Positions 1 to 64,000 of a stretch of 64,000 nt of DNA are shown piece after piece. The notes under the pieces are model-generated. The model did no database searches, was not told the origin of the DNA, and saw only the letters and a list, made by a program, of their open reading frames with translations. The DNA comes from Pelagicoccus enzymogenes (GTDB lineage: Bacteria > Verrucomicrobiota > Verrucomicrobiia > Opitutales > Opitutaceae): contig NZ_JACYFG010000051.1 in NCBI RefSeq assembly GCF_014803405.1, forward strand, positions 372,001-436,000, read 5' to 3'. The position numbers and the translations under genes are program-made. Positions within the stretch are counted from its first letter, which is position 1. Each line of letters starts with the position of its first letter.

Positions 1-1
1 G

Positions 2-190
2 ACCTACTTGAGCACCGGACCGGAGTTCAGCAAGGCACGCATGACGCCTCGCGAGATCGACCTAGGACCCGTTTCAGCCGTGGCGGACGAGACTTGGCGG
101 GTGATCGACCGCTGGCCTATTCTCGGAGCCCTCTTCGTGTGGACGCTCTATTTGGGTGGCGTCGGCTTACTCGTGTATTTGCTGCATTGA
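2..190 (+). CDS. C-terminal end of an unidentified membrane protein (partial)
   Basis: The frame is open from the first bases of the window and ends at TGA 188-190, two bases before the opgH ATG, so the two genes are probably co-transcribed. The visible 62 residues end in one hydrophobic segment (around PILGALFVWTLYLGGVGLLV) followed by a short LLH tail. This suggests a protein anchored by a C-terminal membrane helix. In many bacteria the gene before opgH is opgG, a periplasmic glucan protein, but the OpgG C-terminus is not recognisable here, so no function is assigned. Confidence 0.55.
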   Translation, partial: TYLSTGPEFSKARMTPREIDLGPVSAVADETWRVIDRWPILGALFVWTLYLGGVGLLVYLLH

Positions 191-191
191 T

Positions 192-2297
192 ATGAAACGC
201 GGAATCGTAAGCATCGGGCAGTTTTTTGACTGGCAACGGTTGTTTTTCTTTGTGACGGCCTTGCTGTTCACCGTGTTTCCTACGGTATTGTTTGGAAACT
301 TGCTCTGGCGGGTAGGGATTGAAGAGGGCTTATGGCCAGTCAGCTTGCTGTTCGCCATCCTAACCTGGAATATTTCTTGGGGAGCCACCCACTCCTTGGT
401 CGGTTTCTTCAAACGCCGTCGTCCGTTGAGACGTCCGGTTGACGTTTCGCTGGAGCAAGAGCACCCCGGCAGCGTGGCGGTGGTGCTGCCGGTTTACAAC
501 GAGGATCCGCGCCGCGTGTTCGCGGGCCTCAAGGCGATGTACGAGTCGCTGCAAAAGCAAGAAGGGGCGGAGGTTTTCGACTTCTACATCCTCAGCGACT
601 CTACGAAGCCGGAGCGCTGGTTGGAGGAGGAGCAGAGCTGGGCGACCTTGTGTCGCGATCTCAAGGCGTTTGGGCGAATCAACTACCGTCGCCGTTCCGT
701 GAATACGGACAAGAAGGCGGGCAACTTGCTGGAGTTCTGCGAAAGTTGGGGGATGCGTTATCGCTACATGGTGACGCTCGATGCGGACAGCGTGATGAGT
801 GGCGAGACATTGATGACACTCTACCGCAGGATGGAGGCGGACACGCGTATCGGGATTTTGCAGACAGCCCCGAAGATCGTTTATTCCGAGAGCTTCTGGG
901 GCCGCTTGCAGCAATTTTCGAATCATTTCTACGGTCCGGTATTCATCGCGGGATTGAACTTCTGGCAAGGTGGGCAAGGGAACTATTGGGGCCACAACGC
1001 GATCATCCGAATGGCACCTTTTATGGAACACTGCGCTCTTCCGGACTTGCCGGGACGGGAACCTTTTGGCGGAAAGATTTTGAGTCACGACTTCGTGGAA
1101 GCAGCTTTGATGCAGCGGGCTGGATTCGAAGTGCGCTTGGCGGAGGATTTGGAGCAAAGCTACGAAGAGTGCCCTCAGGACATGGTCGAGCACGCCAAGC
1201 GCGATCGCCGTTGGTGTCAGGGAAATATGCAGCATTTCTGGCTATTGTTTTCCCGTGGACTGACCTTTGCGAGCCGCTTGCATCTAGCCAACGGCATCAT
1301 GGGATACGCGTCATCGCTTTTGTGGGCGCTCTTCCTCGTTTTGAGTGGAATCCTCATGTACAACCGAGTGCGCAGCAACTTGTCGTTGTTGCCGACTTCG
1401 GGGGTGGGGGACTGGTTTCAGATCCCGCTTTCGGACCATGGGCTGCTGGTGGCGGGCGTCACTTTCAGCCTTCTCTTCCTGCCGAAGCTGCTTGCCCTTC
1501 TCGATGCATTCTTGAGCGAAGGGAGAACGCGTGTATTCGGAGGTGGAATACGTTGCACCCTAAGCGTATTGTTCGAAATCGTAAGCTCCGCTTTGGTCGC
1601 TCCCATAATGATGCTCTACCATGGGCAATTTGTCGTCTTCACGGCGCTGGGTAAAGGGGTTGGCTGGAGCACGCAAAATCGTTTGGCGGGAGATGGCTTG
1701 AGCCTCTACGATGCTTTCGTGTCTCACCGCGGACATGCGATAGTCGGCGTGGCTTTCACCTTGCTCGCCCGCCAAGTCAGCGAATCGTTCCTTTACTGGA
1801 CGCTGCCGGTGAGCGGGGCGATGGTGCTGGCGCCATTCGTTTCCTGGATTTTAAGCAAGCCCTCGATTGGAGGGTGGTTGAAGCGTATCGGGATTTTGGT
1901 GACTCCTGTAGAGCACAAGGTCGAGGAGGAGTTGGTCGCGGTCCGTGAAAACGAGTCTGAGTGGAAGCGCAAGAACTGGATCTTTGAAGACACGGACTCC
2001 GTCGCTGGATTGATGAATGCGGTGGTCGACCCCTATCTTAATGCGATCCGAGTGACGCTGGCGGGCGAATCGAAGTCGAGCTTAGATGCTGGGAGCGCCG
2101 AGCGCATGGGCAAGGCCTTGCTTTATCGGGGCGTGAATGGGCTGAGTTCTTCCGAATGCAAGCTGGTGCTGGGCGATGCGGAATTGATGAGCTCTTTGCA
2201 TCGCCAAGTCTGGACCTTAGACCCCGAGGATTTGCATCCGTCTTGGGGGCCGTTGTTTCGCCGCTACAGCTGGGTGCAGCTGCAGCGGGTTGGCTGA
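192..2297 (+). CDS. opgH: Osmoregulated periplasmic glucan glucosyltransferase H
   Basis: Inner-membrane family-2 glycosyltransferase that builds the beta-glucan backbone of osmoregulated periplasmic glucans from UDP-glucose (family knowledge). About 701 aa. N-terminal membrane helices precede a cytosolic GT2 domain with LPVYNED, the LDADSVM DxD motif, SHDFVEAAL, and KRDRRWCQGN, which corresponds to the (Q/R)xxRW acceptor motif. Several membrane helices follow. It is shorter at the N-terminus than the 847-aa E. coli protein. The ATG at 192 follows the TGA of the upstream gene by one base. A GTG at 156 in the same frame would overlap that gene and add 12 residues, so ATG 192 is preferred. Confidence 0.93.
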   Translation: MKRGIVSIGQFFDWQRLFFFVTALLFTVFPTVLFGNLLWRVGIEEGLWPVSLLFAILTWNISWGATHSLVGFFKRRRPLRRPVDVSLEQEHPGSVAVVLPVYNEDPRRVFAGLKAMYESLQKQEGAEVFDFYILSDSTKPERWLEEEQSWATLCRDLKAFGRINYRRRSVNTDKKAGNLLEFCESWGMRYRYMVTLDADSVMSGETLMTLYRRMEADTRIGILQTAPKIVYSESFWGRLQQFSNHFYGPVFIAGLNFWQGGQGNYWGHNAIIRMAPFMEHCALPDLPGREPFGGKILSHDFVEAALMQRAGFEVRLAEDLEQSYEECPQDMVEHAKRDRRWCQGNMQHFWLLFSRGLTFASRLHLANGIMGYASSLLWALFLVLSGILMYNRVRSNLSLLPTSGVGDWFQIPLSDHGLLVAGVTFSLLFLPKLLALLDAFLSEGRTRVFGGGIRCTLSVLFEIVSSALVAPIMMLYHGQFVVFTALGKGVGWSTQNRLAGDGLSLYDAFVSHRGHAIVGVAFTLLARQVSESFLYWTLPVSGAMVLAPFVSWILSKPSIGGWLKRIGILVTPVEHKVEEELVAVRENESEWKRKNWIFEDTDSVAGLMNAVVDPYLNAIRVTLAGESKSSLDAGSAERMGKALLYRGVNGLSSSECKLVLGDAELMSSLHRQVWTLDPEDLHPSWGPLFRRYSWVQLQRVG

Positions 2298-2306
2298 GCT
2301 GCGAGT

Positions 2307-5300
2307 CTACTTGCCAGTGATGTAGGCTTCGTGGGATGCCCCGAGCTGGAGCTTTAGGTGGTAGACTCTGCTGGTTTGGAAGGCCTCGGTTGCGAAGGTC
2401 TCCGGCGCTATTTTGAGAGTCAGCTCTTTGCGGTCGGGGGAGATCTCGGCAGCGAGGATGCTGTGCTGGATGGTATCCAATTCGGGGGAGCCGTAGTCGG
2501 GCGCATCGCGGTACGTCCAGGATGCGAGGCGTGCAATGGTCTTGAGTTGCTCTGCCCTCAGGTCGTTCGGAAGTGGCTGGGTGAGGCTGACGACTAGGCT
2601 TCGATCGGTTTCCAGTCGAGCGGAGTGAATGGCTTGCTCCTCTGTTTTGCCATCCCAGACGATGCGTTGCAGGCTCGCGAGTTTCCCGCCATGGGCTTGC
2701 CAGCCGCGACCGGTTTGGCCGAGCAGCAAGCTGCCGTCCGCGAGGAAAACGGGACGCATGATCCCTGACTGCAGTTTCTCGCCGAAGGGAATAACGGCAG
2801 CTCGCGTCTCACCTTGTATGCTATATGTGGATACGCGAAGGAGCTTGGACTGGGTTTGGTCGCCGATGAACATTTGTCCACTGTAGGGGCCGAAGGCGCC
2901 TCCCGTAGTATCCCAGGTCATGTGCCCGGGGGAGTTCGCAACCTTGTTATGAGGGAAGAGGGCGACGGCGGTTTCGCGGTTGGCGCCGGCGGCGGGCCAC
3001 TTCAGTTCTGGATTTTCGGGGCTAACGCCCGGTAGGTCGACGAGGCCTGAAGGGTGTCCGTAGTATTTGTTTTCTTCGAGGATGAAGAGTTTGGAGGTGC
3101 TGACGTATTCGCCTTGATTGTCGGCGTACCACAAGGTGCCTTGTGGATCGATTCCCAGGCTGGCGGGGCTGCGGAGACCGTAGGCCCAAGGGGTGAAGCC
3201 GCCCTCGGGCGGGACTTTTATGGTCCAGCCGCTGAAGCCGCCGGAGGTGCCCATGTAGAGGCCCTCGCCTTTGAAGATGGCCTTGTCTGTGTGCAGCAAG
3301 TTTAGGTTGTAGTAGTAGTTGCCCTCTTTGTCGCGTACCGGACCGTGTAGGTAGGAGTGGTAGTTGCTGTGGAAGCTGAATTGGTCGGAAAGGGTTTGGA
3401 AGGAGTCGGCGATGCCGTCTCCGTCGGTGTCAGAGATACGGGTGAGCTCCGGCTTTTGGCCGGCGACGATGCGAAGGCCCTTTTCGTCTTCCACAACGAG
3501 GCCGAGGCAATCGAAAAGCCCCTCGGCAAAGAGCTTCCACTCTCCGTCGACGATGCGCCAGATGCCGGAGGTTCGCGTGCCGACCACGATAGTGCCGTCC
3601 GAAGCCACGTCGATGGCTGTGGCTTCGAAGAGCAGGTCTCGTCCGAAGTTGTCGTGAGGTGGCAGGTATTGTTCGGAGCGATAACCCGCCGGAAGCACAG
3701 CCTCAGTCGCTTGCTTTTCGAGCGGTTGTTGCAAATAGGGCGTATCCGTAGGTTCGGGACGCCAAACGTTTGCGGCGAGGCCGAGTTGTCCGGTCAGGGT
3801 CGCATTTAAGTCTTTGGTCGCAGGTAGATTCCAGTGTCCGGAGGCGTCGAGCGAGCCGTAGTCGACGGCAGCCGATTTGAGCGCCCCAGTATCAAGGGTA
3901 AACGCTTGTTGGGTACTGAGCGATCCGGTGATCTTGATTTGAGTGGTCCCGTCGGCTGCGATTGCAGTGTGAACTGAAATCTCGTTTTCTCCGACGCGGT
4001 AGTGGAAGATTGGAGACGCGTCTTGAGGGGAGGACGCGAGAGTGTAGCCGAGGAACTGAGCGTCGACTTCGTCGAGCATCTCGAGATGATCTTTTTCGCT
4101 GTGGAGTGAGGCGTTGATGGTATCGAATTCGCGAAAAATCGCCTCCTTGAACGAAAAGTCGATACCTTCTCCCTTGGCGTCAAGAGGCGCTAACAGTCCG
4201 CCGCCCGCGAGTTTGATTTCCTTGTTGTCATATCCAGGGGCGAAGCCGTTGCCGCCGCGGTTTTCCCACTCGCCGGCAGCGTTTATGAAGCCGCCTTGCC
4301 AAATCTTTTCGATGGCGAGGGTTCTCGGGTCAAAGCTGTAGTTGAGACCAATGGGGAGTCCAACGTGTATAGAACGTCCGGATACGCCTTTCATCGAACC
4401 GCGTTGAACGCGGGTACGATCGCTAACGAGGATCTCGTTTTTGTCCTGTAGAGGATCGTATTCGGTGGGGCCGTTCTTGGTGACCAGTACCTCGATGGGA
4501 CCGCGTTGCGGGTGGTCGTTGAGGGTGGCGAGATAGCGGTAGATGGCGTCTACTTTGGCGTTGGGCAGGATTTCCTCGCTGTAGGGAACCATCACGGGCA
4601 GGTATGCTTGGCCAGCGGTGGGGCCGGAAGTCGCGATGGCCAACTCGGCTGCTGGGTTGCGGATGGCTCGCTTGGCGTAGGAGAGGTCGGCTTCTATGGA
4701 GAAGCGCGCGTCGGAGGCGGGCTCAAAGATCTCGTGCTGCTTGGGAACGCGTTGAAAGAGCCCGTACAAGTTGGGGCCAGTCTTGAAGGAGGTGTCGCCT
4801 TTCTTGGTGGTATGGCACTCGATGCAACCGAGGGCGGTGAAGGTCTCTTTGCCGAGGGCGACTTGGTCTACGAGCTCGGCGGCGTCGGTTTTTTGTCCAG
4901 GAGCAGGCACGTTGACGCCATCGTAGTCGGCGTGGTCGATCTGGAAGTTGCGTATGGCGATGGGGCCGTTGGCAGCTCGGAAGGCAAGTGGGCCGTCGTA
5001 CTGTTCCCACTGCTTTATGGAGCCGGGAGTGAAGTAGAGGATCTGGGCGTCGCTCTGTACCGTTTCGCCGTTCAGGGTGATTTCCAGGAAGGTGGAGTTG
5101 GCGAGCTTGTTGAAGGTCTCGTCCCGCCGGAAGGTGCGGAAGCGGATGGAGACTTGATTCCATTCGCCGGCGGGCTTGCTGGCGTTGGCGAGCGGTGGGG
5201 TTGCGGGGAAGCTGTCTCCGCTTTCAGCGTTGTAGCCGCCGGCGAGCGTGCCAGCGGAGTCGGAACCGAGCTTCACCTCGTACCGCCCCTGCAGGTAGAC

Positions 5301-5594
5301 GCCAGCTTGGGAAGCTGGCGGCACCAAGTATTCGAAGGAGACGATTTGGTCGGAGTAGTTCGTCCGGGTCAGCAGGTAGCCGTCGCCGTTTTCGCTGCCG
5401 TTGGTGTAGAGGATTTGGCCGTCGGCGGCAGGGCTGGCCTCGAGTCGGTCTGGGGCGTTGGAGAGGCTTACGGAATCGGCTCGTTGCCAAGCGTCCGAGG
5501 GATTGAAGAAGGTATCCAGCGGTTGAGAAATGAGAGGGCTCAGGGCTGCGGTTAAGCAGGCTGCCATCAGGAGAGGGAAGCGATAGCGATTCAT
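2307..5594 (-). CDS. Secreted DUF1080 / cytochrome c / propeller-dehydrogenase fusion
   Basis: A 1095-aa protein with a signal peptide (MNRYRFPLLMAACLTAALSP). Order of parts: a jelly-roll DUF1080-like (3-keto-disaccharide hydrolase type) domain, about residues 26-230; a mono-heme cytochrome c domain with CIECH at residues 257-261 and a possible Met ligand in VMVPYSEEI; a middle region typical of PVC proteins (RGSMKGVSGRSIHVGLPIG); and a C-terminal glucose/sorbosone-dehydrogenase-like beta-propeller (ISDTDGDGIADSF, YGLRSPASLGIDPQGTLW). It probably acts in the periplasm in oxidation of a sugar or related substrate, with electrons passing to the heme; the substrate is unknown. The start at 5594 was chosen because it begins the signal peptide; an upstream start would add 30 residues without one. 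Confidence 0.85.
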   Translation of the reverse strand: MNRYRFPLLMAACLTAALSPLISQPLDTFFNPSDAWQRADSVSLSNAPDRLEASPAADGQILYTNGSENGDGYLLTRTNYSDQIVSFEYLVPPASQAGVYLQGRYEVKLGSDSAGTLAGGYNAESGDSFPATPPLANASKPAGEWNQVSIRFRTFRRDETFNKLANSTFLEITLNGETVQSDAQILYFTPGSIKQWEQYDGPLAFRAANGPIAIRNFQIDHADYDGVNVPAPGQKTDAAELVDQVALGKETFTALGCIECHTTKKGDTSFKTGPNLYGLFQRVPKQHEIFEPASDARFSIEADLSYAKRAIRNPAAELAIATSGPTAGQAYLPVMVPYSEEILPNAKVDAIYRYLATLNDHPQRGPIEVLVTKNGPTEYDPLQDKNEILVSDRTRVQRGSMKGVSGRSIHVGLPIGLNYSFDPRTLAIEKIWQGGFINAAGEWENRGGNGFAPGYDNKEIKLAGGGLLAPLDAKGEGIDFSFKEAIFREFDTINASLHSEKDHLEMLDEVDAQFLGYTLASSPQDASPIFHYRVGENEISVHTAIAADGTTQIKITGSLSTQQAFTLDTGALKSAAVDYGSLDASGHWNLPATKDLNATLTGQLGLAANVWRPEPTDTPYLQQPLEKQATEAVLPAGYRSEQYLPPHDNFGRDLLFEATAIDVASDGTIVVGTRTSGIWRIVDGEWKLFAEGLFDCLGLVVEDEKGLRIVAGQKPELTRISDTDGDGIADSFQTLSDQFSFHSNYHSYLHGPVRDKEGNYYYNLNLLHTDKAIFKGEGLYMGTSGGFSGWTIKVPPEGGFTPWAYGLRSPASLGIDPQGTLWYADNQGEYVSTSKLFILEENKYYGHPSGLVDLPGVSPENPELKWPAAGANRETAVALFPHNKVANSPGHMTWDTTGGAFGPYSGQMFIGDQTQSKLLRVSTYSIQGETRAAVIPFGEKLQSGIMRPVFLADGSLLLGQTGRGWQAHGGKLASLQRIVWDGKTEEQAIHSARLETDRSLVVSLTQPLPNDLRAEQLKTIARLASWTYRDAPDYGSPELDTIQHSILAAEISPDRKELTLKIAPETFATEAFQTSRVYHLKLQLGASHEAYITGK

Positions 5595-5740
5595 TGGTGT
5601 GTGTAGTGAATTATGGGGTACGTTGTTGGGGCGGGCGAATTCTTCAAATGCAAGTAGCGAGGCGGCAGGGTGAAAAAAGGACATTCATAAGAGTATCCGA
5701 AATACGTTGCGCCGGCTGGGGTCTGTCCGAGTATGGGGGG

Positions 5741-6721
5741 ATGGCGGATAGAATAGAAATCAACGTACCAGACGGTTTTAGGAATTTAAAGGGCCAGTTT
5801 GGAGGTATCTTCGGTCTCGTGATCATCGTGGTGTTGATCTGGGCTGGCTTCTCCAGCGTGTACACAGTGCCTGCGGAATCGCAGGGCGTGGTTTTGCGCT
5901 TTGGCAAGTACAAGGACACGGTGGACCCAGGGCTGCAGTTCAAGTTTCCTTTCAACATAGACCAGGTCGAGATCGTTGCGGTGCAGCGCCAAATGAAGCA
6001 GGAGTTTGGCTTCGGCACCTCCGGTGCGACGAACCGTACCCAGTACTCGGCTAATCGAGCCGAGCAGATGGCGGAACGTAGCATGGTGACAGGCGATCTG
6101 AACGCTGCCTCGGTCGAATGGAATTTGCAGTACCGTATCGAGGAACCGAAGCTCTTCCTGTTCAAGGTGCGGGATCCCGAGGAGACGTTGCGCGACATCT
6201 CGGAGTCAGTGATGCGTACGGTAGTGGGGGATCGCACGGTGGATGAAGTGATCACCATCGGTCGTCAGGAGATCTCGGTTGTCGCGCTGGAGCAGATGCA
6301 AGCACTGGTCGACAAGTACGAGCTCGGCCTTCGGATCGATTTGGTGGAGCTGCAAAACGTAAATCCGCCCGAGCAGGTGCGACCTTCCTTCAACGAGGTC
6401 AACCAGGCTCAGCAGGAGCGTGAAAGCATGATCAATGTCGCCAACGGCGAATACAACAAGGTGATCCCGCGCGCTCGGGGATTGGCGAATCAGTCCATCC
6501 AAGAAGCCGAAGGCTATGCCCTCAAGCGCGTGAACGAGGCGGAAGGTGACGTGGCTCGCTTCGAGGCAATGCTCACGGAGTACGTCAAGGCGCCCGAGGT
6601 GACCAAGCGACGCATCTATTTGGAAACCATGCAGCAAGTGGTCTCCCAAATCGACAAGAAGATCGTGCTGGACGACGAAGCCAGCTCCGTGCTGCCGCTC
6701 TTGCAGCTGAACCAAAACTAA
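5741..6721 (+). CDS. hflK: FtsH protease modulator HflK
   Basis: SPFH/band-7 membrane protein of about 326 aa that with HflC forms the large cage around the FtsH protease (family knowledge). One N-terminal membrane helix (GIFGLVIIVVLIWAGFSSVY) is followed by the SPFH domain, beginning VPAESQGVVLRFGKY, then a long helical region rich in Ala/Glu (residues about 230-300). The ATG at 5741 follows a G-rich stretch and starts just before the helix; an upstream start at 5594 would add 49 residues that look non-coding. hflC follows after 23 bases, the usual pair order. Confidence 0.93.
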   Translation: MADRIEINVPDGFRNLKGQFGGIFGLVIIVVLIWAGFSSVYTVPAESQGVVLRFGKYKDTVDPGLQFKFPFNIDQVEIVAVQRQMKQEFGFGTSGATNRTQYSANRAEQMAERSMVTGDLNAASVEWNLQYRIEEPKLFLFKVRDPEETLRDISESVMRTVVGDRTVDEVITIGRQEISVVALEQMQALVDKYELGLRIDLVELQNVNPPEQVRPSFNEVNQAQQERESMINVANGEYNKVIPRARGLANQSIQEAEGYALKRVNEAEGDVARFEAMLTEYVKAPEVTKRRIYLETMQQVVSQIDKKIVLDDEASSVLPLLQLNQN

Positions 6722-6744
6722 ACCCAGACACGGAGACTATTAGC

Positions 6745-7698
6745 ATGAAGCAGATAGCGCAGTTTTTCTCGATTATCCTAGTGTTGGCTCTCGTCATCGT
6801 GGGCTACAATTCCATCTACACCGTTCGCGAGACCGAGCAGGTGATATTGACCCAATTTGGTGAGGTGGTGGGCGACCCCGTGCTGGAGTCCGGCTTGCAC
6901 TTCAAGATGCCTTTTGTGCAAAAGCCAAATTACATGGAGAAGCGAATTCTGGACTGGGATGGTCGCACGACAGAAATGACCACCAAGGATAAGACTTTCA
7001 TCGAGGTGGATACCTTTGGTCGTTGGCGGATCGTCGATCCGAAGCAGTTTTTCCTTCGTCTCCGTGACGAGCGTAGCGCGATTTCCCGACTGGACGGCAT
7101 TCTTGGTTCCGCAACGAAGGAAGCGATCGCCAAGCACGAGTTGGTGGAGGTCGTACGGTCCACAAAGGGCCGCGAGCCACAGGTGGATGCCAGCTTGAAC
7201 GCGGAGTCGAGCAGCCTTGGCGTTTTGCCAGATATCGTGAAGGGCCGTGTAGCGGTCGAAGAGGAGATTTTCCAGGAGGCAGCCAAAAAGCTGACGGAGC
7301 TGGGAATCGAGCTTTTGGATGTGCGATTCAAGCGGGTGAACTACCACGACAGCGTCGAACGAAGCATCTACCAGCGCATGATTTCAGAGCGCCAGCAGAT
7401 CGCGGAGCGATTCCGTTCCGAGGGCGCGGGGGAGGCGGCCAAGATCAATGGTAAGCGGGGACGCGACCTACAGGAGATCGAGTCGGTGGCCTATCGCCGG
7501 GTGCTGGAAATCCGGGGTGATGCGGATGCAAAGGCGACGCAAATCTACGCGGATGCCTACAACCAATCTCAGGAAGCTATCAAATTCTACGAGTTCATCA
7601 AGTCGCTCGAAGCTTACGAGTCGGTCCTCAAAGGAGATACTACCTTGATCCTTACTACCGAGAGCGAACTGTTCAAGTACCTGAAGAATATTGACTAG
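6745..7698 (+). CDS. hflC: FtsH protease modulator HflC
   Basis: Second subunit of the HflKC complex, 317 aa. An N-terminal membrane helix (FFSIILVLALVIVGYNSIY) is followed by an SPFH domain starting TVRETEQVILTQFGEVV and a coiled-coil stretch (about residues 205-275, with GEAAKINGKRGRDLQEIE). It lies 23 bases after hflK in the same direction and is followed by an intrinsic terminator, so the two form an operon. Confidence 0.94.
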   Translation: MKQIAQFFSIILVLALVIVGYNSIYTVRETEQVILTQFGEVVGDPVLESGLHFKMPFVQKPNYMEKRILDWDGRTTEMTTKDKTFIEVDTFGRWRIVDPKQFFLRLRDERSAISRLDGILGSATKEAIAKHELVEVVRSTKGREPQVDASLNAESSSLGVLPDIVKGRVAVEEEIFQEAAKKLTELGIELLDVRFKRVNYHDSVERSIYQRMISERQQIAERFRSEGAGEAAKINGKRGRDLQEIESVAYRRVLEIRGDADAKATQIYADAYNQSQEAIKFYEFIKSLEAYESVLKGDTTLILTTESELFKYLKNID

Positions 7699-7731
7699 TC
7701 GGTAATCGGATAACGGATACTGAAGTTTACT

Positions 7732-7762
7732 GGAGCTCGCTGTAAGGCGGGCTCCTTTTTTT
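7732..7762 (+). terminator. Intrinsic terminator after hflKC
   Basis: The stem GGAGCTCGC / GGCGGGCTCC with a 5-base loop is followed by seven T, 34 bases after the hflC stop. Confidence 0.85.
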
Positions 7763-7814
7763 GTTTGTCGTGCTGGGATTTAGCAGCGGCCGCGGAAAAC
7801 GGATCTTGCAACGC

Positions 7815-7838
7815 GGACGGGGTGGCACCCGTCCTTCC
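7815..7838 (-). repeat. REP-like palindrome, type F
   Basis: Hairpin GGACGGG / CCCGTCC with an AGGA/GGAG-like head on the minus strand. It lies 9 bases beyond the stop of the minus-strand symporter gene, head towards the gene. A near-identical copy is at 40926-40949. Confidence 0.7.
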
Positions 7839-7847
7839 AGAATAATG

Positions 7848-8771
7848 CTACTTTCCTTTGAGGCGCCAATAGCCGGCCAAGGCGCTGCCGATGACGGAGT
7901 GCATGACAGCTGAGATAGCGCCGGGCACAGCGGTAAGCGGTGTCGCTGCGAAGTGTTTCGTGGCAAGAGCGGTGGCGAGTCCCGAGTTTTGCATGCCGAC
8001 TTCGATTGAAATCGTCCGGCGAACCAGTGTATCGTATCCGAGGATACGAGCGAAAAAGTAGCCTGAGGCAAACGCTGCGGAATGCAGCAGGATGACTGCT
8101 CCGAGGAGTGAAAGTCCTGACTCCATCACCGCTTCGGCTCGGGCTCCAAGGATCGCAGCGCAAATGAGAGCGATGACGATAACGGATACGAGGGGGCCGA
8201 CGGGCAGCACTGCTTTGGCCAGCTTGGGGAAAGCGTGATGCAGCAGGACTCCGATCGCGACGGGGGCGAGCACGATCTTGACCATGCTAATGAAGAGGCC
8301 AGCTGCATCAACCGGTACGTATTGGCCTGCCAAATACGAAGTGAAAAGAGGGGTTAAGCCAATAGCGACGGCGGTCGAGCACATCGTCATGAGCACGGAC
8401 AGGGCGACGTTCGCCCGAGCGATGAACACGACCACGTTGGACGCGGTGCCTCCCGGACAGCAGGCGACGAGGATCAGTCCGACTGCGAAGTCGGTGGGCA
8501 GGTTTAAGGCTTTGCCGATAGCCCAGCCCCAGAAAGGCATCAAGACGAACTGGGCGACAACCCCTGCAGCAACGGCCTTGGGCATGGTAGCGACTCGCTT
8601 GAAGTCTTCCACGCTGAGCGTGATTCCCATGCCCAGCATGATGACGGAGAGGCCGGGAATGATGTAGGGAATGAACCAAGTGAAGGTTTGGGGGGCGAGC
8701 AAGGACCAGACGCAAGCGGCCGCGACCCATAGGGGGAAGAGATTGGAAAGGATATTGAAGAAACGGGACAT
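7848..8771 (-). CDS. Bile acid:sodium symporter (BASS) family transporter
   Basis: A 307-aa polytopic membrane protein with about nine or ten hydrophobic segments. The BASS signatures are visible: MLGMGITLSVEDF in an early helix, ACCPGGTASNVVVFIARAN, and SIEVGMQNSGLATALA near the C-terminus, which in characterised members line the two sodium sites. The family imports organic anions with sodium; the substrate cannot be told from sequence. The gene stands alone. Confidence 0.9.
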   Translation of the reverse strand: MSRFFNILSNLFPLWVAAACVWSLLAPQTFTWFIPYIIPGLSVIMLGMGITLSVEDFKRVATMPKAVAAGVVAQFVLMPFWGWAIGKALNLPTDFAVGLILVACCPGGTASNVVVFIARANVALSVLMTMCSTAVAIGLTPLFTSYLAGQYVPVDAAGLFISMVKIVLAPVAIGVLLHHAFPKLAKAVLPVGPLVSVIVIALICAAILGARAEAVMESGLSLLGAVILLHSAAFASGYFFARILGYDTLVRRTISIEVGMQNSGLATALATKHFAATPLTAVPGAISAVMHSVIGSALAGYWRLKGK

Positions 8772-8867
8772 GGAGGGGAGGGGTTGCAGGAGGTTTTCCC
8801 ATTCGCCAGCAAAAGGGCAAGGCTAATGCGGGCCTCGCTTGCAGGAGGCGCTTAGAGTCGAGAGTTC

Positions 8868-8999
8868 ATGGGTCATGAGGTGATTAACTCGACTTCTGGG
8901 GTATGGCTTAAGAAAGGGCCTTTCAGAGGCGTAGCTATTCCTTGCGACTCTCATTACTTTTATGCGTCAGATGTTGTAAAGGCGGAGGCGCGTAGCTGA
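8868..8999 (+). CDS. Candidate small ORF (43 aa) before a strong terminator
   Basis: The 43-codon frame (begins MGHEVINSTSGVWLKKGPF) lies in an otherwise empty 370-base gap (8772-9142) between two minus-strand genes. It stops 25 bases before a perfect 11-bp hairpin with a T tract that terminates in the plus direction. No plus-strand gene is nearby to explain that terminator. An AGGAGG lies at 8843-8848 but is too far from the ATG to be a normal ribosome site. It could equally be a small RNA. Confidence 0.3.
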   Translation: MGHEVINSTSGVWLKKGPFRGVAIPCDSHYFYASDVVKAEARS

Positions 9000-9024
9000 T
9001 TAGTATTGATTTCAGCAATGACGA

Positions 9025-9051
9025 AGCCGCGGCACTCGTGCCGCGGCTTTT
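9025..9051 (+). terminator. Strong orphan hairpin terminator
   Basis: Perfect 11-bp stem AGCCGCGGCAC / GTGCCGCGGCT with a 2-base loop, then TTTT. The T run is on the plus strand only, so it ends a plus-strand transcript although the flanking genes are on the minus strand. Confidence 0.7.
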
Positions 9052-9142
9052 ATGTGTCCAAAAGTTTGGATACGGAGGTTGCTTGATTCAGGAGTTTGGA
9101 AGACGCCCGCGGAGCAGCCGTCCCACCCGACGGACTAATACT

Positions 9143-10009
9143 CTAGAATTCCAGGTAGTACTTTTGCTGCCAGCCCAGGAGTTCTTTGGCTCGGGAGCTG
9201 TCCATGAGGCTGGTGCGGCCTGGCAGTTCCTTCTTGAATTCGGTCACTCCGGGAAGAAAGCGTTTGGCCAGCTGCATGGCATCGAGGTTCGAGGAGACGT
9301 CGTCAGCGGCGAGGTTGATTGCCTCGCACCCGAGGCCGTCTTTTTCGATGGCCAACTGGCAGGCGATGGCGATGTCGCGGGAGTCGATGTAGGACCAGAG
9401 AATCCGTTGGCGGTCTTCGGGATGGTCGAAGCGGGCGATCGTGGGAGCATGGTCTTCCGGGCAGAGCACGTTGCCGAGTCGCAGAGAGATAATTTGCATC
9501 CCCGTTCTCCGATGGAAGGTGTCCGCGCAGGCTTCGTTTACGATTTTGGACAATCCGTAGGAATCTTCCGGGAGTTGCGGGTGCGCTTCGTCTACCGGAA
9601 GGTACTGCGGCTCGAAGAAGTCGGTCGCGAAGCAGATGCCGTAGGAGGATTCGGAAGATGCGATCACCACTTTTTGGATACCGAGCAAGGAACAGGCTTC
9701 CAGCACGTTGTAAGTGGAGAGCGTGTTGACGCGGAAGACTTCTTCGTTGGGAAACTCGTGGGCGCGGGGAATGGCAGCCATGTGGATGACTCCGACGTAG
9801 GGATTTCGGGAACCCGTATTGTAGGGCGAGAAGGCGTTGACCACTTGGCCGAGGTCGGTGAGGTCGGCGTTGATTGTGTGGCAGAGCGCTGCGGCTGGAG
9901 CTCTCGTGTCGACGTTCACGACGTCGTATCCCTCTTCGAGGAGGTGCTTAACGATCCAGTGTCCGGCTTTACCGGATCCTCCGGTGACGATGATTCTTTT
10001 TTTGGGCAT
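9143..10009 (-). CDS. NAD-dependent epimerase/dehydratase (extended SDR)
   Basis: A 288-aa Rossmann-fold enzyme. The N-terminal TGGSGKAG matches the GxxGxxG nucleotide-binding loop, HMAAIP is the usual second motif, ASSESSYG supplies the catalytic Ser, and SYGLSKIVNE is the catalytic YxxxK. These features place it with UDP-sugar epimerases and dehydratases; the substrate is not determined. The ATG at 10009 directly precedes the first beta strand. It is transcribed on the minus strand together with the small membrane protein upstream, 83 bases away. Confidence 0.85.
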   Translation of the reverse strand: MPKKRIIVTGGSGKAGHWIVKHLLEEGYDVVNVDTRAPAAALCHTINADLTDLGQVVNAFSPYNTGSRNPYVGVIHMAAIPRAHEFPNEEVFRVNTLSTYNVLEACSLLGIQKVVIASSESSYGICFATDFFEPQYLPVDEAHPQLPEDSYGLSKIVNEACADTFHRRTGMQIISLRLGNVLCPEDHAPTIARFDHPEDRQRILWSYIDSRDIAIACQLAIEKDGLGCEAINLAADDVSSNLDAMQLAKRFLPGVTEFKKELPGRTSLMDSSRAKELLGWQQKYYLEF

Positions 10010-10092
10010 GCAGTCACTAATGCCCTCGCTGAGGGTGGATTCAAGCGGACTGCTTACTTTGTGGCGCTCTTACAATGTAGCCTGAGCTTGGT

Positions 10093-10257
10093 TCAGGTTA
10101 GGTAGCTGTGATGGACCTTCCAGCCAACCCAGACTCCAAGCAGGGAAAAGGTGCCACTTACGAGGAATGCCGTCATGAACTCGCCGACTAGGCTTCCCAA
10201 GTACCAACCGAGGTAGCTGAAGAGAGTCATGGAAACGAAAATGCAGAGCTTTTGCAT
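10093..10257 (-). CDS. Small two-helix membrane protein, 54 aa
   Basis: Begins MQKLCIFVSMTLFSYLGWYL and ends GWKVHHSYLT. It has two hydrophobic segments (residues about 5-25 and 29-46) and a glycine-rich pattern (GWYLGSLVGEFMTAF, then GVWVGWKV). The pattern recalls short conserved membrane proteins found next to diverse genes in many bacteria, but no function is known to me. Its 165 bases form a complete frame with hydrophobic codons throughout and it fits between the epimerase gene and the DUF5069 gene. Confidence 0.7.
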   Translation of the reverse strand: MQKLCIFVSMTLFSYLGWYLGSLVGEFMTAFLVSGTFSLLGVWVGWKVHHSYLT

Positions 10258-10307
10258 TGCTCTGCATTCGTCCTCGCTCCGCGGCGAGTAAAGTTTTTTG
10301 AGGTGAT

Positions 10308-10335
10308 GCGTCCGGTGGGGGGCAGCGGACGCTAC
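10308..10335 (-). repeat. REP-like palindrome, type E variant
   Basis: Hairpin GCGTCCG / CGGACGC followed on the plus strand by TAC (GTAG-type head on the minus strand). It lies just beyond the stop of the DUF5069 gene at 10348, head towards the gene. Confidence 0.6.
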
Positions 10336-10347
10336 TCACCGGCCGTT

Positions 10348-10806
10348 CTAGATACGTCCTTCTTCGATGTCGTATACGTCGAACCAGACGCGTACGATCT
10401 TGTTGCTGGGCAAGTATTCGGGAATGTAGCCTTCGAGGAATTCCTGGAGTTCGATCGGCATGTCGACCGGTCGCATGTAGCGCATCTTGTTGTTCCAGGC
10501 GATAATCTCGCGCTTTTCCTTAACCTGAGAGTTTTCCTGTATCCACTTTCCTACGGCTTCGTCATCCGCTCCGGTGGCGACGAAGTCTTTGAAGGCGTCG
10601 CCTGAGATTCCGACAAAGTCGAAGAAGGTGTTGTCGAGCGGACAGTTGAAGTGGTACTCGCCATTGGTTCCTGCCAGCACGGCGCGACACTTGTCGAGGG
10701 CGCGGGCGGCGACGACGAAGCCACCGAGGGTCTCCCGGGGGCTGCGTGGAAACTCGGTTTCCAAGTTTTTGGCTGAAAGTTGCAGGGTGTTGCTTTGCTT
10801 GCTCAT
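10348..10806 (-). CDS. DUF5069 domain protein
   Basis: A 152-aa soluble protein that resembles the DUF5069 family common in Verrucomicrobia and Planctomycetes (FPRSPRETLGGFVVAARALD near the start; FNCPLDNTFFDFVG; a C-terminal EYLPSNKIVRVWFDVYDIEEGRI region). The function is unknown. The ATG at 10806 was chosen because the longer frame upstream (to 11190) overlaps the divergent gene at 10999 and reads as non-coding. It faces the 10999 gene across about 190 bases. Confidence 0.75.
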   Translation of the reverse strand: MSKQSNTLQLSAKNLETEFPRSPRETLGGFVVAARALDKCRAVLAGTNGEYHFNCPLDNTFFDFVGISGDAFKDFVATGADDEAVGKWIQENSQVKEKREIIAWNNKMRYMRPVDMPIELQEFLEGYIPEYLPSNKIVRVWFDVYDIEEGRI

Positions 10807-10998
10807 GGTATGAGGGTACGAAAAGGGAAGGCTTCTGATTGAGGCGCGGCGTAAAGTTACGTGATGACAGGCGCGGGTGTTCGCTGCACCGATGCACTTG
10901 GCTTGGAGTTGCCGCGTGCTAGCCTGAAGGGTGGGCAAGCGGTGGGACTGGATTTTGTTGTTTGACCTCCCTGCGGAGGCTTGGCTGTTTGCGAAACC

Positions 10999-11238
10999 AT
11001 GGCGACACCAAGCGAGAAGAATTTCGAAGACTACAAGCGTGCAGAGGCGAAGGCGCTGCAGATCGTGAAGGACATGCAGGCGACCTCGGCCAAGAAGACG
11101 GATATCGAGCTGGCCCTTTTGGTTGCCCTCTTCGAGCTGCACAAACGGGAGCTGGCTCCGGCTCACATCGCCAAGATCGTTCAAGGGCATCTCAACGAGC
11201 TCGTCCCTTTTTACTCCCGCGGGCCGGAGTCGAACTGA
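10999..11238 (+). CDS. Small soluble protein of unknown function, 79 aa
   Basis: Charged, helical-looking protein beginning MATPSEKNFEDYKRAEAKAL, with a later stretch IELALLVALFELHKRELAP. No domain is recognised. The ATG at 10999 is preferred over an in-frame start 18 bases earlier because the extra residues look like leader sequence. It converges on the DUF2164 gene, whose stop is 5 bases away. Confidence 0.65.
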   Translation: MATPSEKNFEDYKRAEAKALQIVKDMQATSAKKTDIELALLVALFELHKRELAPAHIAKIVQGHLNELVPFYSRGPESN

Positions 11239-11243
11239 ATCAT

Positions 11244-11477
11244 TTAGCTCCTCGGTTCGAAGCAGCTTCCTTTGAGGTCCTCCAGCTTGGCCCGGAAGTA
11301 GGCATCGGCGTCGTCGACGCCTTGGTTGTAGGCGTGGGGACCGATTTCCTTGAGCAAGAATTCTATGAGGAAGCGTGCCTTGAGTTCGCCGATTTCCAGG
11401 TCGAACTCGTCTTCCATGTATTGCTGGGTGGCGAGAATGGCTTCGGTCAGTTGCTCTTTGCTTAGGGTAATGGGCAT
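11244..11477 (-). CDS. DUF2164 family protein
   Basis: 77 aa matching the DUF2164 pattern: ITLSKEQLTEAI at the start, FDLEIGELKARFLIEFLLKEIGP in the middle, AYNQGVDDADAYF near the end. This is a small soluble alpha-helical family of unknown role. The ATG at 11477 is 64 bases downstream of the comM stop on the same strand, so it may be read from the comM transcript. Confidence 0.8.
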   Translation of the reverse strand: MPITLSKEQLTEAILATQQYMEDEFDLEIGELKARFLIEFLLKEIGPHAYNQGVDDADAYFRAKLEDLKGSCFEPRS

Positions 11478-11540
11478 AGGCTCGGGGGATGTTGAAGGCT
11501 CAGGCTCGCGTTTTCTTGAAAGGAGCCGGGCGAGGAAGGC

Positions 11541-13073
11541 CTAGCTGCTGGCCATGCGGTCGAGGGAACGAAACTGGATGGCTTCCATGAGGTGAGGCAT
11601 TTGGATCTCTTCTGAGTCTGCGAGGTCCGCGATGGTGCGGCTCACTTTAAGGATGCGATCGTAGGCGCGGGCCGAAAGGGAGAGCCGCTCCATGGCTTGT
11701 TGGAGGAGGTCTCCCAGCTCGGATGCGATGGCGCAGTGTTCTTGGATGGACTTGTGTCCCATGTCGGCGTTCGAGCGAATAGCGGTATTCTTAAAACGAC
11801 TACGCTGCACCTTTCGGGCTTTTTCGACCCGTTCGCGTATGGCTTGGGAGCTTTCTCCCGGCTTCGCCTGGCGGAGTTGCCCGATCGAGAGGGCGGGGGC
11901 TTCCACGTGCAGATCGATACGGTCGAGCAAGGGACCGCTGATGCGTTGGCGGTACTTTTGCACTTGATGGGGCGAGCAGATGCACTCCTTTTGCTGGGAG
12001 CCGAGGTATCCGCAAGGGCAGGGGTTCATCGCCGCCACCAGCATGAAGTTGCAGGGTAGCGTAACCTTGCCTGCGGAGCGGGAGATGGTGACCTGGGCGT
12101 CCTCCAAGGGCTGACGCATGACCTCCAAGGCGGAGCGCTTGAACTCTGGAAATTCGTCCATGAAAAGCACGCCGTTGTGGGCGAGGGAAATTTCGCCAGG
12201 ACCCGGAACGCTGCCGCCTCCGATGAGGCCGACGTCCGAGATGGTATGATGGGGCGCCCGAAAGGGACGGTGTTTGGCTATTTGTTTGGTGCGGGTGATG
12301 CCAGCGGCGGACTCGATTTGCAAGATTTCCAGAAACTCTTCGAGGCTCGGCTCGGGCATGACGCTCGGAACACGCTTGGCGATCATGGACTTTCCGGAGC
12401 CAGGTGGGCCGAGCAAAAGTATGTTATGGGCGCCGCTAACGGCGATCTCGATGGCCCGCTTGACGGTGGCTTGGCCTTTGACCTCTGCGAAATCGAGGTC
12501 GCTGTCTTGTAGTTGAGGGTCGAATACGGTTTTGCCGGAGAGGTTGGACAGCTCCAGTTCGCCTTCGATGAAGCGGCGGGCTTGGCTGAGCGACTCCACT
12601 CCGTAGACTTCGATGCCCTCGACCAAGGCGGCTTCGCGGGCGGAGGCGAGGGGCAGGATGACGCCTCGCTTTTCGGTGGCCTTTGCCAGGAGGGCGAAGG
12701 CCAATCCACCACGGATCGGGCGAGTCGCGCCGGAGAGGGATAGCTCGCCGCCGATGAGGAAGTCCTTGAGGCGTTGCTCCCCGGAGAGCTGGTTGGTGGC
12801 GGCTAGGATCCCGAGGGCGATGGGCAGGTCGTACATGGGGCCTTCTTTGCGGAGGTCGCCCGGTGCCAGGTTGATGGTGGTGCGGGTTTGCGGCTTGCGG
12901 AAGCCAGAGTTGGCAAGGGCGGAGAAGACGCGGTCGTCGGATTCCTTCACGGCGGCATCGGGCAAGCCGACCAAAACGAGGCGCGGGTCGCCGCTCTCGC
13001 CGGAGTTGACTTCCACGAGTACGGGCACGGCCTGGATTCCTTGCAGGGCCGCGCTAGAAACGATGGCTAGCAT
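11541..13073 (-). CDS. comM: ComM/YifB family AAA+ Mg-chelatase-like protein
   Basis: 510 aa. In naturally competent bacteria ComM is a hexameric helicase that helps branch migration of incoming DNA; many non-competent species keep it (family knowledge). Seen here: an N-terminal Lon-protease-like domain ([20 protein letters not shown]), Walker A GPPGSGKS, Walker [10 protein letters not shown], a zinc-like cysteine set ([19 protein letters not shown]), and the C-terminal [20 protein letters not shown]. The ATG at 13073 gives the standard [10 protein letters not shown] start; the longer frame to 13148 adds 25 unlikely residues. Confidence 0.92.
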
Positions 13074-13215
13074 AGAGTTGGGAAGAGGGGTTAAGAGTTT
13101 GGGTAACAGTGAAAGAGGCCAGCTTGCTGCGAGGAGCGGCAAGGGCAAGTGACAATTGGAGGCTGGAAGCGATCCCGTGGGGGAAGAAATGGGCCTTTCT
13201 CCGGATTGCCGAAGG

Positions 13216-14670
13216 TCAGGCGTATTTCGGAACTTCGAACCCTTTGCGGTCCTCGCGCTTGATCAATTTGTTGGCAGGGCCTGAACCGGAACCGACGAAA
13301 CGTTCCTTGGCTGTATCTATCTTGAGTGGGCGGCCAATGGTCCAGCGGTCGGTGCTGCGATCGATTTTCCAAGCGTCGAGCTGTTCGGAGAAGCGGTCGT
13401 AGGCTTCTTTGAGCTGGCTATCGCGGGACATGGCCTGGGTTGTCTTGCGCGTAGCCGCTTCCTTGCCCACCTGTATCGAGATATTCCCGAAGTGAGACAA
13501 GCAAGCCGACTTGTATCCAGTTTCGAGCGTACAAGCGAGATCCGACTCCTTTCGACTGTTTATGGCGCGAATGAAAGAGGGGAAGTGATCGAACCCGCCC
13601 TTTCCTTGGAAGCGTTCGCCCTTCTTGTTGCCTTCGTGATAGACAATGCCTCCACCCCGGCCACCGCGGAACTCTCCACCTTCGCAGGTCACGACGACGC
13701 CGACACGGTATCCCTTGAAATTAGGAGCCGCGTTGGTCTCCGGTGTCACCCAAAGGTTACGCACCTCGAAATAGGCCGGAACGGTACCCCAGTCTAGCTT
13801 TGTTATCTGCATGTTGGGAGTCTCTCCTCCGTCGCCCCAAGCGAATCGCCCGCCGTAGCTTTCGATGGCCTTAGGGTGATCAGGGTCGTCAAGAATCCAG
13901 CGCATAAGGTCCAACTCGTGTGGGCCTTGGTTGCCGAAATCGCCGTTTCCGGTGTTCCATACCCAGTGCCAGTCGTAGTGAACCCGTTCGCGGAACATGG
14001 GGAGGTCCGCAGCGGGACCGAGCCACTCGTCGTAATCGAGCGTCGAGGGAGGTTTGATTGGTGTATCGGATTTACCGATACTGGCACGATTTCGGTAGCA
14101 GAGGCCCCGAACTTGTTTTATCTTTCCGATATTGCCTTGCTTGATCCATGCGAAAGCCTCCTTAAGGCCAACGTCGGAGCGGTTTTGAAGACCGGGCTGT
14201 ACGATCCGATTGTACTCTCGAGCGGCGGCGACCATCTGCTGGCCTTCCCAAACGTTGTGGCAAACGGGCTTTTCTACATAGACGTCTTTCCCGGCTTGGC
14301 ATGCCCAGATGGTTTGGATCGCGTGCAAATGGTTTGGGGTGGCAAGTACGACGGCGTCGATGTCGGGGCGTTCCAGCAGCTTGCGGTAGTTCGATACCTT
14401 CTCGGGAGCGACGCCGAGCTCCGATTCTATCTCGGCTGCTCGTCTTTCCAAAATCGCCGTATCAGCGTCGCAGATGGCGACGATAACGCAGCCTTTGGTC
14501 CTGTGCGCGTCCCTGGCTAGCTGCATCCCGCGAGACCGTATGCCCACAATAGCGAGTCTGACATCGCCGTTTGGACTCTGTCCAAGGGCGGAGCCGATTG
14601 CGAAGGCCCCAGCGAGCAGCGCTGAGCTTTGAATGAACGTTCTGCGAGAATAGGGGGCTGGGGTATGCAT
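13216..14670 (-). CDS. Tat-exported Gfo/Idh/MocA family oxidoreductase
   Basis: 484 aa. The N-terminus carries a twin-arginine signal ([20 protein letters not shown]), so the protein is exported folded, presumably with bound NAD(P). The Rossmann domain follows ([11 protein letters not shown]), with the family motif VEKPV holding the conserved Lys. The C-terminal domain includes [13 protein letters not shown]. Such exported oxidoreductases are abundant in PVC bacteria and are thought to act on sugars; no substrate can be named. The ATG at 14670 fits the signal peptide; a longer frame to 14754 does not. Confidence 0.87.
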
Positions 14671-14799
14671 TCCTCTACTATGAATCTTATCGCTCCTTGC
14701 TTCGAGGTCTTTTTTTCGAACGACCGGTTTGGCTGCCGCGTTTCGAAATGTCATCGGGTCGATTGTTTCTTGTGAGTGTGGCGCCTCGGAAACTGCGAG

Positions 14800-15174
14800 T
14801 TAATCGAATTGTGACAGATAAACCATGTCGGTGAATGCCAGATGCAAGTAGACGAAAGCCAGATACAGAACGATAGCTCCCACAAAAAGGAAAAGTCCCT
14901 TGAAGCCTCTTGCCTCGTAGAGGTAGGCGGGAAAGCCGATCCAGAAAACGAGCAGGGCGATGTCGGCGGGGAAGTAGATCTTTCGGCGATAGGAATCTCT
15001 GGAGAGCCAGCAGACCGCGATGTAGCCGACCACTGAATTGAAAGCGTAAAAGCCGGGGGTGTAGGGAGAGCCGGTTGTCGAAACGAGGATGAGATCGAAT
15101 AAGAGTCCGATGGCGGCCAGGCCGAATAGCCAAGCGACCGGATTGAGGAGAGCATGTCGGGGTACCGGGTTCAC
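14800..15174 (-). CDS. Four-helix membrane protein of unknown function
   Basis: 124 aa with about four hydrophobic segments: PVAWLFGLAAIGLLFDLILV, FNSVVGYIAVCWL, IALLVFWIGFPAYLY and LFVGAIVLYLAFVYLHLAFT. No family is recognised. It lies on the minus strand, 130 bases upstream of the Tat oxidoreductase gene and divergent from rarA. Confidence 0.65.
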   Translation of the reverse strand: MNPVPRHALLNPVAWLFGLAAIGLLFDLILVSTTGSPYTPGFYAFNSVVGYIAVCWLSRDSYRRKIYFPADIALLVFWIGFPAYLYEARGFKGLFLFVGAIVLYLAFVYLHLAFTDMVYLSQFD

Positions 15175-15349
15175 TGAGAGGAGGATGGAAAGGACCTTGT
15201 TCGAATAGGCGTGGGGGGCAACGTCTTTTCGTGGAGGCGTCTTGCGATGCGGACGGCGTGGGATTGGACCTGCTCATCCTTGAGCAAGAAGCTGTCCCTC
15301 CTGCGATCTTGGTTTTGACGAGCGGGGAGGCGTCGCTCAACGTTCGGGG

Positions 15350-16702
15350 ATGGACGATCAGGCGAGTTTGTTTGGGGCGGAGGAAGAGGTGGCGCTGCGT
15401 GAAGACCGGGAGGCTCCAGCGGGCAAGCGTCAGCCTTTAGCGGCGCGTTTGCGCCCCCGCTCCTTGAAGGAGGTCGTCGGGCAGGAGCATATCTTGGCTC
15501 CGGGCAAGCTGCTGCCGCGCCTGGTGGAGTCGAACACTTTTGGCAGCTTGCTGTTTTATGGTCCGCCGGGCTGCGGGAAGACGAGCATGGCGGAGGCGAT
15601 CGCGGGGGAGACGAAGAGCCGTTTCGTGCGTATCAACGCGGTGATGTCCAACGTAGCGGAACTGCGCGAGATTTTGTCCATCGCTCGCCGTATGGAGGAT
15701 AAGGATACGGTGCTTTTCATCGACGAGATCCATCGCTTCAACAAGTCGCAGCAGGACTTGCTTTTGCCTGACGTAGAGGCGGGTAATATCCGTTTGATCG
15801 GGGCCACCACTCACAATCCGGGCTTTTACGTGAATGCTCCGCTGTTGAGCCGCAGCCATTTGTTTCGACTGAATCCCCATACTGTGGATACGGTCGCGGC
15901 GACTTTGTCTCGGGCTTTGGCGGACGAGGAACGGGGCTTGGGGGAACGCAAGCACGTGGCGGAGGAGAGTGTGTTGCGTGGGTTGGCCAAGTTGTGCGAC
16001 GGTGACTTGAGGCGGGCCTTGAACGCCTTGGAAGTGATTGCCATGGGCTTGGACGAGGGGGGAGCGATCACGGAGGAAGCGGTGAGCGTGTTCGCTGCGG
16101 AGCGCCAGATCCGCTACGACGCGGACGAGGACGAGCATTACGACACGATTTCCGCCTTCATCAAGAGCATGCGGGGAGGGAATCCCGACGCGGCGCTTTA
16201 CTGGCTGGCCAAGATGCTGGCGGGGGGCGAAGACCCGCGGTTTATTGCCCGGCGTCTGGTCATTTTCGCTTCGGAGGACGTGGGCTTGGCCGATTCGCAG
16301 GCGTTGCCTCTAGCGGTGGCGACTCAGCAAGCGTGCGAGTTTGTGGGGATGCCGGAGTGTCGCATCAATCTCGGACATTGCGTCAGCTACATGGCCGCGG
16401 CGCCCAAGAGCAATTCGGCTTACGCGGCGATCAATGCGGCTCTGGCGTCGATCAAGCAAGGGCCGCTGCAGGAGGTGCCGCTATGGCTGCGAGACAGCGG
16501 AGGGAAGGCTTCCAAGCAGCTGGGCAATTCCCAGGACTACGAATACAGTCACAGCTTTCCGGAGAACATTTCCGGGCAGGAGTTCATGGAGAAGCCATTG
16601 CGCTTCTTGGAGTTCAAGCATGTGGGAGCGGAGACGGAGATCGCCAAGCGGCTGGCTCGTTGGGAGAAGCTGAAGGCGGAGCGGCAGAAGAAGGGGGAGT
16701 AA
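15350..16702 (+). CDS. rarA: Replication-associated recombination protein A
   Basis: 450-aa clamp-loader-like AAA+ ATPase that acts at stalled forks (MgsA/WRNIP1 family). Seen: LRPRSLKEVVGQEH, Walker A YGPPGCGKTS at about residue 70, Walker B VLFIDEIHRFNKSQQD, sensor-1 GATTHNP, and the family-specific C-terminal domain (YDTISAFIKSMRGGNPDAALYWL, IFASEDVGLAD). Length is normal. The ATG at 15350 follows an AGCGGGGAGG stretch about 20 bases upstream. The leading residues SLFG resemble a beta-clamp-binding or flexible N-terminus, an inference. Confidence 0.95.
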   Translation: MDDQASLFGAEEEVALREDREAPAGKRQPLAARLRPRSLKEVVGQEHILAPGKLLPRLVESNTFGSLLFYGPPGCGKTSMAEAIAGETKSRFVRINAVMSNVAELREILSIARRMEDKDTVLFIDEIHRFNKSQQDLLLPDVEAGNIRLIGATTHNPGFYVNAPLLSRSHLFRLNPHTVDTVAATLSRALADEERGLGERKHVAEESVLRGLAKLCDGDLRRALNALEVIAMGLDEGGAITEEAVSVFAAERQIRYDADEDEHYDTISAFIKSMRGGNPDAALYWLAKMLAGGEDPRFIARRLVIFASEDVGLADSQALPLAVATQQACEFVGMPECRINLGHCVSYMAAAPKSNSAYAAINAALASIKQGPLQEVPLWLRDSGGKASKQLGNSQDYEYSHSFPENISGQEFMEKPLRFLEFKHVGAETEIAKRLARWEKLKAERQKKGE

Positions 16703-16734
16703 TCGTCGAACGAGTAACAGCCGATGTTGTTCTT

Positions 16735-16770
16735 TTTTGCCCACGAAGGACACGAAGATTCACCAAGTGG
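16735..16770. repeat. ACGAAGGACACGAAG-type interspersed element
   Basis: The intergenic text CCCACGAAGGACACGAAGAT followed by a CACCAAG stretch and a T run resembles a short 'acgaaggacacgaag' element that I recall as frequent in intergenic DNA of PVC bacteria (memory, not checked). Confidence 0.4.
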
Positions 16771-16817
16771 TTTTTTTTGTTTAATTGTGAGAGGGGTCGA
16801 GATTGGGGGTTGGGGGA

Positions 16818-16880
16818 ATCGCGTGACAAGCACGTTCCCACAAAAGAGGTGTTTGATCGCGGCACAAGGCCGCTTCCCAC
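16818..16880 (-). repeat. Two REP-like palindromes (type B 16818-16841, type A 16856-16880)
   Basis: Type B (ATCGCGTGACAAGCACGTTC then CCAC) and type A (ATCGCGGCACAAGGCCGCTT then CCCAC) separated by 14 bases in the rarA-yhcH gap. Both have their GTGG head on the minus strand. Confidence 0.85.
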
Positions 16881-16943
16881 AATGAAGGTTGCGCGAGATT
16901 TCGGGATTGGAATTTGGGCGGGGATGGGAGAGCTTGTGCGGCC

Positions 16944-17420
16944 ATGATCGTAGACCACATTCAGAATTGGAATCAGTACTCGTTGGGTGAAGCTTGGGAA
17001 AAGGCTTTCCGTTTTTTGCAGGACCTAAGTCCTGAGGCGGAGGAAAAGGAGTATCCAATTGATGGTGACGCGATTTTTGCTCGCGTGATGAGCTACCAGA
17101 CGGAGCGGGAAACCAAGCCGGGCAAGATCTTGGAAGCACATCGGAAGTATGCGGATATCCAGATGGCCTTGATCGATTCCGAACGGATCGCGGTTTATCC
17201 CACCCATTCGTTGGCAAGCAAAGGTCCGTATGCGGAGGATCGTGACGTGGAGTTTTTCGAATACAAGGCCCCGGCTAAGCTGCAGCTGTCGATGACGCCG
17301 GGAACCTTCGCTTTGCTTTTGCCGCAGGATGCCCACATGCCGGGCCTGTTCACTGAAGCGGAGGGGGCGAAGGTGAAAAAGGTCGTGGTGAAGATCTTGC
17401 TGGAGCGTTTGAAGCTGTAG
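16944..17420 (+). CDS. YhcH/YjgK/YiaL family protein (DUF386)
   Basis: 158 aa. The family is a cupin-like beta fold; E. coli members sit in sialic acid or sugar operons and are proposed sugar-processing proteins, not firmly established. Seen here: RVMSYQTERETKPGKILEAHRKYADIQ, which matches the family core with its conserved HxxYxDIQ, and a late QDAHMPG holding a conserved His. The ATG at 16944 is used; the longer frame to 16914 begins in repeat-flanking DNA. Confidence 0.85.
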   Translation: MIVDHIQNWNQYSLGEAWEKAFRFLQDLSPEAEEKEYPIDGDAIFARVMSYQTERETKPGKILEAHRKYADIQMALIDSERIAVYPTHSLASKGPYAEDRDVEFFEYKAPAKLQLSMTPGTFALLLPQDAHMPGLFTEAEGAKVKKVVVKILLERLKL

Positions 17421-17427
17421 CTGATAC

Positions 17428-17452
17428 ATCGCGGCACAAGGCCGCTTCCCAC
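17428..17452 (-). repeat. REP-like palindrome, type A
   Basis: ATCGCGGCACAAGGCCGCTT then CCCAC, located between the convergent yhcH and FkbM genes, 2 bases beyond the FkbM stop with the GTGG head towards that gene. Confidence 0.85.
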
Positions 17453-17454
17453 CT

Positions 17455-18201
17455 TTAGTTCACTCCGAAGTCGGAGTAGCGGAAGAGGTGAAGGTGGGAC
17501 CGCGCGTCGTGCTTGCTGGAGCAGATCTTTTGGTAGTAGTGCGGCAGGCCGGGCAAGTTGACGTTGGTCGATTGGGTGCGTACGAGCAGGAAGGTGGGTT
17601 TGTAGCGATCGAAGTCCATGCCATCGAGAGCTCGGTCCTCGTAGCCGGTGAGGTTAAAGATGATCAGCTCGAATTCCTTGTCGAAGTTGGCCCGGTCAAG
17701 GATTCCAGCGATGGAGTTGGTGCTGACGTACTGCACTCTTTTCGGCTTGGCTTGTCCGGGGATGGGCGGTTCGATGGGGCGTCCTTGAATGCGGGCTTGC
17801 GCCTCCTCGATCAGCTTTCTGCGTACGGAAGTGGCGGGCGGTTTGCCGACGATCTCGATGTAGGAGTCTCGCAGCAGCGATTCGGAGGCTGCCACATTTA
17901 GGGTGACGGAGCTTTTGCGGTTCTTGCGGCAACGCTGGAAGAGGTGCGGCCAAGGTTCGATGAGCAGGCCTTTCCAACCGAGCGCTTTCTCGAGGTAGGG
18001 CGTGAGCGAGCCTTTTAAGCCGTCCCGAGCTCCGACCTCGACAAATTTGCCGCCGGGCGAGTCGAGGTGAGGCAGGATGCTGTGGGCGTGAGGACGCAGG
18101 GCTCCCAAAGTGAACGCCTTGTGATAGGCGCGGGCGAGAAATCCTTTTTTCTGAGTCTGTTGCTGAGTTGCCACGGTTGAGTTGTACGCTTGATTGGTCA
18201 T
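17455..18201 (-). CDS. FkbM-like SAM-dependent methyltransferase
   Basis: 248 aa. The pattern is that of FkbM-type enzymes: KFVEVGARDGLKGSLT is the SAM-binding first motif, GWKGLLIEPWPHLFQRCRKNR contains the acidic second motif, and NVAASES follows. A positively charged, low-complexity N-terminus (STVATQQQTQKKG) precedes the fold. FkbM-type enzymes methylate hydroxyl groups on sugars or polyketides; the acceptor here is unknown. It is a lone gene convergent with yhcH. Confidence 0.72.
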   Translation of the reverse strand: MTNQAYNSTVATQQQTQKKGFLARAYHKAFTLGALRPHAHSILPHLDSPGGKFVEVGARDGLKGSLTPYLEKALGWKGLLIEPWPHLFQRCRKNRKSSVTLNVAASESLLRDSYIEIVGKPPATSVRRKLIEEAQARIQGRPIEPPIPGQAKPKRVQYVSTNSIAGILDRANFDKEFELIIFNLTGYEDRALDGMDFDRYKPTFLLVRTQSTNVNLPGLPHYYQKICSSKHDARSHLHLFRYSDFGVN

Positions 18202-18596
18202 TCGACTGAATGCAGCATTGGTTAAGCCGGATTCGAGGAAAAGCGCCTATCGGGAGGTTTTTTCGCTAGGATCTGCGCTCTAGGGGAATGGAGCAGGGGT
18301 GGATCGCGTTTACGCCCGATTTACAGGGAGGCCCGATTGCGCTAATCTTCGCGGCACAGTGACGCAGGACTTCGTCGCTGTTCTTTCGAAGAAGAAAATT
18401 TCTCCAAGCAACAGTGGGACCCGCAGCCGAGAGGCTGCGGGTTCTTTGCGTTTTTGGGGGGACGCGGGCATGGCAGCGGGTCCGAACATTGTAAAAAACT
18501 GTGTAAGCGGCCATCTTAAGGCTGGCTTAAGGTTGGCTTTGCTAGGGTAGGGCTACTCCAAATCGGACCTTAAAAATTCTCTTTTGTAACTGACTT
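18202..18596. other. Gap with an orphan terminator, no supported gene
   Basis: About 400 bases without a convincing reading frame. It contains one strong plus-strand terminator at 18419-18455 that no annotated plus-strand gene uses, so an unannotated short transcript may end there. Frames of about 80 codons exist on both strands but have no recognisable protein features. Confidence 0.4.
18419..18455 (+). terminator. Orphan intrinsic terminator
   Basis: Perfect 10-bp stem ACCCGCAGCC / GGCTGCGGGT with a GAGA tetraloop, followed by TTCTTTGCGTTTTT on the plus strand. The nearest upstream gene is on the minus strand. Confidence 0.7.
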
Positions 18597-18770
18597 ATGA
18601 ATACGAAATTTTCAGCTCCTATGCCGTTCGCGGCTCACCTCAGGCTTCCAGGGTCTCCGTTGAGTTTTTTCCCTCGTTCCGAGCAATCCCATTTGACGGA
18701 TATCGCATGCGGGCGAGTGGACTTGTCGGGGCGCATGTCATTGGAGTGGACTAAAGGCCCGAGCGGGTAA
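18597..18770 (+). CDS. Doubtful small ORF, 57 aa
   Basis: A frame starting MNTKFSAPMPFAAHLRLPG in the gap before the TonB-receptor stop. It has no clear ribosome site, no recognised domain and a composition close to random. It is listed only because the surrounding gap is otherwise empty. The downstream 85 bases to 18854 hold nothing recognisable. Confidence 0.18.
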   Translation: MNTKFSAPMPFAAHLRLPGSPLSFFPRSEQSHLTDIACGRVDLSGRMSLEWTKGPSG

Positions 18771-18854
18771 TCCAGGCGAGCCAAGCGCGTCGCAAGATGA
18801 ACGACGCGGAGGCGCGTACCTTGTTCTTTTCCGAGCGTCCTGAGGAATTGCCTG

Positions 18855-20873
18855 CTACCAGCGGATTGTGTAGGTGGCGGTGATGGAGCGTCCGGGGTTG
18901 GGGGCTCCTCCGGGCAGGATTGATTGGCTGGCGGTGTAGTAGGTCTTGTCGAAGGCGTTGTGCGCTTTGAGGCTGATCGTATCGCTGTTGCGGATACGAT
19001 AGCTGAATGTGGCGTTGACGGTGGCGTATCCGGGCAGCTTCTCGTGTTGGCCTGCGACTGGGCTGGGGTTGCGTTGGCTGGAGTGGTAGACGGCTCCGAG
19101 GTTGATGTTCCAGTTTTCGGCGCTTCGGTTGTAGGAAAGGGACGCCAGGTTTCGGGAATCGCGGAAGCTGCTTTGGGGAAGGTCGAAGAAGTGGGTGGCG
19201 CTCAGGCGGAGGGTGGAGTGTTCGCCGAGCTGAAGAAAGGTCTCTGCCTCGATCCCGCTGCTGCCTTCCTGGTGGGCGTTGCGAAAGGTGCGGATGTCGT
19301 CGACGAAGGTTTGCACGATGGCGTCCCGAAAGGTGTTTTCAAAGAGGCTGACGCTCGCGTAAGCGTTTCTCCAGTTGCCGCCGAGGATGAGCTCGGTGGT
19401 GGTGACGGTCTCGGGCTTGAGGGCGCTGTTTCCGGTTTGCACGTTGTTGGTCGACTCCACTCGTTCCGAAAGTTTTGGGGTTCGGTAGGCTTCGCCCCAA
19501 ACGAGCTTCAGGAAGGCGCTGTCGAGGAAGGGATGGACGTATGCGACGCGGGGGCTGAGTCGGGCGGAGGCGTAGGAGAAGTCGTCGTAGCGAAATCCGA
19601 GGGTGAGGGTGTTGGAGTTGGCGAAGGTGTTCTCGAACTGGAAGTAAGTGCCGAAGATGTCGTCGCTGCGCTTGTCGCTATCGGAGATGGAGAGGAACTC
19701 CCCTTGGTAGTAGTCGACCGGGAAATCGGATTGGGAGAGGGCGGCGATGTCGTAGTTCCCGAGGATGCCGTTGGGTTCCAGCTGAGGGTTTCGGTACTCG
19801 ATTCCGAATACGATGCTTTGGTTCGAGTTTGAAGCGTAGCTGCCGTCGAGCCGGAACCAGGGTTCGTACTCCTCGACTTTGGCCTTCAGTATGACGGGTT
19901 GATCGCTGCTGGGCTGGCTAATCGAGGCGAGGGCGCCGAAGGGAGTGGTCTGGGTTTGGGTGAAGGTTTCTTGTGCCTTTAAGCCGGCCGAGAGCTTGAG
20001 GGAGTCGAAGAGCTCGCTGGCGAGGGCGTGCTCGAAGGAGAGCATGGAAAAGTCTCGACTGTTGCGGTTGATCTCAGGGCTGAGGTTTCCGGCGATGAGG
20101 AAGGAGTCGTTTTTACGCTCGGCGTGCAGCAGGGAGAGGGAGGTGGCCCCCAGGGAGAAGTGCAGGTCTACGTCGACTGTCTGGTGGGGAGTCCGCGCGA
20201 GCTGCTGCTGGCCGGTGAAGTTGTTGAAGAGGCGGAAGGATTCGCCGTCGCTGTCGGACAGGTTGGCGTGCAAGCTGACGGTGAGCCCTTGGGCGTTGCT
20301 TTGGGAAAAGTTAGCTTGGGCGCTGACGGTCCGGTGAGAGCCGATGGAAACGCTGAGATCGTTCCGCTCGCGGCTGCTGGTCAGGTTGATGACTCCGAGG
20401 AAGGCGTTGGAGCCGTAGAGGGAGGAGGCAGGGCCACGCAGGAATTCGACTGTCTCGATATTGGCGAGGGAGAGGCCGGGGATGCTGCTAGACTGGCCGC
20501 CAGAGGTTGCGTTGTCGATGCGGCGCCCGTCGAGCAGGACGATGACCTCGGAGGTGGAGGTGCCGATGGCGCGTCCTCGGGCCGAGTAGGGGGTGGCGAG
20601 GGAGCTGTCTCCGCGCTTGGCGGATTGGTAGCCGGGGGCGAAGTTGAGCAACTCCTCGAGGGTGCTCAGGCCCATGTTGTTGATTTCTTGGGAGTTGAAG
20701 ATGGTGACGGAAGCAGGGACGGTATTCAGTTTCTTGGGCGAAATCGTAGCGGAGACGACTTCCATGTCCAAGAGCTCCTCCAAGGAGAGCTCCATGAGGT
20801 CGGTCGATTCCTCGCCCTGGCTCGCGGCGGGGGAGAGTGATAAAAGCGCTAGGATTAGAAAGCGTTTCAGCAC
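18855..20873 (-). CDS. TonB-dependent outer-membrane receptor
   Basis: About 672 aa. A signal peptide (LKRFLILALLSLSPAASQGEE) is followed by a plug domain (VVSATISPKKLNTVPASVTIF; GLSTLEELLNFAPGYQ; SEVIVLLDGRRID; VEFLRGPASSLYGSNAFLGVINL) and a 22-strand-type barrel ending in an aromatic residue (TATYTIRW). The plug fits the colicin/vitamin B12 receptor class; the ligand is unknown. The GTG at 20873 is preferred as the start because it begins the signal peptide directly; a TTG at 20906 would add 11 residues. No cobalamin riboswitch is visible in the 112 bases upstream. Confidence 0.9.
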   Translation of the reverse strand: MLKRFLILALLSLSPAASQGEESTDLMELSLEELLDMEVVSATISPKKLNTVPASVTIFNSQEINNMGLSTLEELLNFAPGYQSAKRGDSSLATPYSARGRAIGTSTSEVIVLLDGRRIDNATSGGQSSSIPGLSLANIETVEFLRGPASSLYGSNAFLGVINLTSSRERNDLSVSIGSHRTVSAQANFSQSNAQGLTVSLHANLSDSDGESFRLFNNFTGQQQLARTPHQTVDVDLHFSLGATSLSLLHAERKNDSFLIAGNLSPEINRNSRDFSMLSFEHALASELFDSLKLSAGLKAQETFTQTQTTPFGALASISQPSSDQPVILKAKVEEYEPWFRLDGSYASNSNQSIVFGIEYRNPQLEPNGILGNYDIAALSQSDFPVDYYQGEFLSISDSDKRSDDIFGTYFQFENTFANSNTLTLGFRYDDFSYASARLSPRVAYVHPFLDSAFLKLVWGEAYRTPKLSERVESTNNVQTGNSALKPETVTTTELILGGNWRNAYASVSLFENTFRDAIVQTFVDDIRTFRNAHQEGSSGIEAETFLQLGEHSTLRLSATHFFDLPQSSFRDSRNLASLSYNRSAENWNINLGAVYHSSQRNPSPVAGQHEKLPGYATVNATFSYRIRNSDTISLKAHNAFDKTYYTASQSILPGGAPNPGRSITATYTIRW

Positions 20874-20985
20874 AGGCGTTTGTGAGTTTAGGCGAAAGCA
20901 AGGCAAAGGGGTAACGTCTCTCGGAAAAGAATACGTACGCTGTTGATTATTTCAATGCCCGGAGTGAAGTGTTGCTGCGGGGCGG

Positions 20986-21756
20986 CTAGAAGCTATGTCT
21001 GCTGGCCAGCGAGAGTTTCAGTCGGAAGAAGCGAATTCCTTCGTCGCGTGGGAGCTGGATGCTCTCCCAGCGGTGCAGGTCGGTTTCGCTCGTGATCCTT
21101 TTGCGCAGCGGTAGGTCGAACCAGTGTTGCATGTCGGCAGAGCCTTGGAGAACGGTCTCGATGCCGGTGGAATATTTGAAGACCGCTCGCTCTATAGTGT
21201 GGGTCTCGATTCCGTCGAGGAGTCTCGTGGAGGGGGTGGCAAGGAGGGTAAAGTCCGGTGAGTAGGGGTTGATTCCGTGGACGTAGCAGAGAAGGTTGGA
21301 AATTTGGGCGCCGTTGAGTGAACTGCTAGGCTCCCCTTCGATGCTGGACAAAAGGGCAGAGGTCGTACCGGTGACGCGGATTTCCGCGCTCATTTGGGGC
21401 TCGGGGGGAGGCGGTGAGGAGGAGGCCGTTTGGTTGGCGAGGAAGCTGGAGATCCATTCCTCGTAGCTGATGAGGACAGGCAACTCGAATCGCGAGGTGT
21501 TGGTGTAGCCCGAAACGCCGAAAGCGTTATAGGCTTGGACGCGGTAGCGGTATTCCACTCCCGAGACGGTATCCGTGTCCTTGAAGGAGGTGGTATCGCG
21601 GGGGAGCGATGCGATACGGCGGAATGGAGATCCGTTTTCCGAACGTTCGATGTGGAAGCCATCCTCGTTGTCCGAGTTGTCTTTCCAACTCAAGCTGGCG
21701 CTGGCCCAGCTCGGAGTGGTGATAGCGGTTAGAGCTCCCAGGAGGAGCAACAGCAT
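20986..21756 (-). CDS. Secreted fibronectin type III domain protein
   Basis: About 256 aa. A hydrophobic signal sequence (LLLLLGALTAITTPSWA) is followed by one fn3 domain (SLSWKDNSDNEDGFHIERS through YRYRVQAYNAFGVSGY). After a Pro/Ser linker (SSSPPPPEP) comes a segment of the type seen in verrucomicrobial secreted proteins, with a SYEEWISSFLA start and a SNLLCYVHGINP late motif resembling the 'N-LxYAxGxNP' tail. No sorting anchor follows. It sits 112 bases downstream of the TonB receptor start on the same strand. It may be a surface partner of the receptor, inference only. Confidence 0.75.
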   Translation of the reverse strand: MLLLLLGALTAITTPSWASASLSWKDNSDNEDGFHIERSENGSPFRRIASLPRDTTSFKDTDTVSGVEYRYRVQAYNAFGVSGYTNTSRFELPVLISYEEWISSFLANQTASSSPPPPEPQMSAEIRVTGTTSALLSSIEGEPSSSLNGAQISNLLCYVHGINPYSPDFTLLATPSTRLLDGIETHTIERAVFKYSTGIETVLQGSADMQHWFDLPLRKRITSETDLHRWESIQLPRDEGIRFFRLKLSLASRHSF

Positions 21757-22154
21757 CACGATGTCTTTGCCGCAGCGAATGCGGCAGGGACTTGAGGATA
21801 TCGTCTTTATCGGCGATCTGGTAAACTGGAGGATCTAGTAACGTAGTGGAATGCCTGAGGTTGCAGGCTGGAGGAGGGGTATTGCTACGGCTGCTCAGGT
21901 CCATCTCAAAGTGTCCAGATTCGCGGATTATTTGTAATTTATTTTTAACTACGTGTAGGGCCCTAGGAGATTTTGACAGCAGCGGTTTTACTATCCAGAG
22001 CGAGAGGTTTCTGTAGTTATTTTTTTGGGAACTTTTTTCGTTGAGCTGAGTCGCGGCGCTGTAATTGGAGAATGGGTACGAAGCTGCCTCTTCTCGCTTC
22101 CCGCTCGAAAGGCTCAGGATCGGTTTCAAGGATTTGTATCCGGATTTTGGTGCT
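21757..22154. other. Intergenic gap of about 400 bases
   Basis: Lies between the aminotransferase stop and the fn3 gene start, both on the minus strand. An AT-rich core at about 21925-22045 contains T- and A-runs and is the likely promoter region of the fn3 gene. I see no gene, riboswitch or REP-like repeat here. Confidence 0.5.
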
Positions 22155-23333
22155 TCAGCGCTTTGACCGCTGCATCCAATCGGAGTCTGCGAGTCGGAGG
22201 AGCCGTTCGCCAGCAGCGATGAGGGTTTCCTCCTTTTTGGCGAAGTGGAAGCGTATGAAGCGATGTTCAGGCTCCCGAAAAAAGCTGGAACCGGGAACTC
22301 CGGCTACGCCTAGCTCTCTTGCGAACCACTTTGCAGCTTCTGTGTCGTTAGGAAAACCGAGAGAAGAGATATCGACCATGACGTAGTAGGCTCCTTGTGG
22401 CTCGGTAAAGGGAAGGCCGGTTCTTCGGAGGTAGCTGAGGAAAAGCTCTTTCTTGCGAGCGTAGAGGGCTTGGAGCTCCTCGTAGTAGGAGTCGGGCAAC
22501 TCGAGTCCAGCAACGGCTGCTTCCTGTAGGGGCGCGGCCGCTCCAACGGTTAGGAAGTCGTGCACTTTTCTCGCTTGGGCGATGACCTCCGGGGAGGCTA
22601 GCACGTAGCCGAGCCGCCAGCCGGTGATGGAGTAGGTCTTGGATAGGGAGTTGCAAGTGATGACGCGTTCGAAGGCTCCGGGCAGCGAGCAGGCGTAGGT
22701 GTGGACGTGAGGTTCGTAGACGATGTGCTCGTAAGGTTCGTCGGTGATGACGTAGGCGTCGTGCTGGGTGGCGAGGTCGAGGATTTCGGAGAGTTCTTCG
22801 CGGGTGAAGACTTTGCCGGTGGGGTTGGATGGGTTGCAGACGATGATGGCCTTGGGTTTTTGCTCGAAGGCTGCGACAAGTTCGTCGCGAAGGTATCCAA
22901 AATCCGGAGCATTCAGGGTGACGTAGATCGGCTCCGCCCCGGAGAGGATCGCGTCGGCGGCGTAGTTTTCGTAGAAGGGAGAAAAGACGATGACCTTGTC
23001 GCCCGGGTTGCAGGCGGTCATCATGGCGACCATCATGGCCTCGGTGCTGCCGCAGGTGACGACCAAATGCTGGTCGGGATCTACCTCAAGGCCCGTGTTG
23101 CGGGTGATCTTTTGAGCAAGCGCTTGCCGGAATCGTGGAGCGCCCCAGGTGACGGCGTATTGGTGGTAGGGCCCGCGGGTGGCTTGCTCGAGGGCGCAGA
23201 GCACTTCCTCGGGTGGGTCGAAATCGGGAAAGCCTTGTGAGAGATTGATGGCGCCGCAGCTGTTGGCGAGGCGGGTCATTCCGCGGATGACGGATTCGGA
23301 AAACTGGGAGAGGCGGTCGGCGGGAGATGGCAT
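22155..23333 (-). CDS. PLP-dependent class I/II aminotransferase
   Basis: 392 aa, fold type I. Seen: INLSQGFPDFDPPEEV at the N-terminus, CNPSNPTGKVF with the substrate-binding Asn, ITDEPYEHIVYE, SLSKTYSITGWRLGYV containing the PLP-binding Lys, and FIRFHFAKKEETL with the carboxylate-binding Arg near the C-terminus. Closest in style to methionine/kynurenine-type aminotransferases (YbdL-like), but the substrate cannot be fixed. The redoxin gene is 78 bases upstream on the same strand. Confidence 0.9.
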   Translation of the reverse strand: MPSPADRLSQFSESVIRGMTRLANSCGAINLSQGFPDFDPPEEVLCALEQATRGPYHQYAVTWGAPRFRQALAQKITRNTGLEVDPDQHLVVTCGSTEAMMVAMMTACNPGDKVIVFSPFYENYAADAILSGAEPIYVTLNAPDFGYLRDELVAAFEQKPKAIIVCNPSNPTGKVFTREELSEILDLATQHDAYVITDEPYEHIVYEPHVHTYACSLPGAFERVITCNSLSKTYSITGWRLGYVLASPEVIAQARKVHDFLTVGAAAPLQEAAVAGLELPDSYYEELQALYARKKELFLSYLRRTGLPFTEPQGAYYVMVDISSLGFPNDTEAAKWFARELGVAGVPGSSFFREPEHRFIRFHFAKKEETLIAAGERLLRLADSDWMQRSKR

Positions 23334-23411
23334 GAAGGAGGGATATAGGGAGTCGCTCCTTTCGAGGGAAGGGATAAGTTTCCTCTTTCGGGAGGACAGG
23401 CTAGCCCGAGG

Positions 23412-23969
23412 TCATCCGCGTTCCTGGACGCTTGCCGCGTCCACCCCCTGGGCGATAGCGAGGAGTTCCTCGAGGCTCCACTGGTCGTAGGCGTGGGTAC
23501 CGTACTTGGCGGCAAGGAGGATTCCCGAGCGGTCGATCAGGAAGTCGGCCGGCAATCCAAGGGGGCCGTTTCGCAATGAAAAGCCGAGTCCTTGACGGAG
23601 AACGCCGCGAATCCCTTGGAGCATGGCTTGGGGGTGGAGCACGCTGAGAAGTGAGCTCTCCACGCCGAAGTCGCGGTAGCGTTTCTTGCTGGGGTCGGCG
23701 ATTACGGGAAAGGGTAGCTGGGAATTGAATTTTAGGAGGGATTCTACGCTCGAGTGGAAGAAGACGATTTCCTGGATGCCTGATCGTTGCAGGCGATCGT
23801 TCGCTGAGGCGAAGCTTTGGAGATGGAGGTTGCAGATAGGGCAGCCTGCGAAACGTCGGAACTGCAAGTGGGTGAAGCGATGGTGCGGCGAGGGAACGTG
23901 GGTTGTTGCGCCGTCAATGGTTTCGAGTTGCAGGTTTTTGAGTTGGGTACCGGGGGCAAACTTGGGCAT
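23412..23969 (-). CDS. Peroxiredoxin-like (AhpC/TSA) protein
   Basis: 185 aa thioredoxin-fold protein. RRFAGCPICNLHL carries a CxxC at the position of the peroxidatic cysteine; a TDxx-type strand follows (EIVFFHSSVESLLKF), then FPVIADPSKKRYRDFGVESS, which is typical of AhpC/TSA-like redoxins, and LPADFLIDRSGIL. No signal peptide, so cytosolic. It probably reduces peroxides using thiols; the CxxC could also give disulfide reductase activity. Confidence 0.8.
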   Translation of the reverse strand: MPKFAPGTQLKNLQLETIDGATTHVPSPHHRFTHLQFRRFAGCPICNLHLQSFASANDRLQRSGIQEIVFFHSSVESLLKFNSQLPFPVIADPSKKRYRDFGVESSLLSVLHPQAMLQGIRGVLRQGLGFSLRNGPLGLPADFLIDRSGILLAAKYGTHAYDQWSLEELLAIAQGVDAASVQERG

Positions 23970-24107
23970 GCCTGCGAGAGCAGACCGGTATCCCTTTTAT
24001 TCCCTTTGGGTTTAATACTTCGAATCTTGCTTCGACTTTTGAGGTGGATCGGCTTTGGGCGCTTCGCTTTGTCGGCAAGCCTCGGTACCGAAGACGATTT
24101 AGCGTTG

Positions 24108-24132
24108 GCGTCTTCGGGGAAGCCGCGCCACC
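24108..24132 (-). repeat. REP-like palindrome, type G
   Basis: GCGTCTTCGGGGAAGCCGCG then CCACC. Copies at 31981-32005 and 33756-33780. GGTGG head on the minus strand, downstream of the CHRD gene and its terminator. Confidence 0.65.
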
Positions 24133-24203
24133 TGTTTTTAAACACCTCGCAGCCGCTCCGGCAGTCGACGAAGTCGAGAGCTTGCTCCGACGATCTTCAT
24201 TCC

Positions 24204-24248
24204 AAAAAAAAGTCTCCTCCGGCCCGAGCCATTGCTGCGGACCGGAGG
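24204..24248 (-). terminator. Intrinsic terminator of the CHRD gene
   Basis: Stem CCTCCGG / CCGGAGG with an interior that can pair further, followed on the minus strand by eight T (A run 24204-24211 on the plus strand), 16 bases past the stop. Confidence 0.75.
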
Positions 24249-24264
24249 CGGATATCGGTTGGTA

Positions 24265-24777
24265 CTAAGCTGCTTCGGCCTCCTTTTTGCGGAGGCGACG
24301 GGCGGCAATCATGCAGAGGCCGATAGCGAGACCGCCGACCGCTGCGGCGGAGGTGTCGGGAACCGCATTGGCTACCTGACCGCGGACGGCGCCAGCGGGG
24401 TATTCTTGGGTGTGGATATTCAGGTAATAGTCTTGCGGGGCCGCTAGGATGTTGGCAGCCACGGGATCGATGGCGCTGCCCCAGAGCATGCCGTCGAAGT
24501 TGAATACGACGGGGCCGTTTTGGCCGGCGGGCGCGTTGTGGATGTGGAAGCCGATGATGGGCACCAGAATGTTGTCGGCCCAGAAGCTCCAGACGATCTC
24601 GTTGGTGGCTTGGTCTATCTTCAAGGTGCCCCAGGCGGTGCCGTCTGGGTCGCCCGGGCTTCCAACTTCGCTGGCTCCATCGAGCTCCACGTAGAATTCG
24701 GTGTAGTGTAGGGCGCTTGCGGTTTGGGCAACAGTGAAAGCTGCCAGGGCGAGAAGGGTTGTGATGTACTTTTTCAT
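24265..24777 (-). CDS. Secreted CHRD-like protein with VPDT C-terminal sorting signal
   Basis: 170 aa. Signal peptide (KKYITTLLALAAFTVAQTASA) and a CHRD-type beta domain (FHIHNAPAGQNGPVVFNF; YYLNIHTQEYPAGAVRGQV) resembling the chordin repeat found in bacterial surface proteins. The C-terminus is VPDT, a hydrophobic helix (GGLAIGLCMIAA), then RRLRKK: the pattern of exosortase-processed (PEP-CTERM-like) proteins in Verrucomicrobia. The protein is likely exported, cut at the motif and moved to the outer surface. No exosortase gene lies in the window. Confidence 0.85.
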   Translation of the reverse strand: MKKYITTLLALAAFTVAQTASALHYTEFYVELDGASEVGSPGDPDGTAWGTLKIDQATNEIVWSFWADNILVPIIGFHIHNAPAGQNGPVVFNFDGMLWGSAIDPVAANILAAPQDYYLNIHTQEYPAGAVRGQVANAVPDTSAAAVGGLAIGLCMIAARRLRKKEAEAA

Positions 24778-25102
24778 GTCTGCGTTGGTTGTCGTTGTCG
24801 TTTATGCCACTTGGGCGACTTACAGGGACCTTCGCACGAGCAAGGGAAGTGGATCCCAGCTTTTCAGAATCTTTTTACCTCCAGGAGCTCTGGTTCCGCC
24901 TTTATTCGCATGACTGATGGGATCTGTGTGTTTCTATGAATAATATTCATTGGATGCCCCTTTTAGCGCTCAAAGATGAGCAGATTAGAATCTGTAAAGT
25001 GCACTATCTTAAGCAGTTAGCGTTCAAATTTACACAATCGTGGAAAACCATGAAAAACGCTTAAAGCTGCCTATTCGTCTGACGTAGCTTTCAGGCGTAG
25101 TT
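24778..25102. other. Divergent promoter region
   Basis: 325 AT-rich bases between the divergent CHRD and chemoreceptor-like genes. The text around 24955-25035 (AATAATATTCATTGG, GTGCACTATCTTAAGCAG) is AT-rich enough to hold promoters for both, but no motif is clear enough to mark. No gene seen. Confidence 0.5.
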
Positions 25103-26320
25103 ATGGATTCTTACAAAATCGCAGAAAGCCATTCTTTGGATACAGTTGGTCCCGCCCATGGGCTGTCTCCAGACCAGAACGACTCGGACATGAGTTTGGA
25201 CCGTATTTCGGACCTCGCCCGAGACTTGAACAGCAGCATCGGCCAGGCGATCGATTTGATCACCAACGTGAACGTGCAAACGCGTCTGCTGTCCTTTAAC
25301 GCTCAGATAGAAGCGGCTCGAGCAGGAGGTTCCTCGGGAGCTGCTTTCGCTGTAGTTGCCCAAGCAATACAAGAGCTCTCCGACCGTACATCCAAAGTCG
25401 CGAAGGACATGAACGAGGAGACGCAGGGCACTATCAAGGAAGTGGATCATATTTCGGAAGTGATGGCTTACCGGATGTTGGGTACTCGCCTGCGGGACTT
25501 GGCTCTCAACAACATAGACTTGATCGACCGCAACCTATACGAGCGTACCTGCGACGTGCGTTGGTGGGCCACTGACTCTTCTCTGGTGGACGCTCTTAGC
25601 CATCGGAGTCGAGAGGGCATGGACTTCGCCTCGCGGCGTATGGGAATCATCCTTTCTGCCTACACTGTCTACTACGATCTCGTTCTCACTGATTTGGACG
25701 GGAAGGTGGTAGCCAACGGAAGGCCAGATCGCTACCGAAGCGTCGGGGCTGACGTGTCCGAGAGCCAATGGTTCCGCTCGGCCAGAGCGACGTCCAACGG
25801 GGACGAATACGGCTTCGAGACCTGTCACCGCTCTTCCCTTGTCAACGGCGAGCGAGTCCTGGCCTACTCGTGCGTGGTGCGTGAGGGAGGAGAATCGACC
25901 GGGCGACCCTTGGGCGTATTGGGAATATTGTTCAATTGGGACGAGCTGGCTCAGGTCATCGTGGAGCGTACGCCGCTTCCGCAAGAGGAGTGGAGCCGTT
26001 CCCGCGTTTGCATCGTTGATCAAAGCGGTAAGGTTCTTGCGGATACGAAGAACTCGAATGGTAACGAAACATTGGATACGGAAATAACTTCTCTGTTTTC
26101 CGAAGAGCGAAACTACTCGATGATCAATACCAGCGGAAAAGCTTCGGTTGTGGCCCATGCTGCGGCCCCCGGTTACGAGACCTATAGCACCGGGTGGCAC
26201 TCGATCATTATCCAGGAGCGGCCGGAGCGAAACAACGCAAAGTCCAAGACAAGCACTCGTTCCCGTTCCAGCCGCTCGGCGTTTACGGGCGAGCTCTCCA
26301 GCCTCGTGCAGCTGGCTTAA
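25103..26320 (+). CDS. Soluble chemoreceptor-like protein: MCP signalling tip then Cache domain
   Basis: 405 aa without a membrane helix. The N-terminus has the conserved tip of a methyl-accepting chemotaxis signalling domain, here NVQTRLLSFNAQIEAARAGG followed by AFAVVAQAIQELSDRTSKVA (about residues 50-100). After a linker helix comes a Cache-type sensor domain (about residues 150-360; ASRRMGIILSAYTVYYDLVLTDLDGKVVANG; RVCIVDQSGKVLADT). In ordinary receptors the sensor comes first, is periplasmic, and is followed by membrane helices. A Ser/Arg-rich tail ends the protein. It may signal to a cytosolic CheA complex, inference. Confidence 0.8.
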   Translation: MDSYKIAESHSLDTVGPAHGLSPDQNDSDMSLDRISDLARDLNSSIGQAIDLITNVNVQTRLLSFNAQIEAARAGGSSGAAFAVVAQAIQELSDRTSKVAKDMNEETQGTIKEVDHISEVMAYRMLGTRLRDLALNNIDLIDRNLYERTCDVRWWATDSSLVDALSHRSREGMDFASRRMGIILSAYTVYYDLVLTDLDGKVVANGRPDRYRSVGADVSESQWFRSARATSNGDEYGFETCHRSSLVNGERVLAYSCVVREGGESTGRPLGVLGILFNWDELAQVIVERTPLPQEEWSRSRVCIVDQSGKVLADTKNSNGNETLDTEITSLFSEERNYSMINTSGKASVVAHAAAPGYETYSTGWHSIIIQERPERNNAKSKTSTRSRSSRSAFTGELSSLVQLA

Positions 26321-26444
26321 GGGCGCATTTGCGAAAGGCCTTAGCCGAGAGGGTTGGAGCGCTTCATCGAGGAGACGCTGAGGTTGGAATCGATCCGGCT
26401 GCAGCCTGCATTTGTTAGGCGACGCGGCTCGTTCGCCTTTTCCG

Positions 26445-27989
26445 ATGTCCTCGAAAAAACGGAGCCTCCTCGTTGTCTTGGGCGATCAGCTCTCTGATCG
26501 CTTGAAAGCCTTCTCATCCTTCGACGCCATATGGATGGCTGAGGTCACGGCTGAGTCCACCCATGTCTGGTCCTCCAAGATTCGCATCGCCCTGTTCTTA
26601 TCGGCCATGCGCCACTTCGCAGAAGACCTGAGGAAGCGGAAGGTGGAGCTCCACTATCGTCGCCTCGACGACGAGCCGCGCTGCGAAACCCTGGGGGAAG
26701 CCTTGCAGGCTTTTCTCGAAGAGAGCGACTTTGAGTCGGTCCGCGTGACGCAACCGGGGGATTGGCGGGTGCTGGAAGAGCTGAAGGCGGCATGCGAGGC
26801 GGCGGGGCGAGACTTGGAGGTGGTTGAGGACGATTCCTTCTACGCGACTCTCGAGGAATTTTCCCAGCATGCGGAGGGCCGCAAGCAGTTGCGCATGGAG
26901 TACTTCTATCGCGAGATGCGAAAGACGCATGGGGTGTTGATGGAGGATGGAGAGCCGGTTGGAGGAAAGTGGAATTTCGATGCCAGCAATCGCAAGGCCT
27001 TTGGAAAGGAGGGACCGGAGCGACTTTTTCCGCGGCAGCGTTTCGAGCCAGGCGAGATCACGCGCGAGGTGATCCAAATGGTGGATACGAAATTTTCCGA
27101 GCATCCCGGAGATCTTGAACACTTCGACTGGCCGGTGACGCGAGCTGACGCCCTGCGGGCACTCGAGAGCTTCATCCAGGGCGAGTTGGCTCAGTTTGGG
27201 GCTCACCAAGACGCGATGTGGATGGGAGAGCCTTACTTGAACCACTCTTTGCTGTCTTCGTCGATCAACCTGAAGCTGCTCGACCCCAAGGAAGTGGTAG
27301 CGGCGGCCGAGCAAGCCTATCGAGACGGCAAGGTTCCGATCGAGTCGGCGGAGGGATTCATCCGACAAATACTCGGCTGGAGGGAGTACGTGCGCGGAAT
27401 CTACTGGGAGTACATGCCAGGCTATTTGCAGCGCAACGAGCTGGAGGCCCAGGAGCCTTTGCCGGAGTTTTATTGGAGCGGAGACACGGAGATGTCATGT
27501 ATCCGGGACGTGGTTACGCAAACGATGAAGCACGGATATGCTCACCACATCCAGCGGCTGATGGTCACGGGCCTTTATGGATTGCTGCTCGGAGTGGATC
27601 CCAAGGCAATGCATGATTGGTACCTTTCCGTTTATGTGGACGCGGTTGAATGGGTGGAGTTGCCGAACACCCTAGGAATGTCGCAGTACGCGGATGGCGG
27701 GGTGATGGGGTCCAAGCCATACGTGGCGTCGGGAAAGTACATCAAAAGGATGAGCAACTACTGCGAAAAGTGTCGCTTCGATCCGGACAAGCGGAGCGGG
27801 GAAGGTGCTTGCCCGTTTACGGTCTTGTATTGGGACTTTCTCGCTCGCCATGAAGAAAGCTTGAGCGGCAATCCGCGCATGAGCATGCAGCTTCGCAACT
27901 TGAAGCGTTTGTCGACCGATGATGTAAACGAGATTCGCAAGGCCGCCAAGGGTATCAGGGAGGCGAACCGGGCTGCGGGCGGAAGTTGA
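26445..27989 (+). CDS. Iron-sulfur (6-4) photolyase, PhrB/CryB type
   Basis: 514 aa. The protein belongs to the prokaryotic photolyase-cryptochrome group with a [4Fe-4S] cluster that repairs (6-4) photoproducts in light. The N-terminus (RSLLVVLGDQLSD) is that of the family's antenna domain. Four cysteines, C352, C440, C443 and C456, have the spacing of the cluster ligands in Agrobacterium PhrB, which lie two residues earlier. The FAD-binding region includes FIRQILGWREYVRG and ELPNTLGMSQYADGG. It is called by motif, not by comparison. ATG 26445 is used in place of an in-frame upstream start (26412) that adds 11 residues. Confidence 0.92.
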   Translation: MSSKKRSLLVVLGDQLSDRLKAFSSFDAIWMAEVTAESTHVWSSKIRIALFLSAMRHFAEDLRKRKVELHYRRLDDEPRCETLGEALQAFLEESDFESVRVTQPGDWRVLEELKAACEAAGRDLEVVEDDSFYATLEEFSQHAEGRKQLRMEYFYREMRKTHGVLMEDGEPVGGKWNFDASNRKAFGKEGPERLFPRQRFEPGEITREVIQMVDTKFSEHPGDLEHFDWPVTRADALRALESFIQGELAQFGAHQDAMWMGEPYLNHSLLSSSINLKLLDPKEVVAAAEQAYRDGKVPIESAEGFIRQILGWREYVRGIYWEYMPGYLQRNELEAQEPLPEFYWSGDTEMSCIRDVVTQTMKHGYAHHIQRLMVTGLYGLLLGVDPKAMHDWYLSVYVDAVEWVELPNTLGMSQYADGGVMGSKPYVASGKYIKRMSNYCEKCRFDPDKRSGEGACPFTVLYWDFLARHEESLSGNPRMSMQLRNLKRLSTDDVNEIRKAAKGIREANRAAGGS

Positions 27990-28096
27990 GGGCTCGGTTT
28001 AGGGGTCGCACGCATTTCCCGTTTCTTGTTCGCAATCGTACGCGGATGCGACCGTTCTCAAGGTAGAGCCAATTCAAACCATTGTTCTGCTTTTTT

Positions 28097-28651
28097 ATGA
28101 AACTTGCACCTGTCTTCCTTGCCGTCTTTTTCGCTATGACTGCCCATTTGTATGCCGCTCCTTCGATTTACGATATTCCCTTGGTCGACATCGACGGGAA
28201 CGAGACCACGCTGGCGAAGTATAAGGGGAAGACGCTGTTAATCGTGAATGTCGCCTCCAAATGTGGTTACACCAAGCAGTACAAGGGGCTGGAGGCGCTC
28301 AACGCCAAATACGCAGACAAAGGTTTGGTGGTGCTCGGCTTTCCTTGCAACCAGTTCGGCGGGCAGGAGCCGGGAACGGAAGAGGACATCAAGGAGTTTT
28401 GCTCGCTGACCTACGGGGTCAGTTTTCCCATGTTTTCCAAGATCGAGGTGAATGGGCCCGACCGTCACCCGCTCTACGAAAAGCTGGCAGGGGAGACGTC
28501 GCCATTTCCAGGTCGCATCGGTTGGAACTTCAGCAAGTTTCTCGTGAACGGCGAAGGGGAGATCATCAATCGATTCAGCTCCGCTGTTGCTCCCAAGTCA
28601 GACAAGCTGGTTGCGGCCATCGAGAAGTCGCTGGCGGAGTCGGAAGGCTAG
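28097..28651 (+). CDS. Secreted glutathione peroxidase family protein
   Basis: 184 aa with an N-terminal signal sequence (LAPVFLAVFFAMTAHLYA), so periplasmic. The fold is that of glutathione peroxidases: LLIVNVASKCGYTKQYKGLE with the peroxidatic Cys (in place of Sec), LGFPCNQFGGQEPG with the catalytic Gln and Asn neighbourhood, and GRIGWNFSKFLVNGEGE with the catalytic Trp. These are usually thioredoxin-dependent peroxidases in bacteria. The ATG at 28097 directly precedes the signal; the in-frame start 15 bases earlier is less likely. Confidence 0.92.
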   Translation: MKLAPVFLAVFFAMTAHLYAAPSIYDIPLVDIDGNETTLAKYKGKTLLIVNVASKCGYTKQYKGLEALNAKYADKGLVVLGFPCNQFGGQEPGTEEDIKEFCSLTYGVSFPMFSKIEVNGPDRHPLYEKLAGETSPFPGRIGWNFSKFLVNGEGEIINRFSSAVAPKSDKLVAAIEKSLAESEG

Positions 28652-28670
28652 TGACATGTCATGTGTCAAA

Positions 28671-28747
28671 CGTAGCGCCGAGATTCAGCCGGCGACCGCA
28701 TAGAAGGATCTACTCTCTGCGGCCCCTGGCTGAATCACAGCGCTACG
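28671..28747. repeat. Inverted pair of REP-like palindromes, type H
   Basis: A head-first copy CGTAGCGCCGAGATTCAGCC at 28671-28694 faces an opposite copy CTGGCTGAATCACAGCGCTACG at 28726-28747. The two can pair with each other, forming a larger hairpin downstream of the glutathione peroxidase gene. Confidence 0.7.
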
Positions 28748-28811
28748 TTGCAGGCGACATTCGATCCGTGACAGGACACTCGAGCGTTTTTCGTATGATT
28801 TGAAGCGGAAA

Positions 28812-28835
28812 ATCGCGTGACAAGCATGCTCCCAC
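28812..28835 (-). repeat. REP-like palindrome, type B
   Basis: ATCGCGTGACAAGCATGCTC then CCAC; its GTGG head is on the minus strand, directed to the stop of the following minus-strand gene. Confidence 0.85.
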
Positions 28836-28898
28836 ATGAGCTTGTTGTGACGAGTATGCGACGGGATAAGCGAAAAATTCACTAGGCCCGCCTTTCGT

Positions 28899-29204
28899 TC
28901 AGCTTTCGCTTTGTTGGAATCCTGGGTGAGCAGAACCCGGGATTTTGCCTTGCATGAGCGCTTCGTTCCGTTGCTCGGGATTGAGTTCGTCCCAGTGGAT
29001 GTAGAATCCATCGCCTTGGGCAGGGGGATGGGAAAGCTCGAAGCTCTGACCGCTATGGCTCGAGAGGAGTCCGCTTGCGCTGCCATCTTCGTACGCGACC
29101 CAGACGCTGAGGCGGGTGTAGCTGTGAGGCGTATCTCGGCTTTTGCTTTCTTGGCAAAAGAACCAGTTGTCGGCTTGGGTGATGGAAACGATCTTCTTGC
29201 TCAT
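28899..29204 (-). CDS. Protein of unknown function, 101 aa
   Basis: Soluble. Begins MSKKIVSITQADNWFFCQES and has a central strand-like stretch (TRLSVWVAYEDG). Near the C-terminus there is an acidic, helical DELNPEQRNEALMQG. No family recognised. The ATG at 29204 follows GAG-rich DNA on the minus strand and the frame has normal composition. It is flanked by REP-like clusters on both sides. Confidence 0.6.
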   Translation of the reverse strand: MSKKIVSITQADNWFFCQESKSRDTPHSYTRLSVWVAYEDGSASGLLSSHSGQSFELSHPPAQGDGFYIHWDELNPEQRNEALMQGKIPGSAHPGFQQSES

Positions 29205-29259
29205 GAGTTGGATAGTTGGATGACGAGGCGGATAGGAGACTGAGATTGTATCGGAGGTT

Positions 29260-29332
29260 GTGGGAGCCTGCTTGTCACGCGAAAAAGGAGGCGCGAAGTT
29301 GCTTCGCCCTCGTGTGACAAGCGCTCTCCCAC
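29260..29332. repeat. Inverted pair of REP-like palindromes, type B
   Basis: A head-first copy GTGGGAGCCTGCTTGTCACG at 29260-29282 faces an opposite copy CGTGTGACAAGCGCTCTCCC at 29311-29332, with an additional small palindrome (AGGCGCGAAGTTGCTTCGCCCT) between them, like a bacterial interspersed mosaic element. Confidence 0.75.
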
Positions 29333-29386
29333 TGCTGATGTTCGCATGGAGATCGCAGCGATTGCGACAGTCTTGCCGAGGCAGGG

Positions 29387-30898
29387 CTAGGGGGTCTTGA
29401 CCTTGATGCGTTCCGTACGTGGATTGCGGATACGGACCCGGCCATCTGGCATGAAGGTGACGCCTTCCATGTCGGCGGCGTATTGGGAGAGGATGTGGTC
29501 GACGGCAGCGGCTTGTTCCTGGCTAGCTTGGGTGCCGAGGCTGTCGAGGTTGCGTTTAAGTCCGATCAAGGCGCGTCGCCGATCCTTTTGCTCCTCGAGC
29601 GCTCCGATGGCTTGGGCGTAGGGATCGAGGCTGCCGCCCTCTTGCATGCGGCTGCGGGAAAGGGTTGAGATCATGGAGGCCTGAGCGGTTGGGTCCCCTT
29701 GGCTAAAGGCGAAGGTTTCCGCTCCATCGAGGTCATTGCGGCTCCAGTAGTGGATGGCCTTGGAGAAGGTGCGTTGGCGAAGGGAGGAATCTTCCATTTC
29801 TTGCACCATGGCCATGGTGGTCTCTGGATCAGCGGCGATCAGGTCGGCGGTGAGGTCGAAGAGGGTCTTGTCTCTTTCAGGAGCGTAGGCCAAGGCATCG
29901 AAGACTTCGTCGACTTCGAAAGCTGAAGACGAGCGTAACCAACTTCTGGCGACGCTGGTAAGGGAGCCTTCTACGTTGGGGTCGCCTTGGTTTTCGAGAG
30001 CATAGGCGAAGGCTTCGGCTCCGTCTCGTTGGGCCCAGCTGCGCAGCAGGCCGTGCATGGAGCTTTTGGCGAGACTGGGATCGGGTAGGGTGTTGATGGC
30101 GTCGAGCGAGCTGTTGAAGTCGAAGTCGGACCAGGCGTCGAAGAGGGAAGCCATGCTGCGTTCGCGGAACGTGTCGTCGGGAATCTGCAGCGACATTTCC
30201 AGCATGGCTTGGAAGGCTTCGGTGGACTGCTGGCTGTTGGCAAGGCTGCGGAATTCCCGGTCGCGGCGGTTGCCTTGCAGGTCGTTGATCATGTCAAGGG
30301 CGCTTCCGAGATCGGTTTGGGAAACCTCGGCGATGACGGAGCGGAGGTCGATGCCACGGATGGCTCCCTTGTTGGAAGCTGCGAGCAGGGCGGCCCAGGC
30401 GGCGTCGGGTTCGTTCCTGGCCCAGCCGGCGGCGAGAGGGCCGAGGCTTCGCAAGGCATTGGGACCTTCGTCGGAGAGCAGGGCGATGAAGCCAGCTTCT
30501 CCGTGGTATTCTCCGAAGGCCTTGAGGAAGGTCTCGCGTTGTTCCCGCTTGGCTGGTCCATCGGGCAGGGCTTCGATTTCGGTCCAAAGCAGCAAGGCTT
30601 GGTCGATTGGAGTGGAGGGAGCGAACTGGGCGATCTTGCGGTCGATTGCTAGCGACTCCGGAGACCTGTCTGGGGTTGGCGTAGGCTGAGACGCCGAGGT
30701 GTTGCGCTCGGGGTGCGGGATGCTGAGGTCGGCAAAGCTGTCGGGAGCGGAAGACCCTGCGAGAGGCTTTTCTTCGTGTGGCAGTGACGCTTGCGCGCTC
30801 TCCGCTCCAGCGGCAAAGCCACGCTTGTAAACGTAGGGCAAGGCGCTGAGGAGGCCGATGATAAGGACGGCAGCGAGGTAACCAAAAGTGGATTTCAT
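29387..30898 (-). CDS. Membrane-anchored repeat protein of unknown function
   Basis: 503 aa. One N-terminal membrane helix (GYLAAVLIIGLLSALPYVY) followed by a Pro/Ser linker and a long alpha-helical region. The region has repeated units of a W-x-x-x-D/E-P type (AAGWARNEPDAAWAALLAAS, LLRSWAQRDGAEAFAYALEN, HYWSRNDLDGAETFAFSQGD), which suggests a solenoid. Many Verrucomicrobia carry paralogous proteins with such WAxxDPxxA units; their role is not known to me. The C-terminus has basic residues (RIRNPRTERIKVKTP). Confidence 0.7.
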   Translation of the reverse strand: MKSTFGYLAAVLIIGLLSALPYVYKRGFAAGAESAQASLPHEEKPLAGSSAPDSFADLSIPHPERNTSASQPTPTPDRSPESLAIDRKIAQFAPSTPIDQALLLWTEIEALPDGPAKREQRETFLKAFGEYHGEAGFIALLSDEGPNALRSLGPLAAGWARNEPDAAWAALLAASNKGAIRGIDLRSVIAEVSQTDLGSALDMINDLQGNRRDREFRSLANSQQSTEAFQAMLEMSLQIPDDTFRERSMASLFDAWSDFDFNSSLDAINTLPDPSLAKSSMHGLLRSWAQRDGAEAFAYALENQGDPNVEGSLTSVARSWLRSSSAFEVDEVFDALAYAPERDKTLFDLTADLIAADPETTMAMVQEMEDSSLRQRTFSKAIHYWSRNDLDGAETFAFSQGDPTAQASMISTLSRSRMQEGGSLDPYAQAIGALEEQKDRRRALIGLKRNLDSLGTQASQEQAAAVDHILSQYAADMEGVTFMPDGRVRIRNPRTERIKVKTP

Positions 30899-31062
30899 TG
30901 GGGGGATTCCGGTGGATGTTGATCACTCTTGCTCGAGCGAGTTCTGGACGGGCAGACTATGGCAACGCTTCGAAGCTACGAGGGTCGAGATTCTGGGAGC
31001 AGGCTAGGTGCTCCTGAGAATGGGTCAAGAGGCTCGTTGATGGTTGAACCGCTGCGTGTGGG

Positions 31063-31464
31063 CTACTTCTTAGCGCGGAGGTAGGCATCGAATTCAAGGA
31101 GCTTCTTCGTGGCGAAAAGCACGGCCACGAGCCAGAGGAAGCCGAAGCCCACTCGCCCGGTGGTGACGAGATTATAGATGAACAGGACGCAAAAGAGTCC
31201 AATGGCGACAAGTCCGGTCTTGGTGGCGTTTCGCTTTTCTAGGACAATCATCACGGATACGGCAACGAAGAGAATAACGAGGGCGCCTAACATGAACCTG
31301 ATGAAGATGTCCATGGGGGCGTATTGACTGGAAACTGCGAATAGCAGGGCGACGCCAAAGAAGATCCCTGCCGCGAACCCCTTGGAGTCGAAGGCGGAAG
31401 ACTTGCTTTCGCTGTGCAGCTTGCCCAGTCGTCTCCGCTGATTTTTGTCGGTGAGTCTGCCCAT
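31063..31464 (-). CDS. Membrane protein of unknown function, 133 aa
   Basis: A basic N-terminus (RLTDKNQRRRLGKLHSES) is followed by about four hydrophobic segments (GIFFGVALLFAVSS, FMLGALVILFVAVSVMIVL, GLVAIGLFCVLFIYNLV, FLWLVAVLFATK). No family recognised. It is the first of five successive small minus-strand genes of unknown role. Confidence 0.6.
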   Translation of the reverse strand: MGRLTDKNQRRRLGKLHSESKSSAFDSKGFAAGIFFGVALLFAVSSQYAPMDIFIRFMLGALVILFVAVSVMIVLEKRNATKTGLVAIGLFCVLFIYNLVTTGRVGFGFLWLVAVLFATKKLLEFDAYLRAKK

Positions 31465-31523
31465 GGGTAGTGGAATCTGTTGGAAACGGATATGCTATTT
31501 CTGTGCCACCAGGGCCTGCGCTT

Positions 31524-31919
31524 TTACTTCACCCTTGTTTCGTGTTGGATGCTGCCGTCGATGGGGGATTTGAAGGAGTAGCGTTCGTCGGTGATTTCGG
31601 TGATCTCGCAGGTGACGTCGGGCTGCTCTTCCGGGATGCTGGGGTGTCCGATGACTTTTCCTTTATAGGTCATTTGCCGGCCTTCCAACTTCCAGGTGCC
31701 CTCGATCCTGATGCTGTCGATCGCCTCTCCGTCGTAGAAGATGGTGGAATTGTCGGAGAAGGTGCCGTCCTCTCGGTAGATGGTATAGCCTTCGTAAGTC
31801 CTGCCGTCGGGAAGTTCGTAGGCGTGGTACCATTCCCCGTGGAGCTTGGAGGGATCGAGGATTCCGCCTTGGGTGAAGGTGACGGCGAGGAGGGCGATTG
31901 CGAGAAGGGTGGAGGGCAT
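31524..31919 (-). CDS. Secreted lipocalin-like protein of unknown function
   Basis: 131 aa. A short hydrophobic leader (TLLAIALLAVTFTQGG) is followed by a beta-rich domain with GEWYHAYELPDGRTYEGYTI, SIRIEGTWKLEGRQMTYKG and a late ITDERYSFKSP. The pattern resembles small lipocalin-like domains that test as secreted. The ATG at 31919 begins the leader; the frame to 32078 would add 53 residues through a REP-like repeat and is not used. Confidence 0.6.
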   Translation of the reverse strand: MPSTLLAIALLAVTFTQGGILDPSKLHGEWYHAYELPDGRTYEGYTIYREDGTFSDNSTIFYDGEAIDSIRIEGTWKLEGRQMTYKGKVIGHPSIPEEQPDVTCEITEITDERYSFKSPIDGSIQHETRVK

Positions 31920-31980
31920 GGGTTGTAGGTGAGATTGAGTGAGAAGAGGTTTGGCGTTCGTGTTGTTGGTTCCACTTGAA

Positions 31981-32005
31981 GCGACTTCGGAGAAGCCGCG
32001 CCGCC
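31981..32005 (-). repeat. REP-like palindrome, type G
   Basis: GCGACTTCGGAGAAGCCGCG then CCGCC; 7 bases beyond the stop of the gene at 32012, head towards that stop. Confidence 0.6.
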
Positions 32006-32011
32006 TGGGAG

Positions 32012-32566
32012 CTAGATTTCCGTTTCCAGCAGAAGGTGGCTGAGGAGGGTGTCGCCCGTTTGCCAAGCGGATTCCCATTCGCTCTGGGGAGCTTCGAAGA
32101 TGTAGTACCAGAGGGTACCGGTTTCGTCGTTGGCGATGAAGAGGTTGTGCACGACGACGTCAGGGACGTTTGGCTGGCTATCTAGGAACCTGAGGGTGAA
32201 GGCTTTGAAGGCACCGGCGTTGCGGGAATCGGCGAGCAGCACCTTTTTGCTCTTTTGCATCTGCTCGATCATGGCCAGGGAGTACTTGCTGGGGGCGAGT
32301 CCGGTGCTCTGCTTGACCTGCTTGATGACGTTCAAGGAAAGGCCGGTGTCGAACTTGCCCTCTGCTTCAATGTTTTCTTTGGATACGAAGAATCCGTCTG
32401 TGTTCTTCCCGTGTTGGGATTTGAAATGCCATCCGATGGGGACGAGGAGGGCGGATTGCTCGTCGAGAATTTGTTTCCACCTGTATCCATCGGGTGGATT
32501 CGGAAGTTCAATTCCTTGGGCGATGGGGATTGCGAGGAATGCGAGGATGAGGAGGATCCGAGGCAT
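32012..32566 (-). CDS. Secreted protein of unknown function (PsbP/Mog1-like shape)
   Basis: 184 aa with a signal peptide (RILLILAFLAIPIAQGI). The mature part reads PPDGYRWKQILDEQSALLVPIGW at its start and ends in an amphipathic region (SEWESAWQTGDTLLSHL). The pattern resembles small single-domain secreted proteins with a PsbP-like fold, an impression only. It is one of the small secreted genes in this run. Confidence 0.55.
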   Translation of the reverse strand: MPRILLILAFLAIPIAQGIELPNPPDGYRWKQILDEQSALLVPIGWHFKSQHGKNTDGFFVSKENIEAEGKFDTGLSLNVIKQVKQSTGLAPSKYSLAMIEQMQKSKKVLLADSRNAGAFKAFTLRFLDSQPNVPDVVVHNLFIANDETGTLWYYIFEAPQSEWESAWQTGDTLLSHLLLETEI

Positions 32567-32678
32567 GGCTTTTTTAGGGGATATTGGTTGGAGGAGGGAA
32601 GCTGTACTGTTTTTCGCTTTGATGAAAAGCTACCGTATTATTTGCGGGGTCGGTCCGGTGCAGCCCTGCCAGTATATT

Positions 32679-33038
32679 TTAAGAAGGCTTCTTCGTAGGT
32701 TTTTTGCTCCCTGAAGTCCAGATGACGATAGAGTGGGACGTTCCAGTGAAATGGCTTCCTTCGGCGGCTTCGTATTGGGCCTCTCGCCAAGCCAAAACTT
32801 CGTAGTCGCCCTCTTTGGCTATTTGAGCAACCAGCGCTTCGCAGAGTAGCTTCGCGTCCCTGTCGTCAGAGGTGTTTGTTGAGCGTGAATCGACCTCGAT
32901 GTGGTAGACTCCTGTTTCAAGTTGGCTGTATCCTGTCCGGGGTGGCGGTACTTTGAATTGAGGGGTGGTGGGAGCAGCTCTGCTGGTGGTTGCAGAGATT
33001 GCGCAGAGCAGCGCTGTCAGCAGGAGTTGGATTTTCAT
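32679..33038 (-). CDS. Secreted protein of unknown function, 119 aa
   Basis: Signal peptide (KIQLLLTALLCAISATTSRA) then a domain with RTGYSQLETGVYHIEVD, DAKLLCEALVAQIAKEG and YEVLAWREAQYEAAEG. A Lys-rich end (SGSKKPTKKPS). The pattern is similar in layout to small secreted proteins that assemble at the cell surface, but no family is recognised. Confidence 0.6.
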   Translation of the reverse strand: MKIQLLLTALLCAISATTSRAAPTTPQFKVPPPRTGYSQLETGVYHIEVDSRSTNTSDDRDAKLLCEALVAQIAKEGDYEVLAWREAQYEAAEGSHFTGTSHSIVIWTSGSKKPTKKPS

Positions 33039-33107
33039 GGGGTGTGGGTTGCTTTGCCGTCGTATGATACGTGAGGCCTCCCTATTTTGGTTTCCTAGGA
33101 AATTCGT

Positions 33108-33575
33108 TCAGAAGACGGTCAGGCCAAGATTGCTGAGATAGGAGTAAAGGGCTTTTGACTGGTAGAGGTTTATCATCGCGGGAAACGATTTTCCATTTCG
33201 CATCTCGAAGCGGAGGGTGACATGCCGCCCAGGGGTTGCATCGCGGCTGACGCCTACTATATCTTGGCTTGCGTATTCAACTTTTGGAGCGAATCGGTAG
33301 CTTATGCGAATTGTTTGGCCATTGAAGTGGATGGTGCTCGGATAGCTTAGTAGGCTTTTCGTGAATACGAAAAGGTATGCTGTGAGCAAACCGAGCAGGA
33401 TGGCTCCGAAGACGATGCCCTTGAAGGCTGCACCGTTGGCAAGCTGGGCGTAGGGGCTGAGCTGGAGGAAGACGATGGAAGCGAGGAAAAAAGGGATGGA
33501 GAGAGCAAGGCCGGGGATGATGGCCTTGGTCGCGGAAGTCCCGAGGAATCCGGTAATAGGGTTATGGAGGGTCAT
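33108..33575 (-). CDS. Membrane protein of unknown function, 155 aa
   Basis: Three hydrophobic helices in the first half (IIPGLALSIPFFLASIVFLQ; FKGIVFGAILLGLLTAYLFVF) and a beta-rich C-terminal half (STIHFNGQTIRISYRFAPKVE; HVTLRFEMRNGKSFP), a layout like bacterial PH-domain membrane proteins. The ATG at 33575 is used; the longer frame to 33632 starts in less coding-like DNA. Confidence 0.6.
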   Translation of the reverse strand: MTLHNPITGFLGTSATKAIIPGLALSIPFFLASIVFLQLSPYAQLANGAAFKGIVFGAILLGLLTAYLFVFTKSLLSYPSTIHFNGQTIRISYRFAPKVEYASQDIVGVSRDATPGRHVTLRFEMRNGKSFPAMINLYQSKALYSYLSNLGLTVF

Positions 33576-33755
33576 TGGGAGAGTATTTGGATCCTTTGAG
33601 CTGAAGGTTAGGAAAGCGGTGGGAGTTGGCAAGTGAGTCTTTCTTCTTAGGGTTTAGCCCTCCTTTGTTAGATGATCGGAACGGTTTAAAGGCCAGGGGC
33701 GGCGCTTGTTGCCGTCCGCGTCGGGTTGAGCCTTGTTCTGCGGCGCACGGGAGAG

Positions 33756-33780
33756 GCGTCTTCGGAGAACCCGCGCCACC
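33756..33780 (-). repeat. REP-like palindrome, type G
   Basis: GCGTCTTCGGAGAACCCGCG then CCACC, in the gap 5' of imuA; one of the few copies not placed beyond a stop codon. Confidence 0.6.
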
Positions 33781-33844
33781 TTTTGCGACTCGCTAAAAAG
33801 GCCTTGGACGGCGGATGTCCGAGGGGGTGGTGTAGCTTGGGTGG

Positions 33845-34663
33845 GTGACGGTCGAAGCGGGCGAGGTAAGTTTTTTTGAGGGGCAAATTCTTGGGGATGA
33901 AGAGCCTAGGAATTTGGCGGATTCGCAGGCCTTTGGCGGCGTTGACGCGGCTGCGGGAATGCAGTGGAATGATGGCATGGCGACCGCTCGTGCAGATGCT
34001 GAGTCGGCCAGTCTGGAGCAAGCCTTTGATGGGCTGGGAGTTGAGCGCGTGGCGCCGGCTGAATCGGAAACTCTAGGGACTGGTGTCGACTCGTTGGACG
34101 AAGCCCTGGAAGGGGGCTTGCGCTCGGGGCTGCTCACGGAGCTGGCGGAGAGCGGGGCCAGCTCGGGCGGGCAGGTGCTCTTGCTGCACTTGTTGGCGGC
34201 CATGCGGCGGGCTCAGCGTTTTGTGGCTTTGGTGGATGGGGCGGATGGCTTCGATCCGCAGTCGTCGCCGCCGGAGTTGCTGGAGCATTTGCTGTGGGCT
34301 CGCTGTCGCAGCGCGGGGGAGACCATGAAGGTGGCGGACGCTTTGCTGCGGGACGAGAACCTAGGTATGGTGCTGGTGGACCTGCGGGGCTGCGGGGAGC
34401 GGGAGCTGCGACGGGTGAAGGCGGCGGACTGGTACCGCCTGCAGCGCCTAGCGGAACGGTCGGGGGCCTTCGTATGCGTGTTTACGCCGCAGGCGATGAT
34501 CCCGAGCGCTCAGGTTCGGGTGCGTTTGGATGGGCGGTTGTGTATCGGAAATATGGATATGAGTGTGCGGGAGCTGGGTTGTGAGTTGGAGTTCGAGGTT
34601 TTGCGCAAGCGGACGCGGGAACGGGGCGGGTTTGCTCAGTTGGTGAGAAGGGCTGTGGGATGA
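33845..34663 (+). CDS. imuA: ImuA-like RecA-fold mutasome subunit
   Basis: 272 aa, GTG start. The RecA-like core begins after an acidic, apparently disordered N-terminus of about 75 residues; LGTGVDSLDEALEGGLRSGLLTELAE and QVLLLHLLAAMRRAQRFVALVDG correspond to the RecA/ImuA ATPase fold. In Caulobacter and Pseudomonas ImuA works with ImuB and DnaE2 in SOS mutagenesis. The three genes lie in the usual order imuA-imuB-dnaE2, 48 and 114 bases apart. No LexA site is recognisable upstream. Confidence 0.85.
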   Translation: MTVEAGEVSFFEGQILGDEEPRNLADSQAFGGVDAAAGMQWNDGMATARADAESASLEQAFDGLGVERVAPAESETLGTGVDSLDEALEGGLRSGLLTELAESGASSGGQVLLLHLLAAMRRAQRFVALVDGADGFDPQSSPPELLEHLLWARCRSAGETMKVADALLRDENLGMVLVDLRGCGERELRRVKAADWYRLQRLAERSGAFVCVFTPQAMIPSAQVRVRLDGRLCIGNMDMSVRELGCELEFEVLRKRTRERGGFAQLVRRAVG

Positions 34664-34711
34664 AGCTTTTCTATTTGTGTGTTTTGAATTTGGATACGAG
34701 GAGGATGCAAG

Positions 34712-36343
34712 GTGTTCGCTGTATTGCAGATTCCTAGGCTGGCCTTGCAATCGGTTTTGAGAGGGGACGTGGATCGGGTTGCTGGGAGTCGCGGCGCGAG
34801 GCCGCTTCCTACGGATCGGGTTGTGGGATCGCGACCAAGGTCGCTCCTACCTGTTGTGGTGGTGGATGCGGAGGCGCGGAAGCCGGTAGTGCTAGAGGCG
34901 ACGGCGGAGGCGGAGCGGGAGGGCGTGCATGCGGGGCTTTCGGTGCCGCAGGCTTTGGCCCGTTGTCCGGAGCTGGTGGTGCGGCATCGCTCGCGGCAGG
35001 CGGAAGCCTCGCTGGAGGAGCTGTTGTTTGCCTTGGCCTATTCTTTGTCGCCGCGGGTGGAACGGGATGGCGCGGGGGAAGTGCTGGTGGACCTGAAGGG
35101 GGCAAAGCTGGAGGAGGCGCTGCAGCGTTGCGGGCAGATCGTGGCGGAGCTGTCGGCAATGGGCATTTGCGTGGGGATTGGCGTGGCGGAGAGTTGCGTG
35201 GTGGCGGCGTTGGCGGCGAAGTCCTTCGACTGGGCTCAGGATGCCCTTGCGGGCAGAGTGTTGTTGGTGGGAGGGGAGAATCGCGTGACGAGCACGCTCC
35301 TACAGAAAGACAAATCGCCCGCGGAGCGGCCGATCCACTATGTGGGCTTGGCGGAGTTTGTGGAGGGTTTGCCGATTGGGGATGTGCCGTTTGGAGCGGA
35401 TCCCGCGTCGCGGGCTCGATTGTTGGATGTATTGAGCAAGTGGGGGGTGCGTACGGTGTCGGCTTTTGCGAAGTTGAAGCGGGCGGCGGTGGGGGCGCGG
35501 CTGGGCGTGGAGGGGCTGCGGCTTTGGGATCGGGTGACGGGCAAGGAACAGCGGGTGGTGGCGGTGGCGGAGCTGCCGGCGGAGTTTGAGGAGTCGTGGG
35601 AATTTGAATACGACGTGGATTCGGTGGATCCGCTTTTGTTTTTGCTGAGGCGCTTTTTGGACACGCTGTGCCTGCGGATGCGGGTGGCTCACAAGGTGGC
35701 GGCCTTTGCTCGGGTGGAGCTGGGCTTGGCGTATGGGGAGCCGCTCGTGGTGGAGCAGAAGTTGCCGGAGGCCACGGCGGACGAGGGGGCTTTGTTTTCG
35801 CTGCTGGCGGCTCGGCTGGAGGAGGTGGAGACGGATTCGCCGGTGGCGAGGATTTCTCTTTGGCTGGAGGTTGTTGACTTCAAGCAGCGGCAGTTGGGCT
35901 TGTTCGAGAGTAGCTTGAAGAATCCGTATCGCTTCACGCAGACCTTGTCTCGGGTGGCGGGGATCGTGGGTGAGGATCGAGTGGGGCGTCCGGTGTTGGA
36001 AGAGGATGGACGTCCGGATGGGGTGAGGATGGAGGAGCTGCCGGCTGCGGTGCCGCCGGTGGGCGAGCTGGATTTGGGGCGGATGTTTGGCATGCCGCTG
36101 CGGCGGTATCGGCCGGGCTTGGCGGCGTCGGTGGAGTTCCAGGGGCGTCAGCCGATTTGGATACAGTGCGAAACGGTTTCCGGCTTCGTGAAGGCGGTGC
36201 GTGGCCCGTGGCTGAATTCGGGGCATTGGTGGGAAGAAACGGGGAGCTGGAACTGCGTGGAGTGGGATGTGGAGCTGAATAAGGGGGGCGTGTATCGGAT
36301 TTGCAAGGACGCGGATGGGTGGAAGGTGGAGGGGAATTATTAA
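34712..36343 (+). CDS. imuB: ImuB Y-family polymerase-like protein carrying three translated REP palindromes
   Basis: 543 aa from a GTG preceded by AGGAGG. ImuB resembles Y-family polymerases without catalytic activity and bridges DnaE2 and the beta clamp. The N-terminus FAVLQIPRLALQSVLRGD and the later PVVVVDAEARKPVVLEATAE match the family but are separated by about 25 extra residues (GSRGARPLP and GSRPRSLLP), which are translations of type A and type C REP palindromes. A third palindrome gives NRVTSTLLQ at about residue 192. A region around GQLGLF may be the clamp-binding motif. Confidence 0.88.
   Translation: MFAVLQIPRLALQSVLRGDVDRVAGSRGARPLPTDRVVGSRPRSLLPVVVVDAEARKPVVLEATAEAEREGVHAGLSVPQALARCPELVVRHRSRQAEASLEELLFALAYSLSPRVERDGAGEVLVDLKGAKLEEALQRCGQIVAELSAMGICVGIGVAESCVVAALAAKSFDWAQDALAGRVLLVGGENRVTSTLLQKDKSPAERPIHYVGLAEFVEGLPIGDVPFGADPASRARLLDVLSKWGVRTVSAFAKLKRAAVGARLGVEGLRLWDRVTGKEQRVVAVAELPAEFEESWEFEYDVDSVDPLLFLLRRFLDTLCLRMRVAHKVAAFARVELGLAYGEPLVVEQKLPEATADEGALFSLLAARLEEVETDSPVARISLWLEVVDFKQRQLGLFESSLKNPYRFTQTLSRVAGIVGEDRVGRPVLEEDGRPDGVRMEELPAAVPPVGELDLGRMFGMPLRRYRPGLAASVEFQGRQPIWIQCETVSGFVKAVRGPWLNSGHWWEETGSWNCVEWDVELNKGGVYRICKDADGWKVEGNY
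34788..34850 (-). repeat. Two REP-like palindromes inside imuB (type A 34788-34812, type C 34828-34850)
   Basis: Type A variant GTCGCGGCGCGAGGCCGCTT then CCTAC and type C ATCGCGACCAAGGTCGCTCC then TAC. Spaced by ACGGATCGGGTTG-like text, as in intergenic clusters. Both read through in the imuB frame. Confidence 0.9.
35280..35303 (-). repeat. REP-like palindrome inside imuB, type B
   Basis: ATCGCGTGACGAGCACGCTC then CTAC, translated as NRVTSTLLQ with flanking bases, in a surface-loop position between LLVGG and RPIHYVGLAEF. Confidence 0.9.
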
Positions 36344-36345
36344 AA

Positions 36346-36457
36346 CTCTTCTTCTGCTTCTTCATCTTAATCTCCTTCTAAAATGGAACGGAAGAGATGG
36401 GAAGCGAGTAGGAGAGGGTTGTGGAGATGAAGATTAAGATGAAGAAGGAGAAGAAGA
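36346..36457. repeat. GA-rich inverted repeat, copy 1
   Basis: The left arm CTCTTCTTCTGCTTCTTCAT, running to about 36374, is mirrored by the right arm at about 36431-36457 (ATTAAGATGAAGAAGGAGAA), a stem of about 26 bases with one or two mismatches and a roughly 55-base loop. It fills the imuB-dnaE2 gap, and its right arm supplies the AAGGAG upstream of the dnaE2 start. A second copy is at 51432-51524. Confidence 0.75.
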
Positions 36458-39400
36458 TTGGGTAGTTATGTTGAGTTGCATGGGCGGTCGGCGTTTTCGT
36501 TTTTGCGGGGGGCGTCGCAGCCGGACGAGTTGGCGGAGGCTTGCGCGGATCGGGGCGTGGGGGCGATGGCTCTTTGCGATCGGGGCGGCGTTTATGGTTC
36601 GGCTCGCTTTCATACGGCGTGCCGCGAGTTGGGACTGAAGGGGATCGTGGGCTGCGAGCTGCCGATGGCGGATGGTACGGCGCTGCCGGTTATCGTTAAG
36701 TCGCGGGTGGGGTATCAGAATCTTTGTCGTTTGCTGACGGATACGCACTTGGGTTTGGGGGATGATCGGGGTGGTGGTTTCGCGACCAAGGTCGCTCCTA
36801 CGGATCGGGTTGGACTATCGCGGCACAAGGCCGCTTCCCACAAGGAGTTGAAGAAGGGGGAGGGGCGTGTGGCTTGGGAGGACTTGGCGGGGCGGGTCGA
36901 GGGGCTGTTGGCTTTGACGGGGGACGAGGAGGGGGTGTTGCGTCCGTATTGGGAGCGTGGTGACAAGGATGGGATGCGGGAGCGGGTGAGTTCTTTGCGG
37001 GATGTGTTTGGCGAGGGAAATGTTTTTGTGGAGTTGCAGCGGCGGCATGAGAGGGGCGAGGAGCGACTGGTGTCGGGGCTACGTGACTTGGCGGCGGCGG
37101 AGGGCTTGCCGCTGGTGGCGACGAATGGGGTGAGCTATGCGCGGCCGCAGGGACGGGCTTTGATGGATGTGTTTACCTGTTTGCGGGAGAAGGTGAAGTT
37201 GGACGAGGCAGGGGGCTTGTTGAGCCGGAACGGGCAGCGGTTCGTGAAGGCTCCGGAGGCGATGCGTTATCTGTTTCGCGATATTCCGGAGGCGGTGGAG
37301 AATACCTTGCGCATTGCGGAGCGGGTGGAATTTGGCTTGGAGAATTTGGGCTATCAGTTTCCGAGCTATGAGGTGCCGCGTGGTGAGTCGATGGATACGT
37401 TTTTGCGCAAGGTGGTGTTTGCGGGGGCGCGGAAGCGGTTTCGCGGGGAGCCGAACGAGAAGACGCGGCGGCAGATGGAGCATGAGTTGGCGGTGATCGC
37501 GAAGCTGGGGTTTTCGGGCTATTTTTTGATCGTTTGGGATTTGGTGAACTTTTGTCGGGACAATGGCATCATGGCTCAGGGGCGGGGCAGTGCGGCGAAT
37601 AGCGTGGTGTGCTTTTGCTTGGAGATCACGCCGGTGGATCCGGTGGGGGCGGGCTTGTTGTTTGAGCGTTTTTTGAATGAGGAACGGCGGAGCTGGCCGG
37701 ATATTGATATCGACTTGCCGAGCGGGGAGCGGCGCGAACAGGTGATCCAGGAGGTGTATCGGAGGTATGGGCGCCATGGGGCGGCGATGACGGCGAACGT
37801 GATCACGTATCGGCGCAAGAGCGCGACGCGTGAGGTGGGCAAGGTGTTGGGCTTCGAGGAGGAGTTTTTGGGGCGGTTTTCGTCGCTTTTTGGCAGCCAC
37901 AACTACGAGCATGGGGTGGGTTTCGAGGAGCAGCTGGAGAAGTCGGGTATCGCGAAGGAGCATCCGCGAGCGAAGGCATTGTCGGCCTTGTGCGTGCAGG
38001 TGCTGGGCTTGCCGCGGCACTTGGGGCAGCATTCCGGCGGGATGGTGATTTGTCAGGGGGCTTTGGATACGGTGGTGCCTTTGGAGCCGGCGTCGATGCC
38101 GGGGCGTTCCGTGTGCCAGTGGGACAAGAATGACTGCGAGGATTTGGGAATCGTGAAGGTGGACTTGCTGGGTTTGGGGATGATGGCGGTGATGCAGGAC
38201 ACGATTGAGACGCTGAATCGTAAGGGCGTGGATATCGATATGGCTCGTATCCCGAAGGATGATACGGCGACGTTCGAGATGATGCAGCGGGCGGACACGG
38301 TGGGTGTCTTCCAGATCGAGAGCCGGGCTCAGATTGCGACTTTGCCGCGCATGAAGCCGAAGTGTTTTTATGACGTGGTGGTGGAAGTGGGGATTATTCG
38401 GCCGGGGCCGATCCAGGGTAAGATGGTGCATCCGTATCTGGAGCGGCGGGAGGATCCGAGCAAGATTGAGTATATTGACGAGCGCTTGGTGGAGGTGCTG
38501 GAGCGGACGCTGGGGGTGGCTTTGTTTCAGGAGCAGATCTTGAAGGTGGCCATGGTGATGGCGGACTTTAGCGGCGGGGAAGCGGAGGAGCTGCGGCGGG
38601 CGGTTAGCACCTTTAGTACCAACGAGAAGCGGATGAACAAGGTGCTGGGCAAGCTGGTGAAGGCGATGCGGGATCGGGGCGTAGAAGAGGAGAAGGTGAA
38701 GAGCGTGGTGCAGTCGGTCTCGAGTTTTGCGCATTACGGCTTTCCGGAGAGCCATGCGATCTCGTTTGGCTTGTTGGCTTATGTGAGCACGTATTTGAAG
38801 TGTCACTACCCGGAGGAGTTTTTTGTGGGGCTGCTGAACAATCAGCCGATGGGCTTTTATTCGCCGGCGACTTTGATCCAGGACGCGAAGCGGCGGGGGA
38901 TCCGGGTGAGAGCGGTTTGCGTGATGGAGTCGCGGTGGGAGTGTGTTGCGCAGTGGAAGGGTGAAGGTGTAAGGGTTGAGAGTGAGGGGAACCACGGATG
39001 GACGCGGATGGGCGCGGATGGGGATCGGGATGCTCGGGGAGATCGCGTGACAAGCACGCTCCCACAGGATCGGGATGTGGAAGAGATCGCGGCACAAGGC
39101 CGCTTCCCACGGGGTCGGGATGATGCGGCGTGGCGCGAGCGCCAGCCCTACGGGGATGGGGTTGGTGCTTTGGTTGAGGGATCGCGACCAAGGTCGCTCC
39201 TACCTGGGGAGATTCGTTTGGGTTTGGTGATGGTGAAGGGGCTTTCGCGGGAGAAGGGGAAGGCGATGGTGGCGGAGCGGGATCGCTTGACGTTTCGTTC
39301 GTTGAAGGATTTTCGCTTTCGCACGCGGTTCAATAAGGAGGAGCTGCGGCAGCTGGCTTCGATCGGGGCCTTGAATTGCTTTTGCGGGGATCGGCGCAGG

Positions 39401-39907
39401 GCGCTTTGGGAGGTGGAGTCGCTGTTGGACGAGGATGACTTGTTTGCTCGGGTGGAGGAGCCGGAGGGGGAGGGCTTGAGCCCCTTGGAGGTGATGACAC
39501 ACCTGGAGCGTTTGCAGGCGGACTACGCGGGGGTGGGCGTGACGGTGGGCACGCATCCGATGGCGTCGCTGCGAAGCGAGTTAGGAGGCGTTTGGCGCGC
39601 GTGCGATTTGGATACGACGCCGAATGGGGCTCGGGTGAAGATTGCGGGGCAGGTGATTTGCCGTCAGCGGCCGGGCACGGCGAAGGGCTTTGTGTTCATC
39701 TCGATGGAGGACGAGACGGGAATTTCCAATACGATTGTTTTGCCGCAGCTTTTCGAGAAGTGTCGGCTGACGATTACGCAGGAGAAGTTTCTAGTGATCT
39801 CTGGCGTGCTACAGCGTCAGAAGGGGGTGACGCATGTGAAGGCGGATCGTATCGAGGCCTTGGTGACGGGGGGCGTGCCGGCGGCGCGGAGTTATGATTT
39901 TCACTGA
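36458..39907 (+). CDS. dnaE2: Error-prone DNA polymerase DnaE2 with six translated REP palindromes
   Basis: 1149 aa C-family polymerase used with ImuAB in damage tolerance. Begins with SYVELHGRSAFSFLRGASQP, the PHP domain, with a polymerase core containing GRGSAANSVVCFCLEITPVDP and WPDIDIDLPS with the catalytic Asp pair, and a C-terminal OB domain (VKIAGQVICRQRPGTAKGFVF). The start must be TTG 36458, because TGA lies 36 bases upstream in frame. The protein is longer than usual; two extra blocks (about residues 107-135 and 848-917) coincide with REP clusters. Confidence 0.93.
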   Translation: MGSYVELHGRSAFSFLRGASQPDELAEACADRGVGAMALCDRGGVYGSARFHTACRELGLKGIVGCELPMADGTALPVIVKSRVGYQNLCRLLTDTHLGLGDDRGGGFATKVAPTDRVGLSRHKAASHKELKKGEGRVAWEDLAGRVEGLLALTGDEEGVLRPYWERGDKDGMRERVSSLRDVFGEGNVFVELQRRHERGEERLVSGLRDLAAAEGLPLVATNGVSYARPQGRALMDVFTCLREKVKLDEAGGLLSRNGQRFVKAPEAMRYLFRDIPEAVENTLRIAERVEFGLENLGYQFPSYEVPRGESMDTFLRKVVFAGARKRFRGEPNEKTRRQMEHELAVIAKLGFSGYFLIVWDLVNFCRDNGIMAQGRGSAANSVVCFCLEITPVDPVGAGLLFERFLNEERRSWPDIDIDLPSGERREQVIQEVYRRYGRHGAAMTANVITYRRKSATREVGKVLGFEEEFLGRFSSLFGSHNYEHGVGFEEQLEKSGIAKEHPRAKALSALCVQVLGLPRHLGQHSGGMVICQGALDTVVPLEPASMPGRSVCQWDKNDCEDLGIVKVDLLGLGMMAVMQDTIETLNRKGVDIDMARIPKDDTATFEMMQRADTVGVFQIESRAQIATLPRMKPKCFYDVVVEVGIIRPGPIQGKMVHPYLERREDPSKIEYIDERLVEVLERTLGVALFQEQILKVAMVMADFSGGEAEELRRAVSTFSTNEKRMNKVLGKLVKAMRDRGVEEEKVKSVVQSVSSFAHYGFPESHAISFGLLAYVSTYLKCHYPEEFFVGLLNNQPMGFYSPATLIQDAKRRGIRVRAVCVMESRWECVAQWKGEGVRVESEGNHGWTRMGADGDRDARGDRVTSTLPQDRDVEEIAAQGRFPRGRDDAAWRERQPYGDGVGALVEGSRPRSLLPGEIRLGLVMVKGLSREKGKAMVAERDRLTFRSLKDFRFRTRFNKEELRQLASIGALNCFCGDRRRALWEVESLLDEDDLFARVEEPEGEGLSPLEVMTHLERLQADYAGVGVTVGTHPMASLRSELGGVWRACDLDTTPNGARVKIAGQVICRQRPGTAKGFVFISMEDETGISNTIVLPQLFEKCRLTITQEKFLVISGVLQRQKGVTHVKADRIEALVTGGVPAARSYDFH
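36779..36841 (-). repeat. Two REP-like palindromes inside dnaE2 (type C 36779-36801, type A 36817-36841)
   Basis: Translated in the PHP domain as FATKVAPT and SRHKAASH, between the family-conserved LLTDTHLG and VAWEDLAGRVEGLLALTG. Separated by GGATCGGGTTG, the same spacer seen in intergenic clusters. Confidence 0.92.
39042..39203 (-). repeat. Four REP-like palindromes inside dnaE2 (types B, A, D, C)
   Basis: B 39042-39065, A 39086-39110, D 39125-39151, C 39181-39203, all with the same orientation and read in frame (DRVTSTLPQ, IAAQGRFPR, AAWRERQPYGDG, GSRPRSLLP). Preceded at about 38993-39023 by an ACGGATGGACGCGGATGGG element, also translated. The block lies between RAVCVMESRWECVAQW and LGLVMVKGLSREKG, which are adjacent in other DnaE2 proteins. 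Confidence 0.92.
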
Positions 39908-39941
39908 GGGGACGAAGAGATGAAGGTGGATCCGGTTGCTT

Positions 39942-40032
39942 ATCGCGTGACAAGCACGCTCCCACGGGTGGGATTGCGTTTATCGCGGCATAAGGCCGCT
40001 TCCCACGTGATCGCGACCAAGGTCGCTCCTAC
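39942..40032 (-). repeat. Cluster of three REP-like palindromes (B, A, C)
   Basis: B 39942-39965, A 39982-40006, C 40010-40032, all in the same orientation, in the dnaE2-methyltransferase-like gap, heads towards the stop of the minus-strand gene at 40039. Confidence 0.9.
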
Positions 40033-40038
40033 AATGTG

Positions 40039-40710
40039 CTACTTGGTGGCTTGGTAGAGGAGGTAGGCGGCGCGTTTGGCTCCTTCGTGGACTTTGGCGG
40101 GGATGGCTTTGACTTGGAAACCGGCTTGCTTGAGGCGGGCGGCGAATTTTTCGTCGGGACCGGCGGACCAGAAGATGGCGCAGCCACCGGGCTTGAGCAC
40201 GGACTTGATGGTGCGGACTCCGGATTTTGAATACAGGTTGGCATTGCCTTTTTGCACCATGGCGACGGGGCCGTTGTCGATGTCGAGCAGGAGGCAGTCG
40301 TAGCTTTCGGGTTCGGCTTTGCGGATAACGGCGGTGGCGTCGGCGACTTGGAGTTGCACGCGGGGGTCGTCGAGGCATTTGCCGTTGAGCTCTCGTAGGT
40401 GCTCGCGGTTCCAGTCGATGACTTCGGGGGCGAGCTCGAGGACTTCGATGCTGGCGTCGGGGCCTGCGGCTTCGAGGGCGGTGGCGAGGGTGAAGCCGAG
40501 TCCGAGTCCGCCGATGAGCAGGCGGCTGGGCTGGTCTTTGGGGAGCGATTCGCCGCCGAGCTTGCCGAGCAGCTTTTCGGAAGCGGCGGCCTTGGAGTGC
40601 ATGAGCTCTTGGCCGCTGAAGTTGATGGAATAGGCTCCGTCTTGCTCGTAAAGGGCGAGCACGCCTCCGGTGGCGGGACGGGTTTCGGCGAGTTTGATGC
40701 GTGGTTTCAA
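40039..40710 (-). CDS. Spermidine-synthase-like SAM/dcSAM-binding protein
   Basis: 223 aa. The core is a class I Rossmann fold: RLLIGGLGLGFTLATAL is the nucleotide-binding loop, IEVLELAPEVIDWNREHL the acidic second strand, DDPRVQLQVADATAVI the third, and YDCLLLDIDNGP the fourth. The pattern resembles the SpeE family minus its N-terminal part, so an aminopropyltransferase or methyltransferase is possible. The only start in a suitable place is a TTG at 40710. Confidence 0.75.
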   Translation of the reverse strand: MKPRIKLAETRPATGGVLALYEQDGAYSINFSGQELMHSKAAASEKLLGKLGGESLPKDQPSRLLIGGLGLGFTLATALEAAGPDASIEVLELAPEVIDWNREHLRELNGKCLDDPRVQLQVADATAVIRKAEPESYDCLLLDIDNGPVAMVQKGNANLYSKSGVRTIKSVLKPGGCAIFWSAGPDEKFAARLKQAGFQVKAIPAKVHEGAKRAAYLLYQATK

Positions 40711-40824
40711 GGAGAAGCTTGGTTAGGTGCTAGCTGTTTAGGCTGTAGGTTTGAAACCGGGATGGACGCAGATGAGGGGGGATTTGGCGAGGGTTTGTTT
40801 TGGGGATGATGGGGGGCGCACAAG

Positions 40825-40949
40825 GTGGCGAGGTCGCGACGCCAGCCCTAGTGGCGGTTGTTCGGTCCGCTGGGACAGCGGACCCTACCTGGGGGCGGAC
40901 CGGATTCCGGTGGGTGGTGTTGTGCGGACGGGGTGGAACCCGTCCCTCC
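40825..40949 (-). repeat. Cluster of three REP-like palindromes (D variant, E, F)
   Basis: D variant 40825-40851, E 40864-40889 (GGTCCGCTGGGACAGCGGAC then CCTACC), F 40926-40949. They follow the stop of the Gfo/Idh/MocA gene at 40953, heads towards it. Confidence 0.85.
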
Positions 40950-40952
40950 TGT

Positions 40953-42026
40953 TTATAGGGTGACGGGGTGGCCGTCTTGGCGGGCGGAGGTGTAGATGGC
41001 CTCTATCAGGGCGATGGCGCGGCGGGATTCGGGGCCGTCGAGGGTGGGTTCGCGTCCCTCTGTGAGGGCTGTGGTGAACTCTTGGAAATTTCTGAGGTGT
41101 TGGCGGTAGTCGATGGAGCCGGGGTCGGCGGCGCCGGCTCCGCCTTTGGGGGCGTTGGCTCCGTATTTGGCGAGGATCGCTTGGTCTTCGGGTTGTTCTG
41201 TTTGGAAGTCCCAGACGGAGAGGGTTTCGTCGGTGAGGAAGATGGATCCGGTGGAGCCGCAGAGCTGCACTTGGGCGGGGTGTCCGGTTTTTGAATACGC
41301 GGTGGTTGTGCCTTCGATGGTACCGAGGGCTCCGTTCTTGAATTTGAGGGTGGCGACGGCGAGGTCTTCGACTTCGATGCCTTCATGGGTGGCGGTCTTC
41401 ATGTAGGCGGAGACGGATTCGACGTCGCCGGCGAAATGGAGCAGCATGTCGATGGTGTGGATCGACTGGTTCATGAGGGCGCCGCCGCCGGAGAGGGACC
41501 AGATGCGTCGCCAGATGTCGGCGTCGTAATACTCTTGGGTACGGAACCATTTGATGTAGGCGGAGGCGAGGGTGAGCTGGCCGAGGCGTCCGGCGTCGAC
41601 GGCTTTTTTGGTTTCTTCAACTGCCGGCGTGAAGCGGCGGGGGAAGATGCCGCAGATCTTGACGCCGTGCTTTTGGCAGGCGGCGAGGGCGGCGTCGGTG
41701 CGAGCGACGGTGGCCTCGATGGGTTTCTCGCAGAGGATGTGCTTGCCGGCGGCAGCGGCGGCTTCGATGGGTTCGAGGTGGTAGCCGCTGGGGGTGGCGA
41801 TGGCGACGATGTCGAGCTCGGGGTCGGCGAGAAAGTCGTTGTAATCTGAATACGCCTTGCAGGGGTGCTGGGAGGCGAATTTGTCGGCTTTTTCTTGGGA
41901 GCGGCTGTAGCAGGCGACGAGTTTGGCGTCGGCCATGTCGGCGATGGCTTTGGCGTGGAACTGGGCGATCATGCCGAGTCCGACGATTCCTATTCCGTAG
42001 GGTTTGGATGCGTTTTGCTTGGCCAC
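40953..42026 (-). CDS. Cytosolic Gfo/Idh/MocA family oxidoreductase
   Basis: 357 aa, GTG start. N-terminal Rossmann domain with GIGIVGLGMIAQFHAKAI, the conserved CEKPIEAT holding the catalytic-region Lys, and a C-terminal alpha/beta domain (GALMNQSIHTIDMLLHFAGD, with the His in the usual active-site position). No signal peptide, unlike the paralogue at 13216. It probably oxidises or epimerises a sugar or inositol-like compound; the substrate is unknown. The NRAMP-like gene is 150 bases upstream on the same strand, with REPs in between. Confidence 0.88.
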   Translation of the reverse strand: MAKQNASKPYGIGIVGLGMIAQFHAKAIADMADAKLVACYSRSQEKADKFASQHPCKAYSDYNDFLADPELDIVAIATPSGYHLEPIEAAAAAGKHILCEKPIEATVARTDAALAACQKHGVKICGIFPRRFTPAVEETKKAVDAGRLGQLTLASAYIKWFRTQEYYDADIWRRIWSLSGGGALMNQSIHTIDMLLHFAGDVESVSAYMKTATHEGIEVEDLAVATLKFKNGALGTIEGTTTAYSKTGHPAQVQLCGSTGSIFLTDETLSVWDFQTEQPEDQAILAKYGANAPKGGAGAADPGSIDYRQHLRNFQEFTTALTEGREPTLDGPESRRAIALIEAIYTSARQDGHPVTL

Positions 42027-42065
42027 GGGTTGCTCGGGTTTTGAGGTTTTGATCGGGTTGTGTGG

Positions 42066-42181
42066 TCGCTGGCTGAAGCTCAGCGCTACGGGATCTGGTT
42101 GTGATTTGGTTGATGCGGCGTGGCGCGAGCGCCAGCCCTACGGATCGGGTTGTGGTGTCCGCTGGGACAGCGGACGCTACC
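42066..42181 (-). repeat. Cluster of three REP-like palindromes (H, D, E)
   Basis: H 42066-42090, D 42115-42141, E 42157-42181. The head of the E copy overlaps the stop codon of the NRAMP-like gene (TAG at 42179-42177). Confidence 0.9.
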
Positions 42182-43856
42182 TTTCGAGTTTGGCGTTTTT
42201 GCTTTTTAGGTAGAAGTGGCCGATGACGATGGCGATGCCGAAGGTGATGAGGAAGGTTTTGCCGATGGCGAAGTCGCCGATGGTTTTGCTCCAGGCGGTG
42301 GCCACGGAGGCGGCGCCGGTGATGAGGAGGCTGGTGCCCATGAGGACGTTCCAGATGACGCGGGCGCGGCCGGTGGGACGGGCGTCGCCGAGCAGCTTCT
42401 TGGAGTTCATCATGAGGAAGAAGGCAAGGAAGGCGACGGGGAGCAGGGTGTATCCAAAGACTGAGGTCGGCACCGCGAGGTAGGCTTTTGAGGAGCCGCT
42501 CCAGAGGAAGGGCCAGAGGATGCCGACGGCGCCGGCGAGGGTGCCGAGCTTGTGGTGGATGCCGCCGTGGGGGAACTTGAACATCTCGCAGATCACGAAG
42601 CCGGAGATGAGCATGAGGATGGAGATGGTGGAGAGGGCCATGGCGAAGACGCCGAAGCCGAAGACGATGTGGGCCATGGTGGGGCCGACGAGGGGCTCGA
42701 GGGAGGTGGCGAATTGCATGTTGCTGCGGTTGAGCAGCATGGCGGCGACTTGCAGCTCGCCGTTTTCGACGGGGGCGGCGGCGAGCTCTCCGGTGGAGCG
42801 GGCGGCGAGCATGCCTTGGATCTGGCCGGCTTGGGCGGAGAGGGACGCGTCTTGGGTGATGGCGAGCTGGCCGTTTTCTTCGACGAGCACGCCGTCGTAG
42901 GGTTGAGCGTGGAAGAGGTAGCCGGAGGCGATGACGATACAGGCGGTGGCGATGAGGAAGGGGACCACCATGCCGGTGGAGAGGTCGAAGATGGCGAGGC
43001 CACGGTGGGTCTTGCCCCAGCCCTTGGCTCGCATGGAGAAGGGCAGGAGGAAGGTCATGTTGATGCCGACGGCGGCGGAGGCGGCGGCCACGATGACGTC
43101 GCGTTGCTTGGAGAGTACGGTGTCGGTCCAGAATTGCTGGGCGGCGGGGTTGTTGATGCTGTCGAGGAATTCGCGGTAGCCGGCGCTGGGCTTGAAGATG
43201 AGGGAGGGGTTGGGGATGAAACCGACGAGGATTTCGCCGAAGGGGAGGCCGGAGTCTGTGAGGGCGAGCTTGATGGCGACGCCGATGAAGGAGAAGACGA
43301 TGACGCCGACGATGATTTTCAGGATGGTCTCGTAGATGCGGATTCCGATGCCTTTTCCGCCGTAGAGGAAGGTGATGCCGACCACGGGTATGAGGATGGC
43401 GATGGAGGTGATGAGCTTGGTGCTGGTGGCGTCGGCGTTGCCGATGAGGCCGGGGGCGATGTTTTCGGTGATGGCTCCGTAGGCGAGGGAGAATTGGGGC
43501 AGGGCCCAGGTCATGTTGGCGGCGAGGGTGGCGAGGATCCAGCCCCAGGCGAGCACGGGGTTGATCTGGGTGCGCATGCCGTGGAAGACGCTTTCCTTGA
43601 TGGAGAGGGACACGTAGCTGATGGCGGCGAGCATGATGACGCCCATGAAGAGGGCGCACATTTGCACCCAGAGCATGGAGTAGCCGCCGACGACGCCGAG
43701 GAAGAGGGCGCCGGCGAGGGAGCCGCCGCCTAGGGTGATGGCGCTTTGCAGCCAACCCGGGCCGGAGAGGCTGACGTAGGTTTTGAGGGTGGCGGCGGTG
43801 CCTTGGGCTTGGGCTTCGGTGATGCGTTGGGCGGTATTGTCAGGATCTAGGGACAT
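42177..43856 (-). CDS. Divergent NRAMP-family transporter
   Basis: 559 aa with about 11-12 hydrophobic helices. The NRAMP fold is evident from SGPGWLQSAITLGGG in helix 1 and GINMTFLLPFSM in helix 6. The hallmark metal-binding DPGN (helix 1) and MPH (helix 6) are missing, replaced by GGGS and NMT at the matching places. A long insert (EENGQLAITQDASLSAQ to SNMQFA) forms an extra-membrane loop. Related proteins are common in Planctomycetes and Verrucomicrobia and annotated as divalent metal transporters, but the missing residues make that doubtful. Confidence 0.82.
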   Translation of the reverse strand: MSLDPDNTAQRITEAQAQGTAATLKTYVSLSGPGWLQSAITLGGGSLAGALFLGVVGGYSMLWVQMCALFMGVIMLAAISYVSLSIKESVFHGMRTQINPVLAWGWILATLAANMTWALPQFSLAYGAITENIAPGLIGNADATSTKLITSIAILIPVVGITFLYGGKGIGIRIYETILKIIVGVIVFSFIGVAIKLALTDSGLPFGEILVGFIPNPSLIFKPSAGYREFLDSINNPAAQQFWTDTVLSKQRDVIVAAASAAVGINMTFLLPFSMRAKGWGKTHRGLAIFDLSTGMVVPFLIATACIVIASGYLFHAQPYDGVLVEENGQLAITQDASLSAQAGQIQGMLAARSTGELAAAPVENGELQVAAMLLNRSNMQFATSLEPLVGPTMAHIVFGFGVFAMALSTISILMLISGFVICEMFKFPHGGIHHKLGTLAGAVGILWPFLWSGSSKAYLAVPTSVFGYTLLPVAFLAFFLMMNSKKLLGDARPTGRARVIWNVLMGTSLLITGAASVATAWSKTIGDFAIGKTFLITFGIAIVIGHFYLKSKNAKLER

Positions 43857-44043
43857 GGGGACTCGGTACAGGGGTTCGACCGTTCGCTCAGACTTTGAGG
43901 GACGGTCCAGGTCTTGGTGTCAGGTGGGGTTAAAAAAAGGGAATGCTCCAGCGCTTGGCAACTGTTTGTTTAGTTTCTATACTTATTATGTTCAGGAGGT
44001 TGGCCTTGCGGGTTCTGGAGTCGCTTGGCGGAGGGGGGCAGGG

Positions 44044-45048
44044 CTATTGGGGAGTGAGGGATTTGCGGTATTGCTTGGGGGATTGCTCTTCGAGCCGGTT
44101 CCAGGCGCGACTGAAGGAGGCCATGGACTGGAAGCCGCACTCGAAGGCGGCCTCGGTGATGGAGAGGTTGGGGTTCCAGAGGAGCTTCTTGCATTCTTGC
44201 ACGCGCAGGCGAGACAAGTATTCCGCGAATCCGATACCGACGGTTTCCTTGAAGCGCTTGCTGAAGTGAAAGGGGCTGATTCCGGCAGCGTTGGCGACCT
44301 CGCTGAGAGTGAGGGGATTGCGGTAATTTTTCGCCAGGTAAGCCTTGGCTTTGCGAATGGAGTTTGGCTCTTGGTTGTCGAGCTCGGTGAGGATGCGCTG
44401 GCTGGCGAGGGATAGTTGGCGAGCGTAGGTTTTGAGCAAGGTGGTCATGGCCCGGTATTTGGCGGGCGGCACGATAGGTGTAGCGAAATAGGCTTTTTCC
44501 AGGGTTTTCACCTCTTGGTCACTCAGTTTCCTTTCCAGCTTTCCCATGGCGCTGCGGAAGGCGTCGCGCGTGGGTTCCTTCACCATGACTTGTCCGGTCT
44601 TGAGGAAAGCGAAGAGCTGTTTGCCCGCTTTCACGGGAACCATGGTCTCGCACAAGCCCGCGAAGCATTCGAAGGTACGTGGGGCGTCGCCGAAGGCGGT
44701 ATTGACCGCATCGACGCTTTGCGGCGACTTTTCGGTAAAGGTCGTTCCTGCGGCGGCGCTCTGCTCATGGGAGTCGGATTTTTCGATGCCCATTTCCTTT
44801 TCGATGCCGCGGTGCAGGGCTTGGCAGGTTTTGCAGCTGTGTCCTGCCTGATTCATGAGCGAGCAAAAGCTGGTGCGGCTCTGATGCTTGGAGCAGAGGG
44901 CGAGGGTGAGGCGGCTGGCAGGTTCGAGCGTAAGGGGCAATCCCGTAGCGTCGCGGAAAGCGCTCTCGTACTCCTGATAGTCATCGGTGGCCTGCAGCTT
45001 GGCGATCAGGTTGTCGAAGTAGGCTGCTTTGTCGTGGGCGAGGGGCAT
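44044..45048 (-). CDS. PocR-AraC transcription regulator
   Basis: 334 aa. N-terminal PocR sensory domain (about residues 15-190) with conserved cysteines (SFCSLMNQAGHSCKTCQALHR and TFECFAGLCETMVPV), which in related proteins bind a ligand or metal. C-terminal AraC double helix-turn-helix (about residues 235-330: LTLSEVANAAGISPFHFSKRFKE; SITEAAFECGFQSMASFSRAW). It is divergent from the FadL-SQR operon across 106 bases, so it may control that operon, inference. Confidence 0.9.
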   Translation of the reverse strand: MPLAHDKAAYFDNLIAKLQATDDYQEYESAFRDATGLPLTLEPASRLTLALCSKHQSRTSFCSLMNQAGHSCKTCQALHRGIEKEMGIEKSDSHEQSAAAGTTFTEKSPQSVDAVNTAFGDAPRTFECFAGLCETMVPVKAGKQLFAFLKTGQVMVKEPTRDAFRSAMGKLERKLSDQEVKTLEKAYFATPIVPPAKYRAMTTLLKTYARQLSLASQRILTELDNQEPNSIRKAKAYLAKNYRNPLTLSEVANAAGISPFHFSKRFKETVGIGFAEYLSRLRVQECKKLLWNPNLSITEAAFECGFQSMASFSRAWNRLEEQSPKQYRKSLTPQ

Positions 45049-45154
45049 TCGAGCGAAAGGATTAGGGAAAACGAGGCGTTTCGCAATTAGTGAGAGGGAC
45101 TTCGCAATGATCGAGGAGAACTTATGTTAGAAAGTTTATATATTAGCAAGCGTT

Positions 45155-46534
45155 ATGAAAACGTCCCCATACCTCATCTTACTTACCTTAGGGCTATTTG
45201 CTTCGGCGGGAACCCTTTTCGGCACGAACGGCATGAACATGGAAGGGTATGGCTCGAGAGCCACTGCCTTAGGAGGGGCGGGTACGGCAATCGATACGGG
45301 GACCGCGGCTCCGGTGAACAATCCGGCGACTCTGCTGTTGCAGAAGCGAGATGCTCGCATGGATTTTGCATTGGGTAGGCTTGGGCCGGACGTATCGGCG
45401 GAAGTGCCCGGCTTCGGATCGGTGGATTCGGCTGCGGATGCGTTCTACATGCCGGCCTTCGGCTATACGCGTCGTAGTGGAAAGCAGGTGTATGGGGTAG
45501 CGTTGTTCGGCCAAGGAGGAATGGGGACCGAGTATTCGGGCAACTCGTTCATGGGCTTGGGGCGTGGCTTGGGAAACATGACGGAAGTGTCCGTCGGGCG
45601 TCTTATGCTCCCCTACGCCTATCAGCTCAACGAGCATTGGGGCGTTGGAGGCTCGGTGGACTATGTGTGGGGCGGCATGGACCTCTGCATGGCGATGTCG
45701 GGCCAGCAGCTGATGGATTTAGCGAACCCGATGAGCCAAGTGTCGGGCAAGGCGTCCGGTTCTTTGCTGCAGGCCTTGGACGGCGCCGTCCCAGAATTTG
45801 CCTACTTCGACTTTGCCAACGGAAATCCCTATTTCGGCGAAGCGAAGGGAGAGGGATACGCTGCAAACCTAGGAGTCTTGTACGAGGTGAATCCGGAGCT
45901 AAGGTTTGGAGCGGTTTACCACTCCGCGACGAAGTTGAGCGACCTCATGTCGAGCGATGCGAGGGTAACGGTAGGAGCGACGAGTCCCATGGGATACATG
46001 GAGATGGGCTTGGTGGGTGACGTCGCGGTCAACGACTTTCAATGGCCAGCTACCTATGCGCTAGGCATGATGTATCGACCGGCTAGCAGTTGGCGAGTGG
46101 TTGCCGATGTGAAGCAGGTGGAATGGTCGGAGGTGATGGATTCCTTCCGCATGCGTTTCGTGGCGAGCGATGCCGCAAGCAACGGGTCCATGGGAGGCAT
46201 GGATTTGCGAGCGGAGTTGTATCAGGATTGGCATGACCAAACGGTTTTCTCCATCGGATTGGAATACGCCCCGAAAGAGTATGGAGCCTACCGGATCGGC
46301 TTCAACCATGCGAGCAGCCCGATTCCGACCCGCTACCTTAATCCTCTCTTTCCCGCAACGGTCGAAGACCACTTTACATTTGGCGCTGAGCATAAGGCGG
46401 GTCGCAAGGGGACCGTTAGCTGGTCTGCTGCGTTGGGGCTCGAGAATACGGTGCGAAATGAAGCGTTCGGAGTGGAATCGCGGCACAAGCAACTGAACTT
46501 TCAAATCATGTACTCGCGGTTTTGGGGCGAGTAG
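45155..46534 (+). CDS. FadL/OMPP1 family outer-membrane transporter
   Basis: 459 aa with a signal peptide (YLILLTLGLFASAGTLFG). The mature N-terminus NGMNMEGYGSRATALGGAGTA and PVNNPATLLL are the FadL hatch signature (compare G-RA-AMGGA and NPA). A C-terminal beta-barrel ends in an aromatic-rich strand (FQIMYSRFWGE). FadL proteins bring hydrophobic compounds through the outer membrane. It is first in an operon with a flavin oxidoreductase and sulfur-relay genes, so the cargo may be a sulfur compound (elemental sulfur, polysulfide), inference. Confidence 0.88.
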   Translation: MKTSPYLILLTLGLFASAGTLFGTNGMNMEGYGSRATALGGAGTAIDTGTAAPVNNPATLLLQKRDARMDFALGRLGPDVSAEVPGFGSVDSAADAFYMPAFGYTRRSGKQVYGVALFGQGGMGTEYSGNSFMGLGRGLGNMTEVSVGRLMLPYAYQLNEHWGVGGSVDYVWGGMDLCMAMSGQQLMDLANPMSQVSGKASGSLLQALDGAVPEFAYFDFANGNPYFGEAKGEGYAANLGVLYEVNPELRFGAVYHSATKLSDLMSSDARVTVGATSPMGYMEMGLVGDVAVNDFQWPATYALGMMYRPASSWRVVADVKQVEWSEVMDSFRMRFVASDAASNGSMGGMDLRAELYQDWHDQTVFSIGLEYAPKEYGAYRIGFNHASSPIPTRYLNPLFPATVEDHFTFGAEHKAGRKGTVSWSAALGLENTVRNEAFGVESRHKQLNFQIMYSRFWGE

Positions 46535-46575
46535 TGAGGCGTTTATCTGAAATTTGAATAGGAGGAGAATTCTAG

Positions 46576-47841
46576 ATGAAAAAGCTTTTAATACTGGGCG
46601 CTGGCACAGCGGGCACGATTGTGGCGAACAAGATGATCCGCAAGTTGCCTGCTAGGGATTGGAGTATTCAGATTGTGGATCAAGATCCGCTTCACTACTA
46701 CCAACCAGGTTTTCTCTTTATGCCTTTTGGGGTCTATGGGGAAAAGGATGTGGTCAAGCCGAAGTCCAGGTTTCTGTCGAAGAGAGTCGACTTGGTGATG
46801 GGCGCTATCGACCGAATCGAGCCAGACTCCAAGCGCGTGCTTTTGGAGGACGGAACTAAGCTCGACTACGACTTGCTGGTAGTCGCCACCGGTACCACAC
46901 CTCGGCCTGAAGAGACGGAAGGCATGGAGGGGGACGATTGGGGGCGTAACGTTCACGAGTTCTACACCTTTGAAGGCGCGGGCAAGCTGGCCCGGCGCTT
47001 GAAGGACTGGCAAGGGGGGCGCTTGGTCATCAACGTAGCGGAGATGCCGATCAAGTGTCCAGTGGCTCCCCTCGAGTTCGCATTCCTGGCAGACTGGTGG
47101 CTGACGAAGAACGGGTTGAGAGACAAGACGGAGATCCAGTACGTCACGCCTCTGTCTGGAGCATTTACCAAACCTGTCGCCACCGAACGACTACAGCATA
47201 TGTTGTCAGACCGTCGCATTCACGTGGAAACGGATTTTGCGATTGGTTCCGTCGACAATTCCAAGAAGCAGATCGTCTCTTGGGACGAGCGGACCGTGGA
47301 CTATGACTTGCTGGTCACGGTCCCCACCAACATGGGAAGCGATGCGATCGAGAGATCAGGGCTCGGCGACGAGCTAAATTTCGTTCCTACCAACAAGGAA
47401 ACCCTGCAGGCGGACGGGTATGAGAACATCTTCGTGATCGGCGACGCAACCGATGTGCCAGCTTCCAAGGCAGGATCGGTAGCCCATTTTGAAGCGGAAA
47501 TATTGGAGGAGAACCTGCTTTCCGCGGCCGCAGGCAAAGAGCTCGAAGCCAAGTTCGACGGTCACTCGAACTGTTTTGTGGAGACGGGCTACGGCAAGGG
47601 GATGTTAATCGATTTCAACTACGAGACCGAACCGCTTCCCGGCACTTTTCCTTTCGCTAAACTGGGGCCGATGCCGCTGCTCGAGGAGTCGCGCGTGAAT
47701 CACTGGGGCAAGCTCATGTTCCGCCACGTTTATTGGAATGCGCTGCTCAAGGGATGGCCTTTGGGCATTGGGCCAGCCATGTCGCTGAAAGGAAAGCGAA
47801 CGGACCTGATAAGGCAGCCCGCTGTGGTTCAGGTCGGATGA
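46576..47841 (+). CDS. Sulfide:quinone oxidoreductase-like flavoprotein
   Basis: 421 aa FAD enzyme. N-terminal FAD loop LLILGAGTAGTIVAN; second nucleotide motif VVATGTTPR; FVIGDATD binds the flavin ribityl part. Cysteines C161 (MPIKCPVAP) and C333 (SNCFVETGYGKG) match two redox-active cysteines of SQR; the third of some types is absent. It oxidises sulfide or a related thiol to polysulfide with quinone as acceptor (family knowledge). 41 bases from fadL and 41 from tusE. The C-terminus should have an amphipathic membrane-binding helix (HVYWNALLKGWPLGIG). Confidence 0.88.
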   Translation: MKKLLILGAGTAGTIVANKMIRKLPARDWSIQIVDQDPLHYYQPGFLFMPFGVYGEKDVVKPKSRFLSKRVDLVMGAIDRIEPDSKRVLLEDGTKLDYDLLVVATGTTPRPEETEGMEGDDWGRNVHEFYTFEGAGKLARRLKDWQGGRLVINVAEMPIKCPVAPLEFAFLADWWLTKNGLRDKTEIQYVTPLSGAFTKPVATERLQHMLSDRRIHVETDFAIGSVDNSKKQIVSWDERTVDYDLLVTVPTNMGSDAIERSGLGDELNFVPTNKETLQADGYENIFVIGDATDVPASKAGSVAHFEAEILEENLLSAAAGKELEAKFDGHSNCFVETGYGKGMLIDFNYETEPLPGTFPFAKLGPMPLLEESRVNHWGKLMFRHVYWNALLKGWPLGIGPAMSLKGKRTDLIRQPAVVQVG

Positions 47842-47882
47842 TTTTTATGTATTTAATATCTAATTACAAACAAGGAATGACA

Positions 47883-48200
47883 ATGAAAGATAGAGAAGTA
47901 GCAGGTAAGATCGTCTCCTTCGACGATGAAAACTTCATGGTAAACTACAAGGACTGGGACCTCGATGTGGCGACAGCTTTGGCTCAGGAAGAGGGCTTGC
48001 CATCTCTCAACGACAGGCACCTGACCGTTTTGGAGTTCTTGCGCAAGACTTACGAGGAGAAGGGGACCGGCCCGACGATTCGTCGCTTAACCAAGGAAAG
48101 TGGCGTTCCGACCAAGGAACTCTATGCCCTCTTCCCGGGAGCTCCCGCGAAGAAGGCAGCTCGTATAGCAGGGATTCCCAAGCCCAAGGGATGCATATAG
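47883..48200 (+). CDS. tusE: TusE/DsrC family sulfur-relay protein, one cysteine
   Basis: 105 aa. The whole DsrC fold is visible (VNYKDWDLDVATALAQEEG; LTVLEFLRKTYEEKGTGPTIRRL; LYALFPGAPAKKAARIAGIP). The C-terminal KPKGCI holds the conserved last cysteine (C104); the second redox Cys about ten residues earlier in true DsrC (QACKIAG in others) is Ala-Arg here. Single-cysteine members act as persulfide carriers (TusE), not as DsrAB partners. The ATG at 47883 follows AAGGA at good spacing. Confidence 0.88.
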   Translation: MKDREVAGKIVSFDDENFMVNYKDWDLDVATALAQEEGLPSLNDRHLTVLEFLRKTYEEKGTGPTIRRLTKESGVPTKELYALFPGAPAKKAARIAGIPKPKGCI

Positions 48201-48228
48201 CGTTAACAAGCAATCGGAGATTAGATTG

Positions 48229-48741
48229 ATGAGCACAGCAATTCTCGAGGAAGAAAAAGTGGAGACCGTCAAGGCTCCAGAGCCAATCAAGCGTGTATCC
48301 ATAATCGTATCCAAGGGAACGCTCGATGGCGTTTATCCAGGATTGATCATGGCCAATGGCGCCCGCATGGAAGGTATTGAGGCAACCCTCTTTTTCACGT
48401 TCTTCGGCATGAACGCCATACTGAAGAAGAAGATGGACAAGCTCAAGGTGGCAACGGTGGGGAACCCGGCAATGGGGATGCCTACCTTGCTGGGAGCGAT
48501 TCCCGGCATGTCTTCCTTTGCCTCTCACATGATGAAGAAGGAAATGGACAAGCTGGATATCCCGCCCGTCAGTGAATTCCTAGAAATGATCGAGGACGCG
48601 GGGGGAGAGATCTATGCCTGCAAGGCAGCCTTCGAAATGTTCCACCTGAAGGAGGAGGACCTTTGCCCGCAGGTAAAGGAGATCATCACGGTGGGAGACT
48701 TCTACGAGAAGAGCGCTGGCTCGCAGATCATTTTCACCTGA
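48229..48741 (+). CDS. DsrE2-like sulfur-transfer membrane-associated protein
   Basis: 170 aa. The DsrE/DsrF/DrsH fold is evident in RVSIIVSKGTLDGVYPGLIMANGA and ATLFFTFFGMNAIL (hydrophobic), and the C-terminal ACKAAFEMFHLKEEDL has the conserved Cys. DsrE2-type proteins transfer persulfide sulfur to TusA/DsrC partners. It follows tusE by 28 bases and completes the fadL-sqr-tusE-dsrE2 operon. Confidence 0.86.
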   Translation: MSTAILEEEKVETVKAPEPIKRVSIIVSKGTLDGVYPGLIMANGARMEGIEATLFFTFFGMNAILKKKMDKLKVATVGNPAMGMPTLLGAIPGMSSFASHMMKKEMDKLDIPPVSEFLEMIEDAGGEIYACKAAFEMFHLKEEDLCPQVKEIITVGDFYEKSAGSQIIFT

Positions 48742-48794
48742 CGTTTTTCAGCTTGTGGCGCTCAGCGCTTTCGTTTGCGCCAGCCCTGCTGCGT

Positions 48795-50504
48795 TTACCG
48801 GTGCACCGGCAGCTCGATGCGCATGGTGGTGCCGGTGGGGCCGGTTTTGGAAACCGAGATGTCGCCGTGGTGGCTGCGCAGGATGCGCTTCACGATAGAG
48901 AGGCCGAGTCCGGTGCCTTCGGGTTTGTCGGTCAGGAAGGAGTCGAAGACGCGCTCCACCAGGTTTTCGGGAATTCCAGAGCCGGTGTCCTCGATGTAGA
49001 GGACGGCTTGCTTGCCTTTTTCGTTGGTTTCGCAGCGGGTCGAAATGGTGAGCCGTCCGCCGTCCGGCATGGCGTCGGAGGCGTTGATGATGAGATTGAG
49101 CAACACTTGCTGGAGCTGGCCTTTGTTGCCGTTTACTTTGAGCCGTTGGTCGGCGTTTTGGTGCTCGAGCTCGATCTTTAGCTGTCGCATCTTGTGGCGG
49201 ACCAGCAGGCAGGTGTCGGATACGAGCTCGTCGATGTCCCAAATGGTAAAGATGCCCTCGGGGGCTTTGCCGAAGGAGAGCACCTTGGAAACGATCTCCT
49301 CGAGCTGGTTGAACTTTTCCTTGATGACCTGCTTGTCTTTGTGGCGCGGATCGCTCTCTGGGTAATCGAGTCCTAGGGAGCCGAAGAGGAGTTTTATCAC
49401 GGTGAGCGGATTGCGTATCTCGTGGGCGATCTCGGCTGAGAGCAGGCCGAGGGTGGTGAGGCGCTCGGACTTGCGCAGGCGTTCCTCGGAATTGAAGACG
49501 CGGGTGTAGAGTTCGGCGTTTTGGGCGGCGACGGCGGCGAGGTCGGCGAAGGCCTGCAAGAGGCGGCGTTCGCTGTTGGGGAAGCGGTGTCGCACTTTTG
49601 TGAATACGTTGAGAATGCCTGTTACCTTGCCTTCGTAGATCATGGGAGTGGAAAGGCAGGAGGTGACCTCGGAGTCGACAGGTACGTCCTTGAGGTCGAG
49701 GTAGTCAGGTGTCGTAATGTTGGAGAACTCGACCTGTCTTTTGGTACGGATCGCGGAACCTGCGAGGCTTTCGGATAGTGCGAGCTCTCCTACTTGCTGG
49801 GTGTATTCGCTGTTGAGGGGGCGGGCGGTGAGTAGCTTGACCTTTTTGGTTTTGGAGTCGAAGAGCTGGAGGGTGCAGAGTCGGGCTCGGGTGAGCTCCA
49901 TCGCGGCTTCGGTAACGGTTTCCCAGAGCGAATGTGTTTCGAAGTTGGATACGATGTTTTGGCCGACTTCGATGAGGGCCTTTAGTTGCTCCGATTGGTT
50001 GGCGAGTTGGCGGCGATGCCAAACGGACTGCAGCACTTCGGAGGATTCGTTGGCGAGCAGGATGAGCTTGTCCAAGTCGGCCTGCTCGAAAGCGTCTTTT
50101 TCCTCCCGCGACACGCTCAGCACGCCGATGATATGTCCACCGGATACCATGGGAGCGATTATTTGGGAACGCACGCCTTCGATAAGCTTGACGTAGCGGG
50201 GGTCGGCTTCCACGTCGTTGGACAGAAGGGGTTCGCCGTTGAAGGCGACTCGGCCAACGAGCCCTTTGCCTGGGTGGATCGAGAGGTCTTTGGTTTCGGT
50301 GGGGTAGCCAAGCGAGTATTCGATTTCCAGCAGCGACGTGTTGGGATTGATGAGGCTAATGGCTGCAGCTCGTGGAGCGTAAAGACGTTGTAGTTCTCCG
50401 ATCACTACGATATAAGCGTCGCGTGGCGAATCGGCCGAGCTAGCTGCCTGGCTGATGCGGTAGAGGGAAAGGAGGGTTTCGGGTTGTTCGGTAAGCGGTG
50501 TCAC
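48795..50504 (-). CDS. GAF-domain sensor histidine kinase
   Basis: 569 aa, GTG start, no membrane helix, so a cytosolic sensor. Two GAF domains (about residues 12-165 and 178-335; GKGLVGRVAFNGEPL; STPMIYEGKVTGILNVF) precede a HisKA/HATPase module: H-box SAEIAHEIRNPLTVIK, N-box NLIINASDAM, G1 EDTGSGIP, F/G2 GTGLGLSIVKRI. The ligand is unknown. The partner response regulator is not adjacent. It converges on the dsrE2 gene, 54 bases away. Confidence 0.92.
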   Translation of the reverse strand: MTPLTEQPETLLSLYRISQAASSADSPRDAYIVVIGELQRLYAPRAAAISLINPNTSLLEIEYSLGYPTETKDLSIHPGKGLVGRVAFNGEPLLSNDVEADPRYVKLIEGVRSQIIAPMVSGGHIIGVLSVSREEKDAFEQADLDKLILLANESSEVLQSVWHRRQLANQSEQLKALIEVGQNIVSNFETHSLWETVTEAAMELTRARLCTLQLFDSKTKKVKLLTARPLNSEYTQQVGELALSESLAGSAIRTKRQVEFSNITTPDYLDLKDVPVDSEVTSCLSTPMIYEGKVTGILNVFTKVRHRFPNSERRLLQAFADLAAVAAQNAELYTRVFNSEERLRKSERLTTLGLLSAEIAHEIRNPLTVIKLLFGSLGLDYPESDPRHKDKQVIKEKFNQLEEIVSKVLSFGKAPEGIFTIWDIDELVSDTCLLVRHKMRQLKIELEHQNADQRLKVNGNKGQLQQVLLNLIINASDAMPDGGRLTISTRCETNEKGKQAVLYIEDTGSGIPENLVERVFDSFLTDKPEGTGLGLSIVKRILRSHHGDISVSKTGPTGTTMRIELPVHR

Positions 50505-50561
50505 GGCGGCTGGAGACGATTAAATGGTGAAAGAGATCGGCACTGGGAATAGGAATATGGG

Positions 50562-50586
50562 ATTCGCGAGCAAGCTCGCTCCTACC
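50562..50586 (-). repeat. REP-like palindrome, type C variant, overlapping a stop codon
   Basis: ATTCGCGAGCAAGCTCGCTC then CTACC. Its GTAG head on the minus strand overlaps the TAG stop of the MtfA-like gene (complement 50582-50584). Confidence 0.85.
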
Positions 50587-51406
50587 AGGTGATTGGGTCG
50601 AGGTGGTAGTAGTTCTTGAGGATCTTGTAGATTTCGGGACGCTTGCGTTTGAGTTGCTTGGGTTTTTCGAAGAAGGCTTCGGTAGAGACGGCGAAGAACT
50701 CGGCGTAGTTGGTCGCTCCGTAATGATCGAGCACGCTGCGGTGTCCCTTGGTGGCTTTCTTTACTTGGATCTCGTACTCTTTTGTGAATACGGCCGCCCA
50801 GGCGGCGAACGCAGATTGGGTTTCGAAGATGGGTACGCCGTCGCCAACTCCGTCTTCTTGGTCGAGCTGATGGGCGAATTCGTGCAGGGCTACGTTTTGG
50901 CCGTCGTGCATGTTGAGGGCCCCGCGTCGAGTGGAGTCCCAGGCGAGGATGACGGTGCCGGTGGTCCAGGACTCGCCGAGACGATAGATGGGCTTTTCGG
51001 AATTGTAGTGGGGCGAGCGCTGGGAGTCGGTGAAGGCGCTGGGGTAGATGATGACGTTTTTCAGGCGTGGGTATCGTTTGTTCTCGCGACCCACGGTGAG
51101 CAGGCAGGCTTGGGCGGCTACGGTGACGCGGATTTCGTCGGTGACTTGAACGCCGCCTTGTCCTTCGAAGCCCACTTCCGCTATGAAGAGCTTGATATTG
51201 GTTTCGAGCCGCTCGCGGAAGCGCGCCGGAAGTTTGGATACGAGGGGAACGTTCTTGAGAAGGATAGCGTTCCAAGCTTCGGGGAAGTCGGCGGAAATGA
51301 CCTTTTGTTTCTTGGCTCGGTAGTGGCGGGCGAAGAGGAACTGTCCGCCAAAGAGGAGGACGGGGATACCGAGGAAGACGAAGAGGAGGATGTGGATGGG
51401 GTTAAT
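50582..51406 (-). CDS. mtfA: MtfA-like zinc peptidase (M90), start unclear
   Basis: Catalytic region about 197 aa plus about 77 more residues upstream in the same frame. HEFAHQLDQEDG is the M90 zinc-binding helix (HExxH); E. coli MtfA binds Mlc and influences the glucose PTS. Upstream frame residues read NPIHILLFVFLGIPVLLFGG (a membrane helix) then FPEAWNAILLKNVPL and KLFIAEVGFEG, the expected M90 N-terminus. Yet no ATG, GTG or TTG exists between the in-frame stop at about 51454 and the internal GTG at 51175. ATT at 51406 is given as a provisional start. Confidence 0.72.
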   Translation of the reverse strand: MNPIHILLFVFLGIPVLLFGGQFLFARHYRAKKQKVISADFPEAWNAILLKNVPLVSKLPARFRERLETNIKLFIAEVGFEGQGGVQVTDEIRVTVAAQACLLTVGRENKRYPRLKNVIIYPSAFTDSQRSPHYNSEKPIYRLGESWTTGTVILAWDSTRRGALNMHDGQNVALHEFAHQLDQEDGVGDGVPIFETQSAFAAWAAVFTKEYEIQVKKATKGHRSVLDHYGATNYAEFFAVSTEAFFEKPKQLKRKRPEIYKILKNYYHLDPITW

Positions 51407-51431
51407 GGCGGTGAAGGCTTGAGGTGACTTA

Positions 51432-51524
51432 AGAGATCTTCCTCTGCTTCTTCATCTTTATCTGCTTCTATAATTTTGGATGAAGAAGAAGAAGGAGATG
51501 AAGAAGGAGATCAAGAAGGAGATT
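51432..51524. repeat. GA-rich inverted repeat, copy 2
   Basis: The left arm AGATCTTCCTCTGCTTCTTC, continuing to about 51470, is mirrored by GAAGAAGAAGAAGGAGATGA onward at 51482-51524. It lies between mnmA (its end overlaps the mnmA stop) and the start of the MtfA-like frame. It also encodes an 8-codon frame ATGAAGAAGCAGAGGAAG... on the minus strand (51455-51429), one base out of phase with mtfA. Confidence 0.7.
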
Positions 51525-52611
51525 ACGTTTCGATTTTGGTGTAGATGCCGCCGCCGAGGAGCTGGGGGCCGTCGTAGAGGGCGATGATTTGTCCGAGGGC
51601 GAGGGCGCGCTGGGGCTGGTCGAATGTGATTTCGACGGTCTTGTCGTTGAGGCGTTTGTAGCGGACGGGGACCCGGGGGTCTCGGTAGCGGACTTTGACC
51701 TCGAGGCGGCAGTCGTCGGCGGGGGCCTCGCCGGTGAAGCTGAGCTCGGATACCTCGCAGCGACTGGAGTAGAGGCCGGGAGCGGTGGGGGCTTCGAAGG
51801 ATACGAGCAGGGCGTTGCGTTGTATGTCTTTTCCGACTACGACGTAGAAGTCGTTGTCGGAGTTTGAGGGGACGCCGATGCCGCGGCGTTGGCCGATGGT
51901 GAAGTAGTGGAGGCCGCGGTGCTCGCCGAGCGGCTTGTCGTCTTCGGCCCGCAGGATGGGGCCAGGGCGGTCGGGCACGTATTCGCGGAGGAAGTCGGAC
52001 ATCTTGATGTTGCCGATGAAGCAGATGCCTTGGCTGTCCTTTTTGGTGGCGTTGGGAAGGGCGTGCTTTTGGGCGAGCTCGCGGAGCTGGGGCTTGAGGA
52101 GGTGCCCGACGGGGAAGCGGGCACGGGCGACTTGCTCGGGGCGCATCATGGCGAGGAAGTAGGTTTGGTCCTTGTTGGGGTCGGCTCCTTCGATGATGGC
52201 GCGGGGGGCGTCGTCGGTGGCTTCGCGAAGTTGGGCGTAGTGTCCGGTGGCGACCTCGTCGAATCCGTTCTCGAGCGCGTAGTCGAGGAAGACTCCGAAC
52301 TTGATTTCGCGGTTACACATGACGTCGGGGTTGGGGGTGATGCCGCTTTGGTATCCAGAGAGCAGGTAGTCGACGATGCGGGTGCGGTACTCGTGCATGA
52401 GGTTGACCACGCGAAAGGGGATGCCGAGGGAGTCGGCCACAGCGGATGCGTCCTCGATGTCCTGTTGCCAGGGGCAGTCGCCGAGGATTTCGTCTTCGTT
52501 GATCCAGTTTTTCATGTAGGCGCCTTCGATGGCGTAACCTTGCTGCTTGAGGCGCAGGGCGGCGACGGCGGAGTCGACGCCTCCGGACATGGCGACTAGG
52601 ATCTTTTTCAT
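51523..52611 (-). CDS. mnmA: tRNA-specific 2-thiouridylase MnmA
   Basis: 362 aa. Adds sulfur to the wobble uridine (U34) of Lys, Glu and Gln tRNAs using persulfide from a Tus relay or cysteine desulfurase. Seen: PP-loop [14 protein letters not shown] at the N-terminus, catalytic Cys in [12 protein letters not shown], and SQGICFIG with the second catalytic Cys. Length and C-terminal beta-barrel ([14 protein letters not shown]) are normal. TusE in this window could be its sulfur donor, though the gene lies in another operon. Confidence 0.95.
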
Positions 52612-52802
52612 TTGCTTGATTTGAAAGTTGCGGTGCGCTTGTCCGCCGGGAGGGCGGAGGCTGCCGATAGGCAGGCGAGGGGGAAAGTGAAGATTGAATA
52701 TTGAAAAGTGAAGTGAGAATGGTCGATTGGCGGGGACGGGCTATTTCGGGCTGGCGTTTTGCGCGTGAAAGCGCGAGTAAGGGTTTTCCCAATCTATTCT
52801 CT

Positions 52803-53531
52803 ATGAAGAGCTTGATGACTCCAGAGGCATTTACGGACGGACTGAAAGAGGCATTGGGCGACCGTTTGACGATGGTGGCCCTTTTTGGGTCGGCGGCCGT
52901 GGGCGACACGGCGGAGCGTTATTCGGACGTGAACATCATGGTCGTGTGCACCCAGCTGGGCATTGAGGAGCTGGACGCGATTGCTCGCCTCTCGCGGGAC
53001 TGGAACAAGTTGGGAAATCCGCCGCCCCTGATGTTCGCTTTGGAGCGTTTGATGAATTCGTCGCACGTTTTCCCGATCGAGCTGCTGGATATCAAGGAGA
53101 ACCACCGGGTGCTTCATGGTCGCGACGTGTTGCGGGACTTGCCGATCAGCCAGGCGAACCTGCGGTTCCAGCTGGAGCACGAATTGAAAGGGAAGCTTAT
53201 CCAGCTGCGCGAAGGCTACATGCTGGCGGTGGAGGATGGCGAGACGCTGGTCAACCTCATGCTGCGATCGCTTTCCAATTTTCAGATCATGCTCAAGGCG
53301 GCCCTGAGGTTCTATTCGGTAAGCGTGCCGGCGAAGAAGCGGGAGGCGGTGAGCGAACTGTCGCGACACGTGATGTACGACCTTTCGGTGTTCGAGGAGC
53401 TGCAGGGTATCAAGGACGGTACTGCCTTGCCGCCATTTAGCCGGGAGGCGGCTAAGGATTTGTTCGAGAGGTACTTGGAGGCGATTGAACGTTCGGCGGA
53501 CTTGATCGCGGCTCTGAGTCGGCGAGATTAG
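52803..53531 (+). CDS. Nucleotidyltransferase-like domain protein
   Basis: 242 aa. N-terminal minimal nucleotidyltransferase domain: MVALFGSAAVGDTAERYSDVNIMVV matches the family GSxxxG...SDxD pattern, but the second catalytic acid position is Asn (DVN). The C-terminal helical part (about residues 110-240, RFQLEHELKGKLIQLREGYM; SNFQIMLKAALRFYS) has no clear family. The missing acid suggests weak or absent nucleotidyl-transfer activity. ATG 52803 is preferred over an in-frame start at 52701, which adds 34 residues of non-coding look. Confidence 0.75.
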   Translation: MKSLMTPEAFTDGLKEALGDRLTMVALFGSAAVGDTAERYSDVNIMVVCTQLGIEELDAIARLSRDWNKLGNPPPLMFALERLMNSSHVFPIELLDIKENHRVLHGRDVLRDLPISQANLRFQLEHELKGKLIQLREGYMLAVEDGETLVNLMLRSLSNFQIMLKAALRFYSVSVPAKKREAVSELSRHVMYDLSVFEELQGIKDGTALPPFSREAAKDLFERYLEAIERSADLIAALSRRD

Positions 53532-53656
53532 GATCGCTTCTTTTCGGTCGTTTGGGTGGCTTGATATTGCAAATCGGTTAAAACTCGAGCTACAGGCCGC
53601 GATTTTCTTGCTTTGGCACGGATCGTGATTGGTTGATTGTCACGTCACCTATTGGA

Positions 53657-56101
53657 ATGTCACCGACTCTAGAAAGTAGACACATACGCAAAGCTTACCT
53701 GACCTCGCTTACGGAGGGGGTCGTTGAGCTGAACCGGGATTGGCGGGCGCTGCGCCTGCCGCCAATCAGCTTGGAGGGGCAGGTCCATGCCCATATGGCT
53801 TTGCACGCCCTGCCGCCGATCGACTACGCCAAGCGCAGTGGCTACTACGTGAGCAAGAGCGGCAAGGTCGTTTTTGTTTTCGTTCCACAGAAGTATTCGA
53901 AAATCGAGTACACGGGCGTATCGGTATACGTTGCGGGTAGCTTTAATGGCTGGCAGGAGGCCATCGGCGACGAGGACTGGGAGTTGAAGCCCGAAAGTAT
54001 CGGAGGGAAGCGAGTGCTGATCTTGCGCAAGGAGTTGGAGATCTTCAGCAGCGATCAAGCCTACCAGTTCAAGTTCGTCACCGACAAGCACCACTGGTTC
54101 GTGCCGGACGAGGAGGCTCCGAACCTTGCCTGGGACGGGATGGGCAACGCGAATTACGTTTACCAGCCCAAGCGCTCGGGGCGGCACCGTTTGGGATTCA
54201 AGCTGAAGAAGCCGATCGAGTTTTCCAATTGCAACGTGTTGCTCTACCACACTCGCAAGGGAGTGGAGCGCACCGAGCTAAGCCTCGGGAGCTTTTTCCT
54301 CAATCTTAAGTCCGACAAGGAGTTGGGTGCGGTCGTGGGCGAGGGGTCGGTGACCTTCCGCTTGTTTGCCCCGAGAGCGAAGTGGGTCAAGGTCGGCTTC
54401 TTCAATGACCTGAAGGATCCCAAGAAGGCAAATTGGTTGCTCATGAAGCGGGACAAGGACTTCGTCTGGGAAGCTACGGTAGACGAGGACCTGGTCGGTT
54501 ACTACTATTGGTTCCGTATCGACGGGCCGGACGAGCACGACAGCTTGTTCGATCCGGATTTCAATGTGCTTGACCCTTACGCCAAGGCGACGGTTGGTCG
54601 CGAAGGACCGGGGATCATCGTCGATCTCGATGCCTACAAGAGGCCCGTTCGAACCTTCACTCCGCCGCAGTGGCAAAACTTGGTGGTGCTGGAGGGGCAC
54701 GTGCGAGATTTTGTGCAGAAGCTTCCCGGCCTGCCACGCGAAGGGGATCGTCCGCTCGGGTTCTCGGACTTGGCAAAGTACGCTCGTCGAAAGGATTTTT
54801 ACCCGAAGCGTCTGGGGGTTAACGCGATCGAGCTGCAGCCAATCCAGGAAAACGACAGCCGTAGCTATGGCGAGTACCATTGGGGGTACATGACGGCTAA
54901 TTATTTCGCTCCGCATTCTGGATACGCGAGCGATCCGACCAAAGGTTCGCAGGTTGAGGAATTTCGCGAGCTGGTCGATACGCTGCACGAGGAAGGCTTC
55001 GCGGTCATACTTGACGTGGTCTACAACCACGTGGGCGAGCCGGCCCACTTGATGTTCGTCGACAAGCGCTACTACTTCCACATGTCGGCTGAGGGAGAGC
55101 TCACCAATTGGAGCGGTTGCGGCAACGACCTGCGCTGCGAGGCTCCGATGGCCAAGCGGCTGATCATCGAAAGCCTGAAGCACTTGATGGAATTCTATGG
55201 AGTCGATGGCTTCCGTTTCGACCTTGCTGACTTGGTGGGGAAGCCAGTGCTCAAGGAAGTGGAGAGAGAGCTCAAGAAAGTGCGTTCGGATGTCATCCTC
55301 ATCGCGGAGCCTTGGAGTTTCCGCGGTCACATCGGCCCGGAACTGAGGGACACAGGTTACGCGTCATGGAATGATGGGTACAGGGAATTCTTGAAGGGCT
55401 ACGTCCGTTGTGAGGCCAGTGTGGATACGGCCCGGTACTTCATGCAAGGATCAGTTGGGCATTATGCGACCTGGCCTGCCCAGACCGTCAATTACGTGGA
55501 GTCGCACGACGACCGGGTTTGGATAGACGACATCACGGAGAACGGGAACTTCGACGGGACCGTTCCCACGCAAAGGGACATTGCCCGGACCCGCATGATG
55601 GTGGCGATGCTGATGATGTCGGTTGGCATGCCCATGCTGCATGCCGGGATGGATTTTCTCGGCAGCAAGAACGGAGTCCGCAACACCTACCAAGACGGGC
55701 CGCGCAACGCTCTCAACTACGACCGCGCTCTCGAGTACTCCGCTTGCTCGAAGTACTTCTCCGAGTGGATTGCCTTTCGTCTTTCGGAGAAAGGCGGCAT
55801 TCTCCGTCACTACAATCGGGCTCCAGAGGGGTTTTTCCACTTTTTGCCAGCAGAGAGCGGCAACGCCTTCGCCTGCGTTTACAACGCGTCTGGCGAGTGG
55901 GGCAGCCGCAAGCTGCTGTTCGGGGCCAACCCCGGACTGGGGCCGGTCCGCATACCGCTCGGCGAGTGGGGCGAAAAGGCTTGGCGGCAATTGGCCGACC
56001 ACGAACGCTTTCTCGATCCGAAGGACCGCGCTTGGGCTAATCAACCGGATAAGTCCCTCTTTTTGCCTCGCTTGGCCTGCGGCCTGTGGGAGCTTACTTA
56101 A
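53657..56101 (+). CDS. Pullulanase-type alpha-glucan hydrolase (GH13)
   Basis: About 814 aa. Two N-terminal beta-sandwich domains (AMPK/CBM48-like glycogen binding, with VYVAGSFNGW; VTFRLFAPRAKWVKVGFF) precede a GH13 barrel with the usual four motifs: DVVYNHVGE, DGFRFDLAD (nucleophile Asp), LIAEPW (acid/base Glu) and NYVESHDD. LEGHVRDF and GYMTANYFAP recall pullulanase-type debranching enzymes. Cytosolic, as no signal peptide is seen. It probably removes alpha-1,6 branches of glycogen. The gene precedes gapA, but a gap of 146 bases makes a separate unit. Confidence 0.87.
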   Translation: MSPTLESRHIRKAYLTSLTEGVVELNRDWRALRLPPISLEGQVHAHMALHALPPIDYAKRSGYYVSKSGKVVFVFVPQKYSKIEYTGVSVYVAGSFNGWQEAIGDEDWELKPESIGGKRVLILRKELEIFSSDQAYQFKFVTDKHHWFVPDEEAPNLAWDGMGNANYVYQPKRSGRHRLGFKLKKPIEFSNCNVLLYHTRKGVERTELSLGSFFLNLKSDKELGAVVGEGSVTFRLFAPRAKWVKVGFFNDLKDPKKANWLLMKRDKDFVWEATVDEDLVGYYYWFRIDGPDEHDSLFDPDFNVLDPYAKATVGREGPGIIVDLDAYKRPVRTFTPPQWQNLVVLEGHVRDFVQKLPGLPREGDRPLGFSDLAKYARRKDFYPKRLGVNAIELQPIQENDSRSYGEYHWGYMTANYFAPHSGYASDPTKGSQVEEFRELVDTLHEEGFAVILDVVYNHVGEPAHLMFVDKRYYFHMSAEGELTNWSGCGNDLRCEAPMAKRLIIESLKHLMEFYGVDGFRFDLADLVGKPVLKEVERELKKVRSDVILIAEPWSFRGHIGPELRDTGYASWNDGYREFLKGYVRCEASVDTARYFMQGSVGHYATWPAQTVNYVESHDDRVWIDDITENGNFDGTVPTQRDIARTRMMVAMLMMSVGMPMLHAGMDFLGSKNGVRNTYQDGPRNALNYDRALEYSACSKYFSEWIAFRLSEKGGILRHYNRAPEGFFHFLPAESGNAFACVYNASGEWGSRKLLFGANPGLGPVRIPLGEWGEKAWRQLADHERFLDPKDRAWANQPDKSLFLPRLACGLWELT

Positions 56102-56247
56102 CGATCAGCGCCTCTGATAGCGCGACCTAAAATCAGATACCATAACTTCTTGATTTTCTCATAGGGGTGTCATGTACTCCCGCCTCGCGTGGCAGTTTTG
56201 CCGCGTGAAATCACTCAATACGTCAATATCGCAACACATAGATTACC

Positions 56248-57267
56248 ATGGCTGTAAAAGTAGCTATCAATGGTTTCGGCCGCATCGGCCGCCTAGTATT
56301 CCGCGCGCTCGTGGACCAGGGCCTTCTTGGCACTGAAGTCGACGTCGTCGCTGTAAACGACCTCGTTCCTGCGTCCAACCTCGCGTACCTGCTCAAGTAC
56401 GACTCCACCCAAGGTCGTTTCAACGGTACGGTTGAAGCGGAAGGTGAAGACACGCTCGTCGTTAACGGCCACAAGATCAAGTGTCTCGCACTTCGCGAAA
56501 TCCCAGCCAACCTCCCTTGGGCAGAGAACAACATCGACATTGTTATCGAGTCCACTGGTCTCTGGGTACAGGACGAAAAGGCTCAAGGCCACATCGACGC
56601 CGGCGCCAAGAAGGTTATCATCTCCGCTCCAGGCAAGGGCAACGTCAAGACCGTCGTACTCGGCGTCAACGACGACACCCTCACTGCTGAGGACACGCTG
56701 ATCTCCAACGCGTCTTGCACCACTAACTGCTTGGCTCCGATCACCAAGGTCGTCCTCGACAACTTCGGCATCGAAGAAGGTCTGATGACAACTGTCCACA
56801 GCTACACTGCTACGCAGAAGACTGTTGATGGCCCATCGCCTAAGGACATGAAGGGTGGACGCGCTGCCGCGATGAACATCATCCCATCGACTACTGGCGC
56901 TGCCAAGGCTGTTGGCCTCGTGCTCCCAGAAGTAAACGGCAAGCTCACTGGTATGGCTTTCCGCGTACCGACTCCAACCGTTTCCGTAGTCGACCTCACC
57001 GTTAAGGTCAGCAAGCCAACTTCTTACGCAGAAATCTGCCAAAAGATGAAGGAAGCTGCCGAAGGTCCGCTCAAGGGTATCCTCGAGTACACCGAAGACG
57101 AAGTTGCTTCTTCTGACTTCATCCACTGCCCAGCGTCCTCTATCTTCGACGCAGGTTCCGGTATGGGTCTGACGGACACTTTCTTCAAGCTCGTTAGCTG
57201 GTACGACAACGAATGGGGTTACTCCAATCGCGTCGTAGACCTTCTCAAGAAGGTTGCTGCTCTCTAA
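56248..57267 (+). CDS. gapA: Glyceraldehyde-3-phosphate dehydrogenase
   Basis: 339 aa. N-terminal [16 protein letters not shown] binds [15 protein letters not shown] holds the catalytic Cys; [16 protein letters not shown] is the family tail. Length is normal. It forms with pgk and tpiA the central glycolytic set. Codons strongly prefer C in third position, unlike most genes here, a sign of high expression. Ends with an intrinsic terminator. Confidence 0.97.
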
Positions 57268-57289
57268 TCGAGTGAAGGTTTAGTTTTTC

Positions 57290-57332
57290 AGCCCTTTGCT
57301 TGCGCCCGTTTGCGCGGGCAAAGGGCTTTTTT
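57290..57332 (+). terminator. Intrinsic terminator after gapA
   Basis: Stem AGCCCTTTGC / GCAAAGGGCT, loop containing a second small GC hairpin (GCGCCCG..GCGCGGG), then six T. Confidence 0.85.
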
Positions 57333-57380
57333 ATGCGAGTTTGTGGCGATCGCGATTGCCAACAACTCCCATTTTCAGAG

Positions 57381-57468
57381 CGTAGGGCTGCCGCTTGCGG
57401 CATGCCGCAGCGGCCTCAGCCGAGCCTTGTTTTTTGGAATATCGGCGTGGCGCAAGCGCCAGCCCTAC
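57381..57468. repeat. Inverted pair of REP-like palindromes, type D variants
   Basis: A head-first copy CGTAGGGCTGCCGCTTGCGG at 57381-57408 faces CGGCGTGGCGCAAGCGCCAG then CCCTAC at 57443-57468, in the gapA-pgk gap. Confidence 0.75.
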
Positions 57469-57553
57469 AATACAAACAATGGACGCCTTCGGCGCCGAAC
57501 TTGACACAAGGCGAAGCGCCCGAAGTCGTCCCACCTCCTTTTTATTAAAAGCT

Positions 57554-58756
57554 ATGGCTACAAAGACCATCGAAGACATTGACCTCAAGGGTAAGAAAGC
57601 GCTCATCCGCGTGGACTTCAACGTACCGCTCAAGGACGGCGAAGTAACCGACAAGACCCGTATCCTCGGCGCCTTGCCGACTATCAAGCACGTGATCGCC
57701 AACGGCGGTACCGCTGTGCTTCTCAGCCACCTGGGTCGCCCCAAGGGTGAGGTAAATCCAAAGTTCTCCCTTGAGCCGGTCGCCAAGGCCCTTTCCGCAG
57801 AGCTCGGCCAAGCAGTCGTGTTCGTTCCCGAGTCCATCGGTGAAGTCGCAGAAAAGGCAGTGGCCGCTCTCGAGCCTGGCTCCGTAGCCCTGCTGGAAAA
57901 CGTCCGATTCCACGCGGGCGAAGAGAAGAACGACCCTGAGCTTTCCAAGGCTTTCGCCAAGCTTGGCGACGTCTACATCAACGACGCCTTTGGCACCGCT
58001 CACCGCGCTCACTCCTCCACGGCTGGAATCGCGGAGTTCCTCAAGCCAGCGGTTTGCGGTTTCCTCATCCAGAAGGAGCTCGAGTTCCTCGGCGACAAGA
58101 CGGCCAACGCGGAGCGTCCCTTCACCGTTATCCTCGGCGGAGCCAAGGTTTCCGACAAGTTGAAGGTCATCGACGCCCTGCTCGAAAAGGCGGACACCAT
58201 CCTCATTGGTGGCGCCATGGCCTACACCTTCGCTCTCGCCAACGGCAAGACCGTGGGTGACAGCTTGAAGGAAGACTCCATGGTCGAAATGACTGCCGAA
58301 CTGCAGAAGAAGGCCGCGGCCAAGGGCGTGAAGCTCTTGCTGCCTGTCGACAACATCACGGTCGATTCCTTTGACTTCGGTGCCATGAAGGCGGGGAACC
58401 TCGGAACTTCGGACGCGGAAGGCAACATCCCAGACGGTTGGGAAGGCGTCGACATCGGTCCCAAGACCGTCGAGCTCTACTGCGCGGAAGTTGCCAAGTC
58501 CAAGACCGTTCTCTGGAACGGTCCGATGGGCATCTTCGAGAGCGACGACTGCAACAAGGGTACTTTCGCCGTCGCCAAGGCGATCGCCGACAACCAAGAG
58601 GCGACGACCATCATCGGTGGTGGCGATTCCGTAACCGCGATCAACATGTCCGGCTACGGCGACAAGGTTTCCTTCAAGAGCACCGGCGGAGGCGCGAGCC
58701 TCGAGTTCCTTGAAGGCAAGATCCTCCCTGGCGTTGACGCGCTCGACAAGAAGTAG
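57554..58756 (+). CDS. pgk: Phosphoglycerate kinase
   Basis: 400 aa. Transfers a phosphate from 1,3-bisphosphoglycerate to ADP. Seen: [50 protein letters not shown], and the late GGGDSVTA with the nucleotide loop. Length is normal. The ATG at 57554 gives the standard MATKTIEDI start; the long frame to 57395 runs through the REP-like copy at 57443. C-ending codons dominate, as in gapA. Confidence 0.97.
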
Positions 58757-58809
58757 TCGAGTGGCTTCGCTCCGATTGAAAGTAATAAAATTTAAGATCT
58801 AAAATTATC

Positions 58810-59577
58810 ATGTCCCGCAAATATCTCATCGCAGGTAACTGGAAAATGAACAAGACGCCGGCCGATGGCGCGGATCTCGCGAAGGAAATCGCGGCATTCG
58901 TTTCCAAGGACGAGTCTGTTGAAGTCGTAATCTGCCCGACGGCAGTCGCTCTCGACCGCGTTTCCTCTGTAATCGAAGGTTCTGCTGTAAAGCTCGGCGC
59001 CCAGAATTTGTATCCAAAAGCAAGTGGCGCTTACACCGGCGAAATCTCGGCCGAGATGATCCGCGCCGTTTTTGGCAAGTACGTCATCCTCGGTCACAGC
59101 GAACGTCGCGAGTACTTCAAGGAGACGGACGCTTTCGTTAACGAGAAGGTGAAGTTCTCCCTCGAGAACAACCTCAACCCAATCCTTTGCATCGGCGAAA
59201 CGCTGGAGCAGCGCGAAGCGGACGAGACTCTTGAAGTGAACAAGACCCAGTTGCTCGGCGGCCTCGAAGGCGTATCCGCCGAAGATATGCCAAAGGTTGT
59301 GATCGCCTACGAACCCGTTTGGGCGATCGGAACTGGCAAGACTGCCACTCCGGAAATGGCTCAGGAAGTTCACGCGGCGATTCGTTCCGAGCTCGCGGCC
59401 AAGTACGGCCAAGCGGTTGCGGAAAAGGTTCGCATCCTTTACGGAGGTTCCATGAAGCCAGCCAATGCTGACGAGCTACTGGCTCAGAAGGACATCGACG
59501 GTGGCCTCATCGGTGGCGCTGCTCTCGACGCAAAGTCTTTCTCCGACCTCATCGAGTCCGCCCGCAAGGCAGACTAG
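58810..59577 (+). CDS. tpiA: Triose-phosphate isomerase
   Basis: 255 aa. Interconverts dihydroxyacetone phosphate and glyceraldehyde 3-phosphate. N-terminal IAGNWKMNKT holds the catalytic Lys; ILGHSERREYF has the catalytic His; AYEPVWAIGTGKTATPE has the catalytic Glu and the flexible loop; ILYGGSMKPANA binds the phosphate. 53 bases after pgk, so probably the same transcript. A terminator follows. Confidence 0.97.
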   Translation: MSRKYLIAGNWKMNKTPADGADLAKEIAAFVSKDESVEVVICPTAVALDRVSSVIEGSAVKLGAQNLYPKASGAYTGEISAEMIRAVFGKYVILGHSERREYFKETDAFVNEKVKFSLENNLNPILCIGETLEQREADETLEVNKTQLLGGLEGVSAEDMPKVVIAYEPVWAIGTGKTATPEMAQEVHAAIRSELAAKYGQAVAEKVRILYGGSMKPANADELLAQKDIDGGLIGGAALDAKSFSDLIESARKAD

Positions 59578-59610
59578 TCGATTTCGGATTAACGGAAATA
59601 TTTGGTGGAA

Positions 59611-59644
59611 ACGCTCTCGGTCGCTGGCCGGGAGCGTTTTTTTT
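59611..59644 (+). terminator. Intrinsic terminator after tpiA
   Basis: Stem ACGCTCTCGG / CCGGGAGCGT with a 4-base core loop, then eight T. Confidence 0.88.
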
Positions 59645-59648
59645 GCTT

Positions 59649-59673
59649 GTGGGATGCGGCCTTGTGCCGCGAT
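59649..59673 (+). repeat. REP-like palindrome, type A variant, head first
   Basis: GTGGGATGCGGCCTTGTGCC then GCGAT, 5 bases beyond the tpiA terminator T run, head towards tpiA. Confidence 0.8.
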
Positions 59674-59836
59674 TTTGGATACACTGCGGGGCGAGGCGGA
59701 AGTTGCTACGGTCGCTCCGCGGGCGTATGTTCGATTGATATAACGAATTGTCGCACGCGGAGCGTCTGATCTACCTGAGAGACAAAAAGGCCACGAGCTG
59801 TCTTAGTTCGTGGCCGATGAATTCGTTTGGAATGCT

Positions 59837-60427
59837 CTAGCCTTGGCGTCGCGTACGAACGCGTGGCCAGCTGCGCAGGAGCTGGTCCTTGATGATGGAA
59901 GCGGTGATCGGTTTTTCCAAGTAGCCGTTCATGCCGACGCGGCGGCACTTGAGACGGGTCTCTGGGGAAACGTTAGCGGTGACGGCGATGATTTCCGTCT
60001 TTCGTTCACTGTCTGTTTCCGCCTCGCGAATCGCTTGGGTCGCCTCGATTCCGTCCATATAGGGCATGTCGAGATCCATGAAGATGTAATCGTAGTCGCC
60101 GCCCTGATACATCTTCAAGGCGTCTTCTCCGTTTTCCGCTTCCACGCAGGAGTAACCGAGCTTTTGCAGGATGATGCGGATGATCTTCCGGTTGATCTCG
60201 TTGTCGTCGGCGACAAGGATTTTCAAGGGGCGTCGCTCCGCGAAATTTTCGTCAAGCGTTTTGCTGGCGGGAGCAGGAGTTCGCGGGCTGCTCGTGTTCA
60301 TCCGTGGGCGCTGGGAGGAGAGGGCTTCGAGTTGGTCGCCAGTGAATAGAAGCTCCTGCGTGGTGGTCGTCGCGGGAGGTGCACTGGTCCAAAATTCGAG
60401 CTGTCCTGGCGTGGTGCGTTTGCGCAT
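59837..60427 (-). CDS. Response regulator with a long N-terminal tail
   Basis: 196 aa. Residues about 70-195 form a receiver domain: KILVADDNEINRKI has the acidic pair, YIFMDLDMPYMDG the phospho-acceptor Asp, IIAVTANVSPET the Thr/Ala switch, YLEKPI the Lys. No output domain follows, so it is a CheY-like or Spo0F-like single-domain regulator with a Thr/Pro/Ser-rich N-terminus (APPATTTTQE; MNTSSPRTPAPAS). It may act in a phosphorelay; the partner kinase is not known. The ATG at 60427 is used; a shorter start at 60301 is possible. Confidence 0.85.
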   Translation of the reverse strand: MRKRTTPGQLEFWTSAPPATTTTQELLFTGDQLEALSSQRPRMNTSSPRTPAPASKTLDENFAERRPLKILVADDNEINRKIIRIILQKLGYSCVEAENGEDALKMYQGGDYDYIFMDLDMPYMDGIEATQAIREAETDSERKTEIIAVTANVSPETRLKCRRVGMNGYLEKPITASIIKDQLLRSWPRVRTRRQG

Positions 60428-60643
60428 TCGGGTGTTCAAGCAACGAAAGGTGTCAAAAAAACTTTTTTTTGCAAGTTTTACTGACGCGAGCTTAAGGATC
60501 AGGAGTTTTTGCCGTCAGGCTGGTTCGCCCCGAGGTTTTTTCGAAAGGGAGCGGTGGATCGCGGCTGGTTTTCCCGGGAATGGGAGGATTTAGGGCGGTT
60601 TCGAGGGCTCGAAAATGAGCCCGAAAAAAGTTCGAAACCGCAC

Positions 60644-60671
60644 TTGACTTGGAAAGTCGGGTTCCTACTTT
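60644..60671 (+). promoter_or_regulatory. Promoter of the first tRNA-Asp
   Basis: TTGACT, 16-base spacer, TACTTT; the tRNA begins 21 bases further on. The same layout precedes the second copy. Confidence 0.75.
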
Positions 60672-60691
60672 CAGCGTCTCTTTCACACCAC

Positions 60692-60768
<77 letters not shown>

Positions 60769-60782
60769 CTGTGATAAAAAAG

Positions 60783-60808
60783 ACCGTTCCTCCGGGGACG
60801 GTTTTTTT
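60783..60808 (+). terminator. Terminator of tRNA-Asp copy 1
   Basis: ACCGTTCC / GGGACGGT hairpin followed by seven T, starting 15 bases after the tRNA. Confidence 0.85.
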
Positions 60809-60907
60809 GTGTTCGAATGCCTTTCTTGATCGGGCCTCGGACCCGCGGCTTTCGCTCGCTGCGCGTGCTGCCGCAGGTGGTCGCGTTGCGCCGGGCTTCG
60901 CCCTGAA

Positions 60908-60928
60908 CGAGTCCCGTCTATCCCGCCA
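60908..60928 (+). pseudogene. 3' remnant of a tRNA-Asp gene
   Basis: CGAGTCCCGTCTATCCCGCC then A is identical to the T-arm and acceptor 3' end of the tRNA-Asp genes. The 5' part is missing. A terminator (60942-60967) follows as in the full copies. Confidence 0.85.
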
Positions 60929-60941
60929 CTGTGGTAAAAAA

Positions 60942-60967
60942 GCCGTTCCATTTGGGGCGGCTTTTTT
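60942..60967 (+). terminator. Terminator after the tRNA-Asp remnant
   Basis: GCCGTTCC / GGGGCGGC hairpin and six T; similar to the other terminators of the tRNA-Asp cluster. Confidence 0.75.
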
Positions 60968-61049
60968 GTGTTTGGGTGGCAGCGGCTTCTCGCAGGTTTG
61001 ATGTGGTGTGGAGTTGCACCATAAATTTTGCGCAACTTGCGCGTGGAGC

Positions 61050-61077
61050 TTGACTTGCCTAAGTGGAAACCTAGCTT
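61050..61077 (+). promoter_or_regulatory. Promoter of the second tRNA-Asp
   Basis: TTGACT, 16-base spacer, TAGCTT; the tRNA begins 21 bases further on, the same spacing as copy 1. A shared CGTCTCTTTCAC leader follows. Confidence 0.75.
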
Positions 61078-61097
61078 CGCCGTCTCTTTCACGCTAC

Positions 61098-61174
<77 letters not shown>

Positions 61175-61188
61175 CCGTGATAAAAAAG

Positions 61189-61215
61189 ACCGTTCCTTCG
61201 GGGGACGGTTTTTTT
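61189..61215 (+). terminator. Terminator of tRNA-Asp copy 2
   Basis: ACCGTTCC / GGACGGT hairpin and seven T, starting 15 bases after the tRNA. Confidence 0.85.
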
Positions 61216-61295
61216 GTGTTTGAATGCTCTTCTTGTTCGGGCCTCGGACCCTCGGCTTTCGCTCGCTGCGCGTGCTGCCGCATTGCGAAGACGTA

Positions 61296-61306
61296 TCTAT
61301 CCCACC
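61296..61306 (+). pseudogene. Short 3' remnant of a tRNA-Asp gene
   Basis: TCTATCCCACC matches the tRNA-Asp acceptor 3' strand with one difference and is again followed by a terminator. It sits at the position equivalent to the remnant at 60908. Confidence 0.6.
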
Positions 61307-61318
61307 GCTGTGAAAAAA

Positions 61319-61344
61319 GCCGTCCCTTCGTGGACGGCTTTTTT
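61319..61344 (+). terminator. Terminator after the second tRNA remnant
   Basis: GCCGTCC / GGACGGC hairpin followed by six T. Confidence 0.8.
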
Positions 61345-61366
61345 GTGTTTGGAAGGAGCTAAGAGC

Positions 61367-61392
61367 GGTCCGCTGGGACAGCGGACCCTACC
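61367..61392 (-). repeat. REP-like palindrome, type E
   Basis: GGTCCGCTGGGACAGCGGAC then CCTACC, identical to the copy at 40864, just beyond the lutC stop and head towards it. Confidence 0.88.
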
Positions 61393-61403
61393 TTTGGGGC
61401 TGC

Positions 61404-62030
61404 TTACAGCTTGCAGCAGATTTGGATGCCGGGGCCGTGGACGCCTTCGATGAGGATGCCCTCGACGTCTGCGGTCTTGGAAGGTCCTGTTACGAAGACG
61501 ATGTAGGGATCGTCGCCAAGGTCTAGCATGGCGTCGTAGAGGGTAGGATAGATGGGAGCCTGCTCAGGAAGGACCGCGATGTGCAGCCATGGCGAAAGGG
61601 CTCCGAGGCGACTGGATGTCGATTTGTCGGAGAGGATTATGGTGCCTGTCTCGGCTATGATTCCAGCTGCTTGAGTGATGCCGAATTGGTAGGTGTCTAT
61701 CTGGGATGCGTCGATTTCGGTGTGAATTTCTATGCCGGCCTCTTGCAGCCAAGGGCGAAGCTTGGATTTGAGCTCGGGATCGACGTATCCAGCTTTTACC
61801 GACTGGCTTTTCAGGGCTGCCAGCAGTTCGGACGCTCCTTCGGCGCAAGTCCCGTGCACGAGGTCGAAGCGGGTTTTAAAGGCGTTCCAGAGTCCTTCGG
61901 GCGAAGTGTCGCTGGGCATTTGGCTGGAGCGGATGGTGGACAAGTCCCAGTCGGGAAGCGGCGTGCGCTTGGCGTCGTCGATCAGGTTGACCGCGTCTTC
62001 GATGGGCTTGAAAAAGTCTTCTTTTTTCAT
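61404..62030 (-). CDS. lutC: Lactate utilisation protein LutC (LUD domain)
   Basis: 208 aa. LutC is one of three subunits (LutABC) needed for oxidation of L-lactate to pyruvate in Bacillus and many other bacteria. The LUD domain is seen: AGYVDPELKSKLRPWL, FGITQAAGIIAETGTIILS, and PSKTADVEGILIEGVHGPG with the family's ending. The gene follows lutB by 28 bases on the minus strand. Confidence 0.9.
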   Translation of the reverse strand: MKKEDFFKPIEDAVNLIDDAKRTPLPDWDLSTIRSSQMPSDTSPEGLWNAFKTRFDLVHGTCAEGASELLAALKSQSVKAGYVDPELKSKLRPWLQEAGIEIHTEIDASQIDTYQFGITQAAGIIAETGTIILSDKSTSSRLGALSPWLHIAVLPEQAPIYPTLYDAMLDLGDDPYIVFVTGPSKTADVEGILIEGVHGPGIQICCKL

Positions 62031-62058
62031 CTGTGGAGGTGCGTTGCAGCTTTCGGGA

Positions 62059-63468
<1,410 letters not shown>

Positions 63469-63496
63469 GGTCGAAATTTGGTGGCGGGGTCCAGGG

Positions 63497-64000
63497 TTAC
63501 TGCTTTTGCCCGTTACGCAGGGCTTTCATTAGGATCTCGGCAACGTGAAGCTTGTTGAGGGGGCGTCCTTGTTTCTGGGCGATGCCGGAAAGATGCATCA
63601 TGCAGGCCATGTCGACGGCGCCGACGATGTCGGGCTTGCTGGCGGTGAGCATTTCGATCTTCAGCTTGCCCATAGAGACGGAGGTATTTGGGTAAGCCAC
63701 GGAAAAGGTGCCTCCGAAGCCGCAGCATTGTTCGCTCTCGTCGAATTCGACCAGCTCGACTCCTTCTATGGAGGAGAGGAGCTTTACGGCGGATTGGTAG
63801 GTTTGGGTGCCGCGTGTATGGCAGGAGCGGTGCAGCGATATCTTTGCGTCGAAGCGTCCGGGCCAGCGCTCTACGCCAAGGCCGTTGACGAGGAAGTCGC
63901 AGAGTTCCCAGACACTCTTGCTGAAGGTTTGCACTTCGCCGAGGTCGTCCTCCTTTTCGAAGGCGAGGTCGTAGCCGTGGGCGACCATGTGAGCGCAGGA
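63497..64000 (-). CDS. lutA: LutA, C-terminal part (runs off the window)
   Basis: At least 167 residues; the frame is open through the window end (SCAHMVAHGYDLAFE at the last bases). The CCG-type cysteine-rich domain is seen: HRSCHTRG and EQCCGFGGTFSVAYP, with a terminal helix AEILMKALRNGQKQ. LutA is the Fe-S oxidoreductase subunit of the lactate utilisation complex. Roughly the first third is missing. The gene stop is 29 bases before the lutB start. Confidence 0.92.
   Translation of the reverse strand, partial: SCAHMVAHGYDLAFEKEDDLGEVQTFSKSVWELCDFLVNGLGVERWPGRFDAKISLHRSCHTRGTQTYQSAVKLLSSIEGVELVEFDESEQCCGFGGTFSVAYPNTSVSMGKLKIEMLTASKPDIVGAVDMACMMHLSGIAQKQGRPLNKLHVAEILMKALRNGQKQ

What the first reader, a model, noticed from the sequence alone, without database searches (positions are those of the whole stretch)
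34788..39203. Nine REP-like palindromes are translated in frame inside imuB and dnaE2
Short palindromes that elsewhere in the window are intergenic occur inside two adjacent SOS-polymerase genes: three in imuB (34788, 34828, 35280) and six in dnaE2 (36779, 36817, 39042, 39086, 39125, 39181). Both frames stay open. Each palindrome sits where the family sequence is interrupted, for example between LLTDTHLG and the VAWEDLAGR block, and between WECVAQW and LGLVMVKG in DnaE2. Different palindromes are read in different frames (SRHKAASH, FATKVAPT, DRVTSTLPQ, GSRPRSLLP). All nine have the same orientation, heads on the antisense strand, which avoids the TAG in a GTAG head. This resembles Rickettsia palindromic elements but with GTAG-headed REPs in a different phylum. 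The effect on the proteins is unknown.
Basis: partly seen in the sequence, partly recalled or inferred. Interest (0 to 1): 0.85.

Follow-up and report, generated by a model that had tools for sequence, protein, structure and literature searches.

The report
Mobile palindromes translated inside repair polymerases
Short mobile DNA palindromes have repeatedly landed, in frame, in what look like floppy loops of two error-prone DNA polymerase genes in a group of marine bacteria; the phenomenon was described in 2013, but the reuse of the same loops and a link to replication direction are useful additions.

Summary
Nine GTAG/GTGG-headed palindromes (REPs) lie in open frames inside imuB (three) and dnaE2 (six) of a Pelagicoccus-like genome (Verrucomicrobiota, Opitutales). 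One element type is read in all three frames and the surrounding protein is under purifying selection, so these are mobile DNA elements tolerated in maintained proteins. They sit in four loops; across the eight held genomes of the genus these loops hold different palindromes, other repeats, or nothing. The kind is not new: a 2013 paper (PMC3733652) reported GTAG REPs inside genes, most of them in Opitutus terrae (same order), many in replication and repair genes including DnaE2. Most likely these are replication-polarised REP insertions, presumably by RAYT transposases, that survive in permissive loops. Their effect on the polymerases is untested and probably near neutral. Four literature searches aimed at the strand rule showed no earlier report.

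The parts
33845..34663 (+). imuA-like (RecA-related) gene upstream of imuB; no REP found inside
   Evidence: ORF; weak RecA Pfam match, 23.6 bits, below the cut-off of 27; name partly inferred from gene order; REP scans
34712..36343 (+). imuB, 543 aa
   Evidence: Pfam IMS 51 bits; dN/dS outside inserts 0.15-0.30 against six congeners
34763..34852 (+). ImuB loop 1, filled with REPs; short in outgroups (approximate bounds)
   Evidence: alignments; residues 20-44 pLDDT <50
34788..34812 (-). REP, type B-like (3 mismatches), GTAG head
   Evidence: read in frame 1
34828..34850 (-). REP, type A, GTAG head
   Evidence: frame 2
35228..35329 (+). ImuB loop 2, variable in length, with one REP (approximate bounds)
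   Evidence: low-confidence stretches at residues 175-179 and 198-205, not over the REP residues themselves
35280..35303 (-). REP, type C (2 mismatches), GTAG head
   Evidence: frame 1
36344..36457 (.). imuB-dnaE2 spacer holding a large inverted repeat with partial copies elsewhere
   Evidence: Rfam matches all below the gathering scores
36458..39907 (+). dnaE2, 1149 aa
   Evidence: Pfam DNA_pol3_alpha, finger, PHP, HHH_6, OB; best solved relatives are Pol III alpha subunits; dN/dS 0.05-0.14 outside inserts
36755..36862 (+). DnaE2 loop 1 (residues 100-135), filled with REPs
   Evidence: empty in 3 of 8 congeners and in the outgroups; pLDDT <50
36779..36801 (-). REP, type A, GTAG head
   Evidence: frame 0
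36817..36841 (-). REP, type B, GTGG head
   Evidence: frame 2
38957..39205 (+). DnaE2 loop 2 (about residues 835-915): REP array plus another repeat, between two predicted beta strands
   Evidence: about two residues in outgroups; pLDDT <50 at 835-914
39042..39065 (-). REP, type C, GTGG head
   Evidence: frame 1
39086..39110 (-). REP, type B, GTGG head
   Evidence: frame 0
39125..39151 (-). REP, type D, GTAG head
   Evidence: frame 0; same element at this loop in L008
39181..39203 (-). REP, type A, GTAG head
   Evidence: frame 2
39942..40032 (-). three intergenic REPs (C, B, A) downstream of dnaE2, same orientation

Best explanation
The nine elements are GTAG-superfamily REPs, small non-autonomous palindromes thought to be spread by RAYT (Y1/HUH) transposases. 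They enter DNA with a fixed polarity relative to replication (head on the C-rich strand). Most copies that hit genes are lost; those that keep the frame and fall in a length-tolerant, probably disordered loop survive and are translated. Four such loops in ImuB and DnaE2 have served as landing sites repeatedly in this genus, and arrays then grew by further insertion or tandem duplication. The encoded peptides of about 8-9 residues have no fixed reading frame and are most likely near neutral. Shown: element identity, in-frame position, frame independence, selection on the host genes, turnover between species, strand rule, Y1 transposase genes next to three REP types. Inferred: RAYT as the cause, coupling to the fork (read from GC skew), translation of the segments, disorder, neutrality.
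For: 216 REPs genome-wide, 0 for the reversed pattern. One element type read in all three frames. Different palindromes in the same loops across congeners, empty sites in others. DnaE2 loop 1 varies in length across the family (21 of 48 sequences, some redundant, with 10 or more extra residues; 16 of the 21 from outside the genus). pLDDT below 50 at DnaE2 100-135 and 835-914 and ImuB 20-44. dN/dS 0.05-0.30 outside inserts. Strand rule: 91 of 103 non-inverted copies outside the locus, inverted pairs 24 of 46 as expected, locus 12 of 12; DG1235 16 of 17, G072 6 of 6. Of 8 Y1 loci, two have REPs at both ends (B in L043, E in L044) and one on one side (D in L042). An HrpA-type and a DinG-like helicase carry REPs in loops that vary between congeners.
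Against: No Y1 gene directly next to a type A or C REP was found among the eight loci. The strand rule is weaker in places: 7 of 10 on the extra 280 kb of C35 (counted by eye), 26 of 32 between convergent and 3 of 5 between divergent genes, 21 of 26 for type D. SDUM812002 has a sense-headed REP in ImuB loop 2, though with what looks like a degenerate inverted partner. Permissive loops alone do not explain the large excess in these two genes. The AlphaFold2 alignments were shallow (26 and 9 sequences), both models have further stretches below 50 without REPs (for example DnaE2 534-553 and 992-1030, ImuB 411-467), and low pLDDT does not prove disorder.
Confidence: 0.74

Rival explanations
1. The inserts are adaptive: REP peptides tune the ImuB-DnaE2 mutasome and give strain-specific mutation rates (close to the mutator speculation of the 2013 paper).
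For: Strong excess of REPs in these two genes and, in the 2013 paper, in repair genes of several species.
Against: Content is not conserved between species and three of eight congeners have an empty DnaE2 loop 1; the same element is read in any frame; loop 1 also varies in length in other genera.
Confidence: 0.12
2. Arrays grew mainly by local tandem duplication or exchange between REP arrays, with only one or two transposition events per loop.
For: Copies are head to tail, several with a GATCGGG(T/A)TG-like spacer before them (sequence; motif counts).
Against: Neighbouring copies are of different types (C, B, D, A in loop 2) and the set differs between species.
Confidence: 0.3
3. Orientation is set by coding constraint: avoiding the TAG of a sense-strand GTAG head.
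For: Type A, A2, D and E consensus heads in sense have a stop in one of three frames.
Against: Intergenic REPs show the same bias; between co-directional genes on the C-rich strand 32 of 33 heads follow the skew and are therefore sense. Five intragenic REPs in genes on that strand are sense-headed. Type C has a stop in one antisense frame.
Confidence: 0.03
4. The segments are removed at RNA or protein level, or the genes are pseudogenes.
For: None found.
Against: Frames are open in the DnaE2 and ImuB sequences aligned (imuB not found in G069), dN/dS is well below 1, no Rfam family reaches its gathering score in 33500-40800, and insert lengths and contents vary.
Confidence: 0.03

Closest known systems
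Intragenic GTAG REPs described in 2013 (PMC3733652), notably in Opitutus terrae
   Same: GTAG/GTGG-headed palindromes inside genes, in frame, many in replication and repair genes including DnaE2; clusters in Thauera and R. conorii encode 43-82 aa; a host in the same order (sections 5, 15 and part 1 of 17 read)
   Different: imuB and DG1235 have 0 occurrences in its text and Pelagicoccus 0 (listing); its supplementary gene lists were not seen. [quoted passage not shown] Reuse of four loops across a genus and the strand rule are additions
Rickettsia palindromic elements (RPE)
   Same: Palindromic repeats inserted in frame in unrelated functional genes; RPE-4 and RPE-6 are counted among short CGTC repeats in the 2013 paper
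   Different: The classical RPEs are about 150 bp and encode a conserved peptide (passage of PMC10969869); these are 22-27 bp, GTAG-headed and read in any frame
RAYT/TnpA-REP and REP/BIME systems
   Same: Y1 transposase genes next to matching REPs
   Different: Insertion inside coding loops; at this locus single and head-to-tail copies rather than inverted pairs
IS200/IS605 (IS608) single-strand transposition
   Same: Element polarity tied to replication, as described for IS608 (passages of PMC6006769)
   Different: These are REPs without their own transposase; which template strand is used was not determined

Membership tests
GTAG superfamily of REPs | Unpaired GTAG (or GTGG) tetranucleotide at one end of a short stem-loop, stem 5-13 bp | tested here: met
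   definition from PMC3733652
GTAG superfamily of REPs | Extra unpaired dinucleotide after the head and a 3-bp tail (GTAG-1/2 type) | tested here: met
   Types A and C read GTAG/GTGG-GA-stem-loop-stem-GAT directly from the sequence; features; type B has three extra bases, and D and E were not fitted
GTAG superfamily of REPs | Many dispersed copies in the genome | tested here: met
   216 pattern matches, 0 reversed
GTAG superfamily of REPs | Association with RAYT genes | tested here: met
   Of 8 Y1 loci, B REPs at both ends of L043, E at both ends of L044, D on one side of L042; none next to A or C
GTAG superfamily of REPs | Mobility by RAYT | not testable with these tools
   Needs transposition assays
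Intragenic GTAG REPs (2013 kind) | REP wholly inside a real protein-coding gene, frame kept | tested here: met
Rickettsia palindromic elements | About 150 bp element encoding a conserved peptide | tested here: not met
   22-27 bp; three frames used by one element
Rickettsia palindromic elements | In-frame insertion tolerated by a functional protein | tested here: inconclusive
   dN/dS outside inserts 0.05-0.30 shows that the genes are maintained; protein function was not assayed

The most novel reading that the evidence does not exclude
REP insertion is polarised by the replication fork throughout these genomes, and the loops of the ImuB-DnaE2 mutasome act as genus-wide landing pads whose contents turn over faster than the species, possibly because damage-induced single-stranded DNA or transcription exposes exactly these SOS genes when the RAYT is active; the resulting strain-specific loops could modulate the mutasome.
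Probability: 0.2. Interest if true: 0.72.

Novelty: new member of a known kind. Interest (0 to 1): 0.45.

Why it matters
It gives a clean comparative case (eight congeners with full, partial and empty sites) for a question left open in 2013: why intragenic REPs favour replication and repair genes. The strand rule offers a test of how REPs move, since a nearly symmetric palindrome can hardly acquire an orientation bias except from something that reads its head. It also warns annotators that variable loops in DNA-repair proteins may be mobile DNA.

Tried and rejected
A first REP pattern was mis-specified and gave only background. A codon-usage gene caller failed on this operon and was replaced by a length-greedy ORF set, which is noisy. 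Of the 37 REPs (types A-E, up to four mismatches) that it put inside ORFs in 2.05 Mb, I accepted 14 as intragenic: nine here, two in an HrpA-type helicase, one each in a DinG-like helicase, an ABC-F protein and a U32 peptidase. Three of those five others have three mismatches, and the second HrpA copy lies outside the piece scanned by Pfam. Dropped, 23 of 37: those upstream of the first recognised domain (four in two sulfatases, one each in an RNR, an ankyrin protein, a GH95, an HhH-GPD glycosylase and a PGK ORF, two in a TIM-barrel ORF); those in ORFs or pieces of ORFs without a Pfam match (four at no more than two mismatches, plus one near the N-terminus of an ORF on C2 scanned only in part); those with four mismatches (TonB receptor, LTD protein, a 166-aa ORF, an ABC transporter); one at the C-terminus of a glycosidase ORF; and two in a spurious ORF at window 41617-43755.

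A generic perfect-stem hairpin scan found 16 hits in 23 genes against a mean of 5.5 in codon shuffles; it misses types B and C. Folding of the arrays as single-stranded DNA was unremarkable: one of five stretches had z below -2. Leading-strand identity could not be fixed: too few marker motifs and no 16S match, so I speak of the C-rich strand only. imuB was not found in the G069 stretch. The PDB fold search added nothing beyond Pol III alpha.

Considered and rejected: a protein-level repeat (frames differ), TAG avoidance, removal at RNA level (no Rfam match at gathering score).
Full report
What is there. The window lies in a 6.2-Mb draft genome whose closest dnaE2 relatives in genome contigs are two Pelagicoccus strains and DG1235; 'Pelagicoccus' for the window's genus is inferred from that. 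imuB (34712-36343) and dnaE2 (36458-39907) are intact ORFs with the expected domains. They belong to a dispersed set: 216 matches of one degenerate pattern in the genome and none of its reverse; with up to four substitutions, 188 copies of seven types in 2.05 Mb against 2 in the reversed sequence.

They are DNA elements, not protein repeats. The B element is read in all three frames and the A element in two. Outside the inserts, dN/dS against six congeners is 0.05-0.14 for dnaE2 and 0.15-0.30 for imuB (dS is above 1 in two of the six comparisons for each gene), so the genes are maintained.

The landing sites. The eight held genomes of the genus and three distinct outgroup genomes were aligned for DnaE2 (K14 and G014 look like the same record). 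ImuB was found in seven of the eight. DnaE2 loop 1 is empty in 3 of 8 congeners (DG1235, G069, G070) and in the outgroups; it holds A+B here, a single A in G025, C+B in G067, what looks like a degenerate B in SDUM812002, and D plus an interrupted C in SDUM812005. Loop 2 has about two residues in the outgroups and G069. It holds C, B, D, A and another repeat here; A2, B, D in SDUM812002; E plus a CACGAAG-type repeat in G067 and SDUM812005; two CACGAAG-type repeats in DG1235; a degenerate E in G070; and a short unclear insert in G025. ImuB has two comparable loops. In 48 DnaE2 sequences (some redundant), 21 have at least 10 extra residues at loop 1 (5 from the genus, 16 from outside; I did not test the latter for REPs), 8 at loop 2 (seven from the genus) and 8 at a third loop. 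In L160 and L026 the third-loop inserts of 117 and 123 bases fold end to end as inverted repeats. AlphaFold2 gives pLDDT below 50 at DnaE2 100-135 and 835-914 and at ImuB 20-44, with smaller stretches beside the REP in ImuB loop 2; other stretches of both models are low too.

Orientation. In G000, of 161 REPs (types A-D with variants, at most three mismatches), 103 lie outside this locus and not in inverted pairs; 91 have the head on the C-rich strand (binomial p 3.5e-16). Inverted pairs give 24 of 46, as they must; the locus gives 12 of 12. Between co-directional genes the rule holds in 32 of 33 when the genes lie on the C-rich strand and 12 of 14 when on the G-rich strand, so the gene's direction does not set it; between convergent genes it is 26 of 32, between divergent ones 3 of 5. 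By type: A 26 of 26, A2 7 of 9, B 21 of 23, B2 4 of 6, C 12 of 13, D 21 of 26. A further 280 kb gave 7 of 10 (counted by eye). In DG1235 it holds for 16 of 17 and in SDUM812005 for 6 of 6 (stretches were chosen around pattern hits, and four of the six are from the contig stretch with this operon). The five other accepted intragenic REPs obey it while being sense-headed. A palindrome is nearly symmetric, so an orientation bias points to a process that reads the head and is coupled to replication, as described for single-strand IS elements (passages of PMC6006769). That RAYTs do it here is inference: of eight Y1 loci, two have REPs at both ends (B, E) and one on one side (D).

Concentration. Nine of 14 accepted intragenic REPs fall in 5.1 kb of 2.05 Mb (expected 0.04; using all 37 raw ORF calls p is still 1e-15; both treat copies as independent, and 88% coding is assumed). 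Permissive loops explain survival; they do not by themselves explain why this operon stands out. The HrpA-type and DinG-like helicases show REPs in loops that vary between congeners (five and six relatives).

What is known. PMC3733652 (passages, sections 5 and 15, and part 1 of section 17 read; supplements not seen) describes intragenic GTAG REPs in several species, most in O. terrae, many in DNA synthesis and repair genes including DnaE2, and speculates about mutator effects. Its text has 0 occurrences of imuB and DG1235, and of lagging, leading, replichore and GC skew. Passage searches of PMC2817692, PMC3116915, PMC8266576 and PMC6006769 and paper searches (listings) showed no report of a replication-strand bias of REPs; searches (listings) showed no report of this case. 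Most subscription papers are not in that library.

Verdict. A real, well-supported example of a known phenomenon, with two useful additions (loop reuse across a genus, strand rule), an unsupported orientation argument in the original finding, and unknown functional effect.

Noticed in passing
window 36344-36457: The imuB-dnaE2 spacer is a large CTTCTTC/GAAGAAG inverted repeat; one arm has partial copies near window 51437 and at about 367597 of contig C50.
   Followed up: partly
window 38990-39020: A translated CCACGGATGGACGCGGATGGGCGCGGAT-type repeat in DnaE2 loop 2, with two partial copies on C5: a second repeat family in the same loop.
   Followed up: partly
L010 dnaE2 loop 2; also L009 and L189: CACGAAG-type repeats translated in the same loop in congeners.
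   Followed up: partly
L009 dnaE2 loop 1: What looks like a type C REP interrupted by a further palindrome, with the frame still open.
   Followed up: no
L160 and L026, DnaE2 third loop (near residue 1005 of the window protein): Inverted repeats of 117 and 123 bases, in frame, in DnaE2 of other genera; this loop is also low-confidence in the window protein (992-1030).
   Followed up: partly
L012 and L193, imuB near residue 172: A GTAG-headed perfect 9-bp palindrome in ImuB loop 2 of outgroups, in sense orientation.
   Followed up: no
window 34772, 34814, 36803, 42051, 42143: GATCGGGTT occurs 38 times in 2.05 Mb (about 16 expected from base composition), 33 on the G-rich strand; only 6 of 38 are within 40 bases of a REP, yet it recurs between the elements in these loops. 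Role unknown.
   Followed up: partly
G000:C6:80442-85010: A glycoside hydrolase ORF ends in a REP inverted pair read in frame as about its last 22 residues.
   Followed up: no
G000:C6:265737-266471: A REP near the N-terminus of an HhH-GPD (base-excision-repair type) ORF, upstream of the domain, so perhaps not coding.
   Followed up: no
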